DNA from: Antennarius striatus
Lineage: Eukaryota; Chordata; Actinopteri; Lophiiformes; Antennariidae
Direction of reading: 5' to 3'
Assembly (NCBI RefSeq): GCF_040054535.1
Contig: NC_090792.1
Span: forward strand, 7,238,001-7,302,000
DNA length: 64,000 bases
Under the pieces are notes generated by a model, which was given only the letters and a program-made list of their open reading frames with translations, made no database searches and had not been told where the DNA came from. The first letter of the stretch is position 1; each line of letters starts with the position of its first letter. The position numbers and the translations under genes were made by a program. Positions 1 through 64,000 of this stretch are shown piece by piece.

Positions 1-240
1 TATAGAGTAAGCGCTGCTAGTAGTTCAGAACAGATTCTGCTCGGATACTGTAATACATGTCTGTGTGCTTCTTTTGTTTTTTTTTGTTTTTGTTTTTTTG
101 TCTTAAACACGTTATAGTAAGTATGTATGTAAGACCTCGCCCCACCATTAGTTTACTAGTTGTCTCTAACGCCTCTCATGAGAGTGACATGAGTGTTCCT
201 TTTGTTCTCGGCTGGTAGATACCTGACTTTTGTCTGTGCC

Positions 241-247
241 ATTACAG
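241..247 (+). other. 3' splice site of the first connexin's coding exon
   Basis: A pyrimidine-containing run ends in ATTACAG at this site, 65 bases before the connexin ATG. Beta connexin genes normally have one non-coding first exon, an intron, and one exon holding the whole coding sequence, so this AG fits the start of that second exon. The first exon is probably to the left of the window, since no convincing donor is seen in bases 1-240. Inference from splice-site appearance and family gene structure. Confidence 0.5.
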
Positions 248-312
248 TTGCGAGGAGCTTCCTCTGTCTTCCATCAGCAGGAAGAGAAGACAGGCTGTGA
301 ACAAACCTCGTC

Positions 313-1104
313 ATGAACTGGGCATTCCTCCAGGGCCTCCTCAGCGGGGTGAACAAGTACTCCACGGCGTTCGGCCGCGTATGGCTTTCCATTGTCTTCC
401 TCTTCAGGGTCATGGTGTTTGTGGTGGCGGCTGAGAAGGTATGGGGTGATGAACAAAAGGACTTCAAATGCAACACGGCTCAGCCCGGGTGCCACAACGT
501 CTGCTATGACCACTTCTTCCCCGTCTCCCACGTCCGGCTGTGGGCACTTCAGCTCATCTTTGTGACCTGCCCATCTCTCCTGGTGGTCATGCATGTCGCC
601 TACAGGGAGGACAGAGAGCGTAAAAATCGTCTCAAGTATGGAGAGAACTGTCGCCGTCTCTACCAGAACACCGGCAAGAAGCGAGGAGGCCTGTGGTGGA
701 CCTATGTTCTCACTTTGGTCTTCAAAATAGGTGTGGACGCCACCTTTGTCTACCTCCTCTACCACATCTACGAGGGCTATGACTTCCCAGCGCTCATCAA
801 ATGCGAGCAGAAGCCCTGTCCCAACATAGTGGACTGTTTCATCTCTCGACCCACTGAGAAACGAATCTTCACCCTTTTCATGGTGGTCACCAGCCTGGTC
901 TGCATCCTCCTCTCTATTTTAGAAATTGCCTACCTGATTGGGAAACGCTGCCGTGAATGTCTCCACTCAGTCCAGCACTCTCGCCATGGCATGACCAACA
1001 CTATTTCCAGTGGAAGCAACTTGATGGAGTCAAACAGTGTGAAAATTAAAGACAAAAATTCTCCTCAAACACCCGCTCCCTCTTACAGCGTTGCCGTATC
1101 TTGA
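313..1104 (+). CDS. gjb4: Gap junction beta connexin, GJB4 (Cx30.3)-like, 263 aa
   Basis: Connexin: a four-pass membrane protein, six of which form a hemichannel that docks with the neighbouring cell to make a gap junction. The start [18 protein letters not shown] is the typical N-terminal helix. The first extracellular loop has the CX6CX3C pattern ([12 protein letters not shown]) followed by [11 protein letters not shown]. The second loop has CX4CX5C ([12 protein letters not shown]) followed by SRPTEK. The four membrane segments lie near residues 21-40, 75-95, 130-150 and 185-207. The short C-terminal tail and short cytoplasmic loop fit the beta group. The N-terminal half is closest, from memory, to mammalian GJB4. 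The coding sequence is one uninterrupted exon, as usual in this family. The next gene downstream is a GJB3-like connexin in the same orientation, matching the human GJB3-GJB4 cluster. The exact orthologue name in fish is less certain than the family. Confidence 0.93.
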
Positions 1105-1750
1105 GATATTGAGAATAAAGGCAAACACTTGAGAGACAAGGACATTACAAAGGGAATTTGCTTTGCCTGAATTTACAGGCACTTCCGTAAGTGACTTATC
1201 TGCAGACATTTTTCTGCTTTGGCACTGAACTACAAAAGAAGCAGTGATTGTTGGTGCTCTCAGACAGTAAGGAACTCTGGATAATAAGTCTTAAATCTAG
1301 AATCTCACTGTTATGGGTTTGGGGGCAGATCATGAACAAAAAAAAGCAGGTTTGTGTGGTGCACTGTCAAATCTGGCCTTGATACCAATTACATGAGTCA
1401 CCATGGTTTGAAAAGTACTGGTTCTACAAACACGTGTGGTTTCTCTCTGTAAGATTTTCCTTCAGCTCAGTGCCCAGTCTCCAGACATTTACTTCTGCAC
1501 TGCATCTCTTCCCCTCAGTCACGTGGTCATGTCTGATTTTTTTTTGTCGATACTCTATTTAGTATAATTTATCAAGAGATTTGAATCGCGCTGCTGTACA
1601 TGTTACTGTTTGAAACTGCTGCCAGCTGAGGAGATCAGTGAAGTTAAATTTCAGTGTTGTAAACACAGTTAATGACATCAGGATGTGCTCATTTCACAAC
1701 ATCGAAGTGCTTTTTGAATGTATGATTGTTAATATTTGTGATTAAAGATC
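1105..1750 (+). other. 3' UTR of the gjb4-like connexin
   Basis: There is an AATAAA at 1114-1119, only ten bases after the stop, and an ATTAAA at about 1741-1746 in an AT-rich, T-rich stretch. The second is the more likely cleavage signal because the first lies too close to the stop for a normal UTR. No reading frame of note is present. Confidence 0.4.
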
Positions 1751-4480
1751 ATTTTCATATTTTAAAATGTGTTTCCTCTCCTGTCATTAAAGAAAACAGC
1801 TTTTAGAGGTTGGTTCACAGTAGTACTGAAGTACAGAAATGAAGTACAATGTAGAGCAGCCAAGGCCTTGTTGACTCTGCTTGAGTTCTGTGGTTTGACT
1901 GAAACCTCAGGCTCTCTTTCCTCCCCAACTTTTTCCACGGGTTCCGTGAGGTCGCTGGTTCTGTGTTGCTAGGAGCAGCAACCTTATTGTTTAGGTTGAT
2001 TAGTACATTTAGAGGGGGGAGGAGGAGTCTCCCCACTCCATTTGATTCATCCCTGCTGACGTGTATGAGCCACCCAGTGCAGGAATTTGTTAGCCCATTC
2101 AGCCTCTGACCAACTATTTCCACTATTTACACTTGTGATAGGAGCAAGAGTAGAAAGTCAGGGTCTCTTAGGGTGTTGAGGCATGTTAGTATTTTGCTAA
2201 GGTTTTGAGATGTCTGAAACTTGAGTAAAGCATGCAGGAGTATGAAATACAGTCCAGGCTGCTGAGAGCGATAAAGAATGAGATTATAAAAAGGCAAACA
2301 AAGCAAAGTGTCTTTCAACAAACAGTGAAAGGATCACCTGCATGCTCCACTACCAACGGATTTCATTGGTCCCATTAATGTCTATTTTAGTAGACAGTTG
2401 TTCCAATGAGTTACATTCACAAGTGAGGCCTGCCAGTTATCAGAGTAACCAGTGCTACATTTCAGGAAAGACATGTTGCTGCTAGAAAGTCATTTTTCTT
2501 TTCGTCTGTGTTGGGGAGGCAGAAAGAAAACAAAAACATCTGGAGGGCGAGACTCCACTAAGAGTCAAGAAGTTTTCTGTGGCATTTGTAATGATGTCTT
2601 TTCTCTGGGGATCAGCTGAAGTGGTTTAGTCCCTTTTAGAACGTCTAAATCATGTCCCAACAAGTTTTAAGCCCTCAAATATTATATCAAGACTTCGAAA
2701 CAATAGTAATGACTAAAAACCAGAGTGTGCTGCTTTCCGCAGGTCCAGCCAGACTGGGCGGTTCTCTAAACCCGCCAGCAGTCATTATAACAACCAAACC
2801 CTCCCAGCTCATCTGGGATTTTATTTCTCTTCTCTCCGTCTTTGCTTCCTTTTGGTCATTTCCTCCTTTTCATAGTATTCACAGTGATACGTCTTCATTC
2901 TGTTGTGCTGTTCTGTCTTGTTGAGACTTGTAAGGAACTGAAGTTGACTCACTGGTGCATTCCAATCCAGGTGTGTCCCAACAGACTGCCTGGACCAGTT
3001 CTTCATCTGGATTCAACAAGCAACCCCCAACATCCGTACATCTGCTGTGTTCAGCTGTTCTTAGGTAATAAGTGAATAAATTCAAAACTCAAAGCTTCTT
3101 ACAGTAGATAGTTTTTCTGAAAAGCCCGTCTGCTGTAACAACACCCTGAGAGTTTTAGCTTATAGCTGCAAGACTTGGAGCTGAAGAGTGTCGTCCAGAG
3201 GAGTCAGCTCCGACATCTCTTTACCTGAGCTTGCAAAGAATTTATTATTTGTTAAAATGTATAAAAAAAGACACTGATTAAATTACTGTGTGGACCTATG
3301 CTTTACCAGACAACTGAATTACTACCAGTGTTACAGTTTAAAGTACGTCTAAATAATGAATCTTCATTATCATATAGAGATTTAAGGTCAGTCTGTTGGA
3401 CAGCACCTAAATTGAACTACTAAATAAGAACTCGGAGCGCGTAATCCTCAGAAAATATAGCATCAAAGTAAGTTTCAATTATTAGGATTTGTCGACTTTG
3501 TATGAGGTATCCACTGACACTGTGTTTGTGAATGTACTGAGTAATGCTATACAAATAAACCAGCCTTGACTTGAGAACAGTGATGCATGAACACGTCCTT
3601 TATACATTTATGCTATGATTTCAATAGCTGACTGCTTGCGAGACCTGGCAGGCACTGGCATGGAGGTGGTGTTTTAATGATAATCATAAAACCATGGGGC
3701 ATGAGGGGCTGTTTTCACTACAAGACATATCAACAGATAGTAAGGTGACTATGGAAAGTCTGGTTGTGAAATCAGGGGCTTTGTACAGTGGAGACAAAAG
3801 CCATGGCATGATCTGACAGGAAGGATGAGCACAGAAGCAGAGTGTACGAGTTACGACAGTGTCACCTGAGTAGAGTGTGGTTTAAAAAGAAACCCAAAGA
3901 CAATATACTGGTATTTAAGGGTGGTGTGAAAAGTAAAATAGCGTTGGAGATAAATGCCTCTGGAGAAAGGAAACTGAAAACTGTAAAAACAGCTGCAAAC
4001 ATAAATATAACCAGCTGCATTCCATGATTATAAAAGTTGCCCCAAACTCATAAGACTTCAGGAAACAGTAACGGACAAGATACTTACAATCACACAACAA
4101 AACAGAATGAATTCCCCCGAGGGTGTGGCTGGTTCTGACATTGTGACATCCTGGGGAGAAGTTAGAACAAGGAGACAATTCCTACTGGAAATCTGGAGGA
4201 TAAAAAACTTTTTTTTTTTGTTTCTAAATGTTTTGACAACCCTCAAATCATTATCTAACTTAACCCAGCCTTTGTATGTCTGTGGTGTGTATAGCATGGG
4301 CAGTGCAGGAACATGTTAAAAACATTCATCTTTGAATCTATTGTGAACTTTAACTTAATTGTCCTCTAGTTGTGGTCCCCGTTTCTGAGTCATGTAGCCT
4401 CTGGCTGGACTGCTCATGTGTAAATATACCTCCATGTTCCGTCCAGAGTGGAGGTGGGTTCTATTAAGTTTGATATGATA
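1751..4480. other. Intergenic region between the two connexins
   Basis: No gene-like reading frame with splice sites was found here. The sequence is unique-looking, moderately AT-rich, and without long microsatellites. It must contain the promoter of the downstream connexin at its right end. The short open frames in it have no recognisable protein features. Confidence 0.5.
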
Positions 4481-4489
4481 CCTACCAGC

Positions 4490-4748
4490 GGCGTGTGAGT
4501 GGGAGAGAGAGACAAGAGAGGAAGACAGAGGGAGGGAGGGAGAGAGAGACAGACATCTGGTTCAGCTCCAACCTTTCTTCTGTAACCACACCCACAGGCG
4601 CAGTTCTCAGCGCGGAGTTTCCTTACCTGTCGGAGTATCCAAAGCCGCGCGTTAAAAAGACTAAAAAGACATTAAAGAAACAATTACTGCTCCGGAATTA
4701 TATACAGTAGCGTGTCTATTAGTTAATAATGGACTGATGCGTGTTTTG
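4490..4748 (+). other. gjb3: Probable non-coding first exon and promoter of the gjb3-like connexin
   Basis: A strong 5' splice site, GTAAGT, begins at 4749. The stretch before it contains a GA-rich run (about 4499-4555) and a more GC-rich stretch (about 4595-4660) in otherwise AT-rich DNA. Together with the 3' splice site at 5386-5387 this gives a 638-bp first intron, the standard beta-connexin layout. The transcription start was not located and no TATA box stands out. Confidence 0.4.
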
Positions 4749-5385
4749 GTAAGTAAAAAATTCACTACAATGAACTTATCATTGGTATAACATAACTTAA
4801 ACGTCGCGCTTGATCCAGATGGATTGTTTTAGGATGTGTTACTATTTTAGGTTTTATACGGCAGTGACCGAAATTTTAAATATGAATTACTATTAGTAGA
4901 AGAAAATAGAAAAAAAACATCTGTATGTGTCTAAAAAAATATTCGCAAATAACGCACCCTGCCTTACGTAGAAGTGTTTTTGCCGTTGACTTACGCTGAC
5001 AAATGGCCGAAATCTTTTTTTCTAGGAGCGTAGGCACAACATCCGACCTATATTTACTTAGTTAAAATAAATCAAACATCTGTGAAATTACAAGCTGTTT
5101 CTGACACGTTTTAAATTGTGATTGTGTAATTAAGGCTGGTTGGACTCCTCTCATGAACAGTGAGACCATAACCACTGCCGATGGCTATCTTTGGTCGGGA
5201 TGACAAATGACAGCGGTGGGGAATGTTTTCACGTTAAATCAGCTTTGGAAGACAAATTGATTGACTGTTGTGAGGATAGAAGGTCGCTATTTAAAGCACA
5301 TGGGGTTGAGTGAGACATCACTGAGTGAAAGAACATTTAGCTGACAATGAAAACACGTTCACTCATTCTTCATTCTGCCACATCC

Positions 5386-5387
5386 AG
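5386..5387 (+). other. gjb3: 3' splice site of the gjb3-like coding exon
   Basis: The AG of CATCCAG follows a pyrimidine-rich run (CATTCTTCATTCTGCC) and lies 67 bases before the ATG at 5455. It pairs with the GTAAGT donor at 4749. Confidence 0.5.
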
Positions 5388-5454
5388 GTCTGAAGAACAA
5401 CCACACATAAGACCAGAGTCCCAGAGAAGATTTATTTGATTGCCAGCCAAGGAC

Positions 5455-6318
5455 ATGGACTGGAAGACATTTCAAGCCCTCCTCAGTGGGGTGAACAAGT
5501 ACTCCACAGCGTTCGGGCGAGTTTGGCTGTCTGTGGTCTTTGTGTTTCGGGTGATGGTGTACGTGGTGGCAGCAGAGCGAGTGTGGGGCGATGAGCAGAA
5601 GGACTTCGACTGCAACACCAAGCAGCCGGGCTGCGCCAACGTCTGCTACGACCACTTCTTCCCCATCTCCCACATCCGCCTGTGGGCTCTGCAGCTCATT
5701 TTCGTCACCTGCCCGTCCTTTATGGTGGTCATGCATGTGTCGTACCGTGATGACCGAGAGCGCAAGTTCCGGGCCAAACACGGTGACAATAGCAAGCTTT
5801 ACAACAACACGGGGAAGAAACACGGCGGATTGTGGTGGACCTACTTGATCAGTCTCTTCGTCAAGACGGGCATCGAGATCGCCTTCCTCTACATCCTTCA
5901 CCGAGTCTATGACAGCTTCTACCTTCCGAGGCTGGTCAAGTGTGAGGTGGCGCCCTGCCCCAACCAGGTTGACTGCTACATCGGCCACCCCACTGAGAAG
6001 AAGGTCTTCACCTACTTCATGGTGGGAGCTTCGGCACTGTGTGTCATCCTCAATATCTGCGAGATTATCTATCTGATCGCCAAGCGCATTGTGCGAATTG
6101 CAAACAAGATGAAGAGGCGTCAACGCAACTTGCCAGTGCGTGAAGAAAGCTATGGTGACGACCTGTTTAACAACTATGACGTATCTCCCATGAGGCAGCC
6201 GGTGAAGGATATGCCTCCATCCTTCAAGACTGCATCCAAAACACCATATAAACCACCTGGAATCAAACTCGAAGAGAAGATTCGGGCCTCAGCTCCAAAT
6301 CTTACCTTAACTTCATGA
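5455..6318 (+). CDS. gjb3: Gap junction beta connexin, GJB3 (Cx31)-like, 287 aa
   Basis: Connexin forming gap-junction hemichannels in the plasma membrane. I chose the ATG at 5455 because the protein then begins [18 protein letters not shown], the typical connexin start; the frame is open upstream but has no earlier ATG. Loop one shows CX6CX3C ([12 protein letters not shown]) with [11 protein letters not shown]. Loop two shows CX4CX5C ([12 protein letters not shown]) with [17 protein letters not shown]. The cytoplasmic loop carries [11 protein letters not shown]. The C-terminus ends [10 protein letters not shown], very like the end of mammalian GJB3 (ASAPNL), which is the best evidence for the name. 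The tail has a basic stretch (KMKRRQR) after the fourth membrane segment. The coding exon is uninterrupted. Its product and that of the upstream connexin probably arose by tandem duplication. Confidence 0.94.
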
Positions 6319-6625
6319 TTGAAAATGAAGCTGAACTTGTGCCGAAGATCAACAGATAGGCAGTGCTTGGGTTGTAACCCAGTGACAAACCTCAGAGAGA
6401 ACTCAGAACTACGAGCCAAACTACAATGTGTGTCTGGAAGTTGAGTCATCTGTACTGGATTCTTCCTGTGGGCCCCTGAGTCCACTTCCAAGACTCTGTT
6501 TGAGCACCAGAACATTAGTTTCCAAGTCAACATCCACAATATTTAAAAGCCACCTACGGTCGAATTGATTTGTTGTTGATATGTGGGGTGTTTTTTGAAT
6601 ACAATAAAAGTCTGTGGGCCTGTTC
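6319..6625 (+). other. gjb3: 3' UTR of the gjb3-like connexin
   Basis: An AATAAA lies at 6603-6608, about 285 bases after the stop, followed by a GT-rich stretch. This would give a short UTR. Inference from the signal alone. Confidence 0.45.
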
Positions 6626-8280
6626 CACTTCACCCTTAACCTGCACTGGAACATTCCACTGAAAGCTCTGTCTTGTGATTTGAGTTTGGACACGGGAGGG
6701 GAAGGAAATGGAACGCTGCTCACAAGAAGGCAGGACACACCTGGCAGAGGTATTCACCCTCCCTGTGGTGTCAGTGCTATGTCAGGGTATTGTTGTCACT
6801 GAATGTCAAATGTGCATTTCAGTGGGCTCTCATACAAAGGTCCAGTCTGTGGGATTTAGTGGCATCTAGGGATGTGATTGGAGATTGCAACCTCATCTCA
6901 CCCCACACCCCACTGCAGCAGACACTAAGCTGCTTAAACCTTCTCTAGAGCCGGTTACAGTTTCTGGGCTTCCATAGAAACATGGCAGCTCAACATGGTG
7001 AATTACATATTGTCTGTGCATGAGGTAACATAAATGACATGTACTGTATATATGAATGAAAACTACATTCCATTTCTGCCCTAGAATCCCCCTTTAACCG
7101 AGCTGACGTCAGCTTTATTTTCACATTTTCTGTACTGATGACCCAGATCATTTGAGGATGTAAACAGTTGAGGAAACTCCAGTCAGAGTTACGGCTCTGA
7201 AATACTTGAAGGTTCACAAACTGGCCATAAAATTAGTGTTTTTACAGCAATTCTTTCTCATCATCATTAATGTCTTTCTTTAACTAAATCCTTGGAGGGC
7301 ATATGCTTGGTCTCATTGCTGCTCAGCCACGCGTTGTACATAGTTTGCCTGTGTTTTGACGTTCTTGTACACAAACTGGCCTCATCCAAGACCACTGTTG
7401 ATTTGAATGAGGCAAAAGGAATGCTGCCATTTCCTAAGTAGTTAGAGCTGCAGCACAGTGGAGGTGGAGGACGGGATGGACAACAGACGACTCACTCAGC
7501 AGTTACAGTCCCTAATCATCTACCTGGACATCGGATGGAAATGTATATTCTGCACTTGTTCATAATAGTGTATTTTTTATACATTTAATTATATTAAATT
7601 TATTGAACATGAGTGTGGTTGGTATTCAAAGTGTTTTGATGCCTCCCTTATTGATTTTCTGGAATATGGTTTCAACTTGCAAAAGGACGTTTCATGCAAA
7701 ATTTAAAGTAATTTAAAATAATTGTGGGCAAATGGTTTTCTTAGTTACAAATCAATGCTACATATAATACTAAAAAAAACATTTTCGTATGCTAATATCT
7801 AATAGGACGTATTATGATTTGGGGGTGTCATACAACAGCTTTTTTCCATTGCTGCCTACTAAAAACATGTACCTCATGTCTGGTGTGACTCTTATAGTTT
7901 ACTATGTAAATTAGGTGAGTCATAATGACGTGTTGTTATCATGTGTCTAATCCATAAGATGCACATTTACAAGTTTTGTAGAGGCTTGTGGCAAGAATCT
8001 CGGTCTGCCAGTCAGACTTGTCCATCTTGTTTTTACAAGGTGTGGCCAAGGAAAGAGTTTTTGTTTATTCTGAATCATGTAGACAACAAATACCAAACCA
8101 CTAAACCAGACAATGTAAGAGATTGTTGTACACGAGTGGTAATGGCTCCAAATTCTAATTTCATTGTAGAAATAAAATTTGAAATATGGATAAAAATGAT
8201 ATTGATCACACACCCAGCATTCAAGGCTCGATTTTAGTCATGTTTTCATACACTATACATTTTTTAAATCTATGTTTCAG
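6626..8280. other. Intergenic region between convergent gjb3 and hmgcl
   Basis: AT-rich, no recognisable gene. The two flanking genes converge here. There are several TTTATT words (AATAAA on the - strand) near 8290 that could end the hmgcl transcript. No long repeat was recognised. Confidence 0.5.
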
Positions 8281-8873
8281 ATCCTGTAGATTTATTGCAA
8301 TTTTACACACTTAAACACCAGTGGCACATACAACATGATTCAAGATTTTTAAAGTCAATGTTTTCTAAACATCGATTTATAAAACTTTCATATAATCCAG
8401 AAATAAAAGCTAAAATCTACAGATCATGGAACCATGGTATTTTTCACAAGCCAATGCAATACCCAAGCTCAAAAGGACTGGAAGTTTCCATAGATGCTCC
8501 CTGTGCCAATGATTAGAATGAAGACTGTGATACATACAGTAGGATGAAGTCCAAACAACACTTCTGTCTCTGATATAAACAGTGAGTTCATCATCCCTTC
8601 TGAAAGTTTTACTGGCTAATTTGTTTTAAAGACGGCCTGTGCTTCCCTTTGGTTTACCCTCGGCCCAGGGAGAACATAAGCACACCATTAAAGAAACGCT
8701 CGTTCATAGGTAGGCTCAGCATGATCAGCTTTACCTAAGGCACTGTTCCAGCTAAGCCATCATGTAGTAAAGGTCTGATTAGACCATCATTCCTCAAAGG
8801 AAGGGGTCGTACCATCCAAATCTCACAGCAGACTGACCACAGACTCCATGGATGATTACGCTCTGACGACTGA

Positions 8874-11800
8874 CTACAGTTTGCAGGTAGCCTGTGCTAC
8901 TTTGGAGTTGGTCTTTCTGTTGAGGGTCCGACAGATAAAAGCTCCAGCATCCATCACCTTCGAGAGGTCAACGCCCTGAGAAGAAGATTGAGGGATAGAC
9001 ACACATTTAACAAACAGCAGTCGCTCTGTGAAAGAAACATTAATATATTGGCAGAGCAATGTGGGAGTTCTGGGTTTCTATTTTGTATTCAACCGTTCAA
9101 AGGTTCATCTATTGAATTAATATTTTATCTTAAATAATGACATTACACAGAAATTAAAAACAGTATCCTAGACTGAATCTGTCAGATTCAGCATGTTTTT
9201 CGTTAAATAACAGTTTAAAACATTTTTCACATCAGTAAAAGTGAGTGATCCAGATAATAATCAGCCATAGTAATGCTAATTCCAGAAAATATGTAGAGCA
9301 GTGGTTCTTAACATGGGTTCGATCGAAACCCTAGGGGTTCGGTGAGTTGGTCTCAGGGGTTTGGCGGAGACGGGGGTCAAGCCAAAACTAACGACACGAT
9401 GTGTCGGGTGTTTTTGCCGAACATATATGATCACTGTGTACGTTTGAAACATCGTGTCAATTTGTGATGACACGCCCCCCTTAGCCATCACTGGCTGCAG
9501 GTGATAACGCTACATCGATTAGCCTACGTGTGCTACAGGGGATTTTTGCGCATTCAGTAGTGGATTTATGTCTGACGTGATGGTACGTCATCTGATTGCT
9601 TTCTCAGTATTTAATTCATAGTAACTATGTTGAACAAAAAAAGAAAGTGATCGGACGAATATGTGCAACGTGAAATTACATGTACTGTATAACTGAACGT
9701 GATGGGAGTCAGCGTTCTGCGTGATTTGCAATGTCAAGTTGAGCAACTCTAGTCTCGCACTGGCAAAAATAAAGGAACACTTCCTTAAGCTGCATGGAAA
9801 ACAAAAGAAACACACTTTGCTGTGAAAATGACACAAGAGTAGCACTTGCCAAAGTGAAGCCATGCATATCTGAACTGGTGTCTCAATAAGAAGAGCTGAA
9901 GTCACACTGATTTGCAGGTAGGTCATTTCATGTGAGTTCATGCACTGTCTTGGTTTTGTTCTTTGAAAAAGGTGACATTAATGAACAATTCATTAAATAC
10001 ACCAGTGAAACATACTTATGTCTTAAATTTGAAATTTTTTATTTTTACTAAAGAAGGGTTCGGTGAGTGAGCATATAAACCTGCAGGGTTCGGTACCTCC
10101 AATAAGGTTAAGAACCACTGATGTAGAGCCTTGTAATTTCTTAGCGTATCATTATATTTACTTAACATTCTGGTATCAGATTCCACTCGTGCTAACCATA
10201 ATCTGACCTTGTATGTTTATTGAAACCCAGTGTCTCTAAACAATGAATGGTATATTCCTTATTCAGTTTCACGACTTTTATCTATTTTGTATTACATGTA
10301 TAAAATATAACTTATGGAAACTCTAAATTTAAAAATAGAGAAAATTTAACAAAATAAAAGCATAAAAGATCATTTTGTTGAAGATAGAGGTTATTTTAGT
10401 TATCACTCTTAATTAAACCCTTTGTTAACTGCACATCAGAGAAGCTACATTCTGACAAAATAAGAAAGGGGACCTACCTGTATGTTTTGAGAAATTTTGT
10501 GAAAAATACTGAATAACGTTTGAGAATTTATGTTCTGAAAATTAATTTTTACCATGAAAATAAAAAACAAACAATTAAAAAAAATCAAACAGCAGAAGCG
10601 ACCTCATTAGTAGGTGAACATAGAGTAGTCTTGGTAGGTGAACATAGAGTAGTCCGTTCAGATATTTAATCATTGAATCAGGCAGATTGTTCTGAAAGGG
10701 AGCTAAGAGAGTGGAGGCAAAGACAAAGTGCTTTCTTACTGTCTGAATTCCCAGTCCATGGAGCATATAGACCACGTCTTCAGTAGCAACATTCCCAGAA
10801 GCCCCCTGGGCATAGGGACAGCCTCCTAGTCCAGCTACGGACGAGTCCACCACACTGACCCCCATCTGAAAAACAAAGTAAATATTGACATTGAAACCAA
10901 TAGTTATTCCTGTTCTATAAACAGATCACCCCCACAGACACGATCACAATGGGTCCTGAAATTTTTTACTTGAAGCACTTCTGGACTGAAGCAAATGAGA
11001 TAAGCTTGTTCAATGTCTGTTAAAAAATATGGACAGATTTATCGTGAAAATAAACCACTGCTCTGTTGCACCACATGCGCTACTCAGACATTACATGATA
11101 ACATAATAATCACAAAAATGAAGTCAGACCTGTAGAGCTACAAGGATGTTAGCAAGAGCCTGGCCATAGGTATCGTGACAGTGGACTGCCAACGCACTGA
11201 CGGGAACCTTCCTGCTCACTGCTTCTAGCATTTTCCTCATGCTCCCTGGAGTCCCCATGCCGATGGTGTCCCCGAGAGAGATCTCGTAGCAGCCCATGGA
11301 ATATAGCTGATTAGCTACCTGCATGACAGGACACAGTCTGAGCTGCTTTCATGACCCACTTTCTGTTTTCTGCTTATGATTTTGCCAAAGGACCATGGAC
11401 AACTTTTCATATGTAAACATATAGAAAAGTGAAAACTCACTTGTGCAACTTTTTCAGGCGCCACCTCACCTTCATATGGACAACCGAGAACACATGACAC
11501 ATATCTGTGGTGAAAAGAAACAGATGAAAAGTTAAGAAACCAAAAAAAAAAGACAATTGTGCAATCGTGATGATTTGTACATTTGTTTGGAGGATGGTGG
11601 CCTACCCTCTAACTTTCACACCGGCCTCTTTAGCGGCTTTCATGACCTCGTTGAAGCGCTGTAAACTCTCATCCACGGAGCAGTTTATGTTCTTCTTGCT
11701 GAACTGCTCAGATGCAGCACCAAATATGGCTACCTCTGAAGCGCCAGCCTTCACCTGTATTAAGCAGGAGAAGGCAGCTTGAGCAAAAAGCTGTAGACAC

Positions 11801-12753
11801 ACCATCTCCAGTTTGAGTAGTTGGGCGTAGGTTATGTCTACACAGCTGTAGGATTAGGGTTCCTGACACTCACAGCAGCATGGAAGCCCTTCAGGTTGGG
11901 GGTGAGGACTGGGTAAGACACGCTGGGGCTCCTGTGGATCCCCTTCATCACCTCCACCTGGTCTGCCATCTAACATTAAGACAATAGTAGGAGAAACTGG
12001 CCAACAAGACATTTCCCCTCCTACTGCTTCCAGTGGCGTGAACTAGCTCACCTGTGGAACCCATCTTGGAGAGACAAAACTGGTGGCCTCGATGACGGGC
12101 AGCCCTGATGCTGACAACAAGTCGATCAGGTGGATTTTTATCTCTGTTGGTACAACAGTCTGAGAATGAAGCAATAACAAGATCACGAAACCACCGGGAG
12201 AAGTTTGTGATTTCACCTGATGAGAAACCACATGAGCAAAGCAGCTGCCAACAACAACACTGATGCTACAAGAATATCTACTCAGAAATGACGTCAAACA
12301 TAGACTCTTCAAAAGCTAATTAATGAAATAAAACAGAGTTTAATTTCTAATGAATTAGTTACCTTTTCATTCTGAAGACCATCTCTAGGTCCCACCTCCA
12401 CTATTTTCACCCTTTCTGGGAGAGCCTTGCCTGTCCTGGCGCCGGTCTACGGACATAAACACATCCTGCGTTAATGACGTAGCATTAATGATCCGTCTCC
12501 GTCGCCGGCCTGATAACGGGAGCCCCGAAGGGACAAAACCAGGTGACCGTGGAGGAAGCTATCAGCTGTTAGCTGACTAGCGGTGACGTCCGGCACGCCG
12601 GCTGAAAGCCCGGTTCCGCCCACCCGAAGCCCAACAAGAAGCAGCAGAATCCCTCACCACTTCTGCTCTGGCCGCGGAGCTAATCGACAGACACTGCCGA
12701 CCCATCACTGAGCTAAAAACGCTTCTGTTGACAATCCTCATGACTGCCGCCAT
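8874..12753 (-). CDS. hmgcl: 3-hydroxy-3-methylglutaryl-CoA lyase, 9 exons, 337 aa
   Basis: Cleaves HMG-CoA to acetoacetate and acetyl-CoA, the last step of leucine breakdown and ketone-body synthesis, in mitochondria and also peroxisomes. Coding exons, high to low: 12753-12658, 12446-12363, 12159-12052, 11969-11874, 11754-11606, 11504-11441, 11318-11130, 10865-10740, 8975-8874. All introns are GT-AG and the phases close exactly. The N-terminus ([20 protein letters not shown]) is basic and free of acid residues, as in a mitochondrial presequence. Active-site residues are all present: Arg53-Asp54 in VGPRDGLQ, His245 and His247 in AVHCHDTYG, Cys278 in [11 protein letters not shown] and Asn287. 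Each is offset by exactly 12 from my recollection of human numbering. The C-terminus CKL is a peroxisomal signal, also found in mammals. The last intron holds an hAT transposon, and a MITE lies 58 bp upstream of the ATG. Confidence 0.97.
9299..10120 (+). mobile_element. hAT DNA transposon, internally deleted, with BED-type transposase remnant
   Basis: An 822-bp element in the last hmgcl intron. It starts CAGTGGTTCTTAAC and ends GTTAAGAACCACTG, perfect 14-bp terminal inverted repeats. It is flanked on both sides by the 8-bp target duplication ATGTAGAG (9291-9298 and 10121-10128), the hallmark of hAT insertion. Inside, around 9627-9810, the + strand holds the decayed start of a transposase: a lysine-rich start with SDEYVQ in one frame and [11 protein letters not shown] further on in another, the latter resembling the end of a BED zinc finger in ZBED-like hAT transposases. 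Stops and shifts break it, and the catalytic part is absent. GGGTTCGGTGAGT-type sequence near both ends fits this family. Confidence 0.88.
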
Positions 12754-12810
12754 GTTGGTCCAACCTCCAGAGTGACGTCACTCGCTCGTCATGGTGAATT
12801 TCGAATCGTA

Positions 12811-12961
12811 CTATGGTGAACACGTTGCCCGTCCTACTCTACCTCTGATTGGCTAATAGATAATATCATGTTTAATTCAAAGGGTAATCATTGGTTAAGA
12901 GTTAGCATGACGGTATAAGCCAATCAGAGACAGAGTGAGGAGGGACATAGTGTCGCCATAG
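12811..12961. mobile_element. Palindromic MITE (151 bp) at the hmgcl promoter
   Basis: The two ends, CTATGGTGA and TCGCCATAG, are imperfect inverted repeats of about 44 bp that both contain the block CTCTGATTGGCT. TA dinucleotides flank the element (12809-12810 and 12962-12963), as expected for a Tc1/mariner-type insertion. The arms each supply a CCAAT box (ATTGG at 12848-12852, CCAAT at 12920-12924), 95 and 167 bp upstream of the hmgcl ATG. No coding capacity. Confidence 0.65.
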
Positions 12962-13315
12962 TAAGATCAGTGTATTGGCAGGAATCATGGAGAACTGGAC
13001 GTTATTTTAAAAAAAAAACCTCAAAGGCGCCATCTATGTGCTGTGATTTGCATTGTTACTTAAATAGAAATCCCTTTATTTGATTCATCAGTCTGAGTTA
13101 GAGCCCCATCACCTTAAACATTCACTATTCAACAGGAGACAAAGCCTTCTCATCTCATAGGATGGTGTAGATTCTCATTCATCCATCAAGCTCATCTGAA
13201 CCGAGTGGACTTCTGCTTAGGGCTTTCAAATGTTTTGCGTTCTGTCCCAGACGTTTCTTCATTTTTAACTCCAGGGTATTACACAGATTCTTCAGTTCTT
13301 AGCTGGACAGTTGAC
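12962..13315. other. Intergenic, hmgcl upstream side
   Basis: No gene recognised. It lies between the hmgcl promoter and the possible 3' end of the zbtb8a transcription unit. Confidence 0.4.
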
Positions 13316-13369
13316 TCACACCTCATACATGTTCTTCAGTATCTCATGAACGGTGCTGCCATGTGAGCT
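13316..13369 (-). other. Possible alternative terminal exon (17 codons plus stop)
   Basis: On the - strand a strong 3' splice site (TGCTTCTCCTCAG, ending at 13370) is followed by an open frame reading SSHGSTVHEILKNMYEV and a stop. It could be reached from the phase-0 donor of the zbtb8a zinc-finger exon at 14804, giving a different C-terminus. That would remove the second histidine of zinc finger 2, so it would not be equivalent to the main form. No homologue recognised. The length is short enough to be chance. Confidence 0.2.
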
Positions 13370-13779
13370 CTGAGGAGAAGCAAAGACACAGTAAGATTGT
13401 CTGTTTCAACAGTATCAACACAATTTAGAGTGTATTTTATGAGTGTGAATCAGTATTTTCAATGCCAGTTACTTTATTGCAATTTATTTGATTTTATTGG
13501 GATTTTTTTATTTTAATTACCTTTATTACTCTTTTCCTTTATGATTTTAAGGAACAGAATTTTATATGTTCTCTAAAAAATTTTTAAATGCAAAAAATAT
13601 ATATACAAATAAATATTGTAGTAAAATTGAGCTGAAAACACAGTACCACTTTGTTTTCTTGCTTTTTTGTATTTCAGTTGTTTTCCTGTCCTGAATAAAC
13701 TTTTCTTTCATAAGAATGCTTTGATTCTACTAAAAAGGACACGGGGGCCGGTGAAAGACACAAGCACAGAGATGTACAG

Positions 13780-14289
13780 TATAAAAATATCTTTAATGTG
13801 TCAAAAAGTTTAAAAAAATGAACAAATAAATTATAATTGTATTGTATATCATATACATATATCAATGTGCACTGTCACTGTGACACTGTGAGACATTTAG
13901 GTATGAAAAGTCTGCTCTTAACTTTACAGCAGTCATTTTGTCCTTGTTACATTGTGTCGCTCAGAAGAGAGCAGAGTCCCACAACATAGAAAAGCTATTC
14001 CTCCATGCATATGAAAAAACATTAAATATCTTTGAAAGAGTCAGCATGTAAATATAATGAAGGAAGGAAAACACTGAACATTCATGCTTTGGACATGGCA
14101 TACAGTTCATGAATCTTAACAAAAACATTCCGTTTTGATCAACAATATCATTGAAAGTAAAGTTCAAGAAATTCTAACCAATTAATACACAAATAATATA
14201 TTACAACGTAAGCATTATCATCAGTGGATCACATATTTTACGCATTTTCTTGCATGGCTTTAGCAAACCAACACTTTGGTTTTGTGTCA
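13780..14289 (-). other. zbtb8a: 3' UTR of zbtb8a
   Basis: AT-rich sequence downstream of the stop. An ATTAAA on the - strand (TTTAAT near 13791-13796) is the best poly(A) signal seen. The UTR would be about 500 bases. Inferred from position. Confidence 0.35.
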
Positions 14290-16076
14290 CTACAGCTCCT
14301 CGTCGCTGTCATCCACTTGTTGGATAATGAGGTCGGCCCCCGAGTCTTCAGCCAAGTCATCTTCATCAGTAATCATCCAGCCCCGCTTGGTTTCCCCCTC
14401 CTCCTCCCCGTCTACTCCCAGCAGTAGGGCTGGCTCTTCATTGGTCCCCTCTAGACTGTCTAAGGTCATGTCATCACAACCCACTTCCTGTATGCATGTG
14501 TTACATATGCGATAGCGTCGTGTGCCCTCACACACGACATGCCCTGTGTCCTCCGTCACCTGACACTTACACTTCCTGCAAACCAACTTCCTGGCTTGGT
14601 GGATCTGTGGCAGAACAGGAAACAAACAAAAAATGCACACAGCATAAATAACAATCTAAACATGTTTGGTATTAGTAGCAAATGTCAACACATGAGAAAA
14701 TTCAACTTTTACTTTGTTTTGCTGCAAAAGTTGTTAAATCAATAAAGAATAAGAGAAAGTGATATCTGTGTATCTTTCACTTCCTGGTTGTAAGCAAACA
14801 TACCGTTTCAAAATGGCTACGAAGATGCTCCAGACGGGTGAAGCGTTTATTGCAGGCTTGGCAGGGGTACGGCCTCTCGCCTGTGTGACATCTCAAGTGA
14901 CGCTTCAGGTCTGCCTTCCTCTTCACCGTGTGTGTGCAGAATGGACATTTGAAACGCATGACAGGATTTGAGTCTGCAAAGAAGAACGTAAAACTGTTCA
15001 GAGCTTCTGTTTTCTGATGATTCCCCACATATCCCTGTTTCTGGTCAACTATGAAGGTGAAGTTCAAGCCAGTCTGAATATATTATTGCTTTGTTTAGTT
15101 CTTTAAAAAGGTAAAAAAAAACCATTTCCTTTAAGTTTTTTCCCATATAGCCCAACTAACCTTTATTAAAGTGTTCAATAACGCCCACTATGGACGGAAG
15201 TGTTGCATACAGCTCCTCTGCCTTCTCAGCCTTTTGTGTTCTTGCCTCTTCAATGTCTAAGTCTTCATGGTTGTTTGACCGGACGCTGTTTGGAGCTTTC
15301 CTTTTGGTTCCCCCTTTACCTCGCCGGCGTTCTGTTCCAGGCAAGGTGTACAGAGGGTCCTGAGGGTCCTGCAGGTCCTCCGCCTCTGTGTGGAGTTCAT
15401 TGGCAGGACTGCGTGGGCTCGTTTTGATGGCTGTGACAATTGCATCCTGGTCCAAGTCCTTCCCCATGAAGCTGGACTGGGATCTGGAGTTGTCTCTGGT
15501 CCAGAGCGCTGGCGGCGGACTATCAGAGCAGGGGCCTGGCTGGTGCTGTTCTGAGCTGTCTTCTACACCACTGGCGAAGCTACAGGTTTCAGACAAGTTT
15601 AAGCAGCGCTCAGCATCTTCCTCTTTCACACTAATGTCCAAGGATGATTTGATGAAGTTTTTGCAGTAGTTGATGACATTATTCATCTGCAGGTAACTGG
15701 CGGCAGACATCACCTCGATTACATTGTGACTGGAGAGGTCCAGCTGGCCGGAGTAGATGAAATCCAGGATGACAGTGAAGGTCTCTGGAGTGAAGACATC
15801 AAAGGTGGCATTGACTGAGTCGGACAGCCTGTCGGGCCCCTGGGACAGCAGCATACGAAAGTAGCCGCTGCTGGCGAACAAGACGTTGCGGTGGGCCCTG
15901 AAGAGCTGGCCCTCCACCAGCAGGCTGCAGTCACAGAAGAGCTCCTGGTGGCGCTGCTGGTTGAGCTGCTTCAGCAGGTTGCTCTGGTGAGCCACTGTGA
16001 TGTCAGCAGTGTTGAACCACCTCTGAGGCTGCCTGCAGAAAATAACATGACAGAATGCTGACTGTGAAGGCGCCAT
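14290..16076 (-). CDS. zbtb8a: BTB/POZ zinc-finger protein ZBTB8A, 3 coding exons, 466 aa
   Basis: Probable nuclear transcription regulator. Coding exons: 16076-15161, 14973-14804, 14604-14290; phases close exactly. The ATG at 16076 has a good context (AAACCATGG) and sits 13 bases inside an exon opened by a strong acceptor (TTTTCCTGCAG). The BTB domain spans about residues 20-140 and includes [22 protein letters not shown] and [14 protein letters not shown]. Two C2H2 fingers follow: about 313-335 (FKCPFC ... HLRCH) and 341-364 (YPCQAC ... HFETIH). The second is split by the last intron, and correct splicing restores its final histidine. The C-terminal part has a conserved CRKC/CNTC cysteine set, an EGTRRYR block and ends with an acidic [16 protein letters not shown], close to mammalian ZBTB8A. 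The paralogue ZBTB8B is the alternative but its BTB sequence matches less well. Confidence 0.92.
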
Positions 16077-16199
16077 GGTTTAAGTCACTCTGCAGGAAAA
16101 CTAGATAAAATCACAGTGGCCTTGAGACATGATTGAAAAGATTATTATCTTGCTGAATTAACAGCATGTATGAGTCTGACGACTGACCGCAGGATGGTC

Positions 16200-17400
16200 A
16201 GAGTATTCATTGCTCTCACAGTGGGGACAAACCACTGATGGATCCATCAGTGCCCCCCGTCTTTGTTTCCGCACTGGATCGTCTCCAACTCCGCGATGCC
16301 CCGCCCTCCAGGACTTCATTCTGCACGATGATTGGCTGAACGAGCCTTCAATCTAAACCTTCCTCTAATGGACTACACCCGACTCCAGATCGGAGAGCAT
16401 CGGGTGACAAAACCCTGTGCTCGTTCCGACGTGACGCTAAAACGCGCATGAAAATTTGTGAAATTTCAAACACGGCGCACCGATAGGAAGAGTAAATAAA
16501 TAACAACCCGGCTCTGCCGTCAGGAGAAGGAAACACATCGCGACCCCGTTTGCAGAGTAATTCTCCTTCAGTAGTAACCTACTTACTACCCTCACGTGGA
16601 TTCTGAATTACACGTTTTCAGTTTTAATTACGTGATTCTCTGCGGACAGGGTCCATAGCGCCCGATCACCACGGCGCGTCGCCCGTCCGATAGACCCCCT
16701 AATGTTCCTTATGTCATGCGAAAGCAAGTCTTATTTTTTGCCGATTCACACAATAATCGACCAACGCCACCAGAGTGCTGCAGTCCTGCGAAAGAAAAGC
16801 GGGTAGCAGCGCGCCGGAGCGACCCAGTGTGTCCTGGAGCGACGCCCACTTCAGGCTCCATCCAGCACACAATGGAAAAAACAGACACAAGCCTCCGGCA
16901 GGGCAGCGTGCTGCAAACTGAGAAGTGAACACGTTCAAATCTGTCACACCGTCGACAATACGCACGGATGCGCCCGTTTTCATTGTCAAGACGACCCCCC
17001 ACTTCTCGCCGGAGGTCCGGAGCGCAAAGCGAGCAGCGGGGAGGATTTGCCTGCTGCCCAAACAGAGGCGACTCCTTCCCTGGCGTGAGGCGCTGCGACG
17101 ACCCGCTTACGCCCAGCACCATGAAACCCCCGACAATCCATCGATACTCACTGGTGATTTGATTCACCCGACGCCCGGTAGAGTCTGCTCGCCCCCAAGC
17201 CCGCCACCATATCCATTTTTAATTTTTTTTTTTTGCTTTAGGTTTTTTTTTTGTCGTCCGGGTTCCACAGTCAGGCACTTCCTGCTCAGCCCTAAAGACC
17301 GAAACCCGGCTGGAGAGACGGGAGCAGTGTGCTGACGTGGGTGTTTATTAACAGGGTGCCCGGAGGTTCGAGGAGCCATTTAAAGCCCTAGTGTCCCGGT
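16200..17400. promoter_or_regulatory. CpG-rich upstream region of zbtb8a
   Basis: CpG is frequent through here, especially 16650-17350, against a CpG-poor background. This is the right place for the zbtb8a promoter and its 5' non-coding exon, whose position I could not fix. No other gene starts here: gale to the right ends at about 17.9 kb and is on the same strand. The open frames across it in several registers are an effect of GC richness and have no recognisable protein features. Confidence 0.5.
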
Positions 17401-17948
17401 TTAACGTGGCATCTGAACAGGACCATAATGAACACCACAACAGTACCAGCTTATAAATGCAGCAATAAACAGCCTCGACTGAACACTTCCTAATTGGAGA
17501 TTAATTTAATGAATCTGTCCTGGCATCACTTATTTGTTACTGTGTTCAATAGTTACTTTACACTACCTTCATTGTATTTCAATGAGAACTGAGAGAATAT
17601 TCACCAGTTTGTTTCCAGCATTCAATATTATAATGCAGGCGAGTGTAAATTAGAAAATGAATTTATTCTTTCATTTTTATGGATCACAGGTGAATACATT
17701 AATCATGTTAAAATTTTTTGTTAATCTAAAGTAACAATTTACAGGATCCCAAGGCACTGCTATATGTGTCTTTGCATTCAACAGTAAATTTAGAATAAGA
17801 CAGCCATGAATAATGAAGAAATAGAAAATTAATCATGATAAAACATTCAGCTCCCCTGGAGGTCTCATTATTTGTTTATATGATAAGCAAAAATGAGAGA
17901 TGATCAGCTTTCAGTGATTTCACAGCGTGACCAAAGGCTGCAGTTGCA
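17400..17948 (-). other. gale 3' UTR and short intergenic stretch
   Basis: AT-rich, no coding signal. TTTATT words near 17660 and TTATTTGTTTATA near 17868 offer poly(A) signals on the - strand. The gap between the gale stop and the CpG-rich region is about 550 bases, so gale and zbtb8a are tightly packed head to tail. Confidence 0.4.
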
Positions 17949-20671
<2,723 letters not shown>

Positions 20672-21271
20672 TCTGTCACCTGTGAAAATAATCAATCTTG
20701 TTATTTTATCTTATTTTTACGAGTTGGGATTCCTTATGAGTCGAGCAGAACAGCCTAGATCTGCTCTTGAGAAACCAGTTGTACTTTTGTCTGGAGGACT
20801 TCGTACAGATTTATAACCTGCCCATCATGTCCCACGTCAACAAGTTCCAGCCTTTACCTGCTTTACAACATGACAATGAAAATGCCCTGAAGATAAAATG
20901 ACAGAACACATGGAAAATAGCTTGTTTATCAATTTTCTTGTACGTAGTATAACTAATGTCATCCAATCTAAATTCTGGAAGTTACTCTAGTTTTCCGTTC
21001 AGTGTTATTTAATCTTCTGTGTGTCTCATATGAACAAATTGAAAAGGACGACAATAAGAGTTAACAGATGGCCTGTTTGTAACTTTAGCCATTAAAAATA
21101 TAAACCATTGTAAACATTTTCTGAATACTGTAATATTTTTCAAACACCGAAGGCATCATCGCTGACTGTTCTTAAATAAAGCCAAGCCGGTGAGCAGACG
21201 AACTTCCCCGATGAAGTGTTAAAATGAGACGAAGCCGGGAGAGATGGTTGAAACTATTAAAAAAGACTTAC

Positions 21272-21420
21272 TCAAGAGTTCTGATTTTCGTTTTCAGAAA
21301 TGCCGACAGGACAGACTGAAATGGAGATGGACGGACGATTAATGCCAGTCAGTTCATTATGAAAAGTGTTCCTGTACTACAGACATCTTTCCACTTCCTG
21401 AAAAACGTGGAACTCTCAAA
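21272..21420 (-). other. gale: Probable 5' non-coding exon and promoter of gale
   Basis: On the - strand a good 5' splice site (GTAAGT) begins at 21271, about 590 bases upstream of the acceptor (AG at 20681-20680) that precedes the gale ATG. An ETS-type CACTTCC word lies at 21392-21398. The transcription start is not fixed. Confidence 0.45.
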
Positions 21421-21429
21421 GATTGGTTT

Positions 21430-22250
21430 ATGACTTCCTTGTTCTTTCAAAATAAAGTAACTACGTTCCCAAAGTGTCATTGACTTCACTTTATATGAAG
21501 CCTTAACCTAAACTGACTAATTATGAACAAACTATACTACATTTTACGATAAACATATCCGATTAATAATATTAATATTGTTATAATTATACGTTAACAA
21601 TTTATTTTGAAATGTAAAAGACGTTCACACTCGGTATTACAGCTGCCTTCACGGATTCAAAGGCGTCTGCCGGAGTACGTGGGCGCCTCTCATGTAGTGA
21701 CGTCATACGTCAAACAAACCACTTTGACCGTTCACACAGAGAGGCAATTGTTCGCATCACGTGGGTGCAATCATAGACATATAAATAGAATGTGCCACGT
21801 TGCTACAAAATTTTTCTGTAGTCAATGTTAGTTAACCAATGGGCCTTCATATATTTTATTAATATTACCACAAAAATAGAACCCCAAAATCATCAACCAG
21901 TAACTGATAATATTTGTGCATTCAGTCAGATCGTACAGACATGGAGTAGATGCATTGAAAAAAAAGTGATCTGTTTTGTAATGAATGATGATCTTATCAT
22001 TCCAAGCAGATACAATCACAGAATTACCAATTCATTTCAGCAACATAGGACTATGTAGATTATATACAGCACTATATAGAATAGGGTGGTGGACATGATG
22101 CTCCATTTTTGTTTTCACGGCAACTATCATGAATAAAAGTTGCTTACTTTTTTGATTTTTTAAAACAAACCCATCTGTAATTCACAAACATTATTTATAA
22201 GTGGTTTCATATTTTGCTTGAAACATGAACACTGCCAATAATAACAAGGC
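21430..22250. other. Intergenic, upstream of gale
   Basis: AT-rich with a small CpG-containing patch at 21650-21780 that includes CACGTG (about 21759) and a TGACGTCA word near 21699-21706. No gene recognised. Confidence 0.35.
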
Positions 22251-22261
22251 AGTCAGAAACT

Positions 22262-22310
22262 GCAACATCCCGTGACATACCCTGACCTCCTTTCAGGGTA
22301 GGTCAGGGTA
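22262..22310. repeat. Small inverted repeat
   Basis: ACCCTGACCT and AGGTCAGGGT are perfect 10-bp inverted arms around a short loop near 22279-22310. They lie just left of the larger inverted repeat at 22355. Confidence 0.4.
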
Positions 22311-22354
22311 CCCTGAAATCAGTGCCTGACTAGTGCATAGACTAGTGCATATGG

Positions 22355-22450
22355 AGAAGGCTAGTGTCAGTAAGACCATAGATCAGAGCTAGTGCATAAG
22401 TAGATCAAAGCACTAGCTTTGATCTATGGTCTTACTCACACTGGCCTTCT
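22355..22450. repeat. Inverted repeat with about 41-bp arms
   Basis: The left arm, starting AGAAGGCTAGTGTCAGTAAG, and the right arm, ending CTTACTCACACTGGCCTTCT, are reverse complements with about four mismatches over 41 bases. They are separated by about 14 bases. The word CTAGTGCATA recurs several times just to the left. The stretch to the right (22451-22700) reads like an old interspersed fish repeat, including a GGACGGACGGACGAACC run near 22630. Probably the remains of a foldback transposon. Confidence 0.55.
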
Positions 22451-23236
22451 CATTCGTCTTTCTATCTTATCTGGTTCCTGAGTGTACAAAAGTTGAAATT
22501 TGACCTTGACCCAGTTTTCTCAAGGTGAAAGTCATCACATCATATTCATCCCCTGTGCCGCCCGAGTAATCTGCTTTTTGTTTCATCTTTCTACCTGCAA
22601 AGTTGCAAAGATATTTGGTGGACTAACGGACGGACGGACGAACCAACAAACAAATGAACGGACAAACACTGACAATTACAATACATCACCACTTTGAAGT
22701 GGGATGTAATAAAAGCTAATGTTTACTGTAGTACAGGATGTAAGTCTTCATGTGATATGGTCATATGGTTATAACACATTTCATGTTGTATTTAAAACTG
22801 ATTTTCTCCTTGTGTGATATTGTTCAGAGAACATAAATCTGCTACTAATTTGGGAACCCCATCTACTGAGATGGTCCCTCTTCATTATAGGTACAGAAGT
22901 ACCATTGGAGCTCATAAATCTAACATAAGGTCCTAATTTATCAAAATTTTACGATTTCACCATGACCAGTTAAATGGTCTTTTGGTGTGATGTAATTTAG
23001 TTCTGATATCAGCATTTTCACTCATCCATTCATTTTTCAAGACAATTCCAGTTGTCTTGTCTACAGCACCTTATCTGCCTTGTGGGTCATAGAGGGCCCA
23101 CACAAAATAGCATAAAAGCAGCACTGAGCAGGTTAAAGAAAATTTTAGTACCGTCAGATTTTTATATTGGTTATAATGTTGTATATACTGTAGATATAAT
23201 AACCCAAAGTTCATAAAATGTTCTGATACGTGCATC

Positions 23237-23367
<131 letters not shown>

Positions 23368-24125
23368 CTTTATTAATCCCGGAGGAAATTGCACATATCC
23401 ACTGCTCAAGCATTACATAATGAATAAATATTGGATAAACACCAGGAGAAAAACTGACACTGACACAACAAGACATACACTACGCTAACAGACACATGCA
23501 GCACTAACATGACGTATACTAAACTAAAACTGAAATATGAACAGTATAAAATATAATGAAAGTGAAAATAAAATGAGGCTAACATGGTGGGTAAGGTACA
23601 CCCTTCTTACATTGTAAGGCATGTCACTATCTAATGTCACAACATCACACCTTGGCCCCACTACACTCCAGCACAGGCTGACATCCCATCTCCTTCCCTC
23701 CATTCAACTACGTGCTGATCTCGCTGCCTCTCCCCCGCTCCTCCTGAGAGAGTCATTGTACCCCCTGATGGCACGGGGCACGAAGGAGGACCTCAGCCTC
23801 TCTGTGGAGGTGCTGTGTGACAGCAGTTTGCCACTGAAGGTGCTTCTCTGCTGGGAGAAGGTGGTGTGAAGGGGGTGGCTGGTGTTATTCATGATAGCCC
23901 TGACTTTGCACATGGTCCTGCTCTCCAGAAGCATCTCCACAGAGTCCAGGCTCAGCCTGACCACTGAGCCTGTTCTGCGGATGAGTTAAGATGGTCCATG
24001 TCTCTTTTCCTGGCCCCGCCGCTCCAACACAAAATGGTGTATGTCAGCACACTGGAGACTACGGACTGATAGAACATGAGAAGGAGCTCGGGACAGATGC
24101 TGAAGGAGGCCAGCCTCCTCAGGAT
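23368..24125 (-). mobile_element. 3' fragment of an L2/Rex1-type LINE with microsatellite tail
   Basis: Reading on the - strand, 23964-23704 encodes an open stretch including VRLSLDSVE, LESRTM, KVRAIMNNTSHPLH, QQRSTFSGKLLSH and RSSFVPRAIRGYND. This is the C-terminal end of the reverse-transcriptase protein found in common fish LINEs of the L2/Rex1 group. Upstream parts (24120-23965) read CPELLLMFYQSVVSSVLTYT in another frame, so the coding sequence is broken. The sequence then runs to a GGATTAATAAAGTATC end and the GATA-type tail. The catalytic reverse-transcriptase core is missing. Clade assignment is from memory. Confidence 0.75.
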
Positions 24126-24566
24126 TATTATTAAAATGATGTCATACCAGAGGAAAAATGTATCAATAATATGAAATAAATAAGGAAAATAATGAGTTCG
24201 CCCTCATTTTTGACTTATGCACCTGATAAGTTAAAATAAACACAGTATTTTCCACAAATGTAGCCACAAGAGGACACAAACCAGTGTCTTATTGTGCCGG
24301 TCCCAAGCCCGGATAAATACAGAGGGTTGCGACAAGAAGGGCATCCGGCGTAAAACTTTTGCCAATCAAAGATACGAATCAAACCTATGACTTCCATACC
24401 TGATCGGTTGAGGTCCGGTTTAACAACGACCGCCATCGGCGCTGTTGACCTACAGGCCGCCGGTGGAAATTGGACGACTGTTGGTTGAAGAAGGAGAGGA
24501 GGAAAGTGTGTTCGTAGGAAGAGAGAGAACAGGAACACCAACAGTACAGGACTGAGAGTAGGGACG

Positions 24567-25685
24567 TTGAATGTTGGAATTATGACAGGAAAAGGTAGGG
24601 AGTTAGTTGACATGATGCAGAGGAGGAAGGTAGACATACTGTGTGTCCAGGAGACCAGGTGGAAAGGTAGCAAGGCTGGAAGTTTAGGAGCAGGGTTCAA
24701 GTTGTTCTATCATGGTGTAGATGGGAGGAGAAATGGAGTAGGAGTTATCTTGAAGGAGGAGTTTGTTAGCAATGTCCTGGAGGTAAAAAGAGTGTCGGAT
24801 AGAGTGATGAGTCTGAAGCTAGAAATCAAAGGTGTGATGTTCAATGTTGTTAGTTGGTATGCTCCACAGGTAGGATGTGAGCTGGAGGAGAAGGAGAAAT
24901 TCTGGTTGGACTTTGATGAAGTCACGCAGAGCATACCAAGAAGTGAGAGAGTTGTCATTGGTGCAGACTTCAATGGACATGTTGGTGCAGGAAACAGAGG
25001 TGATGAGGAGGTGATGGGCAGGTTTGGTATCCAGGAGAGGAACACAGAAGGACAGATGGTACTTGACTTTGCAAAAAGAATGGAAATGGCTATAGTAAAT
25101 ACTTTCTTCCAGAAGAAGCAGGACCATAGGGTGACCTATAAGAGTGGTGGTAGGAGCACACAGGTAGACTACATCTTGTGTAGACGGTGTAACCTGAAGG
25201 AGATCAGTGACTGCAAAGTAGTGGTAGGTGAGAGTGTAGCCAAACAGCATAGGATGGTGGTGTGTAGGATGACTCTGGTGGTGAGGAAGATGAAGAGGGC
25301 AAAGGCAGAGCAGAAGACGAAATGGTGGAAGCTAAAAAAGGAAGAGTGTTGCATTACTTTTAGGAAGGAGTTAAGACAGGCTCTGGGAGGCCAGGAGGTG
25401 CCTCCAGATGACTGGACAACTACAGCTAATGTGATCAGGGAGACAGGTAAGAGAGTACTTGGTGTCTCATCTGGAATGAAAGTGGATAAGGAGACTTGGT
25501 GGTGGAATGAGGAGGTACAGGAGTGTATTCAGAGAAAAAGGTTAGCTAAGAGGAAGTGGGACACTGAGAGGACTGAGGAGAGTAGACAGGAGTACAGAAA
25601 GATGCAGGGTAAGGTGAAGGTAGAGGTAGCAAAGGCCAAACAAGAAGCTTATGATGACTTGTATGCTATGTTGGACATTAAGTAG
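24567..25685 (+). pseudogene. LINE endonuclease part of the ORF (372 codons to a premature stop)
   Basis: Apurinic endonuclease-like domain that nicks target DNA in non-LTR retrotransposition. The motifs QET (near residue 29), GADFNGHVG (about 130) and STQVDYIL (about 195) are present, as is a QHR near 225, so the catalytic set looks intact. The ORF ends at a TAG in the same frame as the reverse-transcriptase part 21 bases later. The two are thus one broken protein, not two genes. Confidence 0.85.
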
Positions 25686-27194
25686 GGAGAGACTGATCTA
25701 TACCGGTTGGCAAGACAGAGAGATAGAGATGGGAAAGACTTGCAGCAGGTTAGGGTGATTAAGGATAGGGACGGAAGTCTATTGACAGGTGCCAGTAGTG
25801 TGATGGGAAGATGGAAAGAGTACTTTGAAGAGGTGATGAACGTGGAAAATGAGAGAGAACAAAGACTAGAAGAGGTGACTGTTTTGGACCAGGACGTAGC
25901 AAAGATTAGTCAGGATGAAGTGAGGAGGGCATTGAAGAGGATGAAGAGTGGAAAGGCAGTCGGTCCTGGTGATATACCTGTAGAGGTTTGGAAGTGTCTA
26001 GGAGAGGTGGCAGTAGAGTTTCTGACTGGGTTGTTCAACAGGATCTTAGATAGTGAGAAGATGCCTGAGGAATGGAGGAGAAGTGTGCTGGTGCCCATTT
26101 TTAAGAACAAGGGAGATGTGCAGAGTTGTAGTAACTACAGAGGAATAAAGCTGATGAGCCATACAATGAAGTTATGGGTAAGAGTAGTGGAAGCTAGACT
26201 AAGGGCAGAAGGGAACATTTGTGAGCAGCAGTATGGTTTCATGCCAAAAAAGAGTACTACATATGCAGTATTTGCTTTGAGGATGATAGAGAAGTACAGA
26301 GAAGGCCAGAGGGAGCTGCATTGTGCTTTTGTAGATCTGGTGAAAGCTTATGGCAGGGTGCCCAGAGAGGAACTGTGGTATTGTATGAGGAAGTCTGGAG
26401 TGGCAGAGAAGTATGTTAGAGCAGTGCAGGACATGTATGAGGACTGTAAGACAGTGGTGAGGTGTGCTGTAGGTGTGACAGAGGAGTTCAAGGTGGAGGT
26501 GGGACTGCATCAGGGATCAGCTCTGAGCCCCTTCTTGTTTGCTATGGTGATGGACAGGCTGACAGACGAGGTTAGACAGGAATCTCCATGGACTATGATG
26601 TTTACAGATGACATTGTGATCTGCAGTGAGAGCAGGGAACAGGTGGAGGAGAAGCTAGAAAGGTGGAGGTTTGTCCTGGAAAGGAGAGGAATGAAAGTTA
26701 GCCGCAGTAAGACAGAGTACAGGTGTGTGAATGAGAGGGACCCAAGTGGAAGAGTGAGGTTACAGGGAGAAGAGATCAAGAAGGTGGAGGATTTTAAGTA
26801 CTTAGGGTCAACAGTCCAGAGCAATGGAGAGTGTGGAAAAGAGGTTAAGAAGCGTGTACAGGCAGGATGGAACGGGTGGAGGAAAGTGTCAGGTGTGATG
26901 TGTGATAGAAGAGTTTCAGCTAAAATGATAGGAAAGGTGTACAAAACTGTGGTGAGACCAGCGATGTTGTTTGGTCTAGAGACAGTGTCACTGAGGAAAA
27001 GACAGGAGGCAGAGCTGGAGGTAGCAGAGATGAAGATGCTGAGGTTCTCTCTGGGAGTGACCAGGAAGGATAGGATCAGGAATGAGTACATCAGAGGGAC
27101 AGCACATGTTAGAGGTTTTGGAGACAAAGTCAGAGAGGCCAGACTGAGATGGTTTGGACATGTCCAGAGGAGAGATAGTGAATATATTGGTTGA
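25686..27194 (+). pseudogene. LINE reverse-transcriptase part of the ORF
   Basis: Continues the endonuclease frame after the nonsense codon. It has the fingers, palm and thumb blocks of a reverse transcriptase and a C-terminal maturase-like region. The catalytic Asp pair is present in FTDD at 26601-26612. The TGA at 27192 interrupts the C-terminal domain, and a further frame change follows. No evidence that this copy can move. Confidence 0.85.
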
Positions 27195-27355
27195 AGGATG
27201 CTGAGTTTTGAACTGCCAGGCAGGTTAAGAAGCGTAGGAGGCCTAGAGGAAGACCAAAGAGGAGGTTTATGGATGTAGTGACAGAGGACATGAAGGTAGT
27301 TGGTGTGAGAGAAGAGGATGCAAAGGACAGTGTTAGATGGAGGCAATTGATTTGC

Positions 27356-27384
27356 TGTGGCGACCCCTGAGGGGAAAAGCCACA
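27356..27384 (+). other. 3'-terminal stem-loop of the LINE
   Basis: TGTGGC (27356-27361) pairs with GCCACA (27379-27384), enclosing a second complementary pair (CCCCT and AGGGG). A terminal hairpin of this sort may be the part that the element's own reverse transcriptase recognises. Inference. Confidence 0.4.
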
Positions 27385-27650
27385 AGCTCATCAGCTTTAT
27401 TCCTCTGTAGTTGCCACAACTCTACACATCTCCCTTGTTCTTAAAAATGGGCACCAGCACACTTCTCCTCCATTCCTCAGACATCTTTTCACTATCTAAG
27501 ATCCTGTTGAAGAATCCAGTCAGAAACTCTACTGCCACCTCTCCTAGACACTTCCAAACCTCTACAGGTATATCATCAGGACCGACTGCCTTTCCACTCT
27601 TCATCCTCTTCAATGCCCTCCTCACTTCATCCTGACTAATCTTTGCTACA
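27385..27650 (-). mobile_element. Inverted 264-bp fragment of a second LINE copy
   Basis: Its reverse complement matches 25897-26160 of the neighbouring LINE with only a few differences. It encodes part of the same reverse transcriptase (MKSGKAVGPDDIPVEVWK to FKNKGDV). It starts immediately after the 3' hairpin of the + strand element. The short word ATGAGCTTGTGG spans the join. It has no LINE end of its own. Confidence 0.8.
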
Positions 27651-28240
27651 GAATATCATCCCAATATAACCATATAATATTATACATTTATAATTAAAAT
27701 GAATTCAATCTTGTTGCCAGGCAATTAAAAAAAATTTTATACAAATTTTGTTGTGAATTTTGTACACTTGATTGTTCTTACATACCATGTGCTAAAATAG
27801 TCAACAAGAACATAAAACTATAGATAGCATATAAAAGCAAACTTTATTATCCTAATAAACAAAATTGAGATTCATTAAGAATTAAATTAAGAATAGCACA
27901 AAAAGAATTGATAAAACCAAAAACACAGCATTTTAGAGATGCAAAGGAGCAGAGGAGAAAAGTGTGAGTGCACGAAAAGGTAATGTTAAGGTAAATGTTC
28001 ATGTAACAAGATAATTGTTAAAGTTTCTTTTGAAAATATTTGGTGAGCTGACTTCTCTGATATCCATAGTCAATGTTCATAACCTCCAATAAACCAGCAG
28101 CAGATGTTCAGTGTGTCCGGAAGGCAGAACCAGTGACTCAGCAGCACAACTTGGTGATCGCACATAGACAACCAAAAGCTTCGCATACAAGGAGGAACAA
28201 TTTTAGATTTAAGGAGGATAAAACTAGACTAATACTGGAG
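27651..28240. other. AT-rich intergenic stretch
   Basis: No gene or clear repeat recognised. Includes short A/T runs. Confidence 0.4.
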
Positions 28241-28242
28241 GT

Positions 28243-28726
28243 ACAGTGCCTTGCGAAAGTACTGGCCCCCCACAAGAACTTTTTGACATTTTGCCACATT
28301 TCAGGCTTCAAATTTAAAGATAACAAACTGAAAATATTTTTCATGAATCAACATGTGAGACACAATCGTGAAGTGGAACCAAATTTATGCAACATTTTCT
28401 ACTGTGTTTACAAATAAAAAACTGAAAAGTAAGATGTATTGGCCCCGTTCTCTCAGCTCAGCTAACGGACTCCAGAAGTTCTCTGATGACATCTGAATGA
28501 TCCAATGTTGACCTAAATGACAACAATGACAGATTGCCCCTGTGTGTCATTTGGTCTCACATTTGTACATCGTACTTTTCAGTTTTTTATTTGTAAAGAC
28601 AATATAAAATGTTGAATAAATTTGGTTCCACTTCATGATTGTGTCTCACATATTCTCAGTTTGTTATCTTTAAGTTTGAAGCCTGAAATGTGGCAAAACG
28701 TCAAAAAGTTTTGGGGGTCAATACCA
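28243..28726. mobile_element. DNA transposon remnant (MITE) with long inverted repeats
   Basis: The left arm begins ACAGTGCCTTGCGAAAGTAC at 28243. The left arm (28243-28435) and right arm (28563-28726) are reverse complements of one another over about 160-190 bp, with about 90% identity. Shared blocks include TTTTGCCACATTTCAGGCTTC and GAAGTGGAACCAAATTTAT. The outer end of the right arm is missing the matching CTTTCGCAAGGCACTG, so the element is truncated there. It holds no transposase. This left end is frequent in fish genomes. Confidence 0.8.
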
Positions 28727-31151
<2,425 letters not shown>

Positions 31152-31446
31152 TTGAAGAAGCACTCTTCTATGTACCACAAGTCTTTGGGACAAACATCTG
31201 CATCAGCTCAGATTACATACGGTAATCTTTTCACTCAATTAAAACAGCTGCCAAGTCATGTTTTCTGTTTGTTCATTTGTTTAAAAATGATTTATATTTC
31301 CATATCAAATTTTTTAAATCTGGTTTCCAGCTGCCAAATGCTCTCAAGGCCACGCAGAGGAAGAACCGGAGACTTTTAATAATTTGAAGAAGCTGCAAGA
31401 ATCTGGGAGAACAAGGAGACCAATTGAAGATGTATCTTTGAACTAA
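31152..31446 (+). CDS. Possible 3' end of an unidentified spliced gene (two exons)
   Basis: Exon one, 31152-31221, lies between a TTTTGCAG acceptor and a GTAATC donor. Exon two, 31331-31446, follows a GGTTTCCAG acceptor and ends in TAA. The frames join in phase: the first reads LKKHSSMYHKSLGQ and ASAQITY, the second AKCSQGHAEEEPETF and SGRTRRPIEDVSLN. An AATAAA follows at 31561-31566, 115 bases after the stop. I recognise no family, and no convincing upstream exons were found. It could be a real gene, an isolated relic, or chance. Confidence 0.28.
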
Positions 31447-31566
31447 TACAAAGCTATATTTCGGAAATATATTTGAAATTACATTTCATCATATTTATGT
31501 ATCTTTAGTTACATTTAAATGAAACACCCCACATTGTCTTACCTTATTTAAGATGAATATAATAAA

Positions 31567-32280
31567 TGTCTTAATTGCTATTCAGAATCTCCTAGAGTTG
31601 TGTAATTACAATGCTGATTAAATCTAATTTTTGAAATAAAAAAATAACCACAACTCCTTACACATTGGTATATTCCTCCAAAGAAAATTTGGAAAAAAGC
31701 AAGGAGGGTAACTCATCTTTAAAACATTTCATCTGACATACCTGAAAGAAATTTCAATCAAGAACATAAAAATCACCCCCCCCCCCAAAAGAAAGCTTCA
31801 GTCATGACCTCCTGCTTCCACCTCTTCACACAGAAAGCACAGAATACAGTAAGATCTGTTCACTCAGATAACAGAGTGGAAGGAGCGAGAGGGTGTGTGA
31901 CTGTCCGCAGGGACGCCGTCTGATTCTCTTCATCTCTCTCCACCTGAGTGCCAGTTAATCCTCCCCTCATCCCCCGACTCCCAGCTGGACCAGCATCTTG
32001 TGAAAGGCAGGCTGCATTAACAGTGAGGGACTATCCCCCACTGTCTGTTAGTCAAAGCTGATTGGAGATTACAGGCCTGTGGTGAAAACACAGCCCTCCA
32101 TCTCATCTCAAATCACTCTCCACCTCTCCTTTCCTTTATCTCTTCATTTCTTTATCTTCCTAATCCCAACTCTCTTCCTTTTCAATGTCATCAACTTTTG
32201 CCTGCTGCTACATTTTCCAGCTTTTGACAGCTGAATGACCAGAAAGATGAAGAGGAGGAAGAGAGAGGAAGGAAAAAAAA
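31567..32280. other. Intergenic, repeat-poor
   Basis: Contains a run of C (near 31777-31786) and a CT-rich stretch at 32095-32200. No gene seen. Confidence 0.4.
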
Positions 32281-32289
32281 AAAAAAGGT

Positions 32290-32730
32290 TCTCCTCCCAA
32301 TTGGAGCCAGAATGATGTCATGGGGGCATTTGTCCTCCTGGTCTGGAGGCTTCCCTTCCCCTGCTAATTACCTTGTACAAACTCAAATCTGATATGGCGG
32401 ATATGAGGCCCAAATATAATTATTGTGGGCTAACAAAGAGATATTGAGATTCGGGGAATGAGAGAGAGACTGCAAGCGAGATAGAAGGAAAGACACACGC
32501 ACAGCCATCCATGCGCACACGCTTGCATACCCACCCACACAAACTCAACCACTTGTCCTTCCCCTCCATTCCCTCAGATAGGCTAATGTTATTACTGGGG
32601 TAATTATCCCCATTAGTGCCAGCAGCTGTAGAGAGCCCATTACTTGTTGTTCAAACTCTATCCCAAACCTTTCTGTCTTCACATCCCTCTTTTATTCCAC
32701 AGATCTCATTTTGGAGACCTTACCATGCTA
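32290..32730. promoter_or_regulatory. Candidate conserved non-coding element
   Basis: Low-repeat sequence with TAATTA/TTAATCC-type homeodomain words (GCTAATTACC near 32363, GGGTAATTATCCCCATTAG near 32599) and a palindromic GGGGTAATTATCCCC. The style resembles developmental enhancers. No alignment could be made, so this is only a nomination. Confidence 0.3.
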
Positions 32731-33439
32731 AATGGAGGCTGTTGTAAAAATAGGGCCCCATCAAATACCTAATGAGCCAGAGTTGTGCCTGGTTTCTAAC
32801 TTAGTAGAGTCAATTTTGTGGATGAGGGATGTTGCAGCTCCACAGAAAGCTACATTATGGGAATGAACCTCGTGCAAAATTTGGGAAATAATTAGAAAGT
32901 GGATCAAATAGAATGTATTTGAGCATGTACAACTTTCCATAATCATCTGTGATTGGACTGTGGTGGGCATACTACATAAGAGTTGTGATTTTGATGAAAA
33001 TTACCAGCAACAATTTTCCTCCTATTCCTTAAATTGCTACTTCCAGGTTCCGAGGTTAAAAGAGTGAACACAAGATGGCACTGTTTAGTCAAAAAAACCC
33101 AGTGCTTTTACTCAGACAGCCAGACCTTTGGAGACAGCTCTCTCCCCTCTCTCATGTTCTTTACATCCCAGCCATTCCTCATCAAACAAAATGAGTTGTA
33201 ATTTTTCTGCCTCCTTGGATGCAATGACGCTTTCCCTCTGGGATGGCGGCGAAGATGTGAGAACAATCGTGCTTGTAAAGCTGAAGGTGCTCCCAGTGTA
33301 TTTGTGTAATCTTTATACAAAAGCCCCCTGAAATGAGCCCCTTCACGCTTTTTAACATCGTGCTCTGCCTGCATCTTTACACACAAATTATTAAACTGAG
33401 TGCAGAAGCAGGCAGCTTTACACACAGCATCCCAACCGC

Positions 33440-33830
33440 TCTCTGAGATTGCTTTTGTTTTATTATCAGGGGCTGGTGTGGACAGTAGGTAACCTGTACA
33501 CTGCTAAGCCTCGCATCAGGCACTAAATGTCATGCATAGTCTGTTTTTATTGGCTGATATAGCCGGTGGTGCCCTTCTCCTTTTCCTGGAAGCTATTGTT
33601 ATAGAGCTGGTTGTTAATGCTGCTGACCAGATGGGCTCCTTAACCCTGCAGCTCTAACTGAGGGTGTTTACCATGCACTGGGCTGTGGATAACAGGTGAG
33701 ACTGCTGCTGGCGTGTCAACCAATCAGAGAGCAGCAGATGTCTGGCCTCTGCTTGTAAACCTTTATGTGGCATTTGGGGCAGTAGGTTGATAATGACACC
33801 AAATCAGAGTGAATTCTGGTGTATGCTTTG
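33440..33830. promoter_or_regulatory. Candidate conserved non-coding element
   Basis: GC-balanced unique sequence standing out from its AT-rich surroundings. Contains CCAATCAGAGAGCAGCAG near 33720 and TTATTGGCTGATA near 33548. No reading frame. Nominated on appearance only. Confidence 0.3.
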
Positions 33831-33863
33831 ACAGAGGGCTGTTATTTGAAATGGTTCTGCAAT

Positions 33864-33910
33864 ATATAGGGTAAGGGTCTCTGCTATCCCCCAAGACCTT
33901 TACCCTATAT
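33864..33910. repeat. Perfect-looking hairpin, 17-bp stem
   Basis: Arms ATATAGGGTAAGGGTCT (33864-33880) and AGACCTTTACCCTATAT (33894-33910) pair with one mismatch around a 13-base loop. The stem is shorter than a usual microRNA precursor stem. Confidence 0.6.
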
Positions 33911-35433
33911 TTTTTTTATAGGTACAGTATCTAGTCAAGTTTAATCATCTTTTCCTCAGAGGAAAAGCTGTTCAGCTAATTATTTTTCCCCTCATAAAGT
34001 TCAGACATTTTTTTTCCAGAGATGTTCCCTTGTCCCTTGTGTGACAAAATGTTTCCACAATTATCGAAGCAAACACTGAACATTCCTTCCTGGACACAGC
34101 TCATCTTAAATTACTGCAATTTTCACAGCAGCAGCAGAGGTGTGGTCGAGCTTTCAAGGCTTTGAATCAATCTGCCTTAATGGATGTCCAAGACTGCAGC
34201 ATGCATGTATGGATTAGTTTGACTGGAGCACCTGTCCCTGCTCTGTCAACATCAGATCCGGTTACTGGCTACACATTCACCTGGCTGACATAACTTCCAG
34301 TTATATGCAATATTCTGGCCTTTGTTTGCTGCTGCCCTCGTAATTCTGGTGTTTCACCTTGAATTATGGACAGAAGATTTTAGAATTTATAGGTTAAGTG
34401 TTTTAATTATACGTCCAAGTATAAACACTGGATAAAGCCTGTTTTGTAAAGAGAAAAACCATTATAGCTTCATATTTCCAAAAACAATTCCACCATCTGG
34501 CCCAACATTCTAATTCATGTAGATTATGGAGTTAAGCTGCCAGAGTGACCCAGTGGAGTGAGGATGGGCTTAACCTTATGGGAAGACTTCTCTCTCCAAA
34601 CTTTACTCCAGATATTAAATGTTTAAAAATGCATTATTGTGTAAGCATTAACCATTTTCTTCCCAGTTGTATATTGTTTATTATGCATATCCGGAGTCTT
34701 TACTAAACAAGAGACGGAAATTTAGAGCAGCCAACAGTATGTCAAGCATATCTTCTTCACATTAGACAGGGATTCGTTCCCCACTCAGGGTGGACATCTC
34801 TCCTGATGTTCTGAGTACAGTATGGAGGGAATCCCATCAGATTCACGACAGGTTAATTAAAAACAATGAGGGTGATCTTTGAAAGTATCCCGCTACCTCC
34901 ATGGTCTGATCAGGTCTAACCATTAACTGATGTTCAATCACACTCTGTTTGTGCGTAAACCTCTAATTCAAGACTCCGTCTGAGGTCTTTTGACCAATCA
35001 CATTTCACTCAGTAGTATGTGATCATCTCCTCCAGTAGTAAACTCATTCTGTGTGGCCTCATGCTGTCATCTCCGTTATCTGTGATGATGATACAATTGG
35101 TTAGCAACCATTATGCTAGTGAAAAAGCTGAATGGGTGATGGATGGGGTAAGCGATAGACTCAGGCGATTGGTTGGGGTGACCCTCATCTTCTGTCTTGT
35201 GAACCATGATAACACCCCCAAAGTTTGCACCCAAAGCCCAGATCCACCCTCGTTACCCCCACCAGCTGCCTCTGACCTTCCGTCATAGTCCTGCCTCTGC
35301 TTGCCATGTGTTGAGAGTCAAAGGGTTCCCACCTATTGCTCACCAGAATGGAACCCCACAATTTCCTGTCCCTCACACAATCAATCGCTGGACTGACAGA
35401 GATGGATAGGGACGTCCACGACCCTGTACCTTT

Positions 35434-35447
35434 CAGGGGGGGGGGGG
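35434..35447. repeat. G homopolymer run
   Basis: A run of about 13 G, in a unique stretch. Similar runs occur at about 37530 (G), 42921 (C) and 52482 (G). Confidence 0.85.
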
Positions 35448-35449
35448 GC

Positions 35450-36690
35450 TCCAAAGGGCCGCTGTCACTGACAGATAATAGAGGAGGTTCTTTGGAGGAA
35501 CGAGCAGGTCAAGTCTGCCACACTTGGTAGGAAGTTATCACAATGCAATGGAGTGAAATTCTTTTCTGTGCAACAACAGACACAATGTCTAACAGCATGT
35601 CTACCGGGTGGACGCGTGGTAGAAAAAGGTTTTAATTTAAATCCATCTAAATGTAATTCGGCACACATCAGATATGTTCTTATGGGGCGAAATTGAAACA
35701 TCTTACAGGGTATAAAATAATGTAGGCTTTGTTGCTCATCAGCAGTTTATAAATGTCTTTTTACATACACAAACAATATAATCAGATATTTGTACAGAAT
35801 ATAGAATATTTACAGCTTTTGTTGCCATTTGTGACTATAGAAAGAGGATATGCAGCTATTCAATGTCCAATAATAAAATTTGTTAACCCAAGAGGATATT
35901 TCTTTAAAATAATTAATTCATCTAAGGTACACACTCAAATACGTTAATGAACATTGCGTCAGCTAGAGGCCCTTTAACTGTTAGGATGATCTTGCAATGT
36001 TGACAGTAGACTGAAAGCTTTTACGGTTACCTCACATTAAACTTTCGGGTAACCAAAGAATATAACACCGAGAGTGAAGTCATGCAGCTCCTGGAAAATT
36101 CCTCATTTATAATTTTATAAGAGTTTTATATTTAGATTGGCTCATGAAAGCTACTGACAAAGCTGGGATTAATATGGGTGATGTTGTTAAATATTTGTTA
36201 ATTAAATAAATTCCAAGGTGTAGTTAGGAGACCTTGTTTGATCTGATTAAAAACTTAATTTTAAATATGAAGCTTTGCGATGATACATAAATAAAAATTG
36301 CATCTGTCATTCTACCTGGGATTCATGCACGCTGTCCTTTGTTTGATTGTTTTCTATCAATAACCTCGCTCTCTTCTACTACCGGGCTGCTCTCCCCTTT
36401 TTCCTCTCTCCAAATCATACAGTCTTGACATTCTGCCTCACATCGTTGTGTATTTGAGGAGCTGTCGTCTAGTTGTTCCTGATTGATTGCATCATTCACA
36501 TGAGCATTGACAACAAATATCATTCAGACATGTGAAAGTCTCTGCAATGTCATAACACGATGATTGGGAGTGGAAGATCTTATTCTGTATTCACTGCCAA
36601 GGACTCAACGAGGATCATTCACATGTAGATGTGTCCTTCTGGAAGTGCCTCGGCTATACAATTTCCATTTAGATAAGGTGTATACACAAA
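35450..36690. other. Intergenic, AT-rich
   Basis: No gene or named repeat was recognised. Confidence 0.4.
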
Positions 36691-36699
36691 TAAAGAAAG

Positions 36700-37480
36700 G
36701 ACATTGGGTTCTTCATCTGATTAACTAATCATAGTCTTTGTAATTCCACTCGGGGACCTGGAAGGGCAGTCCTGGGCTGTGCATCCTGATTAGCCTATGC
36801 ATGATTGCTGCTGCTGTGGCACAAATCAGTTCAAGTAACTAAACTCTATATACTACACAGGGGCTGTGATTTAACAGGCAATTAAGACATAGAGGGTTTC
36901 TGTCTTTTTAATCCCTTTTCCCATTGTCTAAATAGATAGCTACAGTATAGTCCCTGATCAACAATAACAGAACACCGCAAGAATCGGAGTGAGAGGCGAT
37001 TAGAGCCTTTAAAGCTCCCTGGAGTGTAGATGCAGGTTGTTTGTGATTAGCTCGAATTTAAACAGACATTCTTTTCTTATTGCCTCTCGCTGGAGCAGAG
37101 AATTCATTATCTGATGCTTAAGCTGAGAGGGAAAAGGCGCTCACAGCCTCAGGGCAGATCTAATATCTCCGAGAAAGGAATAATCCACATTTGTGACACA
37201 AAACAGGCCTCGTTCGCATTCGCCGCATGTTGACAAACCAAACAAAACACTCACAACTCAAGCCTTGTAGCGCTTTAACCCTCTTTCCACTTCTACAGTA
37301 ACCCTCTTCATGCTGTGTAGTAGTGTGGTAGTGTCTGCGTTTCATCTGAAGGCTGGTTAAAAACTCTACAGCTCTTCTCCATGACTGATCTCTTTTGATA
37401 GAGCTCATTATGCAAACTGCTCCCAACTCCCACTGCATAATTAGTGCTTAATTAATTTGAGTGAAATCTTTCATCTGTCT
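36700..37480. promoter_or_regulatory. Candidate conserved non-coding cluster
   Basis: Long unique tract with many TAATTA/ATTA words, such as TGCATAATTAGTGCTTAATTAAT near 37433-37455, and AGCTCATTATGCAAACT near 37403. Typical of developmental enhancer sequence around transcription-factor genes. insm1, 7 kb to the right, is the obvious target. Not aligned to anything. Confidence 0.35.
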
Positions 37481-37599
37481 GTGTCCGGCCAGCTCCTTCC
37501 TTCCATTTACAACATGATATTAATTTCAGGGGGGGGGGGTGGTAGTGCAGCTGATGAAAAGGCTGATATAATTAATCAAGTACTGTATCTTTTTCCTTC

Positions 37600-37780
37600 A
37601 TTTTTTGCAGGAATAATAAGTGTGATGAGCAGAGTCTGATTAACCCTATTATGCACCCTAATTAGGGTGATCATTTAAAAATCAAGGAAGCAGTGCAATT
37701 ACAAGAGAATGCAAATTATGCCATCCAATGAAGAGTGTGCAAATGCTAGGAATTCTTAATTTGGAAAATGTGGCATTTTA
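37600..37780. promoter_or_regulatory. Candidate enhancer with 16-bp palindrome and octamer
   Basis: CACCCTAATTAGGGTG at 37654-37669 is a perfect 16-bp palindrome with a homeodomain core. An octamer ATGCAAAT lies at 37709-37716. The stretch is unique and non-coding. Likely bound by homeodomain and POU factors if functional. Confidence 0.4.
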
Positions 37781-39021
37781 AAGTCAAAGGTCAACAGAAT
37801 GTTTCCCTCTTATTACACGTATGTTAAGGATGTACTTATATACTTGAGTACCATGTGTTTTTTTTCCTCAGAAATCTCAATAAAAGAAGCATAAAATTAT
37901 AGCATGAAGACTTATGAAGACAAATGCATTTGTTTTATTATGAAATAAACTTATTTGCCTTTTGTGAGGAGTGTTTAGTTAGAGAAACCAGTCAATTAGC
38001 TTAGCTAAGAAACAGAAGGAAACAGGTTGTCTTCCTCTGGTTAAAAGAATTTTCCCAACAGTAACTTCAATGATGATTAATAATTGTAGCACAAACAAGT
38101 TTTGGTGTTATGCTTTTATGTGTTAAGCAGGCCATTAATTGTTTCACCTTACATCAAATGTTATTTTTAGGGATTCTACTGGAGGTAGTTTTCCTGGGAT
38201 ACAGGAACTGTTTCCAGTCTCTGTGCTATACTTAGTCAAGCTACCATACCGACAGGTTAGCAACTTGCAACCAATTTTCTTCACCACTCATCCATAGAAC
38301 CAAATACATGTACTTCCCCACTGGATAAATGAGGTTGTGGTGTTTTTAAAAATACAAATTTTGAACTACAAAATGTTCACCACTGCGTTAAAACAAACTC
38401 ATCTGAGAGCACAACAAGCTGTGAATCCTTGTTTTGTTGGTTCGTTCAGATGCAGAGACACAACTTTTTTATTTCCCAGGGGTCCTGTGTGTTGCATACA
38501 GACAGAGGCAGCTGCCACTGTACACTGAAGAACAGGGGTTCAGCACCCTGGACAGCGACCAGACTTCTCCACAGGTACTCCCTCAGATCTCGCAGTTTAT
38601 ATTTAAAGTGGGTATTAGTTCAAGAAACGGGGCAGTTATGTAGTTAATAGACATTTCTACATGTGTGAATAAATGAGATCAGCTGACTGATCGTTTAAGA
38701 TGATAAGAAAGGTGATCAATATGCTCTTTTTGTCAACTGATGAAGTATATGGTCCATTAAGTCTACCAGTCCATTGTTCATGCTTTTAGATGATACAGAT
38801 GCTGTCTACACTTTCATCAAGATAATGGTGACCTCATATATGGAGTCTATGAGCAATGGGCCCAATTTCTTTATTTTTTTCCAGCAGAGTCATTATCAGA
38901 ATCATTACAAAGCTTCAGTCAGCCAATGAGCAGCAGAGAGGGGAACTTTTCTGTTGACTTCTTGCACAAGAAATGCTGACTGCAAAGACCGATTAGTCAG
39001 ATGACATGTTTGTGTCTGCAT

Positions 39022-39048
39022 TGTGTGTGTGTGTGTGTGTGTGTGTGT
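39022..39048. repeat. GT dinucleotide microsatellite
   Basis: About 13 GT units. Confidence 0.95.
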
Positions 39049-41139
39049 CTTCTCTACTTCCTTCTATCTGTAGGCTGTGTGCATGTGTGTTTCTACATGA
39101 ACGTACCTCAATTTGCTCCTCTTCAGCCCCATATTGCAGCTGTGCCTCAGAGGGCTCTTGTGAAGTAATTGAATGAGCCAGGGCAAGGGGAAACCTGTGG
39201 CAGAGAATGTGGTGCCCGCTGGCCTTATTATCTGTAATACGGCAACCGCTCAGCCTGAACTCTCTCATCCGCTCATGAATACAGAAATGAATGTGGCAGA
39301 AGAGTGAGGACAGAATGTAGAGGAGAGAAACGCGCCAGAGCTGTTTTTAATCAGCTCCCAGATAGAACAATCCCTTCATCCACCTCAACAGCTCAGAGGT
39401 GAATTAGTATTTAACATTCCAGGGCATGCTTTCTGACCAGGGACACCACACCAAATAACCAATGGACTGTGAAGATTATTGAGAGACACTCTGATGTTTT
39501 TGATGAGTAAATTAGAGCTTAACACACCCCTGAGACTGCAGCAAGTGATATGCCTGATATGCAGGAAAGCGTCCTTTTAATAAGAGGCTCTTTACAGGGA
39601 AAAGAAAAGCTCATATTGTCCCTTTAAAGCCTTTGTTCTTATGTCTGTGCACATACAACATAACACAAAATTTTCAATTGCTGAAAACTTATCCTTTTTT
39701 TGCTAAAGAGGATTAAAAATTTCATGAGATGCTGTTAAGGATTTGTATCTTGCAAAACAATTGTGCTGGCTGGACTTGCGGAGCATTTGCACAAATAACA
39801 TGAAATTCCAGATGCATTCGTGTTCATCCTCAATGAGTCATCAGCATCACTGTCAAAAGTACAGATGACTTCAGGGATATTCCAGGTTGACACCATGGTC
39901 CATTAGTTGTAAGATCAGTTCTATACCACTTTACAGGCCTTCTCTCCTGGGTCTCGTGAGTATCTTTCTAAAGTACACTTTAAAGTCTAGACTGTGACCT
40001 CTGTGTTGCTCTCATGACCATCCAAGCAATTTTACCATTGATCTTCTGGATACTACAGCCTTTTCCCCCTGTAAACTCACTACAAACCTTTCACTATTGT
40101 TAACTATTGTTACCAGAACTGCCCCACTGCTATTTCACAGTGATATGCTGACTCTAGTGAGATTGCCTACAAATGGTTTCCAGGTCCTTCAAGAGAAACC
40201 TGTCATCGAGAATCAATAGTGCACAACCTGAACAGTACACAACTGACTTTGGGAAAATCAGTGTTTCCATTGCTGTCCCCTCTGAGAACACGAGATGTAA
40301 CTTGTTCATTCAAATTCCAAAATATGTTGTCAGGACAGATTTTATAACTAAAACCTTTTTTCACTATGGAGATGACAGGGAAATGTGTTCAATTACTCAG
40401 ACAAGGGATCCATATACTGCAAACGACAGTTATCCTAAAAAAGTGGCCACCAAACAGCTTTAAAGACAGATCAAACACAATTTTCAGTGTTGACAGCAAA
40501 TTGAATCTACAACAAAATCTTAAGTTTAAACCTGTTTTATTACTATTTATTATCTCACACCACCAAGTTTTCCATGAGTCCTATAAATTGGCCATTCTAC
40601 TGTAATGCATATATTTACTATAAACGCACTGGTCCAGATCAGACTTAGATTTATGATAGGTTTTATGCTGGTGTCATGATGTTAAATAATTACTGTGCAT
40701 CATCCATAAAGTTAGAAAAAGAAAAGTCTTGTCTTTATTCTTGGATTGCACTTAAAAATCCTTTACAATTATGTAATCCAGACTATGACCTGCATAAACA
40801 TCAAAAATGTGTGGTTTATTTAAAAAGAAGTATATTAAAATGTAGCCAGAACATTTAGATTTGCTGAAAACATAGCCCTGAGGTTTCTAGTAACCTATTA
40901 TACAAAAAAAGCAAAGAAATACATGAGTGTATGCATATAAACTTTGAAATGAAAGCATATACTCAGCAAACGGACACGTTAATGAACAAAACCAAACACT
41001 TCATAGTGATAGTGGAGAACTGACATTCTCTCTGCAGAGAAAGTTTGAACTAGTTTTGGACCACCTCGTGTAGAACTATATTTAAAAAGCAATCACTTCA
41101 TTAAACTCTGCCACTTTTGTTCCACTGTGTCATTGTTCT

Positions 41140-41640
41140 GTTTTTGGCGGCTGCCTGCTCCTTGTTTGGAGGACAAAGGCTAGAGCTCAGGGTGTTCTGT
41201 GTCCACAAGCAGCCTGATTAGATCTGGGTCCCTCGCTGGCTCTCTCCATGGTGCTGAAAGAGCCTTCTATCAGATTACAACCAGTCAGAATAGGACCTCA
41301 GATAATCCATTACAATAATTGATTGACAATGCATTTAAGGTGGCCGTGTAGTGAACACCAATTACAGTCATGTCCCATTGCACTTTTAAATTGGCTTGGG
41401 TTGGCAAAGCACATGGAGATAGTCAGTCATCTTTGAAATCCTGGGTTTTCTACATCTGTGTTGAGAATAAAGATAATGTAATCTGTGTGAAAGCACAAAA
41501 ACAGATCCACGGCCCACTGTAATCTGGTCAGTGTTTCACAGAAACTGTGGGAGATGCCTGCAAAGAATTCTGTGAATACGCAGATTAAACTTTCAGTCCA
41601 TTGTCAGAATGAATTTTTCTTCCTGTAGGTGGTGCAGTGA
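41140..41640. promoter_or_regulatory. Candidate conserved non-coding element
   Basis: About 500 bp of unique sequence of even base composition in an AT-rich surround. Includes GGACAAAGG (SOX/TCF-like), CCATTACAATAATTGATTGACAATGC and AAATTGGCTTGGGTTGGC. No reading frame with protein features. Nominated by appearance. Confidence 0.35.
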
Positions 41641-42439
41641 AGTAAGAATGAAGCTTTCAAGCCAGAAACCTCCATCAGATCTCTCTATTTATACTCAACT
41701 ATCAGGCCTTCAACACTAAAGGCATTATTTTCAAGCAAGTATTAGCATAAAGCTGGATATAGAGCCAAAAAACATGATTCAACGTCACATAAATAATTTA
41801 AAACATTAGTTATTCATGCAGCTTCGACTTTTATCACATAATCTCAGTAATTACACTGGCAGCATCGCCTATAGGCAGGAGGAGCAACATTTAAAATGCT
41901 TTAGCATGCGATAAGGTTCAGGAGGGTGTAGCTGAGCTGATGCAGCTGTATGCTAATGAGGCGCCAGCGCTTCCCTTCCGCCAGGGCCGCACGCGCCACT
42001 GATCAAACACGCGCATGCGCGGTCAGCCGGGACCGGCACGCCGGCCCACGCGCCCCACTGAAATCACCACGGGGAAAGAGGAACTCGTTAAGATGCCATC
42101 AAAGCTTGTTCTCCCAACAAACCACGACTAATACTAGTAGATGCAGGTTGGAAGAACACAACAGAGGCCAGGAGGCAAGACAAGACAACACGAAACTAGA
42201 GTCAAAAGTTTAAAGAGCGAAAATAATCAAATGATAAACCCGCGAAAACAACAGTAAAAAGGTGTCGTGAAGAAAACTTCAAAAAACAGAGTGTGAAAAT
42301 CACTTTCGGTGGAAAATTTTAAATACAAACTTTAAAACGGTGAAAAGTCTGCTTTCTGCGTTTAGAATAAATGAAATCTATATCTGTCTTTTCAGTTGTA
42401 GAAAAGGTGACATTTAACCTAAATAACGGTGTGCGCACA

Positions 42440-42640
42440 GGCAGGTGAGAAGGCACGACACACAGAGGCCCATTGAAGGGAAGGCGCAGGCCTTCCCTTC
42501 AATCAGCTCCGATTGTGTAATTATTTGACTTGGTCATACTGCAGCTTTATGCAAATGAGGGGAACAATGAACGACGATGGAGATTAATTCCTCCCTGGTC
42601 TGCAGACTGAAAGGAGAAAGAATGCACTCTCTGCCAAGTG
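42440..42640. promoter_or_regulatory. Candidate enhancer: perfect hairpin, octamer and SOX-type site
   Basis: A perfect 14-bp inverted repeat (ATTGAAGGGAAGGC, loop GCAG, GCCTTCCCTTCAAT) occupies 42472-42503. It is followed by TGTAATTATTTG, an octamer ATGCAAAT at 42549-42556, and AACAATG, a SOX-type word, at 42563-42569. The octamer-SOX spacing is close. Located 1.6 kb upstream of insm1. Confidence 0.4.
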
Positions 42641-43499
42641 GCGCACTGCAGCCTACATACAGTCATTAAAAGAAAAGACAAGACAAAATATGGTAAACAA
42701 TGAAGCGTATGCAGAAAACACGGGGAAGTTACAGAAAATAGTCCACAAAGTTTTTTGTTTTTGTGTTTGTGGCGGACCGGGTCCTGCTGAATGAGACTGT
42801 TAAAAAGTGAGTTAAATTCTAATAAATGATTATTGTAGCTCGTAACAAATCATAAAAGAGCTCACATTTAAATCAATTTCACTCCTTTTACCTTTAAAAA
42901 TAGAATGCACCAATCAAGAAACCCCCCCCCCCCACCACGAACACAGAACGTGTTTGTACAAACGATAGTTCCAGCAACGAGAGCAGCTTCAATTTTAGCT
43001 TTGAATATCTCCACGGCATTTTGCAACACAAGCCTCGGCTGCGGCCTTCTTTGTCTGGAGCGCTGATTCCGCTCAGCAGGACTCTAGCTGTGGGCCAGAT
43101 TGGTCGTGAGTCCCGTTTCACAGTTAAGAGGTCAATTTGCCTTTCAAACGGGAAAAAAAGACTGGGATATCCAAGCACGGGCAGACGTGGCTATTGTGCA
43201 CAAAGACCAGAGGGCCTTCTTATTACTTATGTATGCAGCGAGATGTCTGATTTATATGTGGAGTTAAACTACCGAGACAGACACGTGCCCTAAAATAAAG
43301 AAGCACTCTCTACATTCTGTTTATTTAAGACATAATAAAATGAAAGGTCATAAAAACTGTCGTATTTTGTTTGTTGGAAGTCCCGTGACGTGCGCTTAAA
43401 GGTCGTGCGTAAATTTTTTTTTTAATACCCTAAATTCAAAAACGGGCTGATAAAATAAACAAACAACTGGCGCCTGAGCCACAAAATAATTATTGTGCA

Positions 43500-43514
43500 A
43501 AAAAAAAAAAAAAA
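43500..43514. repeat. Poly(A) run
   Basis: A run of about 15 A in the insm1 upstream region. No element end identified. Confidence 0.8.
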
Positions 43515-43719
43515 CTCGCTAATTATCTTACAGTTGGGTTTTAGGTGAATTCCCTCTTTACGCAACGTCACAGCAGAAAGACATACAAGAGCTTTTGGTT
43601 TGTGTTTAAACAACCTCGTCTCATCCCGGTCTTAATTCTAAACTGTGAGGATTGTGGTGCTGACGGACATTTCCTTTTGGCAGCTCCGGGACCCCCAGAG
43701 GAGAACCACAAAGCAGTGG

Positions 43720-44030
43720 CACGTGTGCAGTTGTGTAGGGGCCCACCAGACCGTAAAAATAGGAGGGTCCCGACGTGTGCCTCTGTCGGGGAGGGGCTGA
43801 GCGCACACATTAATGTAATAAACCGCCTGTACATCTGCTAAGCTATCTGCACATCCTCCAACGAAATCCACCAAACTCAGACTCAAAGCCCTCCCATAAT
43901 CAAATCCACTGGGATGCTGGTTTCATCCGATTGGTCGGGGATGCTGCAACAGGGGGGGCGAGAACAATAGCACCATTCCGGCATAAAAGAGTGGAGCTAT
44001 GCCTTGGAGACGAAAACATTTCAGCAACAG
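43720..44030 (+). promoter_or_regulatory. insm1: insm1 core promoter
   Basis: A TATA-like CATAAAAG lies at 43982-43989, about 165 bp upstream of the ATG. An inverted CCAAT box (ATTGG) lies at 43930-43934, about 50 bp above it, and an E-box CACGTG at 43720-43725. In mammals the insm1 promoter is driven by basic helix-loop-helix factors through E-boxes, and the arrangement here is compatible. Expected transcription start is near 44010. Confidence 0.6.
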
Positions 44031-44152
44031 AAGGATCGATATACTGGGGAGATAAAGTCCCACAAGCTCAGTGTTGCCATATTTTTAACAAACCTGGATA
44101 CTCGAGACTTCATCCACCTCCCTGAAGTGCCTTTCCGCTGTTACTCGCCAAG

Positions 44153-45595
44153 ATGCCCAAAGGATTCCTGGTAAAAAGAAACAAGAAATCTGCACATGTT
44201 TCCTACAGGACACGGCCAGACGAAGATGACCTCCAGGAGCCCCCCACCCCAGCTGCCTTGCCGTTTCAGGCGGACCCTTCCCCTCCAATGTCCGTGGCGT
44301 CCAGTCCGGACCGCACCGCAGCATCACCGGATTTCACAGCGGCTGAGGCGTCGGTGCCAAGATTGGAGAAACCGGCACAGTTCGGCAACCCGGAGGCGGT
44401 GTGCCAAGTCCTCTACAGCCCCACCCGGCCCATCAGCAAGGAGCACGACAGGGAATATTTTGAGCGAAGTTTCAATCTGGGCTCGCCTATTTCTGCCGAG
44501 TCATTCCCGACACCTGCCTCCCTCTCCGGCCTCGATCATCTCATTTACGCCCCAGTCGACCTGAAAATCGGCACCAGCAACAGCAGCCGCAGCGGCATCA
44601 CCAGCAGCCTCCCGGCGCCGAGTAACCGCGTCGTTACCAAAAGACCCGCAACGGACGCCACGGATCGCAAATCTAAAGCCGCCTCCAAGAAACCCAAAGC
44701 CATTAGAAAACTCAACTTTGAAGACGAGGTGACGACTTCCCCAGTCCTGGGTCTCAAAATCAAAGAGGGGCCGGTGGAGATGAAGCCGAGGGCGCAAACC
44801 TCCGGAGGAAGCAAGCCTTTGGGGGAGTTCGTGTGCCAGCTGTGTAAGGAGGCGTACGCGGATCCGTTCTCTCTGGCGCAGCACAAGTGCTCCCGCATCG
44901 TCAGGGTCGAGTACCGGTGCCCCGAATGCGACAAGATGTTCAGCTGCCCCGCCAATCTCGCCTCTCACCGCCGCTGGCACAAACCCCGGGGCACCGGCGT
45001 ATCCACGATGTCTCCGTTACAGGGCATCAAACACGAGATGGCAAAATTACCACCGTTAGGAGTCAAGTCAGGCTCCGACGAAGCCAAAGACGCGAGTGAC
45101 AGAGACACCCCGAGTCCGGGTCTGTCCGAGTCCGGCTCCGAAGACGGTTCCTACGACTGCCAGTACTGCGGGAAGAGGTTTAAGCGACAGGCATACCTAA
45201 GAAAACACATCATGGGACACCAGGCCCTGCAAAGAAAAGTGGATGAGCCCGGGTTTCAAACCAGCGATCGTGCACCAGAGCAGGTTTCGGTCTCTTCTTC
45301 TTCCTCCTCCTCCTCATCCTCGTCATCATCCTCAGAGGAAGCATCAAACCAAAGCCCTCTCAATCTGAGCCCGGTGGACTGTCTGCTGTGCCCGGTGTGT
45401 GGGGAGAGCTTCACCAGCAGGGCCGGTCAGGAGCGACACCTCCGCCTCATGCACTCCTCCCAGATTTACCCGTGCAAGTACTGCCCCGCCACTCTGTACA
45501 GCTCGCCCGGGCTCACCCGGCACATAAACAAGTGCCACCCCTCGGAGAACAGGCAGGTCATCCTGCTCCAGATGCCGGTGCGCCCCGCCTGCTAG
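44153..45595 (+). CDS. insm1: Insulinoma-associated protein 1, intronless, 480 aa
   Basis: Zinc-finger transcriptional repressor that drives differentiation of neuroendocrine cells and neural progenitors. It starts with the SNAG repressor motif MPKGFLVKR, which recruits histone demethylase/deacetylase complexes. Family blocks follow: [68 protein letters not shown]. Five fingers are visible at about residues 226-247 (FVCQLC ... QHKC), 254-276 (YRCPEC ... HRRWH), 334-356 (YDCQYC), 411-435 (LLCPVC) and 439-462 (YPCKYC). The C-terminus [14 protein letters not shown] is nearly identical to human INSM1, which rules out INSM2. A long serine tract near residue 385 is fish-like filler. The gene is a single exon, as in mammals. 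Whether it is the a or b teleost duplicate cannot be told. Confidence 0.96.
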
Positions 45596-46690
45596 AGACA
45601 AAACTCGTGCCTTTCTTTCACGAAGGAGAATAAAACGAGAGAAACAAGAAAGTGGCTTTGGTGTTTTTAAAAAAAAACAAACAAGTTTGTGATGCTCACT
45701 GCCATAACTTTAGGCCAATGAAAGGCAGATGGGTTTAATGTCTAAGTGGTGTTTAATGAGGTGTCTATTCCATGCCAATCAGTGATCGTTGACCGCTTCT
45801 CTCTATATTTTAACTACATATTTTGAGATTTTATTTCTCAAATTAGAGTATCAAGGGGAAAAAAAAGAATACAAAACGTTAGTTTGACTGTTAAAGGGTA
45901 TTTTTCTAGAACAGCACATGAGTTCAATGATAGCTTCTAGACCTAAGAAATGTCTTAAGATTCTCAGAAATCCTTTTCCCCATCAGAGCCTTCTTAATTC
46001 ACCGACCGTGATTGCTCCATGACTGCAGCTTTACGCTAGTTTGTGACTTATTAACTTCGTATTGGTGGGAAAAAAGAGTGACTTAAGCATTCCCTGTTTA
46101 GTAGAGCCACAAATGCCTTTAGTAGCTATACAAATAGTGCGACATAGTATACATCCAAATCCTGCTGTATAACTGCCTTAAAATGTCAACATGGACTGTT
46201 TTAATTTTGAATACTGGCACATATTTTATTATTATTATTATTATTGTTATCATTATTATTATTATTATTATTATTGAAGATTGTTGCAATATTTTCCATC
46301 ATATGCTTATTTATTTATTTATTCTAATTATTTTATGTAACTTATTGTTGTGTTTGTTGTGATTTCCCCCTGTGAATCGGTCTGGCAGTTTACATGTCGT
46401 ATAGCCAAATGTTTTCTGTTTTATTTTGTTTTGTTGTTGTTGCTTTCTTTGTCAAAATTTACAAGATGAGTTGTGATAATTGTCGTGGGTCGGGTTTTAA
46501 TCTCCAATCTCCACAGCTCTTGTAAAAAGAAAAAAAGAAAAAAAGAAAAAAAGAAAAACGTAAAGCTCTTACCTTAGATGCAATCTTTTTTAAGGACAAG
46601 TTATTTTTCTTAAATGTTGGCTTTTATAGCGCTTTGATTGTATGTGTAATATCGTTGTTGTCTATCGAAATAAAAAATATTTTCAAAAGG
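45596..46690 (+). other. insm1: insm1 3' UTR
   Basis: About 1.1 kb of AU-rich sequence ending with AATAAA at 46669-46674. Contains an ATT microsatellite (46226-46275) and a GAAAAAAA run (46526-46556). Confidence 0.6.
46226..46275. repeat. ATT trinucleotide microsatellite
   Basis: About 16 ATT units with two interruptions, in the insm1 3' UTR. Confidence 0.9.
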
Positions 46691-48359
46691 ACACGTCTTC
46701 AGGTGGTTTCACTTTTTAAGACACGATTTAAAAAAACAACAACTATACGGTAAAGGCGTGTACAAGACAAAATCATCGTTTTTTCCTTTTCCTGAAAATC
46801 TAATAATATTATTTAAGTTCTAAAATAAGTTGATAATAGACTTAAAATAATTTGAACCATTTTGTTCACTTTACAGAACTCTGAACCTGACAGAAATTTG
46901 TTCCTGAAGCATATTTTCATGTAAAAAGACAAATTATGAAAAATGTAGATTTAAAATACTTTGGTATGATTTGTATCAGTTTGATTTTGTAGTGTCATTC
47001 CCAGTGTGCTCATTTTTATTATTTTACCAATATGAAAATATTCAGTTTTCAAGTTTATTTATTTAACCTGTGGACAACATAACAAACTCTCTATACCTCA
47101 ATCATTTTTAAATTTATTAGCTGCTGTTTTTATCCTGCTTTTATTGTACTGTCAGGTGGTTTACAGGTGTGGAGCCGCGGACCTGTGGAGCTCAAAAAGA
47201 GTTGGAGTTCACTCCAGGAACCTGTGTCTATGCACCATCCCCTCACCTCCACCGGGTCGCACTCCGTGTTTGTTAGGAGTCTACGTCCTGAACAGCTAAA
47301 AGAAACCTCTGAAGGCCTCTTGGTCAAACCTTTGCCTTCGATTCATCAGCCTGATTCACTGTAAATCATCACTGCAGTGGCTCAATAGATGCTGCCATAG
47401 AGAAGCACTTAAGGGCCTATTGTAAATTTCCCTCTTTAGACCATGTCAGAATGAGACAGGGGGACAAATAGGTGGCGGAGCACAGCTCACCTCTGCAGCA
47501 GTAAAACATCTCTCTGCTTCAGGAGACTCATGCAGCTCGATTTTGGTTGGTTTTGTGTTGATTTAGATTTTCCTATTTGACCTGTAAAGCACAATGTCAG
47601 CTGTAATTTAGCAGGCAGCCTCCAACTGTGTCAACCCAGTCTTACAAACACATGCTTTCAGCGTGGAGCTAACCTCAGAACATTATGAAACTCACTTAAT
47701 CAGCCTTACACTGAGATTAACAATCTTCTTTTAAGATTGTCACAGCTCATTAATCTCTGCACCTGTCCTTACTGCCCCTTAAGGCCTCAGTGACAATGCA
47801 TCAAGATATCTGAAGCGTGAAAATAGATCACATCCAACGGTGTTAACACATAAAATAATACAATCTGGTGGTAATCACACAATGTCAGCCTCAGAGGGGC
47901 CGGGACAAGCAGCCCCTGTCTGCTCTGTTGTAAACAGAGCCAATGAGGACAGCGATGAGTCGGGTGAAAATGAGGTAGCATTAGGCTCCTTTCTCACCTT
48001 TTCTTGCACACACCGTTTTAGGGATCCAATTACGGTCAAGTGCTTTTCTTGCGTCTTTATGTGACCCAGGCAAGGCAGGGCACCCGTAGGTGCTGCAACC
48101 ATTGCACCTGCAACTCCTGGCGAGGTTCATTTATGCTGGCCTCTCCCAAGTGGGGCTGAGCAGCAGGGGAGACAGATGGGAGGAGGGTCAGGTTACTCCT
48201 GCTGCTGCTGCTAACACTGCAGGGCCAGGGTCAGAAAGCCCATGGTAACAGCACCATCATGTCAGCACACACATACACACACGGGAGTACTACACAAAAT
48301 CTGAGCTGACGCCACTGGCTGATATGTAGAGAAAGGAAAAAACAACAACGCTACATAGA
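46691..48359. other. Intergenic between convergent insm1 and ralgapa
   Basis: No gene recognised. The two genes converge here. GC-richer unique patches at 47160-47380 and 47880-48250 are non-coding as far as can be seen. Confidence 0.4.
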
Positions 48360-49466
48360 ATTTCAAGTTGATTTAATGAAATGTTTCATTTTTCACATTT
48401 CTAATAAAGATAGCAGGACTTCGATCGTTAAAAACAGGTTGATATGTTGACAAGTAATGTCGAAATCTTCAAGCTTTTTTCCCTCTTTCTCTTATACAAA
48501 GATTATATTACAGGCATTAATATATTTATATCCTGAGGGCAACGAAGCCCTCAAATTTGACACAATGTACAAAGATTTCTAAAACGAGAAGAAAAGCAAT
48601 TCCAACTTAGCACTAGCTCATTTTCTTCTTGTAAATAAGACATGATCCTTATCTTGGTCCAAACTAACATCTAACTAAGCCATCAACAGACATCATCTAG
48701 AGTCTACAATCTTCAGATCAGCATCCTGGGCAGTTCCTTCAAGTGGCTTTGGGGGAAATAAAAACCCAAGATGTGATCCAGGCCTGTAAATCTATACATT
48801 CTTCAAGAACATAATAAACAAAAGCACAAAAACAGATCCATAAATCCTCTCACTGCTGAGTTAAAAGAAAAAAAAAAGACAGGAGAGCGAGGGGAAAGTA
48901 AGGCAGAACAGCGCAACAGATGGGGATAATGTTGCAGGTTGGGTGGAGCCCTCAGAGGGCCTAAGTGTAGAGTGTGTGTGTATGTGTGTGGGGTGTTTAT
49001 AGGCTACCATGACGACACAAGCAGGCAGGTTGGAGACGGCCTACCTTGCTGCTGCTAGAGATGCTGTTAGAGTGCAGCTCTGGCATGCCACCTTCCAAAT
49101 AACAACCCCCCAGTCTCTCCTGTATAACCTCAGGAGACAACATGAAGCAAAGGATCATGGGAAAGAGGATGAGTCTGTGCTTTAGATTTCATTCACAGAT
49201 AAAGATGGAGAAGTACAAAACCTATACTAAAGAGTAAAAAGAGAACTAGAGAACTCCACTGTTTTAAATTCTTTTGTTTTTTAGGTGGGGAACACAGTGA
49301 CGTGACCTTTAAGGGGTGGGAGTGAGTGGTTGGATGGGGGGGCACTTTGTTTCAGACCAGCAATGAGGACACGTGATTCAGGTGTGTCCCACATGAAGAA
49401 AAGACTAAAATCTGATTGTGAGCATGATGGAGGGGGAACAGCATCTTAGAGGACGCACACACGCAC

Positions 49467-49526
<60 letters not shown>

Positions 49527-50768
49527 GGAGTTACGATTCACCTGAGGCTCTGGTGGGATTTTCACAAAATAGCATATGAACACAGAATACAACATAACAG
49601 CAAAAACACAAATAGTCCTTCTATGTACAATTAATAAGCCCAGCCATAAAACTTAAAGCAGTTTACAACAAAGAACCAGGAGAAACATTCGACATAAGTT
49701 AATCAGAGTGCAAAAAAAAAAAGAAAGTTGGGTAGGAACGTTGGAATGTCGATGCCTTAGCTTCACCGGACAAGGAAACTGATGGCAGAGGAAAGAGACA
49801 GGAGGAACTTATTCAATTACCGGACATGAGCCTATGTTAACGACATCAGAATGCAATTACAGACGCAGTCTTTTCTCATTCCAGCAGAGTTGCATAAATC
49901 AAATCACGACAAAATCCATCGGAATTCATTTAAAAAGGAAAAATAGAGTGATTAAGAAAAAACCCAAACAAATTTGTATTCAGCACAAGTTAGAAAGATG
50001 TCATCGATTGTCCGCTCCAGGTTCCAAACCATTAACCAGCCCCTGACTGCTGAGCTGCAGGGACAGCGTGGCCTGTCTGTGTGGGCAGGTGTTCCACGTG
50101 CCGTCTTCTCGTTGCACAGAGATACGTCTCCAGCCGGGTCCAAACTCAAGAGGCTACTTGTTGACCGAAACGTGCTGACAGGTGCAGCAGGAGGCAAAAA
50201 GGTAGACACATGTACAATCACATCAATCTCTTGTGCAGTTCTAGCATGATGACATGAACAGCTGTTTCAATAAGCACTTTGTCACACTAAGTGTTCCACT
50301 GGACGCAGAAACAGGCAATAATAGTCTCCCATTCCCTTACTATAGTAAGAACATGAGTCTCTAGTGCATCAGGTCTGTGCCAGAAGCTGAGAAAACAGTG
50401 ATGTTTCTGTCACAGGCTACTTTAAGACTCATCACACAAGTCTGATTTTTAAAGTGAACCCACCAGTAAGAACATAAATAGCTTAAATCATGTGTCAATC
50501 TTGATTAAATATTCAAACATTATGACAAATGGAAATGTGTCAACAAAATCAGTGGGTGCTTTTTAAATAAAAAAACAAATGCATTAAGCTCCAGTTGCAT
50601 GTATATACGGTAATTATACAGATTGAAAGAAAAAAAAAAACACACCAAAAAACAAACCCCAAAAAAAGAACTAATGCTTTGCAGTCACAGCTGTGTGTGT
50701 GTGTTTGAGGTTCTTTAAGAAACAATCATAGACTACTCTTGGGTGGACGGGTGATGGAGTTGAAGAGT
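48360..50768 (-). other. ralgapa1/2: Long 3' UTR of the ralgapa gene
   Basis: About 2.4 kb between the stop of the last coding exon and an ATTAAA on the - strand (TTTAAT at 48373-48378). It contains a CA microsatellite at 49454-49524 and no gene of its own. Extent is inferred; other poly(A) signals may be used. Confidence 0.4.
49454..49524. repeat. CA dinucleotide microsatellite
   Basis: About 35 CA units with a few CG interruptions, inside the probable ralgapa 3' UTR. Confidence 0.95.
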
Positions 50769-53700
50769 TCAGTTGGAGGATTTGCTTATAGCGCTGGCGG
50801 ATCGGCGGAGTTTTCCAGAAACTCGGTTCTTCGTGGCACGGGGAATTGTGGGAGACACCTGGTCTACAGAGTCGGCTGCTGGGGTGGTGTTTCCAGGTTC
50901 AGTGCTGCTGCTGAAAGAGCCTGGGGGTGGGGAGAGATGGAGGGACAGTTTGTACCCAGACTGATGCAGGTAGGGCTCAGAAGGCTGCGTGTGATAGCCA
51001 ATCCCAGCATGCGTCGTCATGCACATGGCTGCTCCCATAACAAAAGATTAAGCAGTTCAATGATTTCCACCAAACCATCAAAAAATTTGAGCTCCTCCTA
51101 CCCCTTGATTCATTAAACATTTTGAGACAGTAAATAAAACATTTAAGAGATAACATGCTTCTTTCACATGCTGTAGATAAGGACAACTTGTTGCAAAAGC
51201 AGCTGTCTATCTTCCCTACGTTTTTTTTCTCAAATGCTTACGGGATAAAAAGGAGCGGTAACCTTTATAGCCACAGGCGGAAAAAAAGTATTCTCTTCAC
51301 AGTGTGACAACAGAAAGCCTTGAATGAGAATAAAATTACACATTATGCTCTTGTTGTGAACATGCAGAGCTTTCCTGTTGTCAAATGTCGGCACCTTTCA
51401 AATATAAAATAAAGAAATCAGTGATTATGGGATGGTAAATAGTAATAAGGACACCTCAGCATCAAATGCTGCTGAGGACAATCGAGTGTTGTAGATGTTG
51501 GTGAAACTTCCTCAGCGTGCCCTTGACCAAACCCCTGACTGCAGGCCCCCGCAACACGCCTCTGCCCCATGCCTCGAGTTTAAACAACTTTTCTTCTTTG
51601 TCAAGATGGCATCTGGTTGCCTATTTTTTTCCCCCTCTATCCTTTTATTTCCTGCCATTTTTCGGAGGCATCTCAAGTTGCAGCAGCTAAAAGGAATGGC
51701 AGATGGCTGGAGTAACAGACACTCAGCAGCACAGTGGACACCAGCAGCATCCAGGGTTGCAGCTCGCTGGGAGACGAGGGCCGGGCTGCGGATGAAACAT
51801 GGGAAGGGGGGGGGTGCATTGTGATGGTCCATAGGGGAGGTGAGGGGCTTCCGCACATGAATTCACAAATCTGCATATGAATAGAAAAAAGGGAGGGGCT
51901 TAGCTAAAAAGATGGTCGGGGCTTATGGACAGAACAAATCCGGCATTCCCGTATTCTTCCAGTCATTCCAATAGTAAATAATGGTTGTTTTTTTTTTAAA
52001 CTAAACTCCAGCTGTAAGGACAGACAGACAGGAGCACGGCCTCCACTTGATGACATTAACATTCACTTTGTGAATTTGCTGTAACAAAAAGACGATATAA
52101 TGACTGTGGTTACTTCAGATATTAAATTATGTTTGCAGCTGCGTGGCCTTATGAAAGATTTATTTTCCTACAAATTACAGAATGTAAAAATCTATCTATA
52201 TCCAGAAAAGACTTTTACATCATCATCATCATTATTATATCTCAGCATAGCCACTCCTTACTCAAACAAAACTCTGTTTCGGTGAGCTTGATTTTAGATG
52301 GAAAGAAGAGGGCGAGAGAACGAAAACAAAGGAAGTCTTTAAATGGCCCTGCTATCCCATTGGTCCCTTCTGCAAGCAGTTCAAACAAGGCTTTAGATGA
52401 CAAAGACGTCTTCCAGTGCGGCAGGTGTTAGTCTCAGAGTCTGCCCCAGGCAAACAGGCACACTCCAACAGGAGGAAATTGGGGGGGGGGGGAGTTGAGG
52501 GAAAAAAGGACAGAAAGAAAAGGGAAAATTGTTTGCTGATGGTAGAGATAAAGGCGCTCCGCATGCAGAAGCGACGGCCAGAAGTGTAGCCGTATTGTTC
52601 ATGCTGTTACTTAGTCAGGTGCTAATTGTCCCCACCGTGCATCACTTTCAATTACCAGCTTGGCCCAAACAGTAAGACACACCCCAAATAAACAGCCTGT
52701 CTTCTCTGTCCCCTTCTCTTTGTCAGAGCACTAAGTAAATAGAGCGTGGTTAGTACTGAATAAAGAAAAAAAAAAAGAGGTGGGGGGGGTGGCAGCCAAG
52801 AAGAGTGAACGAGCGAACGGTAGGTAGTCCGCTGGACGGAGACAGGCTTCTGGGCTGACTCGGGGCTTACCTTCGCCATCTACAGTATTTGGACCTTAAA
52901 GATAATTTTTAATCTAAAAGGGAAAAACAAAGTAGAGCATTGTGTGAGAGAGAGGTTGACACACAGACACACACCAGACCACACTACTGTAGAAAACACA
53001 GCTAATGAAAAGTTAGTGACGTAGAGGGACATTCAGACAGCATGTGAGGCGTCACACTGCTGAGGATTTAGAAGACAGATGAGGTTCATCAACGAGTCAT
53101 TCAGAAGAAATCTGTAGTCTGATGGTACCTAATAAACCTGTACAGCTCACAAATAACATCATTTTGAAATAGAAATCATGAATTGCGGTTTATAAGGCGA
53201 CATCAGACAGACAGACTATATACCACCTCTGTTACAGTCAGGGTTTAGGGTGAGGAAGGAGAAGATGTCGGGAGGCATCTCTGTCACAAGAGCTCCAAAG
53301 TCGTTTTCATTCAGCAGAGAGAAGTCTCTGCTCCTTATTAGAACAAGGGTTAGAGGACAAACGCAAAATGATAACACTGAACAGAGCAGGTGTCACAAAG
53401 CAAGGGCAGAACACGATGGCAAGTGGATCACAGATGGAGTAGCTCGTGCAGCATGGCTGGGCTGAAATTGCAGGATGAGAAGGATGAGGGGTTGCATTCA
53501 CGATCATGGAGGGCGGGGCTGTGGAGGACGCCGACGAACCAGACGGGTTAAAAGACTGGTGGTGATGGACAGGAGAAGGTCGAGGGTTAACACTGAAACA
53601 TTGTAGCAGTGCTTCATTTAACAGGACGCCCTCTTCAGCTCAACAACTGATTTGGTTTTACAGCAGGGCCGAGTCAAACCCAACCCTCAGTGATTCGATG

Positions 53701-54603
53701 GTGGGTTCAGGGCGATCCAAGTGAACAAACGGGTGGATGCTGGTGGAATGGGTGTCATGCCTAGTGTGGAGGAAGCAGGCAGAGTCTTACAGTCCAGTCT
53801 GGCCCAGGGGTAATCCATGTCCCAAACCATCCCGGGCCAACGCCTGCACGCTGTCATGGAACATGGATGACATGTTAGTGGCAGCAATGGGACTCAGAGC
53901 ATTATGGAGCGGATGCTACCACACGCTACAGGTACAGGGGGGCGGAATGTTCCACAAAGGTGACAATGAGCAGCAGTGTCAGCCAGCCATCATGCATCGA
54001 ACCTGTATGCTTAATGGATGAAAATCTACAATCATACAGGGTGCATTAAAGTACATATTAAATATACATAAATATGACAGTGTGATTTAGCTCAGACAAA
54101 CCTCCAGATTCTAAATATAGCAGAGAAAGATACCTGACAACACAATTCGAGTGGCTGCTGGACGTTTTTAAGTCAAGAAATAAACTAAATGATGTCTAGA
54201 AATATTAACACTGAATTAACACTGAACGATTATTTAAGTCAATAGTAAATGATTATGGGTTGCAGCCTAACAAATGGGAACTACTGTCTTTGCTGGTTGT
54301 TGGTTTTCATAATGTTCTCTAAAATGACTGTTTGAATATGTTTCTTTGGGGCCACATGGAAAACCCTAAGAGGCATTTTAAAGATTTAAGATGATTTGTT
54401 TTAACATGTAAAAGAAGTGATAATGTGATAACAGCCTTACCCAGTCAGTGTGTTTTCAAATGAACACTTTAGGTTTCCCAATCTTAATGCCTTAATCTAT
54501 TCTGCTTTGGTAAAATATAGTTTAGTTTATTTAAATATGTAATTATATTCTTAAATTTATTCTGTTCCTCCTCACAGATCCTCCTCACAGAAACTTGCAA
54601 TGG

Positions 54604-54700
<97 letters not shown>

Positions 54701-55978
54701 TGAGTTTCTGCCACACTGAGGTCGACACACCATCCTCAGACTTCTGGACTGCTCAGGCCTCTCTTGTTGGCCACAGACCATCCTATGGAACACGATTCTC
54801 CTACCAGGCTAACCTTTATGCTTTTACTCTGACCTGCCACTCACCACAGAGGAACTGTGGTTAAAATCTTCTGCAACATGAAATACATTTCCCTCATCTC
54901 TTCTTGCCAGCTCTTCCTGCCTCTGCATCTATGATTCTGTGTCCTTCCACCTTGCCCTGCAGCTGAGTTGGTGCTGGGGATCAGAGTAAAGGTCAGTCTG
55001 GGGAGATTTTTATCACTCTTGCCTGCCATCACTCTGAATGTTACACCTGCCTACCGAGAATATGAACCACACTGTCCACAAAATTCAGAAGTTTCATTTT
55101 CACATGCCGACATACAAGGTAAAAATATTACACTTTAAAGCCATCCTTAAAACTAATAAGCACGGACAGATTTGAAAATGACTAGATGGTTTGGTGTTCT
55201 GAACACTTTCCTTGTCAAAACAGTCTGAATGTCTGTTGGGATTCAACAGAGTGGAAAAGTGTAATCCTGTATTGATTTCAGTGCTGTTACCAATCGATCT
55301 GAGCTGGTACAAGTAGGAAGAACAAGATAAGACACATTTTCCATTCCATTCATCATGGACTGATAAGACTGCTGTGCTGACACCCATGAGCTGCTGACTG
55401 TCAGTCGGATCTGTGATGTGTTTGTGAAACAATGGAACTGCTCATTTAACAAGGCAGCTTACAGTCAAGGGACACTAATTGCATGGAAAGATGCAGTTTT
55501 AAATAAGAAGAGGTGAACAAACTATTGTGAGTGAGAATTGAGGATGAGGAGAAAGCAGAGTCTTTGAAGTCAGTTGGATGGCGTGACGAGGCCGGGCCGT
55601 TGTTTGATATTCATCAGTGAGTGTAGGCGTGGAAGAAAAGTGGAGAGAATGAGGGGGTGGCGAATATGATAGGGTGAACAGGTGTGGAGGAAGAGGAGGA
55701 GGAAAACAGGCCAACAGAAAAGGTGGAAAGGAGATAAGGAAGAGAGAAAGGTGAGAGGAGGATGGTCATATGAGGAGGTAACAGTGGGATTATGGGATGA
55801 ATTTGGGCTTAAAAGAGACATGAAAAACATGAATTTGAACAATGTGGTTCATTCCTCACCTGTTCCACCCACTGGATAACCAGAAGGGGAGAAGACCTGT
55901 GATGCAAAGTCCTCAAAGGTCATGACTTCTCTGTGGTTCTGAACAATGGCCTCCAGGTAGAGCGCTCGCTCCTCATAG
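50769..55978 (-). CDS. ralgapa1/2: 3' coding exons of Ral GTPase-activating protein alpha subunit (partial)
   Basis: RalGAP alpha pairs with RalGAP beta to switch off RalA/RalB in the cytoplasm. Only the C-terminus is here. Exon 55978-55860 reads [33 protein letters not shown] and GGT, the conserved tail right after the Rap/Ran-GAP domain. It ends in GTGAGG. A second exon (52913 or 52879 to 52871) and a last exon (50920-50769) follow. With the inner acceptor the frame joins exactly: [19 protein letters not shown], ending [17 protein letters not shown]. With the outer, stronger acceptor the protein ends GTD at once. The GAP domain exons are not in the window and must lie beyond 64 kb. Human INSM1 neighbours RALGAPA2, but this tail resembles RALGAPA1 more, from memory, so the paralogue is open. 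Confidence 0.82.
52871..52913 (-). other. ralgapa1/2: ralgapa exon with two alternative 3' splice sites
   Basis: Both forms end at 52871 before a GTAAGC donor. The outer acceptor (AG at 52915-52914) has an excellent pyrimidine tract (TTTGTTTTTCCCTTTTAG). It gives a 43-base exon whose second codon is TAA, so the protein ends ...GTD. The inner acceptor (AG at 52881-52880) has a poor tract. It gives a 9-base microexon (ATGGCGAAG) that keeps the frame open into the last exon and adds about 53 residues. Mammalian RALGAPA1 also has a short form ending in GTD and a longer one. Confidence 0.55.
52914..55859 (-). other. ralgapa1/2: ralgapa penultimate intron
   Basis: Contains a CA microsatellite at 54605-54697 and a GA-rich stretch near 55670-55780. 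No additional coding exon was identified. Confidence 0.4.
54605..54697. repeat. CA dinucleotide microsatellite, about 93 bp
   Basis: About 46 CA units in a ralgapa intron. Confidence 0.98.
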
Positions 55979-56339
55979 CTGGTGAGCTCTTGTCAAGGAA
56001 CAAAACACAATGGCAGGCTGGAGACGCAAACAAGGCAGCAAGGTGGAGTTAGCCTTAGTCAGTAGTAAACAGTTCATTAACCTAATGCTCACACAATCAG
56101 AACATCTCTGCCGTAAGCATGCATCTGTTTATAGCACAATTTATCAACAAGGAGGGAAAGAAAGGAAGCTTTACTGAGCAGAGCAGCTTCACCATCAGCA
56201 GCTCAGCCAGAAGCAAAGATGGAGCTATCAGCCATGTCACACATTCCTAAATGAGAAAGCAGTCTCCAAAATAATCATAAAAAAATCGAAATAATACATG
56301 ACTACTGGCATTATGGTCTAAAAAATCTCCTGTCCCCCT

Positions 56340-56660
56340 CTCTCTCCTCTAATATAACTCCTGTTGCAGGCAGCGTGTCTGGGATTACCCTCCCCGATGT
56401 GCTGCCTGCCACTTCTCCATGCTATTGGGGGAAAATTGGAACCATTTGAAATTCAGAGTGACAAGCAGGGAGTGGAGCATGAGGTGCTAGCATGTAGGGT
56501 GGATAGCTGGATTTGAAATGAGAACGCTCCAATTATTAAATAAATAATTGGGTCAGCAAAATGACTTCTGGATGGGATTGGGAAACGCTGATGACCGATC
56601 CTGATATCATTATGATAAACATGTCCAAGTATATCTGGAGATGAGCAGTGGTAAAATATG
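56340..56660. promoter_or_regulatory. Candidate conserved non-coding element in the ralgapa intron
   Basis: Unique sequence with CCAATTATTAAATAAATAATTGG near 56530-56552, a long near-palindrome of homeodomain type, and GGGATTACCCTCC near 56381. Non-coding. Might regulate insm1, 11 kb away, or ralgapa. Nominated by appearance. Confidence 0.3.
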
Positions 56661-56839
56661 GTTTCAGTAGAAAGCTATCTCTGATGGCTTAATGAGAAAA
56701 GCACTTTTTTTTTTTGATTCAACAGTGGTTGTATGTTTGACAGTGATTCTTATTATTCTCACAGCAGTCTGTTGAAGCCATCCTCATTGACAAACAGCAC
56801 CAAACAAATTGCTCTACAAACAAATGCTTTCTCGCTCTC

Positions 56840-56871
56840 TCACACTCACACACACACACACTAACACACAC

Positions 56872-56911
<40 letters not shown>
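56840..56911. repeat. CA dinucleotide microsatellite with CTAA interruptions
   Basis: About 33 CA units, interrupted twice by CTAACA. Confidence 0.95.
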
Positions 56912-56913
<2 letters not shown>

Positions 56914-58319
56914 CTTGCTGCTCTACACAGGGGTGCCCTCCCTCTCATCTCATTACGGTTGCCAGGGTGGAGTGGCACTGGGCTGCTGCTGACGCCAATG
57001 CTGAAGCAGGCTGCACGGAGATAGGCTGGAGGGGGCTGAGAGCCTCTGGTCTGGGTTATATAGATAGGACCAGACAGTGACTGGGCAGCGGGCCTGTTGT
57101 GGGCACATGCCGCCACAGCAGGGGCCGAGGCAACCATGACCAATGGTTTTGAGAGAACCATGTCAAAGTGGGGGCGACGGGCACCTGAGCCTTCAGACAC
57201 TAGAGAGCTCCACAGCGAGCTGTTCCCATAGACATTCATAGATGGACAGAGGGTGGGATAAGACAAAGGACAGAGGACAATAGGGGGCACAATGGGCTTG
57301 AATACTTATGTGAAAGGCAATAATATTCAGTTCCACGCACCTCATGGCCCATACAGTTTCAATCTTCTAAATCTAATGTACTCTATTCATATATTAAAAT
57401 GGTTAAAATAAATCTGAACTCATACAAAAATGAAAAAACAACTACACAATGACTTTTTTTTTGTAGTTTTGTATCAGTGCATATACTGTAATCTGGATGC
57501 TAAATACAAAAAAACAAAAATCCATGAATGAAACATTTGCATTTTTCCTACCTAAAGTGAGCAAAAGTGAACTGAAAGGAAGTTAATGGGTAGATTTAAA
57601 GATCACAAATATACTGGAGCTTTTTCTGGAGCTTTATATAGAAGTATGGTACTCCAGGAGTAGCACTCCTTTCTGTCACTTGCTAAAAACAGTTTCAGAA
57701 AACAAAGGGCATCCCAGTCAGCAGTGCTATGGTAACTTGGGCCACAGCTCTGTGAGGTCTGTGATACTGATGCAGAGTCCGACCTGCTAGCTCCGCAGTG
57801 CGTTCGTTAGATGATCAGGGCATACCTAGGCTTTTATGGAGGACGGAGAGAGATGAAGGATGTCTGCACAAAAACCAAATGTCCTCTGAAAGGTAATAAA
57901 ACAAAACAAAAAATACTTTTTAAAAAAAAAAGGTATTGATGAACAGAAATGAGAGAAGTGGATGAATGAAAACAAGGAAAGACAAGGAGACAGAATGAGA
58001 ACTTGGGCACAGCGTGGGTCAACAGAGCCATATGGCTGTCCATTATCAAACATGCAGATGACTGGAAGCTTGTTATTGAGATTCCTAAAGCAAATATTGA
58101 CTCCAGCTGGAGCCCACGCTCCCTCGGACTCTGGCACACACTTCCCCTCCACTTCTTCCTTCCACTGATCTCTATTAAGATTAGACAAATGGATGATACA
58201 GGGTGAGATGAAAAAAACCCAACAACTTCCAAAGACAAAAATGAAGCAAGTGAAGTTATCAAGAGGCAAGAGAACTATGATGGGCTAAGTAAGAAAGCAG
58301 CGAGGGAGGGAGACTGGTA

Positions 58320-58520
58320 AAAGGTATTTCAGAGACGAGTGGTAGCAAATCAGCTCACTTAAGTAAATGTATGATGCTATCTGTGGATGAGAAATTACTG
58401 CACAGAAAGCAGACCTGATGCATGCTGAAGGGTAATCTCACCTCTCTTGCACTTCATGCTTCTGTTTGTCTCTAATTACTAAGCCATGGGCACATCTTGT
58501 TCTACTGTGTATGTACAGAC
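58320..58520. promoter_or_regulatory. Candidate conserved non-coding element
   Basis: Unique sequence with GAGAAATTACTGCACAG, GGGTAATCTCACC and GTCTCTAATTACTAAGCC. Non-coding. Nominated on appearance only. Confidence 0.25.
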
Positions 58521-59439
58521 TACTGCCTCCATGGAGTAACTTAATCAAGGGATATGTCCAGAACGGTGACGCAATACTATGCCTATGTCACGGATACCAA
58601 ACCCCGGACCTATTTTTATGGAAAATGAACTGCATCTCTTTGTAAGCTTGATGTTTGTGAAAAAAGTCCCGAGTATTCTAGTGTTATAAGAAGAAAATGT
58701 TGTAAAAGCCTTTTCAACCGAACTGCATTGCAGCATACAATGCCGCTCTCATTCAACGTTATAAAAACTCCCATAAAGCCAGGGATGAAGTGTATAAAAG
58801 GAAAATGTAGACAGGTCGCTATTTCCACAGATGGACTGCAACTTAAGTCACCCATGACATAACTGTCATTTACAGCTCAACTGAGTGGACAAGCAATACG
58901 TGCTGGGGTGTGTGAGTGTTGGGCTACTTTGGGAATTTCCAAGAATACCCTATTTTCCGAGTAATCGTATTCCAATTTGGAATTTTTGCAATACAACATG
59001 CACGGAGTGTGACATATTGTAACGAGGAGAAAAATTCCAATATCTCAGCTAATGTAAGAAAAAATGACAGAACACTGATATCTAGAAACACAATACTGCA
59101 GTTATTGAGTTATGAGTAGTGTGGTGGGGGTTTCAGTTGAGTTAGCACTAAAAACAAAAGGTGAAAACCCAATCCATTATCTACATTTGCACTTTTGGAA
59201 AAATACATTTTTGTGGATAAAGATCCTTACCCATCTTGCCCTTTCTATTATAGGACAACAGCAATAACTGAAGATCGTCATGCGGTAGCTGACCATAGTG
59301 TAGGTTTCCAAAAACCTACACAGAACACAAATCCGTGGTTTGGTCATGCAAACATTAAAAAACACTCAAGACAACCGCTTTGTCAAACCTGTGAAAGCAT
59401 ATGTGCATGTGTAAGGGTCAGCCTGCGTGTACATGCATA

Positions 59440-59512
59440 TGTATCTGTGCATGCATGTATACATATACATCTGTGGGTCTGTGCATGCATGTATACATAT
59501 GCATACATCCAT
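59440..59512. repeat. Short tandem duplication, about 35-bp unit
   Basis: The block TGTGCATGCATGTATACATA occurs twice (about 59447 and 59481), separated by CATCTGTGGGTC-type sequence. Alternating purine-pyrimidine. Confidence 0.7.
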
Positions 59513-60089
59513 TCCAGATGGCAGGGGGTGGAGAGCAGATCTGGTTGGGGTCAAGCATCTTTGTAGATCAAAGCCAAGGTCAGGGCAGCTGCAGTGGCCA
59601 ATGTTCAAGGTGAATGGAGGCCTCAGATGGCTGTTCATTAGCAGGCTGCTACATCCCTGCTGGACCCCGTCCGCCAACATCCACCACCTCTCATCAGCAT
59701 CATCCTCTCTTCCATACTCTGTCCACTGGGACTGGTCCTGAAACTGCCTGTCCACTGGGATCATTCCAGTGCCTTGTGTGACCCCACCCGACACATGGAG
59801 ACACACACACACACATGCTCTCACACACGCACACACACTGCCAAAAGAGCCTCTTTTGACCTCTGAATCTGGAGAGCAGCATCCTGAACATACACTCTCC
59901 CTCTGTCTTTGTATTTCTGAGTCCCTGCTAACAAAAGGTCTCAAACACCTCCGGTCTCTGACTGACACACACATCATACTGATATCTTTTTTTTAATATT
60001 AACCTTTGAACATAAGGCAACCAGGAGTGACACTTACTGTATGTATTGAGGCTTTAAAACAATCCTTTTTCTCATATTACCAGAAACAT

Positions 60090-60339
60090 CCATCCAACCA
60101 TTTTCTTTCAAAGCTTTATCTGCTGTCGCGGGTCAAGGGGAGCTGGAGCCTATCCCAGCTGGCTATTGCATGAGGCGGGGGACCTCTGGGCACGACGCCA
60201 GTGCATCACGGAGCCACACAGAGACACAACCACGCATGCTCACGTACTATGGACAAGAACATGCAAACTCTGCAGAGCGGGACCCGAACCCGGAACCATC
60301 TTGCTGTGTGGCAACAGCTCTACCCACTGTGCCGCCACA
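60090..60339. mobile_element. Fish interspersed repeat (about 250 bp) with 10-bp target duplication
   Basis: Begins CCATCCAACCATTTTCTTTC, contains GGAGCTGGAGCCTATCCCAG, and ends CTACCCACTGTGCCGCCAC. The word CCAGAAACAT flanks it on both sides (60080-60089, 60340-60349), a target-site duplication. The sequence type is among the most abundant in teleost genomes; I cannot give its class with certainty. A related left end appears near 23023-23095. Confidence 0.75.
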
Positions 60340-61627
60340 CCAGAAACATGATTTGTAAAATGTAGTAACATAATTTGTTAATATTCATGTTAACAAATAC
60401 TAACAGTTTCTTCCCTGTGTTTCACTGGAGCACTGCAACATTTATTAATTGCAGAATTCCACCAACTGTCATTAAAGAGAAAAGACCAAACCATCAGCAG
60501 GCTATGTCAATATTTTTTTTGCCTGCGATACATAAAGAAAACTGAACTGTAAAGTTCAGTTGATTGATAATTTGGGGCGATGGGTTCTACTATCTCTACA
60601 AGTATGACACCCTCCATCTTTACAGCCTTGATTTGCATAAGGAAAAAAACAAAAGAGACGATTATAGTTTTGTTGGCTGTATAAACATGCATTGAGTCCT
60701 AGATCTAACAGTTTTATTGGAACTATGATAACAATGATTTTAAATGAGGTGTCTGTCAGAAGGAATGATATTTTGGAGGACACAAGATGTTGAAAGACCC
60801 TGATTTCTTCGGTAATGATAGTGCTCCTTTATTCAGAGACAAGTGAGCATTGAAGATACACTTTAAGAAGACATGGATGAAAGGACGTGCACTTTTCAAA
60901 TTTAAAGTCAAAATCTGCATATGATAAACTTTTTTTGTAGTTTTAGTTGAAAGATTCTGAACAATTTGAATGTTTTTAGTACTGCCATGTGGCAGACCAG
61001 AGCAGCACAAATGAACAGTAATCAAGTCTGAAAAAAAAATGCTGCAAAGTCATGTCTTTGCCTTCTTCATAGACAGAATTTACTTGAGTAAAAACAACAG
61101 CTTTTTATTTCTTCAGTGAGCTGAAAACATGAGTGGATAGGATCAAACACAATTTGTGTGTCACAATTTTCTGCCATCAAAAATTGTGAATTCACACAGG
61201 GAGTTACTGTTTCTAAATAAAAATGTAGTCCATGTCAAGGGGAGCTGGCCCCTACTTCAATGATTTAATTAAATTTTTTAATTTAAATTCAACACTTCAA
61301 TAATTGGTAATAAATTTTCAGTTAGACTCAAATCTGTATTGTTAGATCAAGGGTTGATGTAGAAGGAATTAGAGGACCAAGAATATAGCCCAGAGGTAAT
61401 CCATATTTTAGATCAATAAATCCTGATGTATTTCCAGCGTGTGATTTGTCAAACAAACAAACAAACAAAATGGGGGGTGGGGTGTATTCATGAAAAAAAC
61501 TTAAATATGCTTCAGGACCATCGATAAGGCTCGAACTTGGTAGGAGGATTCAGCTTAATACTAATGGTCTGTAAAACGTAGCATTAACACCCCATAGATT
61601 GAAGATTTCATGTCATGTCAGACTGAG

Positions 61628-62097
61628 GCCCCGTCCACACGATGAAGGATTTTTAAAAAAACGCAACTTTTTTGTTGCATTTACGCCTTCCATCCACACG
61701 ACAACGCAGATATCCGGAACGAAAACGTAATTTTTTTAAAACGCTGGCTGAGGTGGAATTTTTTACAAACGCTGGGTCTGCGTTGTCTTCTGGACGGCGT
61801 ATCCCCGGGAATTTTTAAAAACGCTGACGTCTTGCCTGCGATGAAAACCGCTGCAACGCCATATTTATGGGCCCATGTGTTGTGACAACAAAACACGGAG
61901 GATTCCTATTGGATAAAATTTGACTCAATCCTGCCACCACATGGTCTGGCATGCTTATAGCCGTCTTCGAAAACGCACTGGTGCGTTTACGTGTGGACGG
62001 AGATTTTTTTAAAAACGCTGTCGTTTGGACGTGAATCGTTTGATGAGTTTTTAAAAAGTTGCGTTTAAAAAAAAATCAGTCATCGTGTGGACGGGGC
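61628..62097. mobile_element. MITE with long terminal inverted repeats
   Basis: Left end GCCCCGTCCACACGATGA, right end the exact reverse complement (TCATCGTGTGGACGGGGC). Further in, AACGCAACTTTTT and AAAAAGTTGCGTTT continue the inverted repeat. The interior has many A-rich runs and AAACGC words. No clear target duplication was found. No coding capacity. About 470 bp. Confidence 0.8.
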
Positions 62098-64000
62098 TTA
62101 GTGAAGTTTGCTCTGATGTAAGACTTCATGTGTTCTTTTCTTCTTTACTGTTGGAGGTGTCATCTGCAGCTTTTTGTCCTTTTATCCACATGTCTGAACT
62201 TCTGAGGAGGAAACGAACCCACAATAAATTTATTTCACCAACATTGGGAAAGACGCCCATTTGGGTCAGTGTCTGGTTGAAAGTTAGAGCAGCAATGTAG
62301 ACATTTGACCACCTGTAAGATAACTCTGTCATAAACTGAAAGTTATTATATATTTTTTTAATTGTTAACGGCGTTGTATTTGGTTTCTTTGTGTTTACGA
62401 TATTGACACAATTTTCAAAAGCGTTACGTTACTGCAGTAAATTTGGCGAGGACCACAAATAACTGCGCTATGGACAAAGAGATGGATCTCCCAAACAAGT
62501 AAGAGCTCCAGATGACTAGAAATGTTAAGCAATACAACCCCATTGTGGTAGTTGGTGAGGGAAAGTTGATTAAGCCTAACAAGAACTTTCAACAAACTAA
62601 AATAATGAACATTCATATTTACATATTCCTCAGAGGAACATTCTTTACTTGAAGAATACCAAATTACAGCTGCAAAAAAGGAGCTTAGCCATGCAAGAAT
62701 TACTCCTGCAACTTGGGCCTCGAAAGCAGCAGCCAAGGTTAATCCAGTTTGTAGAAGTGCTGCTGGTTAAAAGGGCTCTTGTGGTGAAGAGGGACAGTTG
62801 AGAGATGAGGTAGAGGCCGCCTCTAGGTACTTGACCCCCTCCTCTCTTAGCCCCACATCTGCCGATTAACCTGGGCCAATCAGCTTGACCTTGGTGACGA
62901 GAGGAACTCAGGAGTAGCTCGCAACACCATTGACTCTCAGCAGTCACATAATTGGCCTGTTCAGAGGAAGGTGTGTGAGTGTGTGTGTTGGGTGAGGGGC
63001 TAAATTGGGGTACCAGTGTACCCAAGGTAAAAAAGCATAAGCAGTCTTTATTTTTTTTGGTGAAAGCCACAGTGCATTACTTCCTCATACTGAATGTGCA
63101 ATACCAGAAAACCCCATTCATCCACGGTTGAGTATGCTGCTCACATGGTTTAGCAAAACAAAAAAATAAATTATAGTGATACTTGAAAAGTATTGTGGAA
63201 ACAAGGTCAAAAAACAATTTTTAGAAGACTTGCAACAGGGAATCCCAGAGCTATCTCCAGGAGACACTGGTATGGATAAAGGATTTAACTGTATATGGAT
63301 GACCATCCATTTCAGGTAGATATAAGGGCAAGAAAAATGGCAGAGATTTTACACAAGCAACAGAGAACATGATTGATGGAGCTACAAAATCATGCAACAG
63401 AACTATGGATAAATAAAAGAAAATGACAATGGGGAGAAAAAGGGAAGGAAAGAAAGAGGGATAAATCTGAGCAGGTGTTGATTGGAGAGAGGCCAGGCAG
63501 AGAGTGCCAGCGGTACCTGTTGTCAAAGCGAGGGCTGAGGTGTGAAGCTTGTCTTTGCAGAGGCCGATCTAGGTGTGAGGTGATTATGGGAAAGCAGGGA
63601 AGAAGACAGAGACATTTAGAAAGAAAGTCACTGAAAGACAGAGAGAGTGAATGTGGCAATAAAGCTGTCTGAGGAAGTAAAGGTGTAGTGGGAAGGAATA
63701 ACAGACTGTGATTGATTAAGTGGGAGCATGAATGACAGGGAGTAGCCAGCAGGGTAACCACGTAGTGTTTGTTTCATTCCCTTTTTACATGGCAGCTACT
63801 CAAACCTTGGTGTCTCATTAAACAGCTATTTGCTTTCAATATATAGCAGGACAGAAAATGCCTGAATGTGTCACAGGTGCATTATGATGAGTGGAGGTGT
63901 TTGTGTCGATTCTCTGAGCGCATAGACATACACTTCATCATAAACTCTAGAGGAATAGCTAGTTTCTGAGAGTTATAACAAGTAACCTAATTAGGAGCGG

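Follow-up and report, generated by a model that had tools for sequence, protein, structure and literature searches.

The RalGAP alpha gene on the minus strand of the window (the whole 64,000-nt stretch of Antennarius striatus DNA analyzed here) probably carries a switch between two C-termini that is built on a cassette exon. The 43-nt segment 52913-52871 would be its penultimate exon: inclusion would end the protein at ...GTD and turn the last exon into 3' UTR, and skipping would join the phase-1 donor at 55860 to 50920 and give a protein 49 residues longer, with a basic tail. We hold this account as a whole, including the use of both forms in the species, to be well on the probable side, and the switch most likely belongs to a type already described, found here in the sister gene of RALGAPA1. 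Three segments carry it:

55860 to 55978, minus strand: C-terminal exon, 119 nt; encodes 39 residues and supplies the first base of the codon after them; here the GAP-domain region of RalGAP ends
52871 to 52913, minus strand: penultimate exon, 43 nt, the proposed cassette; inclusion gives GAT TAA, that is, D and a stop
50769 to 50920, minus strand: coding part of the last exon; a 50-residue C-terminal tail (junction included) and then TGA; non-coding if the 43-nt exon is included

Gene identity and the frames of the last exons

Judged by identity counts, the gene is of the RalGAP alpha-2 (RALGAPA2) type: against human alpha-2, 45 of 51 residues are identical in the GAP exon and 30 of 32 in the C-terminal exon, the corresponding figures for the ralgapa1-like paralogue of the same genome being 41/51 and 21/32. 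An earlier, sequence-only reading of this DNA had already recognized a RalGAP alpha gene, which holds, but had left unnamed which of the paralogues it was. The exon 55978-55860 is 82.5% identical to the human RALGAPA2 letters by tblastn and also matches PDB 9qwp; the human chain in that entry aligns up to its final residue, 1899, and ends in GTD like the short form here. With the human RALGAPA2 letters, tblastn also placed GAP-domain exons at 82.7-82.4 kb (coordinates extended past the window, beyond which the gene runs upstream), and at 85.3-84.4 kb in the same extended coordinates a large exon matches query residues 26-309 of the 9qwp chain (E 8.8e-91). The exon preceding 55978, near 74.6 kb in the extended coordinates, has a donor that looks non-optimal (TT/GTATCC; here and below, a slash marks an exon boundary). 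Elsewhere in the window, the single-exon ORF 44126-45592 (+) encodes C2H2 zinc fingers by Pfam and looks like INSM1; INSM1 and RALGAPA2 are neighbors in human, and an INSM1-like ORF at this place would fit such synteny.

The C-terminal exon ends GGA ACA G/GTGAGG, its donor at 55860 leaving one base (G), i.e., phase 1. The 43-nt exon is entered through the outer acceptor CCCTTTTAG/ATTAAAA, whose first exon base is 52913, and is left through the donor AAG/GTAAGC directly after 52871. When 55860 is joined to 52913, the first whole codon of the 43-nt exon is a stop and the protein ends ...GTD, so that the joined frames confirm the immediate stop and GTD ending that had been read from the letters. 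This stop sits 38 nt ahead of the exon's donor, the distance given before. As a usual rule, a stop within 50-55 nt of the last junction escapes nonsense-mediated decay; decay of the GTD form is therefore not expected, as had also been proposed. The last exon begins behind the acceptor CACCCCCAG/GCTCTT with first base 50920, and its frame stays open until the TGA ending at 50769. A direct skip from 55860 to 50920 is in frame and reaches the same serine-rich basic tail without any use of the inner AG that lies within the 43-nt segment. Predicted frames, splice signals and the layout of the paralogue (below) thus all support the two alternative C-termini that were first suggested. The intron preceding the 43-nt exon contains a long GT repeat at about 54604-54697.

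The tail and its counterpart in the paralogue

Searched with the GAP exon, the whole genome yielded, besides this gene, a second RalGAP alpha on its contig (76% identity, E 4.4e-20) and a weak third match on another contig (C2; 43%, E 0.195). The second gene is located at C17:1.94-1.98 Mb, and 40 kb around it were examined; we call it ralgapa1-like by exclusion, human alpha-2 being the sole human reference compared. There, tblastn matched the C-terminal exon and, on that strand but further downstream, also the tail (E 1e-4, 48% identity). The paralogue's C-terminal exon ends ...LPSDA G/GTGAGG, and its last exon starts CAG/GC TCC TGC and encodes GSCLEILRGESPALGEAGSDSASPMSPRTSKSRMSMKLRRSSGSANKT, followed by a stop; both boundaries have the same phase as in ralgapa2. 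The top exon pair of the intervening intron (score 21.1; next, 16.9) delimits a 32-nt exon, TTTAG/ATCGTTTTGTCTCACTTGCCTATAACTAAAAG/GTAAGCC, which starts ATCG and ends AAAAG and is predicted to encode DRFVSLAYN with a stop 3 nt before the donor; the predicted short ending of the paralogue is SDADRFVSLAYN. No AG occurs inside this 32-nt exon before its end; a route through an inner acceptor is therefore impossible in the paralogue, and skipping is possible. The two small exons differ in length (43 vs. 32 nt), and blastn of both introns, cassette exons included (word size 7, E up to 1), returned nothing; their common origin would be indicated by position, phase, effect and the conserved tail.

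The two tails align ungapped over 29 residues with a score of 71, which none of 20,000 shuffles equaled (mean of the shuffled scores 24.6, maximum 58). Identities by codon position 1, 2 and 3 number 19, 20 and 8 over these 29 codons and 28, 23 and 13 over all 47 compared codons; read from this alignment, the pattern is one of protein constraint and the tails are homologous. It is because of the homologous tail in the paralogue that we hold the tail to be coding. The openness of the frame was dropped as a proof of coding, as at least 49 codons were also open in 11% of cases when the last-exon stretch was dinucleotide-shuffled 5000 times. In its makeup the tail is an acidic, serine-rich linker followed by a basic, serine-rich block with the motif KLRRS, which is common to both paralogues; a Pfam search found no domain in the tail. 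The basic, serine-rich tail that the sequence-only reading saw in frame in the last exon is thus there, but its size needs correction: the gain over the GTD form is not "about 53" residues but 52 through a 9-nt exon and 49 by skipping.

Splice signals and competing readings

Splice sites were scored with a consensus matrix over the 310 AGs and 351 GTs of the region 56100-50700. The outer acceptor of the 43-nt exon (52913) ranked first among the AGs, the AG before 52986 fourth and the last-exon acceptor (50920) fifth, and the donors at 55860 and 52871 ranked first and second among the GTs. We also scored acceptor-donor pairs at 9-150 nt spacing in the stretch 55859-50921 and compared the top 12; the 43-nt exon was the best pair (score 23.2).

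The strength of these very signals also speaks for a gene that makes the short form only, in which the tail frame would be a relic of an ancestral switch still kept in ralgapa1. An outer acceptor and a donor among the strongest of the region would favor constant inclusion, and the human RALGAPA2 chain in the PDB is the GTD form; but the tail frame runs through 49 codons uninterrupted and unshifted, its first and second codon positions are constrained in the comparison with the paralogue, and the last-exon acceptor is strong with its phase kept. On this balance we regard a short-form-only gene as unlikely.

The cassette exon has also to be weighed against two shorter exons that would share its donor:

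52871 to 52879, minus strand: 9-nt microexon through the inner AG, proposed by the sequence-only reading; in frame, no stop; considered unlikely
52871 to 52894, minus strand: 24-nt exon through the middle AG (first base 52894); in frame, with GPNTVDGE preceding the tail; considered unlikely

In the first of these, the inner AG (ATACTGTAG/ATGGCGAAG, first exon base 52879) would compete with the outer acceptor, and the microexon would lead into the tail, giving ...GTDGEGSFSSS...SKSSN and a stop. Its signals and frame do exist: the frame is kept, no stop intervenes, and the shared donor is strong (rank 2/351). Yet the inner AG comes 94th among the 310 AGs and lacks a polypyrimidine tract, two further AGs lie just upstream of it, the in-frame middle AG ranks higher (60), and the 9-nt pair (52879/52871) is absent from the top 12 exon pairs of 55859-50921. 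The matrix score alone cannot rule the inner AG out, since the genuine acceptor of an exon that is certain by homology, 55978, ranks just 160/310 with the same matrix, which thus scores at least one true site of the gene too low. Weighing further against the microexon, the paralogue's exon has no internal AG although the tail is conserved there, and skipping alone accounts for the frame. As the mechanism of the long form, then, the microexon is probably wrong, and we give it very little credence. The argument that had carried it, that a phase match across three exons is unlikely to arise by chance, fails: three separate joins reach the tail in frame, the direct skip and the 24-nt exon no less than the microexon, so that the frame is no argument for the 9-nt exon. 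Given an in-frame skip, any stop-free inner exon with a length that is a multiple of three will fit (about one in three, by our own estimate), and more generally, that a putative microexon fits the frame does not speak for it when skipping of the whole exon keeps the same frame.

In the least credible reading the penultimate exon begins at the AG before 52986, with a length of 116 nt (52986-52871, minus strand) and another short C-terminus (V-V-W-S-G...); its acceptor ranks 4/310 and it forms the second-best pair (20.4) with the same donor, but the acceptor at 52913 scores higher and yields GTD, the ending of human RALGAPA2. Skipping of the whole 43-nt exon is accordingly preferred, since the skip is in frame, the inner AG is weak, the paralogue has no inner AG, and a comparable event has been published for RALGAPA1.

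Precedents, candidate regulation and meaning

In chicken RALGAPA1 (GARNL1), exon 40 of 41 (31 bp) is skipped, extending the ORF from 2035 to 2086 aa (PMC3322132), and a human RALGAPA1 variant without exon 40 is said to correspond to the chicken event (PMC3322132, after Schwarzbraun 2004). Exon 41 of RALGAPA1 was followed by RT-PCR in human cornea (PMC4358235) and shows Srsf3-dependent skipping in mouse Ralgapa1 (PMC12190909), the exon numbering in both being possibly different from that of the penultimate exon. For cattle RALGAPA2 a mutually exclusive exon event is on record, its exons unnamed there (PMC10940349), so that RALGAPA2 was already known to be alternatively spliced. A non-exhaustive literature search naming RALGAPA2 turned up, in the excerpts it returned, no account of a penultimate-exon switch. 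The event proposed here appears ordinary in kind; its interest appears to lie in the presence of the same switch in both RalGAP alpha genes, previously described, in the literature searched, only for RALGAPA1.

Like the RALGAPA1 (GARNL1/TULIP1) cassette, the proposed one is a small penultimate exon, of 43 nt in ralgapa2 and 32 nt in the paralogue against 31 bp in chicken, and its skipping would add some 50 residues to the protein (49 in ralgapa2; 51 for the chicken gene). It differs in that ralgapa2 is the sister gene, that the exon sequence and the short ending are not the same, and that the switch here is predicted from sequence. RALGAPA2 in PDB 9qwp shares the GAP-domain and C-terminal exon sequence and the same last residues, GTD, but the solved chain has no tail and the predicted long form is missing from it. 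Neural and muscle microexons are 3-27 nt long and are typically preceded by a pyrimidine-rich stretch with CTCTCT and TGC. The exon here resembles them in being short, in lying toward the end of a signaling gene and in having such a CTCTCT- and TGC-containing stretch upstream of the outer acceptor; unlike them, the proposed exon is 43 nt long, contains a stop and is no 9-nt in-frame insert.

Inclusion of the human RALGAPA1 penultimate exon drops on depletion of QKI (dPSI -0.75) and of RBFOX2 (-0.28) (PMC8052449). A motif scan downstream of the 43-nt exon gave three putative sites:

52749 to 52754, minus strand: QKI-type ACTAAC, putative regulator site, 117 nt downstream of the 43-nt exon
52562 to 52567, minus strand: RBFOX-type TGCATG, putative regulator site, 304 nt downstream of the 43-nt exon
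52427 to 52432, minus strand: second ACTAAY, 439 nt downstream of the 43-nt exon

Within 500 nt downstream, a window fixed after the ralgapa2 hits were seen, the two ACTAAY sites of ralgapa2 have a shuffle P of 0.017 and its TGCATG one of 0.068; in the paralogue, ACTAAY lies 391 nt and TGCATG 139 nt downstream of the 32-nt exon (P 0.264 and 0.098). Both motifs occurred within 500 nt in both paralogues in none of 2000 paired shuffles. Over the whole second intron of ralgapa2, ACTAAY is not enriched (P 0.188), and inspection by eye beside the ACTAAY sites found no bipartite QKI half-site. These short motifs are mostly unremarkable singly, and as sequence matches they are compatible with QKI/RBFOX control but are not proof of it; QKI and RBFOX would then promote inclusion, as in human RALGAPA1.

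The tail itself would be a regulatory, phosphorylatable segment beside the GAP domain. An arginine at position -3 is an arrangement of the basophilic-kinase type. In the RRSAS of the ralgapa2 tail the second serine has an arginine at -3, and the RRSS of the paralogue tail has arginines at -3 and -2; the suggestion of a kinase site in RRSAS is made reasonable by the KLRRS that both predicted tails contain. Phosphorylation by AKT and the binding of 14-3-3 inhibit RalGAP, whose complexes hold Ral GTPases in check and are tumor suppressors (PMC12311180); a role of the tail in control of the AKT/14-3-3 type would be a guess. If both catalytic subunits share the tail, tissue splicing factors, QKI and RBFOX for example, could set a RalGAP property, be it phosphorylation, 14-3-3 binding or location, in the two complexes simultaneously, and constructs that end in GTD only, as the solved chain does, would overlook the tail. 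That a stop-bearing exon under QKI/RBFOX control, toggling a basic, phosphorylatable tail, predates the duplication of RALGAPA1 and RALGAPA2 and survives in both, which would give the two RalGAP complexes a common C-terminal switch controlled by splicing, is a proposal we find evenly balanced.

Other features of the window lie outside this gene. Tandem connexin genes occupy 301-1101 and 5440-6315 (+; Pfam PF00029). A BTB/POZ-domain ORF (Pfam) lies at 15159-16079 (-), and an acidic ORF at 14293-14655 (-), for which Pfam gave no match, is possibly part of one gene with it (14293-16079). A LINE-like element at 24489-27191 (+) carries endonuclease and reverse-transcriptase ORFs (Pfam) in adjacent frames, and the GC skew is strong there, 0.354 over 24-28 kb.
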